Assembly: GCA_022835595.1 (NCBI GenBank)
Contig: BQUP01000002.1
Coordinates: 1,784,534-1,848,533 of the forward strand
Reading direction: 5' to 3'
DNA: 64,000 bases
Source of the DNA: Cystobasidium ongulense
Taxonomy: Eukaryota > Basidiomycota > Cystobasidiomycetes > Cystobasidiales > Cystobasidiaceae
The stretch's first letter is position 1. Each line of letters starts with the position of its first letter. A program made the position numbers and the translations under genes. Below the pieces are notes generated by a model, which saw only the letters and a program-made list of their open reading frames with translations, did not search any database and was not told the DNA's origin. Below, one piece after another: positions 1-64,000 of the stretch.

Positions 1-2173
1 GCATTCGACAGATACCTCCCCCAGACCACTCTGAATCCATCAGCAGAGACCTCTGGTAAACCATCACACAAGACGCCCCCATCCCAACCAGCCAAGCTAC
101 ACCCTGCGTCCTTCCTGCCGAATCAAGTGCTTGCGGATCTCCTCAAACGCGCGTATGCCGAGTACAGGGTAGGTGATTGCAGATTCTCCGAGCTGGCCTG
201 AGTATAGCTGAAGCAGCCTGTTGGTTCCTCTCTCCCCCGCCAATTCAGCTGTTCAACGGCACATTTGCCTATATGCTCGATAGCGGCGGACAGGAAAAGC
301 TACAGACCAAGATCACTGCTTTCTTCGATGCATGGCAGGATGATGCTAGGTTGATACCGCTGGGTAAGTGTTTACACATGCTTGTATTGAATAATGCCCT
401 CTATGCGTAATATTCCAGACTTACCTACGCCATCATCCAGGTATACCTCGTGCGCAACCCAGTTCGGCACATCAATTCCTCCAGCCTCCCTCGGGCTATA
501 CCATAGTCGCAGTTTCGCACTCTGGCATACTCGACACCTCGAGCAATGCTTCGACAAGTGAAGAAGTCAGCGATCATATTCTCACTCCATCGGATCATCT
601 AGCTTTATCGTGTCATTTAGCGAGTTTTCTCCCCAAAACGAAACCTCTGAACAGCAATAACTCGACAACAACAGCTTTGACAACATCGAATTCGTCTGTC
701 AAAGGGAAAGGGAAAAAAGTGAAGAAACAGCCTAGTTTGTCTTCATCTACTTGGAAGAGTCTACATCTATCTGGGATTACGAATTATCTCCCTTCGATGC
801 CTAGTATGCCCGGTACATCATCTTCATTATCAAATCCTCCTTCCATTAGTAACTTAGAAGGACAAGACAATGCAAAGAAGACAGGAATTGACATTTGTAG
901 CCCAAAGATAAGCTCAGCGTCAGTTCAGCTTGGTCAGGTAGCTCTTAAAGCGCAACATAACAAGCGCACACCTTCGGGGTCTGCTTGGATACCTACTTTC
1001 AGCCTGTTCGGTACATCTTCGTCCAGCTCGAAAGAGAAGGACACTGTTCCCAAACAGGAGATATTTGGCCAGGTCGATTCAACTCCCCCTGACACACTCC
1101 ATGACCAAGCTCAGACCATGCCTGAGAATTCTGCACCCGATACTGCCGGAGAACGGCCTGAATTGCCAACTGGCGATCCACCAAATAGCGCAGCTAGCGA
1201 AGCTAGCATGGAAGCTTTATCCGAAGCTATACTAGAGACGATATCTCCAGAAGCTGAGACTTCCGAAGCTCTAGCCACAGAAGATCGGCTTGCTCTAGAT
1301 ACTCCTCCTAACGAGCAGTCAGATACCAAAGTAGAAACAATGGGAGCGAAACCTGATCCTAGCGTACAGTCAAAGTTTCGAGCTACATGGCATGACGTTT
1401 GTACTGTATATATTGGTGATGAGTTTACCCCGGTTACCTCTTATCGTTTGAGTGTAAGTCCTTTCACTCAGCGCTACTTTCCAATGTGATCTCACTCAGA
1501 ACAACTTTTAATTGTTGCAGAGCGACGATATCGCAATGGCCTTGATATGTAGAAACGCTGAATCTTCCGAGTCTATGCATCCGGACGAGGGACTAAAACA
1601 AGACATTGAGCTAGATAAAGCAGTCATAAATCAGTATTTCACGCATCTAGCAACACTTCAAGCTTACCCTCCACCATCAGCAATGCCACAAAATCCAAGA
1701 TCTAGAATTTTCTTGTCGTTCGAAAATGCAGATGCTAGTAAAGTAATAGAGCAAAGCATAGATGATCGTGCGTCTGCTACAAATGCTAGCTTAGGTCAAC
1801 GATATAATCTAGCTATCAACGCCAAGACAGATACGGATAAGCTAATGAAACCGTAAGCTATCCATGTTGCGATGCGTATGGTAATTGACAAAAGGGAACG
1901 TGAGCTGAGCCGGTGAATTCTAATAGTGATACTCGAGAACTCTTCGTTCGTACACACTTCTCTCAATGGCTCGTCGCAGAACAAGAACCGAAATCCGATG
2001 ACATCGCAAAACTTACGATCCTACCGAAGAGTATTGGTAGAGAGGGCAGTTTACTCGATGCGGATGGTAAGTTACACCTTGGCATAACCAACATCCCACG
2101 GTGTGTATTCGTGACAGACAAGATTACTGACTCTTTCATCCGTTTTTCAGCTGAAATGCACCGGGGTCGCTGA
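1..2173 (+). CDS. CCZ1-like vacuolar fusion protein, 3' part (5' end outside window)
   Basis: The gene runs in from the left edge. A consistent model is exons 1-168, 249-363, 441-1453, 1521-1852, 1927-2066 and 2151-2173, with GT-AG introns at each junction and the frame kept throughout. The clearest segment lies across the first intron: a stretch ending KRAYAEYR joined to LFNGTFAYML and then FFDAWQDDARLIPLG. This resembles the end of the first longin domain of CCZ1/INTU/HPS4 proteins, where a hydrophobic (F/L)xxG strand is followed by a helix ending FWxxW. A long Ser/Pro/Glu-rich linker follows (about 681-1370), as in fungal Ccz1,, then a short conserved-looking block WHDVCTVYIGDE. In other fungi Ccz1 pairs with Mon1 as the exchange factor for Rab7/Ypt7 on late endosomes and vacuoles. 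The family call is tentative because the diagnostic N-terminus is missing. The gene itself is well supported by frame and splice sites. Confidence 0.45.
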
Positions 2174-2564
2174 ATAAGGCATATATGTGAAGCATTGTAG
2201 TTTCAGAAGCGATAAAGATGTTTCATATTACTTGTAGCTTATTTCTGGTTATTTACCAAGCGATGTATACACATGAAAGCTAAGCTATTGTGGCATGCAC
2301 GGTGCTCCCTCGCTCTATGGCTTTCTCTAGCTCAATGCAATCTTGCGCGCGGCGTTAAAGCAGCCTTGGGGCTCGGCGGGTCTTCCTTTGACCTATTATC
2401 AGCAATCGCTGACTTGCATGCGACAAGCCATTCTAGCTCGGACCGATTATTGTGCTTCATTGCAGTGTCTGCTACCAGTCCTGAATCCTTGCGAGTGGTA
2501 GCCGATCAACTTATATGCGGTCTCGCTTCGACGAGGAGGAGGAATCGAGACGATTCGGACGTCT
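2174..2564. other. intergenic, between convergent CCZ1-like gene and GLE1
   Basis: This stretch lies between the 3' ends of two convergent genes. It is rather GC-rich and contains open frames on both strands, including one of 118 codons on the plus strand that runs into the end of GLE1. None has a recognisable product, good splice context or conserved motif. I read it as overlapping 3' untranslated sequence. Confidence 0.4.
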
Positions 2565-4733
2565 TCAGGTCGGTATCCGGCCCTCTGCGCCTTGTATCTG
2601 ACCTTTCTCCATCCATTCTGAAATCATAAGTCTAATCTTGCTAAGGTCACCTTGCACACTATCGTTCCACTTGACTTTCCTCTGATCGATACCCTGTTCC
2701 GCAATAGCTTGCAGTAGCTTGATGTATTGTTTTCCAAATAGCACATGGAAACGCTCACTTGCCATTCGCAAGAAGGTATACAATAACAATGCAGTCACTT
2801 CGAGTAGAGGTAATGGAGGCCGGACTATTAACGCTAGCCAGCGCCAACCTCCTTCAGGTCGGAAATACGTAGGTATACTCGCTAATGATGGTGTTGGGGT
2901 GAGTTGCGGTACGGAACTTGGGGAAGTCTGAATTATAGCGGCGTAAAAGGAGATGATACCGCTCATTCGCTGCTTGTAACTTATGGGAGGCTCCCCTTCT
3001 TTACGCGCAAGAAGCTTGCTGTGCTCTTCCGGAGAGAGCTACTCAGAACATGCACACGTCAGTCAGCTTGCCGTTACCAACATCGCGAAGGCTTATTGTT
3101 GTGACGACTTACTGTTCCTTTAGAAGGGAAGAATGGAACTATATAAGGACATCTCTTGACAAGTCTCGCCATAAGAATCTCTCCAAAAGCTGCATGGTCT
3201 GCCAATAACAGCGAGACTACAATCTGAGCAAGAGCATAAGTAACAGGAGACAAATCAGGTTCCGAATTATTTCCAGCCATTTCCGTTATCTTTTTGCTTA
3301 ATAAATTCAAAGACCAAAGATATGCATTCTCATTGGCAGTTTTCGCGCCAATTAAAATTTCATGTATTGCTGATGCTGTGGCTTTGATATCCGATGCTGA
3401 TGCAGATACATTCGATATCCTGGTTGAAATTGAACGTTTTACTTTCCAGCATGCATTCTTGAGATCTTTATTATTTGATACAGCTGGTAAGACTGTTTCT
3501 TTGAGCTCTTTGATCTTTGCATGCCATCTTTCGAACTCGCGCTTCGACTCCAGAAGGCTCGATCCTGCGCTTGATGGTTTCGGTATTGCGGGTGCACCGC
3601 CTGCTGGAACGCCGACAGCTGTTTTTCCAGCTTCTTCCTTTTCTTTCCTAGCTCGTTCATTAGCAGCTTGTTCTACTTTTGCCCTTTGCTCTTGGGCAGC
3701 TCTTTCTTTTAATTGCTGCTCCTCTAGTTTCTTTCTTTGCTCTTCCTTCTCCGTTTCAATCTTCTTTAGTTCAGCCAATCTCATCTCCTTAGCTTTCGCT
3801 TCAGCTTCTTCTTGTTTCTTCTTTGCAATTGTAATAGCTTCATTTTCAGCCTTTTCCAATTCTGAAATAGCACGATTGATTTCATTCCATCTAGCTTTAT
3901 TTCTATTTTGAAATTCAATGTCAATTTCTTCTTCTTCTTTTTGTCGTTTCATATTCATACTTGCTAATAACATTGTTGTCATTTCTAATTCTTCTGCTTG
4001 TAATCGTTTACTTTGCTCGGAGGCTTGCGCAAAGGCGTTGAGCCGTATACTCCGTAAAGCTGCCAAGTCACGGTTGTGACTTGCTTGTGCTGATTGCTGT
4101 ATAAAGGCGGTCATATCTGAGTGAGCGATGTGTCATTTGGAGCTATTTTCTTTCAACAACGCACCCATGCTTTCTTCTGCTGCTTGGCAAGGTAGCTTTC
4201 CAGAGGGTCGGATTGAGCGGGATACTGGCTCAGACGTCTGTAAGATAAACACAGAAGCTAAGCAGGCGTATAGTGCTCGCTGATTCCCGAATTAAGGATG
4301 CATACCTTCTGTTGGCCAAGTCTGCACTCGTCGGATTGACGGGGAACTCGTCCTCTTCGCTATCACTGCCCGAGAACGATACTCCGCTCTCGTCGCTGTC
4401 CGACTCGTCGTCCTCGTCTGAATCGCTGTCGATGTCATCCGACAAGGAAGAGTCAGACGAAGTGGATGCTCTGAGCCTGCTTCTATCCTCTGTGTTGCGC
4501 GTGCTTCTTGTAGCTGGAGCTGGAGGGACGCTGGATGATCGGATGTGGGCGTGTATCAGTACTCATACACCCAGCAAAGCCTGTAAATGCACAGCGAACC
4601 TGATGCGAACACTGCGAGACCGTTTGGGGCTGTCATTCTTTGCCCTCCCCTTGCCTTTGACGTCTTGAGGCATACCACCACTACCATTGTCGCTTTCCTC
4701 GGTCTCGGTCGACGACTCGTAGGAGAAGCGCAT
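2565..4733 (-). CDS. GLE1: GLE1, nuclear pore mRNA export factor
   Basis: GLE1 sits on the cytoplasmic face of the nuclear pore and, with inositol hexakisphosphate, activates the DEAD-box ATPase Dbp5 to release exported mRNA. The model, in transcription order, is 4733-4600, 4530-4306, 4237-4165, 4096-3113 and 3038-2565. The N-terminus MRFSYESSTETEESDN resembles the yeast start (MRF plus an acidic/Ser stretch). It is followed by an acidic Ser region, a highly charged coiled coil rich in Glu, Lys and Gln (roughly 3650-4000), and then the HEAT-like C-terminal domain. Diagnostic C-terminal pieces are AYLWSLNLLSKKI, LMARLVKRCPYIVPF and SYKQRMSGIISFYAAIIQT, the last matching the yeast block SYDERMGGILSLFAIITRL. 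The protein ends within a few residues of the yeast one. The second ATG at 4114 is not the start, since the acceptor at 4097 joins the acidic N-terminus in frame. Confidence 0.9.
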
Positions 4734-5053
4734 CCTCGCACTGCAGAAGCAATGGCAGACGGTCTTGAAAGTGCAATCTGCGTGCTACTGCGGTGCTGCT
4801 GTGTCGGTGTGCATGTCTCGGATGGACGGAGCGGAAGAGAGCGGGCATGCTGGACTGGAAGGGCAGGCTACTATCCTATCATTTTAGTGGCGGATATTGT
4901 ACACTTTCTATCGAAGAAGGCCTCTAAAAGGTACAACGGCTGGCTGTTCATATCATCAAAATGAACAGTGTTGGCTTGACTACGCGTCCCGGTCGAGTCA
5001 ATGCGGGTACAAGCAACAATGACAAGATCTATAGTGGAAGCGCCTCACCTCTC
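4734..5053. promoter_or_regulatory. GLE1 upstream region
   Basis: About 320 nt separate the GLE1 start codon from the 3' end of the next minus-strand gene, so this should hold the GLE1 promoter. I see no clear TATA box, operator-like repeat or other element. Confidence 0.3.
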
Positions 5054-5553
5054 TCACCTAACGTGTATAAAGTGCTTGAAAGCCGTAAAGAGACCTTCAA
5101 CATCCTCACATCCTTGCTGCTCCTCTTGTTTAGCTTTCTCTATCATCGCTGCTGTGGTTCTCAGCATATTCTTAAAATGACCAACCTTGAGAGCGACTTC
5201 AATCGTCACGCTGCACTCTTCAGCTACCGGAAGGTCGTTGATTTCAAGCAGTACCTTGTCAGCATGCTGAAAGCGAGAATGTGACAGTTCCTCTGTCCTG
5301 TTGGTAGGTAGTGGAGTTGTACCAGAGTTCAGTACGAGATGTCCTCGGTTTTCCCCTTTGGATTCAACTCACTCTGCGTAATAGGACTTGGGAGTTGCCG
5401 TTACTAAGCTATGGTTGATGTATAGACGGATTGTCTGATTGGCATAGACGGAGATGGCATAGGCACGATGAAACACGAGTCGGCCTGGCAATATTTCCAG
5501 ACTCGCAAGGCACAACTCGGCTTACCTCGTCGACTGGGGGTAATTCGAACATG
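5054..5553 (-). CDS. small spliced gene, 110-residue protein of unknown family
   Basis: No single open frame shows this gene. Three exons, 5553-5527, 5434-5373 and 5297-5054, join in frame through good donors (GTAAGC, GTGAGT) and CAG acceptors to give exactly 111 codons. The protein starts MFELPPVDETIRLYINHS and continues with SYYAETEELSHSRFQHADKV. It has a predicted beta-rich middle (KVLLEINDLP, CSVTIEVALKVG), then an amphipathic helix (HFKNMLRTTAAMIEKAKQ) and a short tail ending FIHVR. No signal peptide or membrane segment is visible. I do not recognise the family. The alternating-strand-then-helix pattern suggests a small folded subunit of a complex, but that is inference. It is divergent from the tropomyosin gene. 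A plus-strand frame over the same DNA (4961-5284) was rejected in its favour. Confidence 0.5.
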
Positions 5554-6092
5554 GTAATTGGCAATAAGCGATCTTTGGTGTGCGTATCTGAGTTTGATTG
5601 GAAGTGTTAGAGTAAGGTAGAGTGTGAGGGATGGATAGAGAGATGGGGGATGCGTTGGGCTAGACAATATACCGAGACATCGCCCACTCCGCTTGCAAGG
5701 CGAAGACTGGCGATGCAGCGGAGGACATGCTGCTCGTCCGGTGTGGTTAGCTCGTGGTGTGTGTGTGCGTGTGTGTGTGATGCACGAGTGTGCCCTCGTA
5801 CTCGTCAGCTATCGACCATAGTCAGCGTAGGTATAGCACAGGTATACGCGGTCTTCATTCTGCGCGACCAGGCCAGCGAGCGGATTCAGCAGTCAGTGAG
5901 CCCGGCAGCAGTCGTTGTGCAGTGGTTGCATCGTCTTCAGCATGTCGTACAAGCCCATCGTGTGTCGCGGTGGGTTGGTGACCTCTTGACGAGCATCATG
6001 TCCACCACCACACGGCTCTGCTCAGCGCCAACTTACGCGAGCAGGATAGCCATCACCGCCCCGTCCAGTCTGCCCTTACACAGCACAGCATC
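5554..6092. promoter_or_regulatory. divergent promoter region, small gene / tropomyosin
   Basis: About 540 nt lie between the start codons of two divergent genes. The stretch contains short GT-rich microsatellite sequence (about 5755-5785). I see no other ordered repeat or recognisable site, and open frames here look like chance. Confidence 0.35.
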
Positions 6093-7025
6093 ATGGTCAG
6101 TCTATGCTCCTTGTCAGCTGCTCACTGTGCTGATGTCCCGGTTCCTGCTGCTCACCTCTCTCTCTGGCATTCACTCACCTTACGCGCTGCGACCTGGTCG
6201 ACGACTGCAATGCACCACAGGACCGCATTCGCGAGGTGAGCCAGCACGTTCTAGCATAGCTTGCAGTCCTCGCACTCACCCTGTACCTTGTCTCCCTGCC
6301 CGCTTGTCCCGGTCCACCTTGCACCACCGCCGCCCTGACGTCGCGCGCGTTCTGCCCTCCATTGTATCGACATGCACCACTCACTCAAACAGCGTCTAGC
6401 CGCCCTACGCGTCGAAGCAGACGCAAATGCAACACGCGCAGAAGATGCAGAGGGAAAGGTAAAGAAGCTCGAACACGAGGTCCTCGTCAAAGATCAGGAG
6501 ATTCAGTCCCTCCAGCACAAGCTGTCGATTGCAGAGGACAGCCTCGAGAAAGCCGAAGACAGCCTCAAGGAGCACAAGTCCGCCAAGGAAGAGTCATCGG
6601 CTCACAAGGATACAAACGAGTCTCTTGGACGAAAGATCGCTCTGCTTGAGGAAGAGCTTGACAATGCTGAAAAGAACCTCAGAGAGACGACTGACAAGTG
6701 CGTCTGAATCTACGCACATACCAGGGCAAAGGTCTCTCTCAACACAGTAGCTAATGCTGCTTTCCTCCTTCCCTCATCTGTTCCTACAGGCTCAGACAGA
6801 TGGACGTCAAGGCGGAACACTTCGAGAGACAAGTCGCACGCATAGAACAAGAGCGGGATCAATGGGAAGCAAAGTTCGAAGAGGCCCAAGGCAAGTACCT
6901 CACAAGCAAGCGCGAATTGGAAGAGCTAGCCCAGCAGGTAAGTCTATCTCACGTTCCGTAAATGCAACTGGGGGAAGGTCAACCATCTGACGCGTTTCTG
7001 GCTCTTACAGCTCGAGTCTCTATAG
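6093..7025 (+). CDS. tropomyosin (fungal Cdc8/Tpm type)
   Basis: Tropomyosin is a parallel coiled-coil dimer that coats formin-nucleated actin cables and the cytokinetic ring. The model is 6093-6095, 6221-6235, 6393-6697, 6790-6937 and 7011-7025, giving 161 residues, the same length as I recall for S. pombe Cdc8. The protein reads MDRIRERLAALRVEAD at its start. It has heptad repeats throughout, the conserved block ALLEEELDNAEKNLRETT and then VKAEHFERQVARIEQERD, and ends ELAQQLESL. The first two exons are tiny: ATG alone, then 15 nt encoding DRIRE. A simpler reading from an ATG at 6372 would give MHHSLKQ in place of the conserved MD(K/R)(I/L)RE, so the microexon model is preferred. The family call is secure. 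The 3-nt start exon is inference from donor and acceptor consensus. Confidence 0.93.
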
Positions 7026-7598
7026 GTTATGTCTACGCCTTGATCTTGTTCTGCAGGTGGTACATGCATCGTACACTCGTTGGCTATCCGGGTTATGTCG
7101 ACTGGAATTGATGAAATTTTATCTTTATTGCATCACGCTCCTAATGCTTGCTTGCTTGCTTTCTTTCCCGAACTTATATCGATTAAGCCGTAGTTATATG
7201 CAATTGCTGACTTGCTGAGACAGGAAGCTGTAAGGTAGCGTGTCTTGACGCTTTTTTGGCGGATCTGTGTGGATGTTCCTCGAAACCATCATCTTAACGC
7301 CAAACCGAAGATTCTGGATGGTAAATCCAGTTACTCACGACAAGTCTTGGAGAAGTAAGTGCCGTCAACCTGTAAGCAATTCGCTCTCGGTCGTATATCG
7401 GCTGACTACCCCGAGGCTGTCCTGACCAACGCACCGCCTGCTCTCATCCCGGGCTGCATTCTACGTTCAAATCTCATCAAGTCACCTCTTGGTCTTCAAC
7501 GCACTTGATCGCTTCTTCACTATTCTATACCATCCATCAGTCTCCAGATAATCGCCCTGCGGGTACCTACCCAAAGCCAGCCAGTGCGTGTCTCCACG
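7026..7598. other. intergenic, tropomyosin 3' end and F-box gene 1 upstream region
   Basis: This 573-nt stretch should hold the tropomyosin 3' UTR and the promoter of the first F-box gene. I see no convincing gene, repeat or structured RNA in it. Confidence 0.4.
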
Positions 7599-9653
7599 AT
7601 GGTGTTGACACGCCCAAATTTCCCAGATGAGATCTTGAGTCTGATCTTACGGCAGCTCGATAAGAGATCACTGCGACAATCAGCTCTCGTATCGAAACGA
7701 TGGTACAAGCTTGCTCAACCTGAACTTTTCTACGAAATCGACCTCGCCCGGCGGAACGCTGCCGAAGTTGAACACCTCTACAATGACCTGTTTGCTCCAA
7801 AGGGCGACAACGAACATGGCTCACTCAAGGGTCAACATGTGCATACAATAACATACAGCTTTCACGAAGAGTTTCTAGATGAAACAGAAATGAATGACAA
7901 ACTAGCCGCCACTCATGACCTATTCCAAGCGCTTAGTGGTGTCTCGATACTCGAATTGGAGCTCGTCCTCTCAGAAGAAGCGAGTCCAGCTTTCGAGAAT
8001 ATTATGCTCCCAGCCATTCGGGCTTTCTTCGATTCTACCCGCGACAAGGTCCATGCATTGAGCTTGAGCATAGATATTGGACAAAGTATGGCTTTCATGG
8101 AAGACGAGGCAGAGGTCTCTCCCGAATGCGTTACGCAGAAACTCTCAGATATCTTTGCGCTCGTTCCACCTGGCATCATCTCCTCCCTTCAGCTTGTGAA
8201 TGTGGCTATTACGTCCCTACCCTCAGCGCTCACTGCAGCTCTCGTCTCTCCTGCATTCAAGTTCCTATCTTTGCGGGACTGCGGCGCCCAAGCTTTCAAC
8301 CTGCTACCGACCATCCCCAATCTAGAAAAGTTGACTGTTGGCTGGGGTGCCCAAAGCGAGAACCAGTCGGCACTCGAGGCTGCGTACAATATTGTCAAGA
8401 ACAGTGCAACTACCGCAAGATCCATCATCCTTCACAATAATTGTTCATGGAATATACCCCTTCAGCAGGGATGGACTTCAGCCTTGGCTCTACCTCAATT
8501 GACTCGCCTGCACTTGTCCGATTGTCATCTGGGGCCGAACTCACTCTTCGACAGGATCTTTTCCCACACGTCAGTTCCCTTGCTCAGAACGCTTGTACTA
8601 GAGATGGATGATATATTAGAGAGTGCTCAAATCCTTTGGGAGCGTCTAGAAAACCTTCACCATATACGCAACCTGAAGCTCGTACAAAGAGGGGATAAAC
8701 ATGACTGGGTAACAACTCCTATCGAGCCAGGCTACTTCAAGATGCTCGAAACAAGATGTTTTGAAAGGCACGTTGCCCTCGAGAGTACAATCTGGGTACG
8801 CTGTGTCACGCCCGACGAGCTGGCCAAGGAGTACAAACGCCTGGCAATCTTCGGCAATAGCGTGACCGATGTATCATTAAATTGTCGGAGCGGCTCGCTG
8901 GCCCAAGTCTCTCAACTATCTCCTTTGCTCTTTCCCAAGGTCCTGCAAGTGTCGGTGGTGCTGTCTGATATATCAGTCCTGGGATTTTCAGACCCCGCTG
9001 CCTCACAACCCGCAAAAGCAGACAACTTGAAAGCATTGTTCGACAGTGTGGCGTGTCCGAATCTCAAGACCTTACGCATCACGCTCTTCGTCAACAATGC
9101 GAGCGCCGCTGGAAGCTATGCGGATATCCAACAGATCCTGCATGAAGGCATGTATCCGTCTCTCGAAACTCTCGAGGGCGGATTGATCGCCTCACCTGGA
9201 GTTCCAGCGGATCACTTCCAGACTATTGAACAGCAACTGCAAGTCGCGTGTCAAGTGGCAGGCGTCGATTGTTCCAGGCTGGCTTTCGTATCTCATGAAG
9301 AATTGAACGACGGTGATGACGGGCTGGACGACGACGAGGAATCCATCATGTCTGACGAAGGCGCTGACATGCTTGAAGACGATAGTCAGTCCGATGCCTC
9401 TATGCAAGATGATGTTCAGTCAAGTGGATGCGCCAAGTCAGACAGCGGTGACAGTGGCTATGTGGTTGGCTTGGGCTCCCCAGGTCCTCTTCGTGAAGCA
9501 CGATCAGTGATTGATGGAGTCCATGCTTGCCTTTCGGACAATTGCTTGATCTATAAAAGTCCTGAGAACGATGTTTCCAGCTCGTCTGACAGCTCATGGC
9601 TTACTGACGAGGATGAAATACTGAGGGCCTTCACATCCTCTGTAGAACTATAG
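7599..9653 (+). CDS. F-box protein, tandem copy 1, with acidic C-terminal extension
   Basis: This is an intronless gene for a 684-residue protein. The N-terminal F-box (about residues 6-48) contains FPDEILSLILRQLD followed by SALVSKRWYKLAQPELFYEI. An F-box recruits a protein to Skp1-Cul1 ubiquitin ligases. The rest is a long alpha/beta region with irregular leucine-rich features (for example LKFLSLRDCGAQAFNLLP) that may form the substrate-binding part. The open frame extends upstream through non-ATG codons. The ATG at 7599 is chosen because it starts immediately before the F-box, as in the two sister genes. Unlike its sisters it carries an Asp/Glu/Ser-rich extension of about 120 residues at the C-terminus. 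Substrate and pathway are unknown. Confidence 0.8.
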   Translation: MVLTRPNFPDEILSLILRQLDKRSLRQSALVSKRWYKLAQPELFYEIDLARRNAAEVEHLYNDLFAPKGDNEHGSLKGQHVHTITYSFHEEFLDETEMNDKLAATHDLFQALSGVSILELELVLSEEASPAFENIMLPAIRAFFDSTRDKVHALSLSIDIGQSMAFMEDEAEVSPECVTQKLSDIFALVPPGIISSLQLVNVAITSLPSALTAALVSPAFKFLSLRDCGAQAFNLLPTIPNLEKLTVGWGAQSENQSALEAAYNIVKNSATTARSIILHNNCSWNIPLQQGWTSALALPQLTRLHLSDCHLGPNSLFDRIFSHTSVPLLRTLVLEMDDILESAQILWERLENLHHIRNLKLVQRGDKHDWVTTPIEPGYFKMLETRCFERHVALESTIWVRCVTPDELAKEYKRLAIFGNSVTDVSLNCRSGSLAQVSQLSPLLFPKVLQVSVVLSDISVLGFSDPAASQPAKADNLKALFDSVACPNLKTLRITLFVNNASAAGSYADIQQILHEGMYPSLETLEGGLIASPGVPADHFQTIEQQLQVACQVAGVDCSRLAFVSHEELNDGDDGLDDDEESIMSDEGADMLEDDSQSDASMQDDVQSSGCAKSDSGDSGYVVGLGSPGPLREARSVIDGVHACLSDNCLIYKSPENDVSSSSDSSWLTDEDEILRAFTSSVEL

Positions 9654-9962
9654 AACAGCGCCACTTCACGGTATTACAGCTCTCGCTTCGCCTTCATAGT
9701 CACCTGCAGTCTGCGATACTGTCGGACGCTATTAACGCCACGGCCAACACTGACTATACTGACTGACTCTCGGGATTGACCTGACTGACCCGCCCCATCT
9801 TCATCCCAGGTTGAGAGGCCTCTCCGACTCGTCTCACGTTCTCTCCTGTTCTTCTACCTACCCCCAAGTGCCGGCTGCGAATTCCTACTTCATCGAATCT
9901 TGGGTAGTCCAGCACGTAAAGACATCTGCTCCGATTTAACCGATCAGACAAGCCCTCCGACG
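9654..9962. other. spacer upstream of F-box gene 2, part of the duplicated unit
   Basis: This 309-nt spacer contains CTGACTGACCCGCCCCATC near 9781 and a pyrimidine-rich stretch ending CCCCAAGTG near 9870. Both resemble sequence upstream of the third F-box gene (about 12216-12310), so the duplication unit probably included the promoter. Confidence 0.45.
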
Positions 9963-11672
9963 ATGATGCTATCATACAACAATCTCCCCGACCAGATATG
10001 CAGGACCGTCATCAGAAGTATGGGGAGATCATCGCTGCAGCAAGCATCTCTCCTATCGAAGCGATGGCACAGACTTGTGCAGCCAGAACTATTCTACAAA
10101 ATAGACCTCACAAAGCGTAACACTGTCCAAGCACGCCTCTACAACGACTTTCAGGGTGCGGCCGGCAAGTCCCCACAAGGCTTTCCCAGCGGTCAACGTG
10201 TTCATACTCTGACCTGTAGCTTCGAAGCGTACATGTTAGATGAAGAAGAAATATCCCGCAACGCATCTGCGGTGTGTAACTTAGTCCAAGTGCTTGGCAG
10301 TATCTCGGTACTCGAACTCAAGCTGGTCCTTCTGGGCTACCGGAATCAGACTTTCAAGGATGTTCTGCTACCCGCCATCGAGTCATTCTTCGCCTATGCG
10401 CGAGACAAGGTGACCACTATCAAACTGGTTGTACGCGACGGCGATGGTTTGAATGGTTTCGCAGAAGGGGATTCTGCCGAGGGACTCGCTGGACAAGTTT
10501 CAGCGGTCTTGGCGCTCTTTCCAAATACCATGCTCTCCTCCCTCAAACTGGTGTATATGTCTTTCGCATCGCTACCCTCGGCACTCATAGAATTTTTGAT
10601 GTCTCCTGTATCAAAGTCGTTATCCTTGACCTCCTGCGACAACGCTTTCAATCAGCTTACAAATGTTCGCAACTTGCAGAACTATACTCTGAGGTTCAAA
10701 TCTGACAATCGCAAGTATTGTGGACTCATAGCCGGTCTCAACGTCTGCAGGAATAGCGCAGCCACCTTAAATTCGCTTACCCTCGAGGATGTCGGTGGAG
10801 CATGGGGCAGATCAGAGCCATGGAGACGGTCATCCGCTTTAGCACTGCCTCGATTATCTCGCTTGCGTTTGGAAGAAACCGAAGACCCTACGCATGAGGA
10901 GTCCCTTTTCAATAGGGTCTTCTCGTCCATCGATGCTCCCATGCTCACAAGTCTTGACATTGAGACCCAACAAATCTTCTGCGGTGCAAAAGCTATTCTC
11001 GGGAGACTGGACAGTCTTACCAACATACGCAACCTGAAAATTAGGCAAGAACACAACGATCACCTTAATCTGCCAAAATTCCAGGTATCCCCTTATCAGA
11101 TGCTCGAGAAAGTATGTCTTGAGAGACACATCAGTCTGGAGTGCACAGTCTCAGCCAGTCCTGAAACTCCTGATGAGATGACCTGCGAATTTGATTGCTT
11201 AGCAGTTTTTGCTCGCACCATTACCAAGTTGAACTTGACCTGCCAAGGTCGTCCACTGGTACAGATCGACCGACAGCGTCCATTGTATTTTCCGAAACTT
11301 CTGCATCTATCCGTGCATCCTATAGATATATTAGTCATGGATAGCTCTTCATCCTATGAGGAGCACTGGAAGCTCGCGGAGGTAGACATCCTGAGACCGC
11401 TGCTCGGTAGATTGGTCTGTCCGAACCTCAAGACCCTGGAGTGCAAGCCCTACTTGGTCAAAGAGAACGCTGTTGGAGTCTATGACGACCTCGAACGGGT
11501 TCTCCAGGAAGGGATGTATCCATCTCTTGAAAGCCTTGAAGGTCGATTGTACGCCGTACCTGGAATGCCCGCAGGGGTTGCTCAGGCTCTTCATCAGAGA
11601 TTAAGGGTTGCTTGTCAATCTGCAGGAGTTGATTACTCCAGAATAGATTTTATAGTACCTGACGAAGAATGA
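9963..11672 (+). CDS. F-box protein, tandem copy 2
   Basis: This is an intronless gene for a 569-residue protein of the same family as its two neighbours. The F-box region reads NLPDQICRTVIRSMGRSS then QASLLSKRWHRLVQPELFYK. The C-terminal block CPNLKTLECKPYLVKEN and LQEGMYPSLESLEGRL recurs, with changes, in all three copies. The likely role is substrate adaptor of an SCF ubiquitin ligase, inferred only from the F-box. It ends shortly after the shared SAGVDYSRIDF block and lacks the acidic tail of copy 1. The start ATG at 9963 directly precedes the F-box. Upstream in-frame sequence begins at non-ATG codons. Confidence 0.8.
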   Translation: MMLSYNNLPDQICRTVIRSMGRSSLQQASLLSKRWHRLVQPELFYKIDLTKRNTVQARLYNDFQGAAGKSPQGFPSGQRVHTLTCSFEAYMLDEEEISRNASAVCNLVQVLGSISVLELKLVLLGYRNQTFKDVLLPAIESFFAYARDKVTTIKLVVRDGDGLNGFAEGDSAEGLAGQVSAVLALFPNTMLSSLKLVYMSFASLPSALIEFLMSPVSKSLSLTSCDNAFNQLTNVRNLQNYTLRFKSDNRKYCGLIAGLNVCRNSAATLNSLTLEDVGGAWGRSEPWRRSSALALPRLSRLRLEETEDPTHEESLFNRVFSSIDAPMLTSLDIETQQIFCGAKAILGRLDSLTNIRNLKIRQEHNDHLNLPKFQVSPYQMLEKVCLERHISLECTVSASPETPDEMTCEFDCLAVFARTITKLNLTCQGRPLVQIDRQRPLYFPKLLHLSVHPIDILVMDSSSSYEEHWKLAEVDILRPLLGRLVCPNLKTLECKPYLVKENAVGVYDDLERVLQEGMYPSLESLEGRLYAVPGMPAGVAQALHQRLRVACQSAGVDYSRIDFIVPDEE

Positions 11673-12399
11673 ATGTGAGGATGTGCACGATGTGCAAGGC
11701 TTGCTGACTCTGGACGGAAGGTCGGTGAAGTCCGCTCCTATGGTATAAGGTTATGTAACACCGACCCTATGTCAATGTCCGTGACCTTTGTTTATTGGCA
11801 TGTCCTATCGAAGCCGAAAAAAAGGAATGCTGCGCGTGGATTGCCTTAACGTGTATTGTAGAATTGCGACTCTGAATAAATGACATCTTGCTAGAATCGC
11901 GTTAGGGCTGTCGGCATTGCGAGACCTATTCGATTGGCTAGTTTACTTGCTTTCCAAGCTGTAAACGTACACGCCCGCGCTCGCGTCTGCAGCGCAACTG
12001 TACATGCAAGTATGACAGGTCTACGCCTCCGCCATCAAGCTTACTAAGCCGCAACCTTCGTTGCAGCTTGATCATGTCAGCGCACAAGTACGAGCTCTCG
12101 ACTCTTGGCCAACTCGACGTTCCTCAAGAATATCAATCAATCTGCATATAGCGAATTTGTCTACAACGAGGCATGATGACAAACTATCGACGCGATTACC
12201 CATGGCCCAAGTCCCGCTGGACTGACCCGACTGACCCTCCCTACCGTTATCCAGATCATGTTGACATGCCCAACTCGTCTCAGTCCTCTTGTTCTTCTAC
12301 CCAAGTGTGTTCTAGAAGGTCACTCAACCAGATCCTAAACCTCGAGCAGCTAACCACGAATCTCATCCTGGTCCAAACGCCCAGACAAGGCCTCAAACG
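11673..12399. other. spacer upstream of F-box gene 3
   Basis: This 727-nt spacer holds the 3' flank of copy 2 and the upstream region of copy 3. The part from about 12216 to 12310 resembles the upstream region of copy 2 (GACTGACC repeats and a CTTGTTCTTCTACCCAAGTG pyrimidine-rich tract). I see no gene of its own. Confidence 0.45.
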
Positions 12400-14097
12400 A
12401 TGGCACGACCGTGTGTAAATGTCCCAAATGAGATCTGGAGCAACATCATTAGAATGCTCGATGGATCATGGCTACAGCAAGCATCTCTCGTGTCAAGAAG
12501 ATTCCGCAGACTTGTGCAGCCAGAACTATTTCGGAAGATCGACCTGACCCCACTGACGGCTGCCGAAGTTGAGCTTCTCTGCGATGACTTATTTCATTCG
12601 GGAGATGGCAATCGCAACACAGGCGGCTTTCTTACAGGTCATTGTGTTTACAAGCTGACCAACAGTTTCCGCGAAACGAGTCTAGATGTGAAACACAAGC
12701 AGACCGCAGCGTGTAACATACTTCAAGGACTCGGCCGTATCTCGGTGCTTGAACTCGAAGTGACACTGTCGTCGCGAAAAGATGCGGATTTCGAGCAGCT
12801 TTTTCTTCCAGCCATGGAAACTTTCTTCCGCTATGTACGAGAGAAGGTATCCGTCATACGATTGAGTATCTACGCCCAGCCTGCGGGATTTGGTTGGATG
12901 ACCAGTAAACTATCCGCCTTCTTGTCCCTCCTTCCGTGCAACGCCGTAGTCTCTCTCGGGCTGCACAACGTAGACTTGGTATCGCTTCCTTACACGTTCA
13001 CTCAAGCTTTGTCATCCTCTTCGTTGAAGAACCTCTCTGTTAATTTCTGCGACGAACTTCTCAAGCATCTACCAACGATTGCCAACCTAGAAAGTTTCTC
13101 TCTGAGCTCGATTTCCCGCAACGACAATCCAGGCGCACTTGAAGCCGCCTTCAGAATTTGCAAGAATAGCGCAGCGACTCTGAGCTCGCTCACTTTTGCA
13201 ATGCGTCTTACTGGAGGCGCAGCACTGCCTCAGGTACCCTCTTTGGCGCTGAGGCTGCCGCATTTGTCTCGCTTGCGTCTAGTATTCAGCCACAATGAAG
13301 TCATGATGGGTTCAGACTCCCCCTTTATCAAAATTTTTTCACACATTTCTGTTCCTATGCTCAGAACTCTTGAGGTGGTGATGGACAACTTTTTTGGGAG
13401 TGTAGAAATCCTTCTCGGCATGCTGAAGAGCCTTCTAAATCTGCGCAACCTGAAATTATTTTGGACCTTTAAGAGACCCTTCTTCGAAACTGCAACGAGC
13501 GTTCAGCAATGTTGTTTCCAGATGCTCGAGGAAGAGTGTCTTCAAAGAGACATCACCCTGCAGAACCAAATCTTCATCCTGTGTGCTACATCCGACGAGC
13601 TCACCCACGACTTCGAACGGCTGGAGATTCTTGCTAGTACCATTGTCAGGTTAACTCTGGATTGCCGAGGGTCTTCAATGACACATATCAATAGCCAGAA
13701 TCCAATACTCTTTCCTCGGCTCCTTCATCTCGGACTGGTAACGGACATAGAGATATCAACCGAAGGCTGGAACCTCGCGACAACAGACATCTTGAGACCG
13801 TTACTCAGCAAATTGATCTGTCCAAATCTTAGGACGCTGGAAGTCTATCCTTATAGCGGGGAGAATATGGTTGCTGGCATCTATGACGAGCTCGAACAGA
13901 TCCTTCAAGAAGGAATGTATCCCATTCTTGAGCGCATCGTTGGTCGATTGCGAGCGGGCGGACTGACGGCAGGCGATGTCCAGGCTCTTCAACAAAGACT
14001 TATAAGTGCCTGTCAATCAAGAGGAGTCGACTATTCGAAACTGTGCTCCTTACTTCCCAGGGGCGCGCGACAGACCAGGAGGCGTCTGGGGGCCTAG
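12400..14097 (+). CDS. F-box protein, tandem copy 3
   Basis: This is an intronless gene for a 565-residue protein. The F-box reads VPNEIWSNIIRMLDGSW then QASLVSRRFRRLVQPELFRK, closest to copy 2 in the QAS-L-S-R pattern. Shared downstream blocks include CPNLRTLEVYPY and LQEGMYPILERIVGRL, then CQSRGVDYSKL. It ends in a basic tail (RGARQTRRRLGA) not present in the other copies. As with its sisters, the F-box points to an SCF ubiquitin ligase adaptor. The substrate is unknown. Confidence 0.8.
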   Translation: MARPCVNVPNEIWSNIIRMLDGSWLQQASLVSRRFRRLVQPELFRKIDLTPLTAAEVELLCDDLFHSGDGNRNTGGFLTGHCVYKLTNSFRETSLDVKHKQTAACNILQGLGRISVLELEVTLSSRKDADFEQLFLPAMETFFRYVREKVSVIRLSIYAQPAGFGWMTSKLSAFLSLLPCNAVVSLGLHNVDLVSLPYTFTQALSSSSLKNLSVNFCDELLKHLPTIANLESFSLSSISRNDNPGALEAAFRICKNSAATLSSLTFAMRLTGGAALPQVPSLALRLPHLSRLRLVFSHNEVMMGSDSPFIKIFSHISVPMLRTLEVVMDNFFGSVEILLGMLKSLLNLRNLKLFWTFKRPFFETATSVQQCCFQMLEEECLQRDITLQNQIFILCATSDELTHDFERLEILASTIVRLTLDCRGSSMTHINSQNPILFPRLLHLGLVTDIEISTEGWNLATTDILRPLLSKLICPNLRTLEVYPYSGENMVAGIYDELEQILQEGMYPILERIVGRLRAGGLTAGDVQALQQRLISACQSRGVDYSKLCSLLPRGARQTRRRLGA

Positions 14098-14394
14098 CAT
14101 TGCTAACTATCGACTGTAAGATAAAGAGTCAAACTCGCGCATTAGTAATCGCTTCCCACGAGATGAGCTTGACTGACGAAGACAGTCACTTCATTTGAAA
14201 ACGTCCAAGCAGAAGAACAGGGAGCCGATTTGTTATTTATTACTGTTGCGAGGCTCTTAGTTTATATGTGAACAACAATGTTACCATAGAGGGAATAGTG
14301 TCGTATCACCGCAGGTGTGCTACACGCTTCCGATGCAAAATAGGTTGCATGAGAAAATGATAAGCAAGTTCAGGTCTTCATGATGAATACCTTC

Positions 14395-17300
14395 TCAGGC
14401 GCCAGTACTTTTGCGCGCCAGCGAAGGCTTTGAAGCTGCCAAAGCGGCGTATGAAGGCCCGGACCGTGCCTTGGCTTGCTTCTTTGAAGGAGCGTCGGTA
14501 GCGATTGATACCTTGCCGGAAGGCGACTGCGAAGTCAACGAGAACGGCACTATCGGAGAGGATGCGGGTGTTCTGCGTGGAACAGAAACCACTGATGAAT
14601 CGTTCGTAGGAGCAGAAGATCCGACTGATTCGGTTGTAGAATCCTTCTCAATATGCGTCAAATCGACCTGCGAAGTTGCAGATGACGAAGCGACACTTGA
14701 TGGTTTGAAGTCCTTGCTACTCTCCTTGAGCAATGCAGCCATCGCCTTTTCACGCTCATCCTCGTTCTTGCTTACTGGTATTTTGCCAAAGAAAGTCACA
14801 TCTCCCAGTCCTAGTCCAACTTCATCGCCAGCCGATCTTCGACGATTGCTCTGCAACGAAGGTCTTCGACTCGATGCTTCAGGCCCAGGCATGTTCTTCG
14901 CAGCGGGCGAGGCAGGTATATCAGCCAATTGAGGTCTGAAGCGCTGTGCGACTCGCATGCTAGCTGCAAAGGAAGCCAGGTGCTGAGGGGGAAGGCGGAC
15001 TGGTGGAGGTAGTTCCACCTCTTCGGGAATGATGGATTCTTCAAACGACGGCGTTCCTGTAAAGGAGAGCGGAGATCCATCCGAGCTCGAAGTAGCGTCA
15101 AAAAGACCTAATCCAGCCATATCGGTAGGCTCTGACGAGTAGAAGGCAGCATCGAAATTGCCGAAGCGTATGGAGCTAGGTGATGGTACACTGCCATCAT
15201 CAACGGCAGGGTCTCGTTCTTCCAATCTCTCATCTTCTGCGTTGATCGAAGGTGAAGCTGACATACTTGCCGATGTGCTTGTAGTACTAAGTGCACTTCC
15301 GGCCGTCAATGCAGCCAAGTCTGTTGCTCGAGTGGAATAATCGATTGGCGCGCTTTCTGCAAACGGTAATTTGCCCTTTGGTAACCCAGTAGGATACGTC
15401 TGCATTGGTAAAGAGGCACCAACTGCTAGCTGCATGCTGTTCTGACTGTACTGACCGGGACTTTTGTGGTAGTTCTGATCATTTCGTGAAGCATCCGATG
15501 AGGATCGACAATAGGGCGAGGAAGACGAAAGAGGCCATTGAGTCGGATTAATGCTAGCTTGTCTTTCTGCACCTTGACCTGCACCATACTGATTCATCGA
15601 CCCAGCAGGAGCAGTTGCAATAGAGACGGTAGAGAGGGTAGGCGAAGCTACACCCAACGGTCCGGCCTGATACATGGCATGGCTTGCAAAGGCTGGAAGC
15701 TGCCCGGTATGCATAGCCGGACTTGTAGGGGCAGTCGTTGTCCCTACATCCGGAGGAGCCTGTCCGATTCCAGCTTCAGACACTGAGGAGGCGCCTCTAA
15801 AGTTCTGTCTAGTCTCATCACTAGCGGCCGATCCATCCCAAGAACTTCTCCTTTCAAGCATTGGAGGCCTAGAAAGATGCATCGATGTATCGTTTGCTGA
15901 TCTTGAAAAGGTCTGATTCGAAGAGGAAGAAGGGTGTAGAAGTCCCATAGAGGCAGAAAAAATTGCATTGTTCTGGAAGGCCTGTTGAGCTTGTAGCGGG
16001 CTCAGCATCTGCTGCTGCTGACTGAAGACATTCTGCTGCTGGTGTGTTAGGGTGCCCTGCTGTTGCCTCATCTGCTTATAGGCGTGTTCGTGAAACCGTC
16101 GCGATGTAGCTCGGGTCGGATTCCGCAAATTTGTTGCAGCCAGAAGTGCCGGCAGACTGGCCAGCAGCTGCTGCTGCTGAGCTTGTTGTTGCTGTAAGTT
16201 CGCTTGAGAAAGCGCTTGTGAAGCTTGTTGATATCTCGCTAGAGCTTCTGCATTGATAGCAGTAAGGCCTGTTCCTTGGCCTGTGCCATTCATCTCATCT
16301 ATCAGAGAAGGAGCACCTTGAAGCTGATGAGGAAACATAGGCAGATTTCCTCCCTGTGCATGAGGAACACCGTTCGCCAACGCCCAAGTCCGGAAGTCCT
16401 GATGCGTCGCAAGGACTGAAGGCTGTAATCGAGGAGACGGTGCTGAGCGTCGTCTGTTCGACGTATTCGGTGGGGGTGCATGAACGAGATAATCTTCTCT
16501 CTCTTCCAGCAGTTCGGCTATGACAGCATTGACATCTGATCTTGTACCGCGTAGAATACCTGTCGCCCGAGCGATCTCGCCTCGTATCTGTCAGCGGCAA
16601 GTGGTCAGACGTGGCTTAGTTCTGAAAGAAGAAACAAGAGGTTGTATACGCACTGTGAAAAGCCCATCGACAGTAACTGTCCTCGCGACATTGTAATCCG
16701 TTTGAAATGGATCCTGCATGTGCAAAGGAGATCAGCTGCAATACTGCTTGAATCTGCGTCAGATAAACTGACCTCTATACAAAGCCTGTTCAGATCTCGG
16801 GGTATATTCCTGTTTTGACCGGGTGTGGCTGTTATGTTGTCTTTCCCAGAGGTATCTATGGCACTATCCAGTGTTTGATCGTTCATCCAACCTTTTGCAC
16901 CTTTATTCAAAATACCACCTTCCGAACGTATACTAACCACATCAAAAGTATATCTAAATTCCTTATGATAGTAATGAAAGAATGCGATTAACAATTCTCC
17001 TACATTATCCCTATTAGTAGACTGCCAATAGCGCGGTAGCAATTCTAGATCATCAAAGAAATAGATATCTCGCCCTTCGTATTCTGTTGCGTTCAGCGGA
17101 GTAACTCCGTGCGGTCTTAAACGTTGTAAATTACTGAAGCCATTGATAACAAAATCGTCAGTAAGCTGCAGATTGTCCAAAGTAAGCGTAGACACTCACG
17201 GTAAGACAGGCGGCTTTCTGACATTGATCAAGAAATGGATTACGAGAAGGACGTAGCCATATGATGATAGCGTGCCAAGGTAAGAATTGTTAATTTTTCT

Positions 17301-18993
17301 CCGTTTGGTCCAAACTTTCACTGCATATTCACAACGCAAAACCGTCATAGTATCCAGTCAATAACAGTAACGCAGAAGAGAAGAGATGAAACTACTCACA
17401 GAACAGGACGATAGTTCTCAAGCGTGGATCAGCCATCGCATACGTCAGTAGCAATCTTGTATTCTCCAAAGCCAGACGATTTTCGAATCCGATATCGCAC
17501 GAAAGACCATATTCAGGCATTGGAGGCGGTATTGAAGGAGGCAATTGCGAAGTTGAAGCAGTTGGTGACGCCGCCGACGTCGAGGGAGATATCGTATCTT
17601 TCAGGCCTTCCATCGTCCCATCTTTTGAGGACGATGAAGGTCTACTCGCACTGGAAGAGGACGCTGGCGCAGAAGCAGACGAGATCTTCCTCATACTTGG
17701 CTCAATCTCAGCACTCTGTGATGATTGAGCTCGTTGAGCAGCCAAGTCTGCCTCTTGTTTCCGTAAATGATAGATTGGTGAAGGAGATAATTTGATAATA
17801 GGTATTCTCGCTCTAGATAGCATCTTGACAGCGAAGACAGGAGCTTCTACTTCAATCATCCTCCCTAGTTGCTCGACTAGTTCCGAGGGTGGTTTGCGTG
17901 GTTTACCTGGTGGAGAGATGTAGCACAGATCCATATCTGAAGAGCACAGCCGAACGATAATGTAGCGGCGTCAGCAATGTCTCTCGCCGTAATAGCACTG
18001 AAGTAGACACTTCAAACTCAAATTCAGCGAATATATCAGAAACTTACCGCTATTCCTCAAGGCGAGACCATTAGCTTGACTGCCGAAGGGCAAGAGTTTG
18101 GCACCCGGAGTAATTCTATCAGCAAGATATTCCAAATATTTCCTAGCGTTTTCTTTGGTCTTGTATTCTTCCGCTGATGGCAGTATCGAAGGGATGAAAG
18201 TATGCTGCAACACGTTTGAGAGTTCTCTTGTGAATGTTTCACTCGGTCTCGGTAAGCGAGATGAAGATGGGTTGTAATGTGAATGCGAGTGCTGAGGGGC
18301 AGCTGCGTGTGTATTTGTTGATGAAGACGCACTCGAGGGGCCGTTGGTATAATGTGGCGAAGTGGAAGTCGAGGTTGATGATGATGAAGGTTGAGCGCTG
18401 TGATGCTGCGAAGCATACTGCTGCTTAGGTGGATTTGGATGATAATGATACGACGACTGCATGCTAGCAATTGTCGGGTTGTTTGTACTCGACAGCACTC
18501 CATTGTTTGAGGACGACGAGGTGCTGCCATTGTTGCCATACTGACTTCTCGAGGTCATGGAGGGAGGGACGGCGAGCGACGAGGTGGATTGGACGGGCGA
18601 GCGAGGATAGTTGGCATACTGGGGGTCAGTGTGGGTGCTGTTGCTGTTCTTGTTGCTGTTATGCTGCTGCTGCTGTCTGAATCTCGGCGGTGGTTGCTGT
18701 TGCTCTACATTGTGTTGCTGGTGGTGATGATGAACAGCGAGGGCGGGAGATGTGCCCTTCATGGGCGACACAGGTGTGTTGATACTGCCATTACTCCTGC
18801 TGCTGCTGCTCGCCCGAGTATATCCAGAAGTCAACGTCGAGGCTGCTCCTTGCAGCAACGGCGAGGTGTGCGCTGCAGGCGAGGTAGGCGAGCGCGGTGT
18901 CGACGCAGCGGCAGAATTGGGATGGCCGTTCACACGAGGCGACAGAGTAGAAGCAGGCGTGGCGCTTGACTTGCCTTTGAGCGTTGTAGCCAT
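14395..18993 (-). CDS. Cid1-family terminal nucleotidyltransferase (non-canonical poly(A)/poly(U) polymerase), long form
   Basis: The protein adds nucleotides to RNA 3' ends. Exons in order are 18993-18048, 17936-17400, 17320-17200, 17133-16773, 16713-16654 and 16587-14395, giving 1405 residues. A low-complexity Ser/His/Gln region (about 1-230) precedes the polymerase core. The helical turn and first two catalytic carboxylates are in LLPFGSQANGLALRNSDMDL (near 300-320), and the third Asp is in YGLSCDIGFEN. Between ARIPIIKLS and that third Asp lies an unusual Ser/Pro-rich insert of about 90 residues. The palm continues with LKVWTKRRKINNSYLGTLSS. The PAP-associated domain has VGELLIAFFHYY and ends CIEDPFQTDYNVARTV and IRGEIARATG. 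A Gln/Ser-rich C-terminal tail of roughly 700 residues follows. It shares intron positions with the paralogue downstream of PAN3. The substrate nucleotide is not settled by sequence. Confidence 0.9.
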
Positions 18994-19743
18994 TGTCGCT
19001 ATCGTCGTACTTTGCTTGTTGGTGGTGTGCGCGGTGGGTGGAATTTACGCGCGCGACTCGACTGGCTAGCGAGACAAGCAGGTGTTCCAGGCGTGCACGG
19101 GTAGACCACTGATGGCACTGAGTGAAGAGAGAGCACTCGCGGAGGTCTTGCCTTGCTGCTATGTCCTCATCGACCACCACTGCCTGCTGCACTGCTCTGC
19201 TGCTCTGCACTGCGCTGTGGAAGCGTGAACAGCGAGAGCCACACAGCCGCTGTGTAGTGTACTTGTTGAGTGATAGATGGATGGAGATGGTGTATGCTCG
19301 CTGTCGTTACTGCTTGAGCAGAGTTGAATCAGATCCAAGCAGCTCTTTTCGAGGATCCTCGAGCTGCTTGCTCGAGTATTCTGGTGGCAAACTACTACGG
19401 CGATGATCTTCCAATCTGTCAGAGTGGACTGGAATGGCTTCAGTTGGTGCTAGTACAGCTCCACACACCCTACATAGCTTACTTGCGTGTGATTGGGTCG
19501 ATAAACCCTCTATTTCAACAACAGGACAAGTGGCAAATGCAACTCATTGTTGACACTGATTGACAATAATGGCTACAATGAGAGCTTCTATTCCAGAACA
19601 GCTTATTGATGCTACACTGTGTCCACTGAGCGCATATGCCAGTATCCTATTGTACAATAACACTCTAATCACACCTCATGACCAATACCTATCCACAAAT
19701 CTAGGATGCGGGCCCAAGTATGGCACAAACAGCGTCAGATAGC
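18994..19743. other. intergenic between the two nucleotidyltransferase genes
   Basis: This 750-nt stretch should hold the promoter of the long nucleotidyltransferase gene and the 3' flank of the short one. The part next to 18993 is GC-rich and repetitive in Ala/Val-type triplets, which produces spurious plus-strand frames. I see no supported gene. Confidence 0.4.
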
Positions 19744-22240
19744 CTAAGTTAAAGAAGGGAAATCATCCTGCTTGAGCACACTCTGCAATACTGGTAGATG
19801 CTCCAGCATCTCACTTCCTGGGGGCAATGGAGGCCCATTCCTTCTTCCATAATGTACTACGGTCTCCTTCTTAACATTCAACCGCCGTTTAACAATACCC
19901 TGTCCGGGCTCCAATAATTTACTAACCGTGAATCCAACGTATTGATGTGTATTCTCGAAATGGAGGAGGATATCCTTCGCTCTGACAAGTTCATCTCGAA
20001 TCTGAGTGAGATCACAAGAACGGGTAAAAGGCGAGGGCGAGGAAACGTGCATTAGTAAAGCTCTGCTTTCACTACTGGACAGCTACGCAGCTTGAACGAC
20101 CTACCAACTCGAAGCCTGTATTCTGTACAACTCGTCCAACGTTGTAGTCCGTTTTGAAAGGGTCCTATCAATTCGAAAAGCACGATCATGAACGGGATGA
20201 TGAGCGAATGAGTGACAAGCATAGCGTAAGGGGATGAGAACGATAGCCCACCTCGATACAAATATGATTATGATCCCTCTCTAAATCCTCTTCCCATCCT
20301 TTGTCCTCTTTCTTGACTCTTCTTTGACGGACACTAATGGCATCGGTTTTGAAGTCGAACACACCCCCGTAATACACGAAGAACTCTCGTATTACCGTGC
20401 CTAGTGATGATGGATTGAGTGTTGTGAAATGATCCGAAAGCCGGGAAAGATCGGTGAAGAAGTAAGTGTCGTAACTATGATATATTGACAAGTATGATCA
20501 GGTTGTGTATACGCGGCGATAGAGTACAAAATGATGAAAGAAAGACAGACGTACCCATCTACCATATCTTCTTCACGCGTTTCGGTGGATCTTTCAATAT
20601 CTTGCAGATTACTAACATCAAGGGGGTAGATTCGTCAGCAACAGCACAAGCTAAAAAGGCGGCAGGCCTCTTGGCTGATATCGAGATTGCCCTACGGTAA
20701 GATTGGAGGTTCCGTTCCGTACATGAGGAAATGTACGGCCATCAAAGACCACCCATACGAGCTTAAAGTCCCATGGAAAGCTTCATTAATTTTCCTTCTC
20801 GAGGTCCATAGTTTTACTAGATGATTAAACAAAAGACCAAAAAAGCAAATCAGTTCCTAACCCTTCTTTTTCTTGTCGCGGGTGATCTTTGTTTTGCAGT
20901 ATAGAAGGTGATGAATATGGACTCACGAACCAAAACAAGATACCTAAACCTATCATCAATCTTAGCATAAGCTTTTAACAATCTAGTATTCCAAATAGCT
21001 AATAAATTTCCAACTGAAATATCAGCAATGAAATTATTCCATCTACTTCCATACAATCGTGATGATATCTGTCTTCTTGCGTATAGTTTAATAATTGGTA
21101 TTCTTGCATGCGTCTTGTATTGACAATATAAATATGGTATTTCTTTCCGTATTAATTTACCGAGTTGCTCTAGAACTTGGCGAGGTGTTCTTTCATCGCT
21201 CTCCTCAGATTGGGATGCGATGTTCTCGTCCAAGACCAGACATAGATCGAGATCTGGTGATACAGCGTGTGTTTGGGAGTTGCAAGGGTAATACAAGTCA
21301 GCTACTGCGACTGCCACTGCCTAGGAGCCTTTCCCAACATGCAGCTAGTATACGATAAGATGCACGTGACTAGCTAGGGATCTTACTCACCAGAGTTTCT
21401 TAAAGCAAGGTCATTCACCAAGCTACCGAACGGGACCAGTCTTCCACCAGGACAAAGAGTCTGTACGATACCTTCAATCGTTCTTCTACCCTGCTCCATA
21501 AGTTCCGTCTGGCTTTGTTGGGGCATAATCGGGGGTAGGAGAACCTGACGGATATAATGATTCAGTTGACCAGCGAAACCTGCATCTGGGCGGCAATTTC
21601 GTTCGTATAGGATTCTATAGCGTGAGAGTGGGTCCTCCGGGAGCTCCTCTTGAATATGATGCTGTGGTGTTGCTGTTGCCGAAGCCACCTTTGCAACGTG
21701 ATGTGACTGCCAGGGCGGCGCTCGATGTGCATGTCCAGCCTGATGTTGATGAATGGCAGGTTTCGCATTATAATGATGCAGTGCTGATGCATGGGGAGGA
21801 TGTGGAGCATGTTGAGGGAGTCTACCATGCACGCCATTCACGTGTAAAGGCGGTGGTGCTGCATGGCCATTGTGAAAGTGTCCAGGAGAGCGATACGACG
21901 AAGACGGTCCTCCAGCCTGTCCATTCCACGCAGCTTGGCCATGCACATGTCCCAGTCGCGCAGCTTCCTGTCTTTCTCGTTCCTTGAGTCGCTCTCTCCC
22001 TCTCGCTTCTGCTTGTTCCGGTGCAATCCGCTGCTGATCTGCTCTGAACTGCCATATATTCGTCGCTGGAGGTGGAGCATGAGCTGTTGGTGATCCTGCA
22101 TGCTTCTGTATGCTCGTGCTTGTGCTTGTATTACTGGCCGTCGCTTCTCTGCTAATCTTCAAGCCCGCCATATCGCTGGACAACTGAGACTTGCTGCCAT
22201 CATCAGCCTGTCGAGCACTCATGCTACCGCCGACTGCCAT
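19744..22240 (-). CDS. Cid1-family terminal nucleotidyltransferase, short form (paralogue)
   Basis: Exons in order are 22240-21391, 21253-20927, 20816-20696, 20611-20555, 20474-20252, 20164-20105 and 20001-19744, giving 631 residues. After a His/Ala/Gln-rich N-terminus, the catalytic core appears in RLVPFGSLVNDLALRNSDLD, with the third Asp in FIADISVGN following ARIPIIKLY. LKLWTSRRKIN corresponds to the same element in the long paralogue. The PAP-associated domain includes LGTVIREFFVYYGGVFDF and ends CIEDPFKTDYNVGRVV. Two exons (121 nt and 60 nt) are exactly the same length and phase as in the long paralogue, so the genes arose by duplication. This one has one extra intron and no long C-terminal tail. 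The likely role is tailing or adenylation of RNA 3' ends. Localisation is unknown. Confidence 0.9.
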
Positions 22241-22629
22241 TGTCTACGGGACTCCCTCTGCATGTCATGTCAAGCTTCCTTGCTTGCTTGCATACGTTCG
22301 GAAGGTCGAATTGGCATAAAGAGATAAATAGAACATAGTGCATCAACGGCAAGAAAGGCTGAAGAAGATGGCAATTCGAGTCAATGCAACAGGCGATCCT
22401 TATTGAAATAATAGTGTATTGTGATTGCATTGATAATTGCGTTGAAAAGGGGGTAAGCCATGATGATTTCATCATGCTATACTTTTTTTTATTCTTGTTT
22501 TTGAGTTTCTTTTTCTGTGTAAGTTCATATGCTCTCCAGTCCTACCTTTGCTCTTTCTTGCTTTTCATATGTTAACATCATATGTCTTAATTTCGATGCC
22601 CGTGTCTCCTGTCGAACCGGGATAGTGGT
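22241..22629. other. intergenic, short nucleotidyltransferase promoter / PAN3 3' flank
   Basis: This 389-nt, AT-leaning stretch lies between two genes on the same strand. I see no gene or repeat. A T-rich run near 22480-22510 may be part of the PAN3 3' flank. Confidence 0.35.
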
Positions 22630-25600
22630 TCATCTAGCCAACTCCCTAAAGCTATTCTCCAAACAAGCTCTAATCTCCCTATACGAAACGATCAAGCAAC
22701 TCTGTTCATCTCTAGAGACAAGAACAAGTTGCTCGTCTACTCCAGCATCGAGTTTATTCAAACAAGTCAATACATGACTTAGATCAATCACCGGTCTTCC
22801 ATGTTCGTCAAGTTGATGGAAAACGTAATCTCGGAATAGCTTGATGATATATCTATCACCCGTTTCCGCCCATCTTGGATCATGGTCATATCTACATTCA
22901 CGAATAGTCGTCAGTACCGCACCTCGAATAGATGCAAAGTGTGATATGGCTCACTCTGGTCTTTCATTAATAAAACCAAACTTGGCCATCAATCTGAACA
23001 GTCTCCCATTCTCCAATTCCCTCATGAGATCACCCTCCAATAAATCAGCTTGATCCAGAGCTCCTCTAAAATCATCATCAACATGATCACTTATCATACC
23101 CCAAAATTCATTTATACTCTTTCTTTGTGGATTTGGTTTGCTTAAGAGGTATAAAAGAGCACTTGAAAAGTCAGATGAATAGGTCCGTGAGACTGCCATG
23201 TCGAGTGATTGTTGTATGTTGTGAATTGCCGAGAGGGATCGACACGCTAGACTGAGGAAGAGCTTGCCTAGCGATAAAAGATCTTCTTGCTGTTTATTTT
23301 CCGACCCGTGTGTTCAAGCCATATTCAAGTACGTCAGTATTCAGTCACACACATTTACTTCTACCAAGCTACAATTACTAACCTGGAAGGAGGCAGTGTT
23401 TTTGCCTCCATCGTATGCTATAACATCCAAGATGCCGACACCATTGATGCGTACTCTGTAGGAGGAATCAAGCATTGGTAAGGAGAATTGCGAAATACAT
23501 ACACTGGTTTACAACGGCGTACCTATTCTTGCCAGTGATGATAATCTTGCTTGGATCGAGGCACCTCACAGCCATGCCTGCTTTATGAACCATCCTCACA
23601 GCAGAAGAGAGCTAGCGAACGGGTTGTATCAGCAAGGAGACTTGATAAAGCTACGTGCCAGTCACAACACAAGACTTATCGACTGACCTGTACGAGATAA
23701 CTCCAGAGTACACGTTCAGGTATAGGTGGCTGTTGCGACTGTCCCCTCGCTGGAGTCGTCAGGTGTACTTCTAGCAAGGATGAAGAAAGGGGATGGTAAT
23801 CATGCACAAAGCAGACGGCTGCAAACAACAATGAACGCATAGCAAATCAGTTATCGGAGGTCTGTCTGATGATTGTGCCCGCCTGGAAACGTTGACGGAA
23901 CGGCAGAAAGCGGACTCACAGTGATCTCCGAACGCTCGAGTCGTGAAAGCTTCCCGGGCTGTCACTATGTTAGGATGAAGGATATGTGACCATTTTTCAA
24001 TGAGCAATATAGATTCAGGATTAGACAGCCGATATCCTTCAAACAATTCGAATGCAGTATGTCAGTTCAGTTGTCTATTACGCTGTCGAACAGAACCAGA
24101 CTGCAACGACTCACCTTCCATCCTCCTGACAGCGTACAATTGACCATCTCTATCATTCGTACATCTCCACAACCAACTTCTCCAACCGTATAATCTGGTA
24201 GATATGGTATCTCCTCTGGCATTAGGAGGGCTTTTATCAAGAGGTATTAAGCCCCAGTACCTATCATTGAGGAGTAGATCTCTATTAGCGGCTAGCATGG
24301 AAGGTGGATAACAAGCTTCTTGTTTCCTCTGTAACTCTTCTCGTATTGTTGGTGACATGAAGAATGTTTGCATTAGATGGGCGTGTGGAGATAGATGTGT
24401 TGGTGTGAGATGAGGTAATGAGGGGTGATAGAGGTGGTATTGCAGCTGTGGAGGACGAAGGAGAGTTACAGTGAGTTAGTCGTACGCCCTGTTATCAGGA
24501 AGGAGGCTGTTCCAAGCTCACCGGCTGATGCATGCCTTGACTGTACATTTCCATCCCAGGCATCGCGCCATTCAGGTAGGGATTGCTGGCTTCCATAGCT
24601 TGACCGTGCATAGCATGTCCTTCACTAGCATAAGAATCATATCCATATTCCTGCTGCTGTCCTGCATGACCTTCATCTGGGATTCTCGCTTGTCCATGTA
24701 CAGGGTAAGCAGGTTCAAAGGACGGGGTTTGGGGATCATAAGACGATTGTGGTGCTGAAGGAGCTGAATGAGTAGAAAGCGCAGACTGTGCAGATTGATA
24801 TGAAGATGACAGAGCGGGTAGAGCGCCTGATGTTGAAGCTGGCGATTGTACAGCGGCGTATGGGTTCAGTCCGTCAAAGTCTTCCTCTTCCTCTTCTAGC
24901 TCTTCATCCTGCTGAATCTCGCCATCTTCTTTAGCTGATGAAGTTCCAGCACTTGCGCTAGATGCAGTAGCTGCGGATGTAGATGCAGGTGCGAACTGTG
25001 GCTGTGGCGTCTCTTCAGCTTTCGGCGTCGATACCGCGCTTTTAGCCGACTTGGGGACAAAGACGTTCGCACTCGCTGCTAGGGAAGCGAGATTACCCCC
25101 TTGAGCTGATAGATTGGCTGGATTGCGGGACAAGGATGGAGAGGCGAGTGAGGTGTTTGCAGAGGATGGGGTGAACACGACTGCGTTTGGAGTGAATGCG
25201 AGGGACGAGGCGGTCAAGCCGGACGAGGGAGTTGACGGTCTTGATGGTGTTGGTGTGGTTGAGGTGTTGCGCTTGCTCTGTTGTACCTTTATCAGTCAGT
25301 AGTCCGTCCATAGGTTCTGGATATCCCCCATCCCCAGCTCCCGGGAACGAGGTCGGCCGATGTGACGAGTTGAGCGCTACCCACCTCGGCGTCGTGGGAA
25401 AAGGCACACCCTCTGCCTTCGTACTTGCAGCTTCCAAAGATGGCGATGTTCTTGCAGAGCTTGTTGGAGTCTGCATTCATGGGAATGGACTGCATTAGCC
25501 ATGGCGGCCTCCATCTCCGCCTGGGGACATGCAACTAACCAGCGGTGTTCGCAGGCTGGCCCGGTCTCTTGTGTGGATCATTAGTGGATGCTGTGGACGT

Positions 25601-25687
25601 GGATATGCTGCCCTCCTGGACGCGCGGGCTGCTGGATGCGCTGCTGGCTGCTGGCGGGCGAGTGATGGCCAGCGCCCTCGAGGCCAT
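22630..25687 (-). CDS. PAN3: PAN3, poly(A)-specific ribonuclease regulatory subunit
   Basis: PAN3 dimerises, binds poly(A)-binding protein and recruits the PAN2 exonuclease for the first phase of mRNA deadenylation. Ten exons join in frame to 775 residues: 25687-25540, 25470-25385, 25277-24522, 24445-24115, 24036-23920, 23818-23688, 23611-23523, 23455-23383, 23289-22955 and 22891-22630. A CCCH zinc finger is formed across exons 1-2 ([20 protein letters not shown] then HD). A Ser/Thr/Pro linker with a PAM2-type candidate region follows. The pseudokinase carries [44 protein letters not shown] and [10 protein letters not shown] coiled coil and the knob domain end with [20 protein letters not shown] and [17 protein letters not shown]. 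It lies upstream of, and on the same strand as, the two RNA 3'-end nucleotidyltransferases. Confidence 0.95.
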
Positions 25688-25908
25688 GCTGGCGTGCGGT
25701 ATTGGCGGTGGTTGGTGGTGTTGCTGTGACTATGCGATGCTATTGCACATGCTGAATATGATAGAGTGTGATAGTCCAGTCAGGTCAAGAGAGAGCCCTC
25801 ACCATCATCATCATTGCGATTAACACCATCCAGCTTGCTCTCGAAGCAACTCCCACCCGCAAAGAGTAGATCCAGTCTATCAGCTACGAGCATCGCACGC
25901 ACTGCAGT

Positions 25909-27580
25909 ATGGACATCGACAACGCAGCCTCGTCGTCGTCGTCGTCCTCGTCGAGCATCGCCAGCGTCCAGGCCAAGCTGCCAGCCTCAGCGCCAGCAGC
26001 CCTCCATGCAGCACTCGACACGCTCAGCGAGACGGCAGGCAAGAAGCTGTGGCATCAGCTCACCAACCAGCTCCAGGCCGTCCTCGCCGACCCGGCGTCC
26101 ACCCCAATCCAGATAGACCTCTACGACTCGTTCGTCAAAGGCCTGTCCAAGAAGCTCGACCAGCGCCGCTTGGTCGAGATAGCGACGGTCGTGGCTGGCC
26201 AGTACGAGGGTGAGCTGCATCACTTGTGTCTGGTGTCCTCCCTCCACCCGTCGCTCCATCTCGTCCCATCTCACCGGCGAGACTCTGGTGACTGTCTGGC
26301 AGCGCCGCGTAATCAGGCACTCGTAGCGGAACAGGCACTGATGGCAGCCAGGCGAGACAGATGGAGCAACACCAGCGTGGTAGAGTGCCATGTGCTCCCT
26401 GGTTGGCCTGCTGCTGCTATGCACCTTCTGCATGCTGGCCCGAAACTGTCGTGTGGCTCAGGCAGTATCAAGTACACCATGAGCCGATGACGAGCAGCCG
26501 TACCTTTACAATCCATCCCATCTCCCTCTATCTCTATTTCAGATGCATGCTATCGTCCCATCTTACAGACCAATGCTAACCGTGCTTTTCCTCCTCCCGC
26601 CGCCCCTCCAGACCCCGCCCAAGCACTCGAATTCCTACAGAACCTCCTCAAAGAAGTCGACACACCCTCCACTCGCGAAGCCTATCTCCTCTGCTTGTGC
26701 GAGTCCGCCCATTTCAGTCTCTTGCAAGGCGATCTCCCAACCGTCCAAGCCTCGCTTTCGAAAGCACACCAAGAACTAGAAGCGTCAGATAACATTCCTT
26801 CTAACGTCTATTCTTCATTCTATAGAGTCTCTGGAGATTTAGCCAAATCGAAAGCTGATTATGTTGGTTATTATAAAAATTCATTATTATATCTAGCTTG
26901 TCTAGATATTACAAATTTAGGTAAAAATTTAAATAGAGAAGAAAGAGTCAATAGAAGTAGAGATTTGGGTATTGCGGCACTACTTGGGGAGACGATTTAT
27001 AATTTTGGTGAATTACTCATGCACCCTATTATACTCGATCTCAAGGATAGCGATTATTCATGGCTTTATGAACTTTTACTCGCTTTCAACGCGGGTAGCT
27101 TGGGCAAGTTTGAAAGTCTCCTTCCTTTTGTTCAGCAGGAGGTGAGTCCCGAATTCAATGACCGACAGACCTTAGGTTGAAAAGCTGATTTTACTTTTTT
27201 TCATCTTGTGCTTGCAGCCCCTCCTCGCATCAAGCATCGACTTCTTACGACCGAAAATCTGTCTCATGTCCTTAATCTCCTTAATTTTCTCACTACCAAC
27301 ATCAGCACGTTCCAGTATTCCATTCAATACAATTTCATCATCAACTCATATTCCAGTCAGTGAAGTTGAACATTTAATAATGAAAGCACTTTCACTCAAT
27401 CTAGTAAAAGGAGAAATCGATGAAATTGATAATGTTGTTAGAGTTCATTGGGTACAACCTAAAGTACTCGATGTGGACAGTATCAAACAACTCGGAGAAC
27501 GTCTAGACGAGTGGCAGGGTAAAGTTGGAATTGTTGGAGAAACTAGCGTCAAGAATGCGGGCGTCCTTATGGCTCAGTAA
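25909..27580 (+). CDS. RPN9: RPN9 (PSMD13), 26S proteasome lid subunit
   Basis: RPN9 is a PCI-domain subunit of the 19S regulatory lid. Exons 25909-26209, 26612-27141 and 27218-27580 give 397 residues, close to the yeast length (about 393). Recognisable parts are the N-terminal helical repeats (AGKKLWHQLTNQLQAVL, LLKEVDTPSTREAYLLCL), FYKVSGDLAK-like SFYRVSGDLAKSKADYVGYY, and the PCI winged helix with IPVSEVEHLIMKALSLNLVK and VHWVQPKVLD. A run of Ser codons (about 25930-25956, mostly TCG) makes a poly-Ser N-terminus not typical of the family. The first intron is long for this window, about 400 nt. Base composition changes sharply inside the gene: exon 1 is GC-rich and the centre of exon 2 is AT-rich. 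Confidence 0.95.
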
Positions 27581-27873
27581 ATGGCTCTCCTTCAGTCGTT
27601 TTCCTTCTTTCTTTTTCGTTAAAGCGATAGACCAGTGAATCTCCTGCAAATTATGTAGCAACAATCAAAAGGTGTTGAACTCGCTTCGGCGATAGTCTGG
27701 CAAAGTGGCAATTCAGCAGATGCACAAACAGTAGAAAGCATGTGCATTTCAGCATTTCTTGTTGATTGGTGACAACAATCAGGACTGCCGTATACCCTTG
27801 AAGCATTCACTAATGATTCACTGAACTCCGTCACTTTCCACTATTACTGCTGTTCGCATGGCTGATATATCGT

Positions 27874-30800
27874 TTACGTGTGCAGCCATTCATTATTATG
27901 TTGCCCCAAATCCCATTCATCCCAATCGTCCGCAGGACCTTCATCTCCATTGGCTTGTAAGGTCTCCAAATTCAAAAGATCGCTTGCTTCTCTAGCTCTA
28001 GCTAACGCTTCTTCTTTCTCACGCGCAAGTAAGGCGACCTGTTCTTGAATGACTTTCAAGCTTGCCATTCCATCCTTATCTAACACCAAACGAGCTAGAT
28101 CATCAACACTCAAAGCATCTCCGTCTACGATACTATCCTTTCTCAACGTCTTTATCTCCTGAATCCGCTTTGAAGCCAACTTTGATATCTTCTTACGCGT
28201 CCCTTGTTCATCATTACTAATCGTAGCGGTTATCGTAGATTCTTGAACTGGTCCGGTAGAATTAGCACAACTGAAGATGGTGTGTTTCCACTTTCGTAAA
28301 GAGAGTAAGGCAATACGTTCATCTACGGTATCGGGAATGATGTATTGAAACACGGTCGTCTTCCGCTTCTGCCCAATTCGGTGTACTCTTGCAATGGCTT
28401 GTGTCTCCAGAGCTGGCTCAAGGAGTGGCTCGACGAGAAAGACGTAACTTGCGGCGGTTAGGGTCTGGCGTATGAATAAGTCAGTAAGGCAACCCTGCAA
28501 CACAATCATCGAGAGGAGTGCTCACCAATCCAGCAGCCTGGCTCTTGGCATGCAAAATGAAAACCGTACAATCGGGATTCTCCTTGAATTCCAAAGGTGC
28601 GTTCTCTTTCTTTCCTGCACTTCCACCTTCAAGCCTGACGAAACGGATATCCTCACGTCGGAAAGCAGCAGCGAGTACATCGCAGGCATACTGCCAAGCT
28701 GAATAGATCAAGACTTTCGCTTCAGAAGGAGGACCTGTGTTATCGAATGTCGCTAGGCCAGAATGAGAGCTTGTATCTCTCCGTCCATTCCCTCGACCCT
28801 GTGCTATATCTTCATCGTACTTTTCAATAGCCATTTGATGTCTTTCCCTAAGTAGCTTCACATGCTTGACAATAGTATCCAGTTTAGTTCCTAGACTAGC
28901 ACCTGCCAGTGGCAGCTCTAGAATGTGCTCTACTTCTTCCGGAGCGAGAAATTTGAGCTGCCTCGATGGATCTTCATCAGTCACTTCCTCTGGATCATCG
29001 ACTTGCATATCAGCGGTCCCAGACTCCGGAAGCTGGCTGGAGGAGGCACTTGCATTCACAGCCAGCGTATCGACAATGGCGCCTTCAAAAGCTTTGGCTT
29101 CGATCTTTGTTTCATCGCTCGCCATTTGTATCTTTCTCCAAGCTTTCTCTCGATTGAGCGATGCCCGACAGACAGGGCAAGTACGTGATCCTGATCTCAT
29201 GCACCAAGTACGCAAGCATTTCTCGTGCATGCAATGTCCACAGTGCGTCAGAACCACTGTATGCACATGTCAGCCTTTCCTAACAATGACAAGCAACTTG
29301 AAAGCGGGCGACTCACTATGTCCGACCTCCGTATTAGCACAGATCAAGCACCCTTCTTCCGCCAGGTTTGCATCTTTAAGGCTGTCCAAATAACGTCGCC
29401 TAGCAATCTTGGCTAGCATCTGGTGGTCCATCTCTACTTCCTTTTGCCTCAACCGTTCGATCTCGGCACGAAGCGCACCAGGGGTAGCCTCTTCATCCGG
29501 CAAGACTGCGACCGCGTCACCGAATTCTTGCATCACCCTGTAGAACTTAACGCGAGCTACCGAACAAAGAAAGAATCTCAGCAGAGTCCTCTTTGGATGG
29601 AGTTCGTATCGCTCACCATTGTATACATCTGCAAACAAATTTTGTTCCGTGCGAAGCTTTTCTATGAGCCTATCCTTCTCGGATAGCTGCTTTCGCAAGC
29701 GACTAGCTTCAGCAGCGACGATCAATTCTTCTTGCTCTAGTAATGCATTCTCTTTGAGTCGCTGGAGGGTCCGTAGACGCTCGCGGAGAGAGGTATCTGC
29801 AGGAAAGTCCTCCTCGTCTGTTCCGCTTTCCTCCTCGTCGTGACCACGCGTTGCTGTGCGATGCTGCTTCTTCTTCTTGCGCATAAACGCAGGAACGACG
29901 TTCTTGCGCTCTGCTTCCAACTCGCCGCGCAATTTTGTGGCTGGATCTCCAGCCGCTATAATTGCCTTTCTGTTATTGACGTTCATTTGCTGCTTCCGCT
30001 TGCTACGCTTCGACGTGCCGATATCATCTTGCATCTCTGCTAGAGCCATCGGAGCAGCTTTTTGTTGGCCATTGACAGATTCCTGGACTGGCTTTGCAGC
30101 GAGACCAAAGGCCGCATTTTCCACCAGCGTACTCTTAGTTCCAGTAACTATTTGTATCCAGTCGGCTCTATGACAGGTGCATAAAGGATGTGGGTGAGTG
30201 ATTACAAGCGTAGATGTATACCTCCACCGAGTGTACTCACTGTATGCGTGCAAGATACTCCATATGAATATCTAGCCTCTCTTGCGCTTCAGCCTTAGAT
30301 TGGTACTCGGTGTCGGTAACTGTAATTATTCAACCTTCCATCAGTTCATGCAGAGAATTAAGATTGATACAGCCGCCCTACCTTCTGACTCTGTCAGATC
30401 CGCCGATAGCGCATCAATTACGACTGCAACCACATTTATCAGCTTTCTTACGCTAGGGACGAGGACAAGCAAAACTTGAAACATACACTTTCTCCATTTG
30501 AACATCAGTCCGGCAATCTGATTCGCCTTTTGTGACAGGAGATCGATGTCTTCGAATGTGCTTCGGCTTTCCAGACCTCCTCTGGACGGCGACGCCGTAA
30601 ACATAATTTCATTCTCTGTTATGCGTTTTTCCCGTATACGAGTGTCCAGCCTGCGGACCTCTTTCATAGCTTCAACTTCATCGGTGTGCAACATCTGCCA
30701 GCAGAGACTCGTCAACATTGGACCCATCCGTGACAATGAAACAATCGATCTCAACGCACCTGCTTTCGTAGTGCGTCCGCTTCTGCATATGCAGCTGTTT

Positions 30801-33800
30801 CTTCTTCCTCCTTGTTGCCCATGTTGAAGTACGCGTTTCCGATAAAAAACACAGTTTTATGCATGATGAAAAGCACTTCTCGCAATCGTAGGGAGAATGA
30901 TGCTATCAATCTAGTCTTGTTCTTCGCCTGATGAGGCTTCAGCATGCAAGATTGTAGCGACTGATTAAGGTTTGGATAGACTCACTTTCGTAGTACTGTC
31001 TTGGTCATTTCGTTTCTCCATGAGCTCTCTCACCTTGTCGTGAAACACAGACAGGTATGGATACCCAGCAATCCCAGGAACCGGAGTGGTACTATTAGCT
31101 CTACTTTCCGAGTCAGAAGCACGAGCTTCCGGGAATATTTCCAAGAGCTCGTCTAAAAAGTAGGTCAGCTGATGAAGCTAGACGCAAAGTGGATAGGTAC
31201 TGACTGAAGATATCCTGAGCTAATAGATGTAAGTCTCGCTTTGCAACGCTAAGAATCTTCAAACCTTTTTCATATCGCTCGCATTCTTCCTTGTCGTACA
31301 TGACCCGATAACCACGGTCAACCTTAGCCGACGCAGCAGCCCGTTGATCTGAGTGAAGCTCTGAAATGTTCTTGCCCCTCAAATCGAGCAAGATATCGTC
31401 TAGAGTCCTGTATAATGCCATTGTGTCAGTGAGATACCACAGCCTTTCCATTACCGAGATCACCCACTGTATGGCAACCTCTTCTGCTTTCCGGCCATTG
31501 TTTCCCCTTTCGCGATTCGGTGCGGCAGCTTGCGCGTGCGCGTAGAAGCATGCTTGTCGTAATGTATGCAGCCAGCGAGACTTTTAGTGTCTATTTGTCA
31601 GCTGACCCATAGACTACAAGCATTCCTGAGGCAAACTCACCATAAGGAATCTATCTATCGACCAGGTTGAAGTCAATCGCGATGCGTCCATGTGAAACTG
31701 TAATTCGGTGAGAGCGTCACCATATCTAGCACGATAATTGTATAGCTCGATAGGTGTGAAATTGACTGGAACGATAAAACGTTCTTGCGGTGGTAACGAC
31801 AGCTCTCCTTCAATTTGAGATTTGACTGTACGGATTCCAATACGCGATACTAGATGCGAGAAGACATCTGCTAGTTCCGGCTTGAGGAGTTTCTGAAATG
31901 ATAGACTGTTGCTTCCAACATCGTAAATGCGCAGGAAGCGAAGGAGTCCAGAGACTGCAATACGATCACCTTAGCGTATGGCGCATCTGCCGTGGGGCTC
32001 GGAACGTACGATCTTTGATTGTCTGTTTGATAGGTGTACCACTGACCGCCCAGCTATATTTGCGGGGTATCCAGCTTGCTGTTTCTGATATTGCGCTTGT
32101 AGTGCTTGCAGCCATCTCTACATAGATAGTCAGCTGCAAAAATCTGGCATGGTTAAGTGACGTAGTCTAGACTCACGCGCTTCATCAAGAATCACCCTCA
32201 GCCACTCTATCCCAACAAGGACTGACCGTCTATACGTCACGCGGTTGCCACGAGCGACTTGCCCGCGGGTATGATGTAGCCGGGGTTTTCTCGCGATAGC
32301 TAGGTCACTTGCCATAGTATCAAAGTCACACAAAACGACGTCGAATCTTCTGATTGTCCTTTCAACCTCTTTCCCATCATCTTTAGGATATGTAGTCTTC
32401 ATGCCTGAGTAGCGCAACACCCGTAGTGCGGGAGCGTGTCTCGTGATCTCATCTGCCCACTGTCCGATGATAGCCAGAGGACAAACGAGAAGTGTCAAAT
32501 TTGAGGGTTGCACATCCGTAGCTAGCCATTCTGCATCATACAGAGGTAGCTGAGTCCGTTCTGACTCTTGACTTAGAAGAATGAGAGACAGAAGCTCGAC
32601 TGTCTTGCCTAGACCCATCTCTTCAGCTAATATACTCCCTTCCATCGTCTCTGATTCGTCCCCAGTCTCCGAAAATTCAGATGAGGTGGGGCAGAAGAAC
32701 CATTCCTCGCCATCGTCGAACACAGCTTTCGACCACATAACGCTCCGACGGAGGTCCCTCTTTCTTTCCGGATTCTTGATGCTCTGAACTGTTTGTTTGC
32801 CATCGTGATCTCGACCAGCTAAGATCTTGCCCTCCCTGTATAGCATCCACTCTAGGGATCTACACTGGAAAGGATGCCTACGATCGATTACATTAGTCTG
32901 ACTAACGTTGAACAGCTAGCAGTGTGCGGTGCTTACAGCCTTGGGACGAGCCCAGGTGGTTCTATCGGTCTACTGCCAGTGAATTCATCTATCTCTACAT
33001 CCTCTTGTTTGGCTTTACCCTTGCCTTTCAAATCGTGTTCCTGGTAGCTTCCAGCCAGTGGCGGTCGAGGCAAACAGGAATAGAAATATTCAAGATTCGT
33101 TTCGGCATAAAGTTTTCCTGACCTTTCTTCTATAGGTTTGAGTACTTCTTGGTGATGTCTGTCTAACAAAAGACCATTCCAAAGCACTCCTTCAATAGAA
33201 ATGGGCAGTAGATTCGCGAACGATTTCTTCATGTCCGAGGTGTCGACATTGCCTAGATTGGCGATGTCGAGATGAATTTCAACTTCTAGACTATAGTAGA
33301 AGTCGAGTGCTGTTTCCTTTCCAAGTTGTTGGTTTGCCGCAGCATCTGGAGCTTTTCCGAGCACCTTGCGCAGAAGACCAGGTTCAAGTCGAAGGAGGTC
33401 TGTTTGATTGTGCAGTATGCCGAGACAGGATATCAAGTCGTCTACGCCAAAACTTCGCAAGGAGCTGTAAGAATGGTAAGTACCGGTGAAGTGTGTGTCG
33501 GACAGAGACGCCACTTGTAGACCCCCATATTTGATAGAAGGAAAAGCGGAAAGGTCGACGGCCAGAGTCTCGGGATATAACCCATGATCGTCTGAGCCCT
33601 TATTTATTCGAAAATCAGCAGCATGGTAAGGCTGAAGGTGAAATGTATGGGTGAGGATGCGCTTGAAAGATGTATTTTTTTCTGAACGCGCTTTCTTCGC
33701 ACTGCGTGCGGAATGACCCAAGTCGGACATTGCATCTTCAGGAGATGCTGATCGTTTGAGTACGTTGTATCTGCTGCTCTTGTCGACGCCGTTGCTGCTG

Positions 33801-34223
33801 CTCAAAGTGCCAGACGTGGAAGCGCGAGGGTTGCCGTTCGCACGAGCATGATGATCACCGGCGGCGGTAGATAAATTGGCCAGATTCTGTAGGTGCAAGG
33901 TGAACAGCAGTCCGTTATCATGGGCTGAACGTAACTCACAATGCATCTCCAGACGCCCCAGTAGGGCCAGGTCTTTCGAGGACGACTGTCGGCGATATCG
34001 AGTCGAATGCAGCTCGTCGAGCAGCCTGGTCGATAGAGCAGTGGAGTGGCCTCCATCGAGCCACGCTACCACAGGAACAAGCTGCGATAGCCTACAGAAC
34101 AGGACAGACTTCAAAACAGGTTGGCAGGAAGCGAACACATTTTGCAATCCATTTCATTTCGTTTTGCTCGACCAAAGCTACAACTTGGTGGCGTAAAGCA
34201 GTAGTAGTAGTACAAGCACGCAT
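27874..34223 (-). CDS. SNF2-family ATPase with embedded RING finger (IRC20/SHPRH type E3 ligase)
   Basis: This is a large multi-exon gene of about 6.3 kb. After a long N-terminal region, the SNF2 ATPase begins at LVPRLHPFQCRSLEWML. It has Walker A EEMGLGKTVELL, motif Ia LLVCPLAIIGQW, a DEAQ box formed across an intron (ILDEAQMAAS) and SGTPIKQTIKD. A long helical insert follows. A C3HC4-type RING lies between the two ATPase lobes: CLICANTEVGH joined to VVLTHCGHCMHEKCLRTWCM and CPVC. The second lobe has KVLIYSAWQYACDVL and ETQAIARVHRIGQKRKTT. The order SNF2 N-lobe, RING, helicase C-lobe is that of yeast Irc20 and human SHPRH, which act in DNA-damage tolerance and recombination. The proposed start at 34223 (MRACTTTTALRHQ) requires a weak donor and is uncertain. 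Internal exon borders were not all fixed. Confidence 0.85.
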
Positions 34224-34394
34224 TGTAATTTCGATTCTATTCTTTATCAAGGCTGACTCGCTTAGCTGTATGTGTACATTCTTACCAGACTATGACTTCC
34301 TGCAGCTGCGATGAGAAGAAGAAACCGACTATCATACGTATCAACCAGCATAAATTCCACAGTATCAGGTAGGCAGATTGCGTATTGGTCCATT

Positions 34395-37300
34395 CTAGCC
34401 TCGTCGACCCCATCCCCTGTCTTGAATGCCAGCTTGCAGTTGATTGACTCCCGCACTATCGTTCTTTCTTCCGTTCCCCGGCCCACTATTCCTGCCTGCT
34501 CTTCCGCCATTTCCACCACCATTACCTCGTCTATCGTCATTTCCAAAACCTCTCTCTCTACCACCTCCTCTTCCATCATTCCTGTTGCGATCCCCACCTC
34601 TTCCGCCTGATCCTCCTCCATATGGCGATGTAGCGCCGCCTCTGGATCTCTCCTGTCGCTCTCGCTCGCCTATTAAGCGTGCTTCTGCAGAAGCAGCTTT
34701 GATCCGTTCGGGATCAATGTAGCCAGGTGGATGATTTTGTTGCGGTGGAGGGCCCCAGGACTGTTGTGGTGGTACCTGAGGCTGCTGCCCGCCTTGCCAT
34801 GGTGGTGATCCAGCGGGATTCCACCGACCGGGTGGAGGTGGGAAGGGTGGATATCCTTGTAGTTGTATGGGAGGCGGGCCCCAGGATTGCGCTCCAGATG
34901 AGTTTGCCGAGGCACTTCCGCCTAGACCTGGAATACCTCCTCCATTGTAGCCCGTCTGAGCCGGCGAGAACGCGCCATATTGAGGGGCACCTGCATGCAA
35001 TGGCGATCCTTGTTGAGTACTCGCACTGAGCGCTTGTAATAGAGAAGGATTCGAAAGTAGACTCTGAAGAGCGGCTGGATCAAGAGCAGGTAGTCCTGCT
35101 GCCAATGACGGCTGACTTGATGTTGGGGCTTGCGAAGGAACAGCAGGAGGGTGATAAGGTGGTGACATGTGTGATGAGAAAGATGGGCCTTGCGATGGCA
35201 TTCCAGGCTGGCCCAACGGCGACAGGTGAGAAGTGCCAGCCTGATGAGAGGGCTGAAGCTGATTACGTTGATGAGTAGCTGAAGACCGGTCTTGTGATGA
35301 TTGAGGCGTACTTCCACCAGAGTTGGTAGCAGCATTACTCGATCTGTGTGTAGTATTCAATCCCAATCCTTTCTGAAGTACCAGAACACTAAGTAAATAA
35401 TCCCTCTTTCTATGACCCTGTTCCGGAAGAGTGTGTGAATCCAAAATCTCAACATAATCAGGTAGTTGAGCATTCTTCTTTAGGGGGACAATATAATGAT
35501 CTCTAGTAACCTTCTTTAATTCTGAAGACGGTGGAGCGACACCATATCTTTTCCTATCAGAATACATATTGACCAATTTCGAATACATAGCTTCCGTCTT
35601 TTCGATGTCTTCCGCATTCGTTGTTGCTGCTGAACCGACAGTTGCGTCAAGATGGGGCAAGATAGCGAGGACGATGTTTTCTCTTGAATGAGAGAAATTG
35701 CTTTGTACGACATATTCACTTGCAGCTTTTTCGTCTATCCTTCCTGTAATGTCAATCTTTCCCTTTGGAAGGACTCGTTCCCATATAGACGGGTGCGCTC
35801 CGAAAGGTGTTCCACCGACTTGAACTAGACGAGCAGGGAAAGAGCCTTCATCTACTAGGGAGATTATACCCTCCCAGACAGACGGCAGTGATGCGATATC
35901 ATCCGTAGCACTGGACGATGGCGAAGAAGGTGCGATTGCTTTCTTCGTGCTTGTCCCTTGAGATGCTTCTCCACCACCCATCAGAGCATCGAAATCATCA
36001 TCTGCATTGCTCTTTTCCCTCGCATCATTAGCGAATGGATCATATTCCTTCTCCGCTTGTTCTTCACCCTTCTTAGCTTCAGCTGAACCTTCATCGTCCG
36101 ATTCGAGTTCCATATCATCTTCTTCTTTTTCTTTCGCTTGTCTGGCAATTTCAGTTTTTTCATCGATACCTTCCTTCTCTGTGCTTGTCGAAGCTGGAGT
36201 AGGTCTTAATGTACTCCATACAGCATCTAGATCGAGCTTGGCTTTGGACTGACTATCTGATCTAGCATGATGTGGGAGTGAAGGTCTAGCGAACTGTTCT
36301 TCGGGACCCTTGTCTCCAACTCCACCTTCGTAAGGCCCCGCCATGAATTGTCCGAGCGAGTCCGATGCAGTCGCACGTGGCGACTCAACAACAGGTGAAT
36401 AAGCTCTTCCAGTAGGTGAATCCGCAAAGACAGCAGAGGGCGATCCAAATCTTGGTGAATCGCCTAAACGAGGAGAGCCAGCCAAAGACATAGATCTCTC
36501 TCTCTCACTGAACGAGTCGAATCCTTCATTGGGTAAATAAGGTGTATCACCTGTAACGCTCATTGAATCTCTTGTTGCTTGCTCTCTACCAATACTGTTA
36601 TTATAATCTTGAGTTATGCTAGATTGTTGTTCACCAGAGTCGAATTCATCTAAAACTTCCTCTCCTTTGTGTGTAATTTTAGTCTTAGGTTTCTCAACAT
36701 CGATTTTAACACTTTGAGCTAGAGATCTTGCTTTTTCAGCTTCTTGTTCTGCTCTTACTTCAGGTGATAATAAATCTTCTTGGTTCATACTGTAGATTTG
36801 ACTTGCATTCAAAACACCAGAGGCTACTCTAGATCTGAAATACTCATTTGATTTCAAGTTAAAATGTAAAGTCCTGAATTTTGCAGTGTATTTCTTGCTG
36901 TGTGTTAGGATTCCTTTTGCATCGGGTTCACAATTGTGTGTGAAGAGTTCAACTTCGACTGCTTCAGCGTACTCGCGGGCTTTCGAAGGTGGTACTATTG
37001 TTGAGTCTTCACTCGAAGACGTAGAGGCAGCTGTAAAGATGGCTGCTAGAATCTTCTCGAGTTGTTCAATGCAGTGTCTGCGTGTAGGGTTGGAGAGAGG
37101 ATCGCTAGGATTGGAGGTTGGCTTTGCCGCGTTGCCGTAAAACTGTAGCGCATTTCTCAAAATCAGCCCATTGATACTCCATCTCTCAGCAAACAAAAGG
37201 TAGAGATGAACTGACCTGACTGGTAGAAGCAGATTTCCTCCTTCTCTCTTCGGCCTCGTCCTCATCTTCGACTACTCTCTTCCTTCGTTTTGCATTACTA

Positions 37301-38335
37301 TTGCCGGCGGATGAGCTCTTTCTTCTCTGACTACCATTAGGTAGGGCAGGGAGTCTGCTCGTTCCTACTGTGCTTGGCTTCTTCCTCTTCGCAGATGACA
37401 GACCTTCTTCGGCATAATCATCATCGTCTTCGTCTTCAGCGCCATCTTCTAAAGCGTGCACTTTCCTGCTTTTACTAGACGTCTTTTTGCCTGTTTGAAT
37501 AGCTCCCTCGGCTTGTCCTGAAGTGAAGTAATCGCCATCCTCGGCATTGTCGTGCTCTTCGCCTGAATCAGAGGGCGTCATGATGGGCGGTAGTGGCAGT
37601 GGAGCGGGAGTGAGGTGTGAGGTGGACGTGGATGTAGAGGGAAGTGGGTGTGTACGATGCACGGGGGAGTCCGGAAACCCTCCTGTAGGGAATGAGGGTA
37701 GTTCGTCGAAAGTAGATGGGGCATCATAGGACCCTGTTTACACAATGATATACGCTTGTATCAGCATACTTGGGCAACACAGAGAGAATGCAAGCTTCTT
37801 ACATTCCGTCTTGCCCGAGCCAGCTTGCTCGCACTGGTCACAGTAGTATGTCGCGATTCTCGAGGCATCTTCTTCGGACAGATTAATGCATTCAAAGTGG
37901 AACCTAGAGATGACTACCATCAGCCTGCACGCTCAACAAGAGCTGTTATCACTTCTCTACTCACCAGTTCTCGCAAGCTTCACAGAATATCATCGGAGTG
38001 CCATTGTCGACTCCGAGACAGATGCAGAACAGCTGTTCGCCCGTCTCGGTCTCCACTGGGCCAGCGCCTCCCTTGACTGCTGTTGTCGCTTCTTGCTGGT
38101 GATGGCCGCCATTCTCTTCCATATCATGCTGCTGCTGCTGCTCTTCCTGCACGGCGACGCCGTGGCTGATGGGCGGGACAGCGGCACCACCACCATCACC
38201 ACTCTTGACAGGCTGCGTGGCTTGCTTCTTCTTCGCAGGCGCTCTCCTCCTGCTCGCTGCTCTGCCCTTTCCTGCAGGCTCAGGCGGCACCCAGCTTGTC
38301 GGGGCTGCTTTCCGCTCGCGTCTCTCTGCGACCAT
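34395..38335 (-). CDS. BYE1-type transcription factor (PHD - TFIIS central domain - SPOC)
   Basis: Four exons, 38335-37965, 37903-37803, 37733-37216 and 37142-34395, give 1245 residues. The PHD finger is built across the first intron: CICLGVDNGTPMIFCEACEN, then WFHFECINLS and YYCDQC, supplying the Cys4-His-Cys3 ligands. A Lys/Glu/Ser-rich linker follows. The TFIIS_M domain (about residues 345-480) includes TRRHCIEQLEKILAAIF and YTAKFRTLHFNLKSNE. The SPOC domain (about 750-910) includes VWEGIISLVDEGSFPARLVQ and ends KRDYLLSVLVLQKGLG. The family (yeast Bye1, animal PHF3/DIDO) binds H3K4me3 and RNA polymerase II during elongation. Odd here is a Pro/Gln-rich region followed by a Gly/Arg/Asp/Asn-rich tail of about 70 residues at the very end, of the RGG type. 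Confidence 0.87.
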
Positions 38336-39063
38336 GGTGGATGGCAGCGCAAAGGCGACGGTATAGTGCAGAGCAGTGCAAGTATGAATGTGTGCTGTAG
38401 AAACTCTCTTTCTGCTTGCTTGCTCGTGTGCTCGCTATCGACAGACGACCTCCTCAAAGCTACACAAACGCAAAGTAGTAATGGCTAGGTATGACTAGGT
38501 CAGAGGACTGCCAGGCGTCCAGACAGCCGGATAGCTAGCCTGCTTGAAGGGCGTCGTTGTCCAGGTCTTGCTTGCTGTCTCGTCAGTCAGCTAGTCAGCC
38601 TCTGTTTCTTGCTGCGTTGGGTTTGATGTCGATATTGGCAGAAGAAAGAGCTCGACAGGCCGAAAAGAGGTGATGAAGAGGCAGAGCAAGGCGGCAGTTG
38701 CATTGGAAGCAAGACGGGCAAGGCTCAGTGACCAGTCTATAATACACTCCAAACGAGCACGACTTTCGCTGCAGTCGCACCTGACAAGCCTGCATAAGGT
38801 CAGTCCCTCCTACGCTCGCTGACTCAGCAGACAGGACGCAATCATACCGTATGGCAATCTTCACGCAAGCTCGACATTCAGGCACAGCGTTACGCTCTAG
38901 ACATACTGGCATTGCTCTGACTTGTCACGCTAAAGCCAGGATATATACATTAAGCAAGCAAGAAAGAAAGCTAGCGCTCCACACATCTACTGCGAGTTTA
39001 GAATAACGAATCCCTAACGATAATGTTGATAGCATAGGTACGATTCTCATTTGTTGATGAAGT
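38336..39063. other. intergenic upstream of the BYE1-type gene
   Basis: This 728-nt stretch lies between two minus-strand genes and should contain the BYE1-type promoter and the 3' flank of the ligase gene. A short purine-rich run (AAGAAAGAAAG) occurs near 38960. I see no gene. Confidence 0.35.
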
Positions 39064-40798
39064 TCACTTCAGACCAGTCTCGTTCCGGCTAGCTTTGACA
39101 ATATACCCTTTATCAGCAACGAGAGCTCTATCTCTTATAAGTACAGTATACTTTAACACCCATCTGGCAGACAGAGCTTTGAGTACTCGTCTCGCTTCTT
39201 CCTCTTCCGTTTCATCGCTTGAGGAAGATGGTCCTGATCCATTGATACGGAGATGCAACGAGGACGAAGCTGTTGCTTTGTTGAGGTCAACTTTGCTCCT
39301 TTCTGAAGAGGAAGAGGATGACCTCGTGTGTTGACCTTTGGAGGAGAGGGTTGAAAAGTCCAAGGGACCACGATGAGTGAGTGGAGGAGGAAGTCGAGCG
39401 CCATGTCTCGCCAGCAATCTCGTGAATGTTCGAGGAGGTAGGAAATCTAGCAAAACAGGGGTTTATTAGTAGATGAAGCTTTAATGTCAAGCAGCTTGAG
39501 ACTTTGAAAGTCACAGGGGAGCAGAGACGCACCACTACAGTCTGCATGAACCAGTAGATCCACATCCTCCTCTCTTGCGAACTCGACTAACTCGGAAGGA
39601 ACATCGCATCTATTCCTGGTGTTCACCTGGCATACTTTTGGTTTCCTAAATCTAGTACTAGTAATACCAGTAGTACCCGTTCTACCAGAAGAGCCATCTT
39701 CTGCTTCATTCCTATCGGAATTAGTGTCCTCCTTCTTAGCTTGACCTAGCAACCAATGTAACCTATCAAGGGAGAATTCCGATACTCCAAGCGATAAGAG
39801 GTGTTTATTCTTGGAAGCTTCCTTCCATACTTTTATGATGCTCGCTCTTACGGCATTTTCATCTTCTAATAACGGATTACTTCCATTCGTACGAGCATTG
39901 GCATCATCACAACAGTCTTCCCCGTTGGCGGAATTATCGAATGTCAAGCCAGGGAATGAGATGATAAAAGTGTCTACTTCGGTCAAGCCAGTTGCGATTC
40001 TGAGTTGCTCGAGTGATTCATTTATCCATGCTGGATCTAGAGAGTCGTATAGCGATGTAGAGGGTGAGCCAATGTCGTTATTTATGGACGAAGGTGAATA
40101 ATCGCTTGGTGGGAGATAGAAGAACTTTGCGGTTACATCTAGTGCTACTCTTGTTTCAGGGAATGCCACAGCTGGTTCTTGACGGATCGTGTCTTGTGCA
40201 GGGATGGTCACGTATGCGGGAGTGTTGTCTGTTGCCGAGGTAGAAGCTGGAGGAGGGATATAGGACCAAGAAGGGACCGCTTCGCACTCCTCATCCGCTT
40301 TGCTCGGTCTAGTGAGGGAAGGGACGCCTTCGAACAAGGTAGAAGGAGAGGTGCATGAAGTCGACGGCAAGGCAAGTGATGTGTGTCGGGGACATGCGAG
40401 TGAATGCTCCAGCAGCGACTCGAGCGACCTGACGAGCTCGGAATTGGATTTTGCAGATGTCAGATTGTCCGAGACTATTCCGGTGCGTAGGATTGAATCC
40501 ACGTAGAGGTAGAGGATCTGCGTGTTCATTTCCGTTTAAGAGTATTTTGAAAATGTAGGATTTCCCAGATGATATGGCGTTATGGGCGAGATCGGAGACG
40601 TGACAGACATGCGGAAATCGTGGGACAGGCGCAGGAAAGCAAAGTGTGCAGGCATATAGCAATACAAGCGTCCGTCAGCAATGATAGTTCCACGGCGCTC
40701 CTCTTGCAGGTCTGTCCGGCCGTCCAGCCTTCCCACAGCATGCGCATCCGAGGACTGCCCGGCCCAGATTGACTGTCACTCACCAAGTCTTCCGCCAT
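39064..40798 (-). CDS. glutamate-cysteine ligase regulatory subunit (GCLM/Gcs2)
   Basis: This is the modifier subunit that raises activity of gamma-glutamylcysteine synthetase, the first step of glutathione synthesis. It has an aldo-keto reductase-like fold. The firm exons are 40529-39533 and 39446-39064. Recognisable parts are ALDVTAKFFYLPPSDY, SLEQLRIATGLTEVDTFIIS, SLGVSEFSLDRLHWLLGQA, PKVCQVNTRNRCDVPSELVE and VDLLVHADCSDFLPPRTF, ending WVLKYTVLIRDRALVADKGY. Several Ser/Asn/Asp-rich inserts lengthen it to about 459 residues. Two starts are possible. One is the ATG at 40529 (MNTQILYLYVDS). The other is a five-codon first exon at 40798 (MAEDL, donor GTGAGT) joined to ILYLYVDS by the CAG just after the fourth codon of the first model. 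The second has the better donor and is the span given. Confidence 0.85.
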
Positions 40799-41274
40799 CT
40801 TGAACAGCCTTGTCTCGTCGAGTGCAGTCTGATCTCTCGCTGCCTGATCTATACGTCGAGCTTCTGCTTCTTGATCTCCAGGCTATCCGTATCTCCGCGC
40901 GCGCGACAGCTCGCTCCAAGGCTGAAATGGGTGATCTTTCTTATTCCGCTTTCCGCTTTCTCTGCCCTCTGCACACTCTGCACAGTCCAATGACAGCCTG
41001 TGAGCTCACGCCAGTCTTGCTCTTGCCGTTCTTTGCGTTCAGGCAAGAAAGAAAGAGCTGCTCTGTAAGCGAACGACCGGCGACAACAAGGCAATCGGAA
41101 AGCTAAGTAGTATACGGGAAATTGCAAGTTTATGATAATATATCATCTGGGCTACAGGACCTGGGAATAGATAGCTACATTGCTTGTCGTCTGATGATAT
41201 GATGCAACCTGTGATTAATTCGAGAAAAAAAGTAACCTGAAAATCCTATATACTCGGCTAATTGGTACCACCCT
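40799..41274. other. intergenic, GCLM promoter / membrane-protein 3' flank
   Basis: This 476-nt stretch lies between two minus-strand genes. Short open frames on both strands have no recognisable product. Nothing else is visible. Confidence 0.35.
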
Positions 41275-44200
41275 TCACAAGAGACCTTTCTCATATCGCA
41301 AACTTGATGTGAAGGAAACTCCATCACCGTCAGAGTTCCTCTCCCGTTCGTCAGACGAATCAACCATGATATGCCGGGATTGCCAGCCATATGCGGGTGC
41401 TGAGCTTCGGAGCGCCGAGAGGATAACTCCACCAAGAATAGGCAGCACTTTCAATAACATGGAAGCGAAAGCGCTCGAGGCTTGAAGCTGCATTGGCAGG
41501 ACGCGAGACCATCAGCATATTACGCATCTGGAATGCAGAATGAGTACTTACCGCTTTCGACTCCAGTATGCTACTGCCGGCAATTCCGCACAAGAGGTCC
41601 AGCAAACTTTGAAACAGTATAAAACAAGCCACCAAAGCAGCGTCCACAGCTCTCGACTTTTTCAACGCGACCAGATGAGCAGCAGAAGGTCCTTGATAAG
41701 TCTCTTGACGTAACAATCTAGATCGCCAACTAGCTGCTGTTCTCGATGATGCGTATGAGAAAGTAGACGAGCTGGAAGATGAATGGGTACGGTATGAATA
41801 ACTTGATGCTCGTGATTGAGCTCGGTTGTTCGCAGTTCTCCTTTCTGTGCGGGTGCATGTACCCCCTCCTGATAGTCCCGATGACAGGCTCGGTTGATAC
41901 TCGGTACGCAGACCAGGCGTATACGAGCGTGACAAGTGCGAGCGCTGTGTTTCGTTTCTCTTCATATTAAAAGAAGGTGTAGAAAGGGCTCCTTCTTCTT
42001 CAATACCGTCATATGGACCGAGCATATGAGCCACAGCAGCGCTGTCTTCCACGGCTCCTAATTTGGCATCATACCCATCCTCAAGATCATAAGGTAGTTT
42101 CAAATCTTCCCCGAAATAGCTATCGTCATTCCCACCTTCTCGGGTCCGATTATTGTATTCTGGAGAGAAAACTCGGATTCGTCTTGATGGTTCGAATCGC
42201 TTCTCCGAGCATTCAAGTGATGAAGTATTGGACCTTAGACTTGTTTCTCTAACGAGTGAGGGAGTCCTAGTTCGAACAGGGTATAGATACTCCTCTTGGA
42301 CGCCGAGTCCACCTACAGGTCCACTGACTGATCTATCAAGCCTATCACCGAACAAAGCAAGCGCAGGAGAATAAGGAGAAGGTCCATCTCCTCCTACTCC
42401 TCTTGTTGACGCTCCCAAATCATCCCTTATCAGACCAGGTGAAGGTAGAGTAATATCAAAGTCCGGCATTTCAGGAACGTATAATCTGGGTGTGAATTCT
42501 GGTCTTGCACTGAAAGAGCGATATGATGATGCGCGTGAGGATGGTAGACGTGTATTTCCTATGCACGAACGAGAAAGTACGGATTGAGGTCGTCGTGGAC
42601 CTTCGTTGGGATAGAGAGATGAGGTCCGTGCATCTCTCGACGAAGAAGAGAGGATCGAATGGGAGCGTGTTAAATCGCTTTTAGGAGGTCGTGTATATGC
42701 ATCTTCTTGAACAATATCGTCCGCGCTAGAAAGTCGGAAAATAGTTGAGTCTTTCTCGACTACAAGCCCCATATTAGCAGCTGGCGATTCAATCAGAGCT
42801 GCTTCTTCCACTTCGCTCAGATACTCGGCAGTAATTAAGAGTCTCTTCTGAATCCTCAATTCCACCCATATCAGAATTGCAAGTAGGGAGATTCCTGAAC
42901 AAGCTCGTATGAAGCCTTCAAATTGCCAATTCTGTAGTATACCATTTATGGCACTTGATATAGTTGCTTCATTTGTGTCTTTCGAATTCGACGATACGCC
43001 GTCTTGAAATGATGATATGCTTCCTATCGTTGCTTCAAGCCCTCCAATTGGCATAGCCAATCTCGGTAAAATATTCTGAAATACAGTGATGGAGCGATAG
43101 GATTTTGAAAATACCAGCAAGATCGGTAAAATGCAGAGTATGAACGGGACCAAGAAGAGAAGTGCGTTGGCTATTAAAGGATGCAGGATTGGTTTACCTA
43201 GTGATTTAGGGAGGGGAGGGGTGATTTGATCTGATAGTGACATGTAGCGCACTGGAGAGGTGTTCGAGGTGAATAGAGGAATATGACAAATCGAGCCAAC
43301 GATGATGAGCCTGATCGCAAGCCATAAACCGGTACTGCGAACGTGAGATTTCGCTTTCAGCGCTCCACTGAGGGTGTACGTATCTGGGGAGCGACGACTT
43401 ACAATTCTACTATCCTAGCTATCAAATTGAAATGTAAGAGCCAAGCGGTCCTTCCTTGCGTTTCGATACTGAGGGCCCTCGCGATAGTAGCGACGCAGCT
43501 GATAAGTGCACATAGTAGCACACTTCCCTCGACAGGTACGATCAATATCCTACTTTTCCCTTGATTTTTTGCATTTCCTTCCCATGTATAAGGTGAAGAA
43601 GAAACCAAGTAAGAATGTTTAGCATTATAATGAATCTTGTATTTTCGGAAAAAGGATAATTTGGCACGTGAAATTGACCAAGCTAATTTGAGGAGAATGG
43701 AAAGAATACCCAAAGCCGTCAAGGCTAGTAGGATGGCGAGCGGCCATAGTCCCGTGAGAGGCTGTTCAAAATGATAGAGTATCCACATTAGTACACGCTC
43801 GATTGAGGGGCGATATATGGAGTGGCCCAGACTTACATATTGCGAAGAGACAGATTCCCATACAGTCTTATGGAATTGATAATCACGATCTTCTACCGCT
43901 GCTGTTCCCTTGTTGACGTCCTCTGATGCCCCTGTACCGCCGGAATCGACAGCACGCACTGCTTCAAGCAGTGCCTTCGGTAACTGTTCATTCAAGAACG
44001 ACATTGTTTGCGGAACGTAGATCCTATGTATGTAAGATAATGGACCAGCCAAAGAATTGGGTTTGTCTTGCAAACTTTCCAACTAACACCGATCTTGCGG
44101 AATTGCTTGATAATAGACTGAACCTACAAACAGAGAGGAAAAAGAAAAAAAGGAAGAGATCAAAGGTACATACCGCAAGCGGGACAGGAGAGGGTGGAAA

Positions 44201-44277
44201 AAAGAATTCAAGGCAAAAAGTAAACTGATGAAGAAATTGGTAATATTGAATGACGAGTAGGGAAGGATGTTTTTCAT
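41275..44277 (-). CDS. multi-pass membrane protein of unknown function
   Basis: Five exons, 44277-44174, 44123-44088, 44023-43403, 43334-41552 and 41487-41275, join in frame to 918 residues. About eight hydrophobic segments can be seen: near the N-terminus (NFFISLLFALNSFF), then LWPLAILLALTALGILSILL, SVLLCALISCVATIA, LWLAIRLIIVGSICHIPLF, ALLFLVPFILCILPILLV, ISLLAILIWVEL, ALVACFILFQSLLDLLCGI and MLLKVLPILGGVILSAL. Between the sixth and seventh is a hydrophilic loop of roughly 370 residues rich in Ser, Arg and Pro with many SRS/RSxS motifs, presumably cytosolic and phosphorylated. I do not recognise the family. The arrangement could suit a lineage-specific organelle or plasma-membrane protein. 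Confidence 0.65.
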
Positions 44278-44464
44278 CAGGCTGATTGCGACGGACAGTG
44301 TAGTAACTCTTTCAACAACAACTTTTGCGAGACTTGGAAAATTGCGATTTGGACTGGGGTATATTATAGAGTGCGATGACGAGTGGCACATGAGGATTGA
44401 CTTTTCAATGACGAAAATAGGTATTGCTAGTATGTTTGCTTGGTATTTGATTGTATGTCGTCTA

Positions 44465-45606
44465 TCATGCTGGAGAGTTATCTGGTACAAGGTTACCGTA
44501 GCTATCACGTTTCGCTCGGCTGTGAAGCATGGAAAAGGCACGTGAGTGAAAGCCCGGGTGCGAGATCAATACAAGCAGGCACGAGGCGCAGCTCGAAAAA
44601 AGACAAAGAACGCGACTCACAAAAAGGTATATGAGAGTACGACATCGTCAACATCTCTCATTGTAGGATCATCCGCCATATCTCTATCGATGAAGAATAA
44701 AATAGGTAAATCTACTTCTTCACCTGCTAATAGTCTTTGTTCTTCAAAGCAGAAGCATTCTACTTTTGCAAAGAATGGTGCGATCTGCAATTTTTTAGAT
44801 CCATCGGAGAATGTCAGCGGTTTGCACGATTGATCTGTAGGTAAAACGCCACCGCGAGGCCTTTGAAAAGGGACTGTTTGCGACTCACATTATTTGGGGT
44901 AACGTTATATGTAGCGATACCAATAATATCTTTATCACTCTTATTCTTAGCCGTATAAAAAGCAAGAGCTGATTCACCCGGTCTGACAATGACACTCTTT
45001 TGTAGAGGGGTGAATTTCCAAGGTAGAGCGTCTGAACAATCTGCATTAAAAGTAACTTTTATTCTTCTCTCTTTTTGTCCTTTACTTGAATCTCCGTAGA
45101 ATGGGATTAGCTTTTCAGCTGCGAATCTGCCTAGGCCGTAGGATTGACCGTTTGCATCTACACCTCCTTGACCTGAAGTCATGGGAGTACCGCCGTAGCC
45201 GGTCCTGGACGAGAAAGGGAGTCGCACGTCAGATCGATAGGTTGTATGAGCGCAAGTGAAGGACAACGACCCACGCTGAGCAGAATATACGATAGAGCGG
45301 GACAGCAGCATAGGTGACACCTACTCCGAGCACCAGCACGGCCGAGGTGTAGAGAAGGAGGGATTTGTTGCGTTTGGCGTAGTAGGCCTTTCTTCCCGCT
45401 TCCTGTCTGGCCTGTGCAGGGGTTGGGCCAGTCGAATTGAAGCGATACTGGACCGAGCTTCTTGAATTGAATCCATCGATGGTCATCCTGCTGCTGGATG
45501 CGTGCGATGAAGGCCGACCTGCCCGACACGAGCTGCATATCTGGCGAGCAAGCACACGCTGGGACGAGCTGCCTGCGAGCGAGGATACTATGCTGCGCGA
45601 TGCCAT
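44465..45606 (-). CDS. COX11: COX11, cytochrome c oxidase copper chaperone
   Basis: COX11 delivers copper to the CuB site of mitochondrial cytochrome c oxidase. Exons 45606-45275, 45204-44889, 44784-44621 and 44519-44465 give 288 residues. A Ser/Arg-rich presequence (MASRSIVSSLAGSSSQRV) fits mitochondrial import. A single membrane segment (LLLYTSAVLVLGVGVTYAAV, about residues 82-101) is followed by PLYRIFCSATGYGGTP. The copper motif CFCFEEQRL (about 225-233) and the terminal LSYTFFRAKRDSYGN are characteristic. The start at 45606 is chosen because it begins the presequence; an open frame extends further upstream. The first exon is GC-rich and the rest AT-richer. Confidence 0.96.
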
Positions 45607-45933
45607 GCTTGTGGGTGGTGTACAGGTGGAATGAGAGCGAGGGCATGGATGGGCGAAATTGCAAGTGTAGAGCAGTCCGATCACGTAGAAGTGCCGGCGA
45701 GTGCAAGTGGAAGAGCACGACAGCAGGGAGGGAATGAGAAAGAGTAGAGAGTATCTACACCTCTCTATTACACTACGACGCCCCTCCAGCTCGAACGAAG
45801 CTGGTCCGCCTACCGAAGAGCACGCCGCCACCCGCTCGCCGCTTACCGAGAGAAGCTGCTTCTATGCAGGATAGACGCATCTCATCTTGTTGCTTGCATG
45901 ACATACTCGCTCGCTGGCAGCACACACTACACC
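45607..45933. promoter_or_regulatory. divergent promoter, COX11 / OTU protease
   Basis: About 330 nt separate two divergent start codons. It is GC-rich with no clear TATA box. Another ATG at 45898 is in frame with the OTU gene but has a poorer context than the CACCATGG at 45934. Confidence 0.35.
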
Positions 45934-47677
45934 ATGGACACCATCAAGGCAGAGCACGACATCAACGAGCTCAAGCTGCAGTCCCTCCAGCGCGAGGTCG
46001 ACAACGTGCAGCCAGCAGGCAGTCCACCGGCAGCAGCAGGGCTTGCAGGCGGGAGCAGCAGCAACACTCCGACACACGCATCGACACTCTCTCCGCCTCC
46101 GAACACCATCAATGGCTCAGGTGGTGGCTCAGTGAAGCCCTCGCGCTCTCCAGTCGACATTGCAAGCCAGCTCTTCTCCCGCAACAAGTCAAAGTCAAGC
46201 GGCAGCAAGAACAAGAAGAAGTCATCTCCGAGGGGAAGGGCTACTCCTCCTGCAAACACCACTGCCAATGGACAACAAGCAGCCTCAAATATAGACCAGC
46301 TAAGGCAAGAAATCCAAAATACTCAGTCAAACGAAATGAAACTCGTCTCTTCGGCAATTGGGATCAACCCCGATGGAAATGCATTAACAGAAGAAGGGCA
46401 TGATGAGGTTCTAGATTTAGCTGATCAGCTGCTTGCTCAGTTGGATGCAAAGGAGGATATGATTCCTAATCAGCCTGTCTCGTCATCCTCTAACACTGGC
46501 ATAGCAAGCGGACCTACCACTTCTAACACGTCAAATGTTCCACTAGCAGCACCACAACCTATTAACATTGCTGATGCAAATATGAATGCACAAAATGGTG
46601 GTGTCATGGCCAACATGCAAGGTTATTCAAGCCTACAGCCTGCTTCTTCGAGACAATCTGCCACCTCGTCGACTTCTGCAATGAGTTCCGCCTCTACGAC
46701 GATCCCTGTGACGATTCCCGCAAATGCATCTTCCTCACGCTCAAGGCATTCTTCCTCTTCAAGCGCTCCCAAACCTACTGGATTTGGAGCAAAGCTGAAA
46801 CAGGCATTATCGCCCCATCGAGATGATTCCCCTATATCGCCATCACCAAATGGAGGTGAAGCTTCTTCCTCCGAAGCAGCAAGTAACGCAGGAACTACTT
46901 CAACATCTCCATTTTCAGCACAAACATTCAAAAATCGACATGCATTGCGTAAAGAAAAGAAGAAACAAAAAGAAGATGCAATGAGAGCTGAAGCTCAAGC
47001 TGAAGTAGACGCAGAAAGAGCTAATGGAGGAATAAATAACAAATATGACGCTGCAGATATGGAAAGGATTAATATAGATAACATTTGTCGTTCTTGGAAT
47101 TTAGAATTAATAGAAATGGAACCTGATGGTCACTGTATGTATTCTGCTATTGCAGATCAATTAATTTCAAAGAAAATCACACTAGGAGATAAAAAGGAAA
47201 AGAAGAAGGAAAAGGAGAAATGGGATTATAATGCTGTTAGGAGAATAGCTGCTGAGTATATGAGGAATCATATGGATGATTTCTTACCTTATATACCTGC
47301 TGAAGATATTGAAGGTCAAGGTGAAGGTCTGCTCAGTCCGGAAGGATACAAGAAGCATTGTGACAATGTCGAAAACACGTCCGAATGGGGCAGTCAGACG
47401 GAGGTGCGTATTCACGTCATCTAGTTCGTTATCTACGCCTTACTGACCAAGTACGGTGTCCTGTAAACAGCTCCTCGCCCTTTCCAAAGCACTCCAATTA
47501 CCCATTTGGGTCATCCAAGCCCATTCTCCAACCGTTAAAATAGGAACGGAAGAAGCCTACGCGAAGAAGAAGTCACCTCTTATTGTGACTTATCATAGAG
47601 TGCAGTATGGATTAGGGGAGCATTACAATTCGGCTAGAACAATGCCGAGGGAGAGCGGTATGGTTTATTTAGGATGA
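45934..47677 (+). CDS. OTU-domain deubiquitinase (OTUD6/Otu2-like)
   Basis: This is a cysteine protease of the OTU family that cleaves ubiquitin chains. Exons 45934-47403 and 47471-47677 give 558 residues. An N-terminal helix ([20 protein letters not shown]) is followed by about 300 residues of Ser/Asn/Gln-rich sequence. A Lys/Glu-rich coiled coil ([20 protein letters not shown]) comes next, then the OTU domain: [18 protein letters not shown] with the catalytic Asp and Cys near residue 400, [31 protein letters not shown], and the catalytic His in [11 protein letters not shown] near 540. The coiled coil plus C-terminal OTU matches OTUD6B/yeast Otu2, which act on ribosomes and translation factors. 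The stop codon falls in the first unit of a 30-nt tandem repeat. Confidence 0.92.
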
Positions 47678-47732
47678 GCAATTGATCACTAGGAGTGACT
47701 ATGATGAGCAATTGATCACTAGGAGTGACTAT
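47673..47732. repeat. two-unit 30-nt direct tandem repeat at the OTU stop codon
   Basis: The 30-nt unit beginning GATGAGCAATTGATCACTAG occurs twice in a row without a mismatch (47673-47702 and 47703-47732). The TGA stop of the OTU gene lies in the first unit. A recent duplication is likely. Confidence 0.9.
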
Positions 47733-47783
47733 GAGTAAGGGACGCAGATATACAAGTAAGCTTGATTGTTAGACAGTCTACCG

Positions 47784-47945
47784 TTAGTTTTCTGTCAAGT
47801 TGTAGTAGTCTGCCTTGGTACCCATTTCAGTTTCGAGTAGTGTGCGGCATGACTCAATGCAGGCTTTCAGAGAGTAGTCTATCTTGTGCATGAACGATAG
47901 CTCATCGAGGTGCAAGTCTTCTATTGTATTCAGTCTCTCCAGCAT
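47784..47945 (-). CDS. possible small ORF, 53 residues, unrecognised
   Basis: From the ATG at 47945 the frame encodes MLERLNTIEDLHLDELSFMH and so on, ending ADYYNLTEN. Composition is protein-like and helical, with two Cys in ACIESCRT. The frame continues a few codons upstream without a further ATG, and no convincing upstream exon could be joined. It sits between the OTU gene and the fatty acid synthase promoter. It may be a small gene, the last exon of one, or chance. Confidence 0.22.
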   Translation of the reverse strand: MLERLNTIEDLHLDELSFMHKIDYSLKACIESCRTLLETEMGTKADYYNLTEN

Positions 47946-48220
47946 ATATCCGAGTCTTTCGCAGTCACGTGCCTGGCCCACCCTCTCCGATCACCCTCCA
48001 CTTTTCTCCTCAACCTCAGCCTCAACGGAGGATTGTCGAGTATCTTCGCAGATCAATCATCCAGCTCTGGCTTGGATCTGCATCGACTGAAGAGTTGGTT
48101 CTGCTCGCTTATACCACATACAACCCATCCACCAGCTAGTCCCCCTCCAGGAATCTGTCTGCGCATCCGCCCCGTTCCGGCCTGCAGAGATAGACGACCC
48201 GCTATCTATCTATCGATACA
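47946..48220. promoter_or_regulatory. fatty acid synthase upstream region
   Basis: The interval before the synthase start contains a CACGTG core near 47967, a CT-rich tract (about 47980-48030) and a short CTAT microsatellite just before the ATG. CACGTG is the E-box core bound by bHLH factors, which in yeast control lipid genes. Any role here is inference. Confidence 0.35.
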
Positions 48221-51200
48221 ATGTCGAAAGCGCAGGTGTCAAAGAGCGCACAAGAGGAGCTCCCCAAGGCCCTCGAGCTCACCTTTGACGCACTCACCAA
48301 CGAGATCAACCTCACCCTCTTCGAGCATGTCGACGAGCGAGCCGTCCCGCTAGAGTTCAAATTCACCTATTCGCCAGAGACGCCATTCTGCCCTATTGCA
48401 AAGCAGGACGCTTCAAGCGAGAACAGAGCTTGCAAAGATGCTTACTGGAAGCTCTGGGAGCTCGATACTGCTCCTGATGGAAGCAAAGACGCGACCATCG
48501 ACGAATTAAGCTTGGACGATGTCTTCCAGGGCGAAGAAGTCGAGATCAAGCAGGATGAAGTCTCGAGATTCTGCAACGTCGTAGGCAACAGCCAGGAAGC
48601 TTATAAAGGCGCCGGTCAGGTCCCTATGGACTTCTCAATCAAGCTTGCTTGGAGAGTGAGCTGTCTCTGTCTTTGTCTACTCGCCGTTCATCTCGCTAAC
48701 CTGTAGTATTCCCCAGTCCATCATGCGGTCCATCTTCCCAAATGCCATCGACGGCAACCTGCTCAAGCTCGTCCATCTATCCAACGGCTTCACCCAGCTC
48801 AAGAACTGCAGAGCTCTCCGCATCGGAGACCGCGTCACTTCAACTTCCCGCATCGTCTCAGTGTCCAACTCGGACTCGGGCAAGACCGTCTCCGTCAAGG
48901 GTACCGTATTCCTCATAAACGAAGATGGCACACAAACTCCTGCAATTCAAGCAGAGTCAAGCTTCCTCTACAGAGGCAGCTTTACTGATTTCCACAACAC
49001 ATTCGAAAAGAGAACGGAAACTACATACTCACTCACCGTTCCTACACCTCAAGCTGTTGCCGTCCTCCAATCCAAAGAATGGTTCGACTGGTTGGACGAG
49101 TCCAAGCCTCTCACTCCTGGTACCACCCTCATCTTCAACACCGACAGCGAGATCAGGTATAAATCAAAGACCACCTATTCCAGTGTCAGCGTTGTTGGTA
49201 CTGCTTCGCTTGCTTCCACCATTGGACCACTCAAGGGTGTACAAGATGTAGCCGAGATCAACTACTCTTCCACTGGTACTACAGTCGGTAATCCAGTCCT
49301 CGAGTACCTCAAGCGACATGGTACACCGCTAGATCAGCCGGTCATGCTCGCTTCCCCTTACACCATCACATCCGCCGAGCGACCTTCCCTCATCTATACA
49401 CCCGCTTCGAATTGGAACTACTCTGCGGTCTCAGGAGATGTTAATCCAATCCACGTCAATCCTTACTTTTCAGACTTGGCAAATCTACCAGGTACCATTA
49501 CTCATGGCATGTGGACTTCTGCAGCAACTAGAAAATACGTAGAACAGGTCGCAGCTGATAACAAGCCTGAAAGAGTCGTTTCTTACAATGTCTCATTCAC
49601 CGCCATGGTTCTACCCAACTCTGAACTCCAAGTCGTCCTAAAGCACATTGGTCAGAAAGATGGTAACAAATTAATCGAAGTCTCTACTTTCGATACCGCT
49701 ACCGGCAACAAGGTAGTTTCAGGACAAGCTGAGGTTTCTCAGGCTCCTACTGCTTATGTCTTTACCGGACAAGGATCCCAAGAACCAGGAATGGGAATGG
49801 AATTATACGCTTCATCTGAAGTCGCTCGAAAAGTATGGGACAGAGCAGATGAACATTTAGGTGATGTTTATGGTTTCTCAATTATTGAAATTGTTAAACA
49901 TAACCCTCAAGAAATTACCGTTCATTTCGGTGGTCTCAAAGGACAGCGTATTAGACAGAGATATATGGATATGACTTATCATACTGCTGATAAAGAAGGA
50001 AATGTTAAAATGTTACCTCTTTTCCCTGATATTGACTTGAGAACTTCTAGATATACCTTTTCTTCTCCTACTGGTCTATTATTCGCTACTCAATTCGCGC
50101 AAATAGCTTTAGTAGTTACTGAAAAAGCTGCATTCGAAGATATGCGAGCTAAGGGTCTAGTTCAGGAAGGTGCACCTTTCGCTGGTCACTCTCTAGGTGA
50201 ATATTCTGCTTTAGCTTCCATTGCAGAAGTTTTACCTATTTCGGCTTTGGTGGATGTCGTATTCTATAGAGGTATCACTATGCAGAGAGCAGTTGAACGT
50301 GATAGTCAAAGTAGATCCAAGTACGCTATGGTAGCTATCAACCCTAGCAGAATTGGAAAGACTTTCACGGACGCTGCTTTGAGAGAGGTAGTCGATACAG
50401 TTTCCACACGAACGGATACTCTCCTCCAGATTGTCAATTACAACGTCGATGGTCAGCAATACGTCGCTGCTGGTGAACTCGTAGCATTACAAGCTCTATC
50501 GAACGTCTTGAACTTCCTCAAGATCCAAAAGATTGATCTAAAGAAATTGACCGAAACAATGTCAGTCGAAGATGTTCGTGAACAATTGGGAGAAATCGTA
50601 GATGAATGCTTTGCAAAAGCTAAAGATCTTGAGGTCAAATCTGATGGACATATTAAGCTTGAGAGAGGTTTCGCTACTATCCCTCTCCCCGGTATCGATG
50701 TACCTTTCCATTCGAGATATCTATGGGCCGGAGTTATGCCTTTCAGAACATACCTATCAAAGAAAATCAACCCTGCCGATCTCAATCCTGATCTGTTGGT
50801 TGGTAAATACATTCCAAATCTTACTGCAGAACCATTTGAAATCTCAAAGAGATACTGTGAATTGGTTCATGGACAAACTTCTTCTCCTCGACTGGAGAAA
50901 GTTCTCAAGAAATGGGAAGAAGATCACTGGGAGTCGGATGAGAACAGATCTAAACTTGGTTATATTATTCTTGTTGAACTTTTGGCCTATCAGTTCGCTT
51001 CACCTGTAAGATGGATCGAAACTCAAGACAAACTCTTCACCGATTTCAAGTTTGAAAGACTTATTGAGTTGGGTCCTGGACCTACTCTTACTGGAATGGC
51101 TACCAGAACCCTCAAAGCTAAATATCAGACAAGCGATGATTCCACTACCGTCAAGAGGGAGATCTACTGTATCGCAAAAAATCAAGCGGATATTTACTAT

Positions 51201-54200
51201 ATTCGCGAAGACGAAGTCGCAGAGGAAGCTGCTCCTGTTGAAGCTGCTGCTTCAGCTCCAGCTCCAGCTCCAGCTGCTGCTTCCGCCCCCGCTCCAGTTG
51301 CTGCTGCTGCACCAGCACCCGCTGCTGCTGCGGGACCAGCTGCCTCAGTGCCAGATGAGCCACTCAAGGCCGTCGATACTCTCCGAGTCATTATTGCTCA
51401 AAAACTCAAGAAACAAATCGGCGATATCTCTCTCCAGAAGAATATCAAAGATATGGTCGGAGGTAAATCCACACTTCAGAATGAAATCTTAGGTGATCTG
51501 CAAGCGGAATTCAGTTCTGCGCCCGAAAAGGGTGAAGAACTGCCTTTGGAAGAACTTGGTGCTGCTTTGAACATTGGTTACGCCGGTACACTTGGAAAAC
51601 ATACCGGTGGGCTCGTCTCAAGAATGGTAGGAAGCAAACTTCCAGGTGGATTCGGTATTTCTGCTGTGAAAGCATACCTAGGCAAACAATGGGGTTTGGG
51701 ACCTGGAAGAACAGACGGTGCTTTGCTCGTTGGTCTCACAATGGAACCAGCTAAACGTCTAGGCTCAGAAGCGGAAGCTAAAGCATTCCTTGACTCTGTC
51801 GCTCAATCTTATGCTAAATCAGCTGGAATTAGCTTGTCCAGTGGAGCAGCTGCAGGTGGAGGTGGTGCCGCTTCAGGTGGCGCTGCCGTCGATTCTGAAG
51901 CTCTCAACAAGCTCCAATCACAGCAAGACGAGTTCGTCAGCCAACAGGTTGATGTCCTCCTCCGATACCTCAAGCGAGATGGAAGAGAAGGTTACAGACT
52001 TGCCGATGCTACTAAGCTTGACGCTGAAGCTCTACAGGCTCAGCTCGATGCTATCAATAGAGAGCATGGCGAAGCTTACATCAACGGAATCCAACCTAGC
52101 TTTGAACCTCTCAAGGCTCGTCATTTCAATTCTGCCTTCAATTGGGTCCGTCAGGATGCATTGTGCATGTTTTTCGATATCATGTGGGTTTATTTGGCGT
52201 TGTACTGAGAGCATCTCCATACTGATCAGACTGCTTGCTATTCATTGCAGCTTCGGCCGTCTCACTGCTGTAGACAGAGATGTTACTCATCGCTGCTTGA
52301 TCATCATGAACAGAGCTGATCCTACATTGGTCAGTACCCTCCACCACTCTCACATTGCGAGCGTTCACTAAATCTGCTGCTTTCACAGATCGACTACATG
52401 ACTTACGTCTTGGGTAAGGTCGATCCCACACGAGGGCCAAATTACAAGCTCGCAAAGGAATTCGGTTTCCAGCTCTTGGAGAACTGCAAAGAAGTAGTCG
52501 GTACTGCGCCTCTGTACAAGGATGTTACATTCCCTACTGCACCCAAGACCACTATCACCGCGAAGGGAGACATCATCTACGAAGAGACAAACCGAAAGGG
52601 AGTCTCTCGCCTCGAGAAGTATGTCGCGGAGATGGCTGCTGGTAGCACCGCCCAGCCAAACGTCAACCTCGATAAGGTCCACGAGTCTATTTCAAACTTG
52701 TACAAACTGGTAAAGTCCCAGCCGCAAGTTAATAAGCAGCACATGGCCGCCATCAAGTCCTTGTATGGTGAAGTTGTCAAAAACATGGGCAAGAAGACCA
52801 AGATGCCACCCAGCACTGGACCAACTGGAGCTCAAGGAAGATCACCCGCACGCGCTCGTCGACCTTCCAATCAATTCTTGCGACCTGTCAATGTTTCTGA
52901 GCCTACTCCGGTGCCCGAAGATGCTACGCCTTTACTCCACCTCAAGCGCAAGGTTGGCAACGACTGGCAATACTCCAGCAAGCTTACTTCGCTGTACTTG
53001 GATATTTTGAAGGAGATCGCTACCTCTGGTACTACTTTCGAGCACAAGAACGCCCTTCTCACAGGTGTAGGCAAGGCTTCCATTGGTGTTGAAATCGTCA
53101 AAGGTCTTCTCAGTGGTGGTGCTAAGGTTGTCATCACCACCTCTCGCTACTCTCGAGAGACTGTCGAATACTATCAGTCAATCTACCAGGAGTGCGGTTC
53201 TCGAGGATCTAGCTTAACTGTCGTTCCCTTCAACGGTGGTTCCAAGCAGGATATCGATGCTCTTGTCGAATACATCTACTCCACCGATCCCAATAATGGT
53301 CTTGACATGGATCTCGACTTCGTTCTACCCTTCGCCGCTATTCCTGAAAATGGCAGAGAAATTGATGGTCTCGACGACAAGTCAGAATTGGCGCACAGAG
53401 TCATGCTTACTAATTTGCTTCGATTACTCGGTGCTATCAAGACGAAGAAGGCTAGCAGACGATTTATTACTCGTCCTACACAGGTCATTCTCCCTCTTTC
53501 ACCCAATCACGGTCTCTTCGGAAACGATGGTCTCTATAGTGAATCCAAGATCTCGCTCGAGACCTTGTTCAACAGATGGAACTCCGAATCCTGGGGACAG
53601 TATCTCTGCATTGCAGGTGCCGTTATTGGATGGACGTAAGTATCTCTACAATGCTGCTGGAAGTTGTTTCGCTTTTGCTAACGATCTATGTATTTCAGCC
53701 GCGGAACTGGTCTCATGTCGGCTACAAATGTTGTTGCCGCCGGTGTCGAGGAACTCGGATGCCGAACCTTCAGTGCGAAGGAGATGGCTTTCAATATCTT
53801 GGGTCTTATGCATCCTCTCATGTTCGATGTCTCGCAGACCGAGCCTGTTTGGGCAGACGTATGTCCTCTCTTTTTCAACGGTTTTCACCCTCGCTAATAC
53901 ACTTTCTCCTGTTCAGTTCAACGGTGGTATGAGCGCAATTGCCGATCTACACATTCTCAATGCCAAGATCAGAGACGATATCAACAAGACCGCCTCCACT
54001 CGCAAAGCTATCGCTATGGATAACTCTGCCGATTTCAAGACCAGCAACGGTAGCGAGGGCGAAAGCGTGCAGCAGAAGGTCCATATCGCTCCTCGCGCCA
54101 ACTTCACCTTGCCATTCCCCAAGCTGCCCGAAAGCTACGATGAACGACCGGACCTCAACCAGCTTCAAGGCCTGGTTGACTTGGAACAGGTCATTGTCGT

Positions 54201-56876
54201 CACCGGTTATGCTGAGGTCGGACCATTCGGTTCAGCTAGAACAAGATGGCAGATGGAAGCTAAGGGAGACTTCACTATTGAAGGTCTTCTCGAGTTAGCT
54301 TTCACTCTTGGTCTCACTCGTCACTTCAATGGTCGACTAAAGAACGGCCAGACCTACGTCGGATGGGTTGACGCGAAGACTGAGGAGCCTGTCGATGATA
54401 AGGATGTCCGCGGTCGATACGAGAAGCACATTCTTGAGCACACTGGTGTCCGTCTCATCGAGCCTGAGCTCTTCCGAGGCTATGACCCCAAGCGCAAGGG
54501 CTTCACACAGGAGATTGAGATTCAACACGATCTCGAACCTATTGAGACCAATCCTGCTGATGCCGAGCGATTCAAGCTCGAGCACGGCAACAAGGTCGAT
54601 GTATGGGTTGATGGCGACCGATGCTTCATCAAGTTCAAGAAGGGCGCGAAGCTGCTTGTACCCAAGGCGGTTCGCTTCGACAGACTTGTCGCAGGACAAA
54701 TTCCTACTGGATGGGATGCACGTGTCTTCGGTATCCCCGACGATATCGTCAGTCAGACCGACAGAACTGCTCTCTGGGCATTGGTCTGCGTTGCTGAAGC
54801 TCTCATGGCTTCTGGTATCACCGATCCCTATGAGCTTTACAAGTACGTCCATCCTTCCCAGGTTGGTACTTCTATCGGTTCCGGTATGGGTGGTATGGAA
54901 TCTCTCTCCAAGATGTTCAGGGATAGAAGAGAAGAGAAGGATATTCAGAACGACATTCTCCAGGAGACTTTCATCAACACAGTCGCTGTAAGTATCTGCT
55001 CATGCTGAACACTTGTTTTATCCATACTAACGTCTTTGCTACTTACAGGGATGGGTCAACTTGCTATTGGTATCCTCCAACGGTCCCATCAAGATTCCTG
55101 TTGGTGCTTGCGCTACCGCTTTGCAGTCTCTTGAAATCGCTTGCGATACCATCCGATCTGGCAAGGCCAAGGTCATGTTTGCCGGTGGTTTCGATGACTT
55201 TTCCGAGGAGGGTTCATACGAATTCGCCAACATGAAGGCTACAAGCAACACTGTCACCGAGTTCGCTAGTGGACGTGAACCAAATGAGATGTCCAGACCT
55301 ACTACCAGCACCCGTGCTGGATTCATGGAGTCCCAGGGATGTGGTGTCCAGGTTCTCATGTCTGCCAAGACCGCTGTCGAAATGGGTGCAACTATCTGTA
55401 AGTGAAATCAGACCAGCTATCGAACCGTCAAGTATAATGCTTATACCCCCTTCTCTCCCAGACGGTATTGTCGGATACACAAGCACTGCTTCAGACAAGG
55501 CTGGCCGAAGTATCCCTGCTCCTGGACGCGGTATTCTCAGCACTGCTCGACAGCTCACAAGCAAGTACCCTGCCCGCAGCCTCGAAATCAGCTACCGAAA
55601 GAGACAGCTTGAATTCCGCCGAAAGCAGATCTCTGACTGGCTTGATAACGAGGTCGCACTGCTCAAGGAAGAGACAGACCAAGATACCGGATACTACGCT
55701 GACCGCCTCTCCACCATTGAGAAAGAGGCTAGACGACAAGAGTCCGAGGCTATGTCTACCTTTGGTATGCTCGCTGGTGAAGGTACCGATCCCAACGTCG
55801 CTCCTCTCCGACGTGCTTTGGCTGTTTGGGGTCTTACAATCGATGATATCGGTGTTGCATCATTCCACGGCACTTCCACCAAGGCCAACGACAAGAACGA
55901 GAGTAATGCATTCAATACCCAGTTCATGCATCTTGGACGTACAAAGGGTAATGCATGCCCTGTCGTCGCTCAGAAATGGCTCACCGGTCACCCCAAGGGT
56001 GGTGCCGCTGCTTGGATGACGAACGGAATGATTCAGACGATCCAAGATGCTCTTATCCCTGGTAACAGAAACGCCGACAACATCTCTCCCGAAATGCAAG
56101 CCTTCGAATACCTCGTCTATCCTTCGAGATCCATTCAGACCGATGGTATCAAGGCTGGTCTACTCAAGTCTTTCGGTTTCGGACAAGTTGGTGGAGAGTG
56201 CTTGGTCATTCACCCCGAGTACTTGCTTGCTGCTCTCGACCCTTCGAAGTACAAGCAATACAAGGCCAAAAACGCAGACCGATTCGATGCTGCATACAGG
56301 AAGTTCAACGATATGTTTGTTCACAGGAACTTGGTCATCCTCAAGGAAGCTCCTCCTTATACTCCAGAGCTTGAGCAGGATGTTCTTCTCAACCCTCTCG
56401 CACGAGCATCGAAGGACGCCAAGGGATCATACTCTTTCAGCAAGGATATGCCCACTTCAGAGATTTCCGCTCAGGCACTTGCAGCTGCTGAAATGACCGC
56501 CAGCTCTGCTGGTGTGTACGGCGTTGGTACCGATGTAGAGCTCATCTCCGCCATCCCTATCGACAACGAGACCTTCTTGGAGCGCAATTTCACTGTTGGC
56601 GAATTGGCTTACTGCAAGAAGGCTTCCGACATGCAAGCTTCTCTCGCTGGTCGATGGGCCGCCAAAGAGGCCGTCTTCAAGTCACTCAAGACCACTAGCA
56701 AGGGCGGCGGTGCTTCCATGAAGGACATTGAGATCGTCTCTTCCGACAAGGGACCTACCGTCCAGCTTTCTGGCGATGCTAAGCGTGTCGCTGATGAAGC
56801 CGGTATCAAGTCCTTTGAAGTCTCTTTGTCGCACGCCGAGGGAGTCGCTCTCGCCGTAGCAGTAGCCAAGAATTAG
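48221..56876 (+). CDS. fatty acid synthase large subunit, domains DH-MPT-ACP-KR-KS-PPT
   Basis: Eight exons (48221-48655, 48717-52183, 52251-52329, 52389-53635, 53699-53858, 53917-54987, 55049-55397, 55462-56876) give 2740 residues. Domains in order are as follows. The double-hotdog dehydratase has [13 protein letters not shown] near 386. Malonyl/palmitoyl transferase has [12 protein letters not shown] near 635. An Ala/Pro linker precedes one acyl carrier domain with the phosphopantetheine serine in [10 protein letters not shown] near 1061. Ketoreductase has [20 protein letters not shown] and YSESK. Ketosynthase has Cys in [11 protein letters not shown] near 2175 and His in [11 protein letters not shown] and [10 protein letters not shown]. 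Phosphopantetheinyl transferase has GTDVELI and [11 protein letters not shown]. In yeast, DH and most of MPT belong to the beta subunit and the rest to alpha. Here they are fused, so a separate AT-ER subunit must exist outside this window. No catalytic residue appears lost. Confidence 0.97.
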
Positions 56877-57110
56877 ATGCCTTTTCTGATAGTTGTCTGG
56901 TAGTTGGGTTGGATCGGTATTTCACTAGCTATAACGAGTTGTTCGATGAACGACATGCACAGCAATACAGCTTTCTTTAATAAATTAACAGCCGTTGATC
57001 TGCTCGCCCATATCCTCGATCAGAATTAGAATGCTGCACGTGCTTTGGAAATTGTCCATGTGCACCGTTTACAGCTTTCCTTCCCGCCTAACAGCAGCTC
57101 CTTATTCGAG

Positions 57111-57946
57111 ATGACGCAGCGTGAGGAGATTGTGGTCCATCAGATCTCATTTGCCGATGTCCGTCAGTTCGCATCTGTTACGAACAGCGTCTTTGCTCGG
57201 GATCCGGGAACAGCGTTGAGTAAGTAGTGCTTGCGAGAGTGCCACGTTGAAAGGTTGCACGAAGCTTACCAATCTACACAGTGTTCGCATATCCATGTCG
57301 TAAATCAGAACCTGAGGCCTACAAACGTGCTGTCCAAAAAACAGACCCGCTGCGACAGGCTTCCATGCTACGTCGGTATTGCGAACCGACAAGTTACATG
57401 GTATGCGCGAAAGTCGACAACGAAGTAGCTGGCGTTGCGATATGGACTCCTCCGAAAAAGAAATTGCGATATGTTCCACTCCACCTGAGGTTCCTTCGAC
57501 TCGTACTATCAGTGTACGACACGATTACCGCCTTCATATACCCTGATTGGCTGCGGAAAATGATCAATCCGACAAAGCACGAAGAGCTCGCAGGCAGGAG
57601 CGAACGTCGTTCGAAGATCATGGACTTGGACAACGAGATTCGCAAAAATTGCGTCCCTTCAGAGATGAAGGAGGGCACTTACTGGACTTTATCAGTTCTA
57701 GGTGTGTCCGAAGAATACGGCAGACGAGGGATTGGAACAAAACTTCTGCAATGGGGCTTTGATAGAGCCGACGCCGACGATAGACACATATTCGTTTCTG
57801 CAAGCCAAGAAGGAGCTGCTTTATACAAGAAATCTGGATTCCAAGTTATCCATTACGCGCCGCAGATTCTGTACGATCCCATCCGTGGCTGGATGGACCA
57901 AACCTACCTCGTAAGGTGGAACAGGAGCAGACGTGAGGGATTCTGA
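57111..57946 (+). CDS. GNAT-family N-acetyltransferase
   Basis: Two exons, 57111-57219 and 57282-57946, give 257 residues. The acetyl-CoA binding motif A is clear: LSVLGVSEEYGRRGIGTKLL near residue 170-190, with the RxxGxG/T core, followed by the beta-bulge strand IFVSASQEGAALYKKSGFQ. Upstream is a block typical of fungal GNATs of the toxin/small-molecule type (VCAKVDNEVAGVAIWTPPKK). The substrate is unknown. The ATG at 57111 is the first in the frame; the frame opens a little upstream at a non-ATG codon. It lies 230 nt downstream of the fatty acid synthase on the same strand, with no evident functional link. Confidence 0.9.
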
Positions 57947-58160
57947 ACAAGGGAAAAAAAATTCCGGAAGCCAATGACTGCCGGAGCGCGCGACGGAAAT
58001 TCCGTCGAACGTAGATGCGTAGCTTTCGCTCAACCTTTTGGCATTGAAGCTAGAAAGGCGGAACGACTCATGGTCAACAAGAGACCTCCAATGCTCACTT
58101 CCACTACAGGTCATTCAGGTACCAGCAAGGTGTTTCCGTCAGCCTGTCATCCGCACAAGT

Positions 58161-58522
58161 ATGGTATTCGGCGTCCTGCTGGATTGCGTACTTGGACGAC
58201 ACCGACGAAAGCGAGGTGAGATTGCTCTCATTGAGCACTCGGCGCCAAGTGGCACGTCAGGCTAATCAATACCTCCTCAGGTCGTCTTCCGTCTGGCCTT
58301 CCTGCCGGAGATGAAGAGGATCCTGCTACGCTACTTCCTTATCTACCGGTGTGTCGATATGGTATACGAAAGTCTCCTTCGACTGCAAGACCTGGAGCAA
58401 GGACATCGATCCTAGAGTGGGCCAGAAGAATGATAGCGCGGGAACGAAGATGTCTACGCGATGCTATACAGCGTCGTAACATTGTAGCTCGGTCACAAGC
58501 TCCAAACTGTGATCTAGGCTGA
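58161..58522 (+). CDS. candidate small spliced gene, two possible frames
   Basis: A clear intron is visible at 58216-58280 (GTGAGA donor, GCTAAT branch-like site, CTCCTCAG acceptor). Two readings cross it. One, from the ATG at 58161, joins MVFGVLLDCVLGRHRRKR to GRLPSGLPAGDEEDPATLLP and gives 98 residues with a basic Arg-rich end. The other has no ATG in view and reads QVWYSASCWIAYLDDTDESE joined to VVFRLAFLPEMKRILLRYFL, stopping at 58415. Its third codon positions are strongly C/G. The second looks more like a real protein exon, which would make this the end of a longer gene or a gene relic starting upstream (from about 58050). No family was recognised. Confidence 0.32.
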
Positions 58523-58950
58523 GGAAGGCGATAGGATTCCTCTATTGCTGTGATAACGCGCGCGTGCATACACGGATTCAAAGTCTTTACCCAATGCCAA
58601 ATACAGAGATATAAGCTTAGCATTATTTGGTACAATTCCCAACCGTTGCAAATGCAAATGTCTGTCAGTCTGCCAAATCTCAAGCGAAACGATGTAATTA
58701 CCACAATGCCTTTGCTACTCATAACATGAATAAAATTTTACGTGACTATGCCTAAAAACCGACTAAGGTGAAGATGACTGGCTCTCCAACTCCTGTCTAG
58801 TGACTGTTAGATATCGTGAACTACGATGCGAGTGCATCAGGACAAATGGTTTGGAGCTGTAACGTCGGATGGTACTCTACTAAATTTTGGTATGTTCTCT
58901 AGCGGTTCTGATGTTCTTGGGGAGAGAAGTAGCAAGATTTAGTTGCTTAT
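58523..58950. other. intergenic, no gene seen
   Basis: This 428-nt stretch is AT-rich towards 58950 and lies 3' of both the candidate small gene and the convergent MIPC synthase gene. No supported feature was found. Confidence 0.35.
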
Positions 58951-61763
58951 TTATCGCCGAGCCTTGACGCTATGTAAAGAGAAATTATCCGAATCTCTCT
59001 CTTCAATTTCATTATCCGCAAGTGACGAATTGCGAGTATGACTTATATAATCTTGCGGTTGCGACTGCGAATGTGAGGGAGACTGTGACCTCGATTGTAA
59101 TTGTGAATGCGAGACGAATGCATTGTGAGGAGCTAAATGATCTTGAGAGGTACTTCGAGAATGATTACTGCTATTGGTATTGGTATTGGTACTGCTGCTG
59201 CTGAAGAGAGGGAGTTGTGCAATGGATGCAGAAGATGTTGTTGAAGCATTTGAGAAAAACGAAGAATACCAAGATCTATTGTTGTTCGTTGATGGACTTG
59301 TCGGGCTCAGTGGAGAAGGAGCTCTATAGGGTGGAGGAGGCTCAAGATATTCATTATTTGATGCAGTTTTCGAGTGCATGTCATCATCAGATGGTAGACC
59401 AGGCTGAGATGATCCTCTTCTATGAAGTGGAGGGGCTATTCTTGAAGACGATGAAATGACAATTTCTCCTTCAACAACTTCTCTTGGCAAGTCATCATCA
59501 TCTGTCCATACGCTTGCTCTTCTAGCATGCTGACTCCCAGAATGACCAGCTTGATATCTATCAAGAAGAGACCCTCTTCTCGTATCACGACCGTCTTCAG
59601 AAGAAGAGGTATAAAGAAGAGCGTCTTCAGATCCACTTTCTGCTGATTGAACAGGTAAGGAAATAGCTCCTGTAGAAGCTGATCTCCTCCTTCCACCTCC
59701 AACGATAGTGGTATTATTTTTTCCGCCAATGCCTCCAAAGAGCCAATTACGAGCACCAGCAGCCATTGCTCTTCTGTACTGTCTCCTTCTAGAGCGTCTC
59801 GATGAGCTGGCAGATCTTGATGCATTTGCGGATCCAGAAGGAAGAGGTAATAATGAAGAAGAAGGAGTGATTCTTCCACTGCCTTCTTCAATATCGGAAT
59901 CATAATCCAAAGCAAGTCTATACCCACTATCACTATTCGTATTAATATCTGATCTAGTCAAATTTCCAACTCTTTTACTAGCCGCATTTCTTCTATACTT
60001 TCTGAAAACAATAAAAGCAGTACCGACAATAACGACTAAGAAAGCAATATTCATTAAAGTCTTACCAAAATTACCCAGGAATGTAAAAATAAAAGAATCA
60101 TTCTGGTGCCATGATGAGCCATAATAATGATAAAAGAATGCATCGGGTACTAGTTCAGGCAAGACATTCTTTCCGTATAATTCTTTGGGTAAAATTCTAA
60201 CAGTGTGACCATGATCACTCGTCTCAAAAGGATTTAGAGTATTGTCACCGCCCAATGAAGAAGTGGCCGAAGAGTTCTTGCTGGAAGAGGAGAGGAATGA
60301 GAATGGAGAGTGCGAAGTACTGCCGTCTCGGCTGTTGAGGGGCGTAGATGAGACGTCTGCATAGGTGGATCTGCTGTTCCAGAGCGAAAGGACGGCTGAA
60401 AGGAACATGGGTCCGGCTATAGAACGTGGATGGACAGGGATGAATGCATGTCAGCTTATCTATCTTCCTATCTTACGCAGCAGCTATGATTATACAGCTT
60501 CCAGAAAGGGGAAAAGGTAAAACGAGTAGTAAGGGGTGAAGGAGGGAGAGAAAGAATACTCACTACTAAACATGACAGTAGGATAATCACTCAGATAATA
60601 ATGATCAAAAGCAATCAAATTATGAATGACAGAATCCATAAACGGGGAATTAGGTTCAGCGAAGATTAAATCGTTTGAAATCCCAATTGGTTTTGTTGCT
60701 GGTAGGATTGTTTCGAAGTTTAATAATGGATCCATTGCTCTTCTGCAGCCTGCAGTTTTCCATCGAAATGATGCCAGATGGAATAGTAGAGAATTATACG
60801 CCAGGTAGTGTGCGAGATAGCATGTACGGAGATGTGTACGGTCGACCCGGGATGTAGAGTGCGAGACATTGTGGCGAATCGAGTGCCGAATTAAGAAAGG
60901 CGAGATGCAGGTAGGTTTGGGAGCAGAGCGTGCGTTTGAAGGTAATAGAGTAGTTTGTTAGTATTGAATGCAAAGGAGTAAACACACCATCAGCATAATA
61001 TTCAATGTCACCCGTTATTTTGTTATGTTTCTGGCCAGAGTGACTGTTCGAGGCACGTGCCTATAGAACGGGGCGGGCAAACCACGAAAGCGCGTCGAAG
61101 AGGGAGAGAAGAGCAGAGACGCACCTATGTCGAGGTCCATGTACACGCCGCCATACTTGTGCAGGACAAAGTATCGGATAACATCGGCACGTTGGATGTT
61201 GAGATTGTAGTTCATGAATGTCGGCAGGAACCAAGGGTAGAATTGCTTGATGAATTCGATGGAGCTCTCGTCTGTCCATAGCTTGTATTCGTAGTCTGGA
61301 TGGAGTGCTTTGCATTGTGTGGTCAGCTTTGCCCATTTTGTAGGGAGGAGAGTCGTCTTCCATGTCTGATGGATGATTCGGGGCACCTTTTCGACGGTGA
61401 TTTCGGTGGATGGGGATGCTGGGGGACGAGTGCCGTAGGGAATGGTGGGCAGGGAGGAGAACAGCTCGACTTGTTCGCTGTCGAGAACGTCGTTCCAGTC
61501 TACGCCAAAGAAGGACTGCGAGTGTCTGCATGTGTCAGTCGTCTACCCTGCTCGATAATAACGTCGACAGACCTCCGCACCTTCACAATCGACAGGACAA
61601 TCACCGTGCCCAGCAAAAAGGTAGCGAGGAGGGAGAGCAGCCAGGTGTAGAGTGTGCCATGGCCACTGCGCTTGCCGTGTGTCGTTGCTGGCTGCACCTC
61701 GTGCTGAGCGCTGTCCGTGCTGCTGCGGTGTCTGCGCGTGGTCGACGTGGATAGCCTGGGCAT
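58951..61763 (-). CDS. inositol phosphorylceramide mannosyltransferase (SUR1/CSH1 type)
   Basis: The enzyme transfers mannose from GDP-mannose to inositol phosphorylceramide in the Golgi to make MIPC. Exons 61763-61573, 61525-61125, 60749-60564 and 60416-58951 give 747 residues. Features in order are an N-terminal anchor (WLLSLLATFLLGTVIVLSIV), the family start VPRIIHQTWKTTLLP, YEYKLWTDESS, the helix ADVIRYFVLHKYGGVYMDLD with its DXD metal motif, then GCRRAMDPLLNFETILPATK, PIGISNDLIFAEPNSPFM, and YPTVMFSTGPMFLS. A second membrane segment (LMNIAFLVVIVGTAFIVF) is followed by a Ser/Arg-rich tail of about 350 residues, which makes the protein nearly twice as long as yeast Sur1 (about 380). The second intron is about 375 nt, much longer than its neighbours. 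Confidence 0.9.
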
Positions 61764-62165
61764 GGCTGCGCTGTACGACTGCACTGACGACTACCACTGC
61801 CACTGCTGCTCGAGTCCTATAGCTGGCGTTGATGGCGTGTCTGTGTCATGTGGTTGGATTGAGGTATGGTCGATGTCCTCTAGCCCAGAGAGAGAGCGGG
61901 CTGAAGAGAGAGATGGGCGGGAGGGCCGACCTTGAATTGGAGGAGGATGTCGAATAACAAGAGGGTGGTAGACTGTCTGCGATAAGAGTAAGCAAGAGAA
62001 GAGCAACCACCATCAACACTCGGATAGTCCCGTCTACACCATGTCCTTGAGCGGTGCATTCGATCATTAAACATTATTATCGAGACTCGATACCATTCCA
62101 CTGTCTGACTGGAACCATCCATTGCTATTCCTAATACTGACTGCTGACTGCCATTACTGACTACA
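61764..62165. promoter_or_regulatory. divergent promoter, MIPC synthase / unknown gene
   Basis: This 402-nt stretch separates two divergent start codons. It is GC-rich near the mannosyltransferase and more mixed towards 62165, where CTGACTG-type short repeats occur. No defined site was recognised. Confidence 0.35.
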
Positions 62166-63869
62166 ATGCCACCACCCACGCGATACGGCTCATACGCCAT
62201 ACACACCGACCACAACATCGACGCAAGAAGCTGGATCATAGCACACCCAGAGCTCGGCAGTACCCTATGGTCATCCAAAAGGACCCTCGACGATGTGAAT
62301 GGAGAGATTGTAGAGCGTGTAACAGCAGGCGCGTCTAGCAGCATGCAATACTGCGAAATACACATGCCGGTCAAGGGGTGGTGGGCTATCGACTTCACAC
62401 TGTATCGCCACATACTATCATGTATCATGGCTAATGCGCCTCTCCAGGTACCTCCTCATCACCTCCCCATCAAGAGCATTCAGGGCGGCCCAAAAACAAG
62501 CATCCCATCCACATGCTTCATCTTACGGGCAGGGGAAATCATACGTGAATCTAATTCCATCGCGCACTTCCTCTTCAGCCCAGGTCGGTGCAGGGGGTAG
62601 TAGTATAGAGTTCAAATTCCACCTCGTGCATGCCACCTCGTCATCTTTGACTAGCGAAACTGTCAGAAAAGAACGGAAAAGGAAAAGTCATGTTGTCGTG
62701 GAGACTGATTCAGATGCGCCAAAGAACACCGATAAAGTAGGAGGCGAGCAAAGGAGAGATGGGCAAACAGGATGGACTAGATTTTCGAATGATCAATCAG
62801 AGGACATATCATCAACCTCATCACCATCATCCAACCCATTCCCAAGCTATTCGCACTCAGCTAAATCTCCCTCAATTCCACCACAAATGCGAACCTCGAC
62901 ATTCATATTAAGACCAATAAATCATTCAATAGCAAAATCACACGTTGCTTCTCTGGATATATTGAATTCGTCAAACACTTCAGCCTCAGCATCAGGTTCG
63001 AATAAGGATGGGCATCATTCGCATAGCAAGGAACATAATAGAATGTCGTTAAGAGGATTGGCTGGTTTGTTTTCAGCTACCGATAATTCATTCGAGTGAG
63101 TCAATCTTGTACTTGATCGTCGCTGAGCTGCCGGTGCTGTAACGAAGCCGCAGGAGGACGCGGCCGTGCATCGCCGGCAAGGTGATCTACGAACGCTTCC
63201 AGGCCTACTCCTACAGAGGGTCACTTGTATGGCGTCTGCAAATAGACCCCTTCAAATCCGACTTTTACTATGCGAGTAACAGGCAGATCTGTAGAGATCT
63301 ACCTGCAGACGCTCTGCAAGTGACCCTCTGTAGAGTGAGATCTGCGATTGTTTACAGATCTACTTGCCAAGGGTGTGCGGCACTCCACCAGGCTGCCGAA
63401 TGGCATAGTACCGTGCGTAGAAAAGTTCAACTTGCTGACAGTGAAAAATACTTCCCGCATCTCGTCTCCAATTTGGTAAATAGGTTAATATGGGAAAATG
63501 AAGAAAATGAAAAAGAGACTCCTATACTCCTTTTTGAAGATCATCCTTCTTTATTACGTACTCAAACAAAAGGACAATTTCATATATTGAAATCTTTGAT
63601 ACTGGAGGAATTTCAGATGCCTACAGACCTTGTCATGCAAGGGCAGCAGCAAGAGCAAGGGCAAGGGCAGGGAGCGGGAGAGCTTCAGCAGGAAGAATTT
63701 GATCCTCTTACGCTTTTCGTTAGTGTCGGAATTGCTTATTTGGGGTTCTTGGAAGATCAAGAGGTGAGTTCTTTGTCTTTCACTTCCTTTGTTTTGTCGA
63801 GGGACATACTGACTCTACTTTCCGGTTTCTCATGATGTGCAGGCCTATAAAGCTGCTAGTCAAGGGTAG
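62166..63869 (+). CDS. unrecognised spliced protein, 493 residues
   Basis: Exons 62166-62447, 62533-63095, 63154-63763 and 63843-63869 join in frame to 494 codons including the stop. The N-terminus (MPPPTRYGSYAIHTDHNID) and the block MPVKGWWAIDFTLYRHI look globular. The middle is Ser/Thr/Lys-rich with a basic patch (RKERKRKSHVVV). The third exon has IAGKVIYERFQAYSYRG, then a Cys/Arg-rich stretch coded by an inverted repeat, then FPHLVSNLVNRLIWENEEN, a Gln/Gly-rich loop and FVSVGIAYLGFLEDQEAYKA. There is no signal peptide or clear membrane span. I do not recognise the family. The first intron uses a less typical donor (GTACCT), chosen because it keeps the frame. Confidence 0.6.
63211..63333. 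repeat. 30-nt inverted repeat with 63-nt spacer inside a coding exon
   Basis: The left arm at 63211-63240 begins CTACAGAGGGTCACTTG. The right arm at 63304-63333 ends with its complement, CAAGTGACCCTCTGTAG, and also matches at the GCGTCTGCA end. By eye 27 of 30 positions pair. The spacer and right flank add several AGATCT sites. The frame stays open through the whole structure. Confidence 0.85.
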
Positions 63870-64000
63870 CTGTAACGCAAGTCTCTCTCTTGAAAACAAC
63901 CTACATTAATCGAAGCGAGTCCAGCTAAGGAACGAAATACATAATTGCTTGCTTTCCGCGACAAAATTGTCAACGAAGACCAACATCTTGCAGAGGGCTG
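63870..64000. other. right edge of window, no feature seen
   Basis: The last 131 nt follow the stop codon of the unrecognised gene and show no supported feature. Confidence 0.3.

What the first reader, a model, noticed from the sequence alone, without database searches (positions are those of the whole stretch)
48221..56876. Fatty acid synthase with dehydratase and malonyl/palmitoyl transferase moved onto the alpha-type subunit
Seen: one continuous spliced frame carries DH, MPT, ACP, KR, KS and PPT with all catalytic motifs. Known: in yeast-type FAS, DH and most of MPT belong to the beta subunit, and MPT is completed by the alpha N-terminus. I recall a similar split with tandem ACP domains reported for Rhodosporidium toruloides. 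Here I count only one ACP. Inference: the partner subunit should be a short AT-ER protein, and the break point is at the ER/DH border. A single-ACP version would be an informative intermediate for how the megacomplex was re-divided.
Basis: partly seen in the sequence, partly recalled or inferred. Interest (0 to 1): 0.75.

Follow-up and report, generated by a model that had tools for sequence, protein, structure and literature searches.

The report
Split fungal fatty acid synthase, large subunit
This is the large half of an ordinary fungal fatty-acid-making machine, cut in two at the place known from red yeasts and also seen in rust fungi; it has one carrier domain where some red yeasts have two, which is the usual state in that group and not a new kind of machine.

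Summary
Window 48221-56876 (+) holds one gene of 8 exons and 7 GT..AG introns, encoding 2740 aa: half-meander sheet, DH, MPT (with the piece that yeast keeps at the alpha N-terminus), one ACP, KR, KS, PPT, with all catalytic motifs. The predicted partner exists: one AT-ER gene (1291 aa) on another contig, with the other half of the meander domain. Genome searches found no second ER, type I ACP or starter-AT, so no full-length beta subunit. This is the published Rhodosporidium-type split. Of 51 FAS1-like database proteins examined, 40 end at the same point (+0 to 14 residues); those with names are, by recall, all Pucciniomycotina: one ancestral fission, not domains 'moved' here. The single ACP is no special intermediate. 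Of 19 split-type FAS2 relatives in the main listing, 12 have one ACP and 7 have two; two of the 12 (Rhodotorula) are probably faulty records, the others include rusts, Mixia, Microbotryum and Atractiella. The FAS2 tree puts the window with Mixia, outside the tandem-ACP yeasts. So fission probably came first and ACP doubling later; the date of the doubling within Microbotryomycetes is open. A new member of a known kind; interest low.

The parts
48221..56876 (+). FAS2 (alpha-type) gene, 8 exons: 48221-48655, 48717-52183, 52251-52329, 52389-53635, 53699-53858, 53917-54987, 55049-55397, 55462-56876; 2740 aa
   Evidence: spliced frame without stops; 64-71% identity to FAS2 proteins P0001-P0019 in their best local alignment
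48242..48457 (+). C-terminal half of FAS_meander sheet (profile 72-143 of 146); the subunit break point
   Evidence: the N-terminal half (profile 4-74) is on contig C8
48524..49703 (+). Dehydratase (DH) region, aa 102-474, with GDVNPIH and GTITHGM motifs; crossed by intron 1 (48656-48716)
49755..50849 (+). Malonyl/palmitoyl transferase (MPT), aa 492-856, GHSLGE serine 637
50946..51236 (+). Part of MPT that sits at the alpha N-terminus in ascomycete FAS ([16 protein letters not shown]), here fused in line
   Evidence: aa 889 onward aligns from residue 6 of 4v58_A and 2uv8_A; the end of this part (aa 985) is judged by eye
51351..51836 (+). Single ACP domain, aa 1024-1185, GGKS serine 1063
51918..52646 (+). 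FAS_I_H helical domain, aa 1213-1413, crossed by introns 2 and 3
53046..53588 (+). Ketoreductase (KR), aa 1547-1727, GLYSESK
   Evidence: below curated cut-off; alignment to 4v58_A
54688..56075 (+). Ketoacyl synthase (KS), aa 2054-2474, GACATA / SFHGTST / GHPKGG; crossed by introns 6 and 7
56520..56807 (+). Phosphopantetheinyl transferase (PPT), aa 2623-2718

Best explanation
The locus is FAS2 of a two-gene, Rhodosporidium-type (Pucciniomycotina-type) fungal type I fatty acid synthase. Shown from sequence: FAS2 carries DH-MPT-ACP-KR-KS-PPT; FAS1, on another contig, carries AT-ER; the meander beta sheet is cut cleanly in two, with profile positions 4-74 in FAS1 and 69-143 in FAS2; the cut is at the same place in the related genes. 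Inferred: as in R. toruloides, the two chains rejoin through the shared sheet and build an ordinary alpha6-beta6 barrel, with FAS1 trimers as caps over a FAS2 core. Here MPT is formed by one chain and not by two. One ACP per FAS2, charged by its own PPT, shuttles the acyl chain. The single ACP is most likely the unduplicated ancestral state; the tandem ACP of red yeasts came after the fission.
For: Gene model and domains. Partner gene L010 2261-6578, 1291 aa, SAT/AT + ER + half-meander. The genome search gives one FAS_meander in two halves (C8:966853-967071, profile 4-74; C2:1832769-1832990, profile 69-143), one Fas1-AflB locus, one SAT, one type I ACP. Against a single-chain FAS (P0020, Wallemia) FAS1 maps up to residue 1212 and FAS2 from its residue 16 to 1221-3922, a gap of 8 residues. 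Same break in 8 of 8 aligned FAS1/FAS2 pairs and in 40 of 51 FAS1-like proteins; the first aligned residue of FAS2 lies at window 9-15 in 18 of 19 relatives. One ACP in 12 of 19 relatives. FAS2 tree: window with Mixia, SH-aLRT 100, outside the clade that holds the tandem-ACP yeasts. ACP tree of 27 chosen rows: window, P0248 and Mixia together (97/91), outside the clade of tandem copies (90/87). Published topology and yeast reconstruction: PMC6972935 section 6.
Against: No transcript, protein or structural data for this organism; assembly of the complex is not shown. The FAS2 tree is a quick one and Mixia has a long branch. The first ACP tree, with 46 rows, did not put the window with Mixia: it fell with P0248 and the long-branch Atractiella (94/56), and no well-supported set held it; the window-Mixia group appears in the tree of 27 rows chosen from these 46. 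The branch that separates the window's ACP from the tandem copies has middling support (90/87). A single clade of all tandem copies is not rejected but is not the best tree (p-AU 0.284), so the date of the duplication relative to Microbotryum and JL201 is open. One paper passage names R. toruloides FAS as a single polypeptide (PMC8683515), against PMC6972935 and PMC10293357. FAS2 residues 60-72, next to the break, have lost a segment kept in the 21 relatives aligned, which this explanation does not account for.
Confidence: 0.95

Rival explanations
1. The single ACP is a secondary loss: the lineage had tandem ACPs, like R. toruloides, and lost one.
For: Tandem ACPs also occur in Phenoliferia (P0266, partial) and in distant fungi (P0246, P0259, P0292, and weakly P0295), so the copy number can change. 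Fewest changes with all 27 rows of the FAS2 tree is 3. The single ACPs of JL201 and Microbotryum fall nearest the first copies (99/95, 91/94), which would mean an early duplication with losses.
Against: The window's ACP falls outside both tandem-copy groups in both ACP trees. Rusts, Mixia, Atractiella and the five single-chain proteins printed have one ACP. Without the two doubtful Rhodotorula records one gain explains the rows of the FAS2 tree.
Confidence: 0.08
2. The single ACP is an assembly collapse or a missed exon, and the real gene has two.
For: Such an error seems to exist in R. graminis WP1 (P0009, one ACP): a metagenome protein with the same post-ACP linker (P0265) has two, and the one ACP of P0009 groups with its second copy (98/94).
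Against: The ACP lies inside one uninterrupted 1155-codon exon. A relative from another source (P0248, partial, 81% identical over 60% of the query) also has one ACP between linkers of the same type. The tandem copies of nine relatives are 75-83% identical in protein, which makes collapse unlikely.
Confidence: 0.02
3. The locus makes two proteins, one DH-MPT and one ACP-KR-KS-PPT, by separate transcripts or cleavage at the Ala/Pro linker, restoring an ascomycete-like subunit.
For: The Ala/Pro-rich linker is a typical flexible tether; nothing here measured RNA or protein.
Against: No stop, intron or gap at the linker. The ascomycete alpha N-terminal piece lies upstream of the linker, fused to MPT, and the relatives hold the same domains on one chain. 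R. toruloides FAS2 is described with DH and MPT on the chain that holds ACP, KR, KS and PPT (PMC10293357 passages).
Confidence: 0.02

Closest known systems
Rhodosporidium-type FAS (Rhodotorula toruloides FAS1/FAS2)
   Same: Same subunit make-up (AT-ER and DH-MPT-ACP-KR-KS-PPT), same break in the meander/SBS sheet
   Different: One ACP and not two tandem ones; FAS1 and FAS2 on different contigs; divergent segment at FAS2 aa 60-72
Mixia osmundae FAS2 (P0011) and FAS1 (P0137)
   Same: Same split, one ACP; sister row of the window in the FAS2 tree and grouped with it in the 27-row ACP tree
   Different: 2782 aa; 66% identical in FAS2; both subunit records show a longest contig of equal size (1386256), so probably linked
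FAS2 of rust fungi (Puccinia striiformis P0017, Phakopsora P0015, Cronartium P0018)
   Same: Same split, one ACP
   Different: 65% identity; rust FAS1 records examined carry 4-14 extra C-terminal residues
Single-chain basidiomycete FAS (Wallemia P0020, Coprinopsis P0079)
   Same: Homologous along the whole length; the two window proteins tile it, with an 8-residue gap for P0020
   Different: One gene and not two
Ascomycota-type FAS (S. cerevisiae 2uv8, Thermomyces 4v58)
   Same: Homologous along both chains
   Different: Cut inside MPT and not inside the meander sheet
Tremellomycetes-type FAS (Cryptococcus, P0274)
   Same: Two-gene basidiomycete FAS
   Different: Cut in the 4-helix bundle between KR and KS (PMC6972935)

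Membership tests
Fungal type I FAS, alpha/beta family | Homologous set of AT, ER, DH, MPT, ACP, KR, KS, PPT in one genome | tested here: met
Rhodosporidium-type FAS (topology as defined in PMC6972935) | FAS1 carries only AT and ER | tested here: met
Rhodosporidium-type FAS (topology as defined in PMC6972935) | FAS2 starts before DH and carries DH through PPT | tested here: met
Rhodosporidium-type FAS (topology as defined in PMC6972935) | Break inside the shared beta sheet (SBS/meander) | tested here: met
   that Pfam FAS_meander is the SBS of the paper is my reading
Rhodosporidium-type FAS (topology as defined in PMC6972935) | Assembles to the alpha6-beta6 barrel | not testable with these tools
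   no structure or biochemistry of this organism
R. toruloides FAS proper | Two tandem ACP domains | tested here: not met
   one ACP; so it has the split but not the tandem ACP
Ascomycota-type FAS | DH and most of MPT on the beta chain | tested here: not met
Tremellomycetes-type FAS | Break between KR and KS | tested here: not met
   KR and KS are on one chain

The most novel reading that the evidence does not exclude
The split was followed by lineage-specific remodelling of the subunit interface. FAS2 residues 60-72, just after the half-sheet strands at the break, replace a segment (usually HEV/HEI...RN.RIK) kept in some form in the 21 other FAS2 proteins aligned and in the four basidiomycete and one ascomycete reference FAS aligned. 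If real, this fungus may join its AT-ER caps to the core in a changed way, while keeping the unduplicated ACP.
Probability: 0.1. Interest if true: 0.35.

Novelty: new member of a known kind. Interest (0 to 1): 0.18.

Why it matters
It documents, in a lineage near Mixia, that the Pucciniomycotina FAS fission predates the ACP duplication known from oleaginous red yeasts. That makes the single-ACP enzymes the natural baseline for asking what a second ACP adds. The topology itself is already published, and single-ACP examples already lie in public databases.

Tried and rejected
Considered and rejected: (a) a Tremellomycete source with a convergent split. I first guessed Kwoniella; the relatives and the tree put it in Pucciniomycotina. 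(b) A full-length beta subunit elsewhere: PF08354 and PF16073 each gave one gene, and PF17951 gave only the two halves of this pair; the one other PF00698 hit (C1:823796) has no such match on its contig and may be a mitochondrial malonyltransferase (not followed). (c) Same topology outside Pucciniomycotina: the listing holds other proteins with a FAS2-like make-up and no Fas1-AflB domain (for example P0243 Somion, P0260 and P0261 Coemansia, P0270 Nowakowskiella, P0272 Batrachochytrium, P0298 Coelomomyces), several marked partial. Three were mapped: P0272, P0270 and P0261 first match at window residues 29, 68 and 44, at their own residues 75, 5 and 179, so they do not begin at this break; P0243, P0260 and P0298 were not mapped. 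(d) R. graminis WP1 and Rhodotorula JG-1b as true single-ACP reversions: doubtful. (e) Dating the ACP duplication before or after Microbotryum: not resolved (p-AU 0.284).

Led nowhere: the R. toruloides FAS structure paper (PMC4456111), the multi-omic map (PMC3493640) and the paper on origins of fungal FAS (10.1016/j.str.2014.09.016) are not held. Passages of PMC7788717, PMC7260205, PMC10786820, PMC7300031 and PMC11330776 added little. Structure prediction was not used; sequence homology to solved structures was enough.
Full report
What is there. Splicing seven short canonical introns (58-67 bp) out of window 48221-56876 gives one frame of 2740 aa. Pfam assigns, in order, the second half of FAS_meander (aa 8-79), the dehydratase regions (102-474), Acyl_transf_1 = MPT (492-856), one Fas_alpha_ACP (1024-1185), FAS_I_H (1213-1413), KR (1547-1727, below its cut-off), KS (2054-2474) and PPT (2623-2718). 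Residues 889 to the end align with nearly the whole alpha chain of Thermomyces FAS, 4v58_A residues 6-1877, and residues 147-880 with the end of its beta chain, 4v58_G 1339-2058. The piece that completes MPT from the alpha N-terminus in yeast ([16 protein letters not shown], aa 900) is here in line behind MPT. The motifs searched for are present: DH GDVNPIH and [48 protein letters not shown] and GHPKGG, PPT GVGTD and RWAAKEA. The assignment of catalytic roles to these motifs is recalled knowledge.

The partner. The own-genome search finds one Fas1-AflB-like locus, on contig C8. Its model (L010 2261-6578, five canonical introns) is 1291 aa, with SAT/AT, Fas1-AflB and the first half of FAS_meander and the AT and ER motifs searched for. 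Four in-frame models remained, differing only at the last intron; I took the one with the best splice signals. It matches solved beta chains up to residue 1192 of 4v58_G, that is AT and ER only. In the genome FAS_meander occurs as two halves, profile 4-74 on C8 and 69-143 in the window; SAT and type I ACP each give one hit. These searches run exon by exon and score only the best candidates.

The break. Against single-chain FAS of Wallemia the two proteins tile it at residues 66-1212 and, from FAS2 residue 16, 1221-3922. In 8 of 8 aligned FAS1/FAS2 pairs (window, R. toruloides, JL201, Microbotryum, Mixia, R. graminis, P. striiformis, Phakopsora) FAS1 stops at, or up to 14 residues after, the same point. 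One search listed 120 of 246 matches; I mapped the best 51 (P0121-P0171). Of these, 40 end at the break (0 to 14 residues beyond), 10 run on (223 to 936 residues beyond) and one (P0159) has a divergent end. Six of the 40 have no source name; the named ones are, by my recall of their genera, all Pucciniomycotina. One search listed 120 of 1576 matches, 19 of them split-type FAS2 proteins (P0001-P0019, 2716-2934 aa, no Fas1-AflB domain); the first aligned residue lies at window 9-15 and at their residue 2-9 in 18 of the 19, the exception being P0010, whose model starts later. One fission in the ancestor of Pucciniomycotina explains this best. Published work calls this the Rhodosporidium-type split, inside a shared beta sheet whose termini do not intertwine. 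It showed that yeast FAS rebuilt with this split works, and fails when the N-terminal sheet of the alpha side is removed (PMC6972935; section 6 read in full; other passages). R. toruloides FAS1 and FAS2 domains with two ACPs are stated in PMC10293357 (passages). A passage of PMC8683515 instead names R. toruloides as having all centres on one polypeptide; the proteins seen here (P0003, P0124) do not bear that out.

The ACP. Among P0001-P0019, 12 have one ACP and 7 have two; in Atractiella (P0019) the one match lacks the GGKS/GGRS motif. A further rust protein, P0244, has one. Of 339 proteins searched (337 held plus the window pair), 202 matched the ACP query: 189 once, 13 twice. The two-ACP set among relatives is Sporobolomyces, Rhodosporidiobolus and Rhodotorula, with partial Phenoliferia P0266 and partial metagenome P0265. 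R. graminis (P0009) and JG-1b (P0010) show one ACP but sit among two-ACP relatives; their one ACP falls with the second copies, and P0265, with the same post-ACP linker as P0009, has two. I regard these two as probable gene-model or assembly omissions. On the FAS2 tree with ACPs removed (27 rows: window, the 19 relatives and 7 chosen single-chain proteins) the window pairs with Mixia (SH-aLRT 100; quick tree, Mixia long), away from rusts and from Microbotryomycetes. Fewest changes of ACP number: 3 with all rows, 1 without the two doubtful rows.

ACP trees. With 46 ACP rows the window fell with P0248 and the long-branch Atractiella (94/56) and not with Mixia. I then dropped 19 rows (the distant tandem copies, Atractiella, Tremellomycetes, several rusts, the two doubtful Rhodotorula, a mostly empty row and one single-chain row); with the 27 left, window, P0248 and Mixia group (97/91), and the tandem copies with JL201 and Microbotryum form another group (90/87). 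Against a simple story: the single ACPs of JL201 and Microbotryum fall nearest the first copies (99/95, 91/94), which would put the duplication earlier, with later losses; a clade of tandem copies alone is not rejected (p-AU 0.284). In neither tree does the window fall inside a group of tandem copies.

Mechanism. Inferred from R. toruloides and the yeast reconstructions: FAS1 (AT-ER) trimers cap a FAS2 core, the two chains complete one beta sheet, MPT is made by one chain, and one ACP per FAS2, activated by the fused PPT, serves the chamber. None of this was measured here.

Novelty. The topology is known. Paper searches (judged from titles, starts of abstracts and the passages read) showed none on single-ACP members of this split, but the library lacks the three most relevant papers, so I make no claim that it is unpublished. 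The proteins themselves are in public databases. I rate it a new member of a known kind.

Left over. Window FAS2 residues 60-72 ([13 protein letters not shown]) depart from the HEV/HEI-type segment present in some form in the 21 relatives aligned; a general form of this motif was found in 238 of the 337 proteins held, many of which are partial.

Noticed in passing
window 48398-48436 (FAS2 aa 60-72): A segment kept in some form in the 21 other FAS2 proteins aligned (HEV/HEI...RN.RIK type) is replaced by [13 protein letters not shown], one residue longer, close to the subunit break.
   Followed up: partly
P0009 (Rhodotorula graminis WP1) and P0010 (Rhodotorula sp. JG-1b): Database FAS2 models with one ACP that probably omit the first of two: their ACP falls with the second copies, and P0265 with the same post-ACP linker as P0009 has both.
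   Followed up: partly
G000 C2 and C8; relatives: FAS1 and FAS2 lie on different contigs here. In Microbotryum the gene tags are consecutive (BQ5605_C028g10556 and 10557); Mixia, JL201, R. graminis and R. toruloides records show longest contigs of equal size for both genes, which suggests linkage kept from the fission and lost later.
   Followed up: no
In the ACP tree the two copies fall together in P0259 and P0292, suggesting separate duplications.
   Followed up: no
PMC4393869 (passages): Xanthophyllomyces dendrorhous FAS2 (XDEN_04041) is reported with KS, AT and ACP domains, although elsewhere in that paper no ACP was found; this does not fit the Tremellomycetes-type cut as described and may be worth a check.
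   Followed up: no
G000 C1:1944026-1944274 and C2:2874067-2874240: Two further ACPS (phosphopantetheinyl transferase) family matches in the genome besides the PPT domain of FAS2.
   Followed up: no
window 45748-47424 (+): Neighbouring open frame with an OTU-like cysteine protease domain; by eye it may go on through an intron to about 47680.
   Followed up: partly
window 57251-57946 (+): Downstream open frame with a GNAT acetyltransferase domain.
   Followed up: partly
window 47673-47732: A 30-bp unit (gatgagcaattgatcactaggagtgactat) occurs twice in tandem between the OTU frame and FAS2 (read by eye).
   Followed up: no
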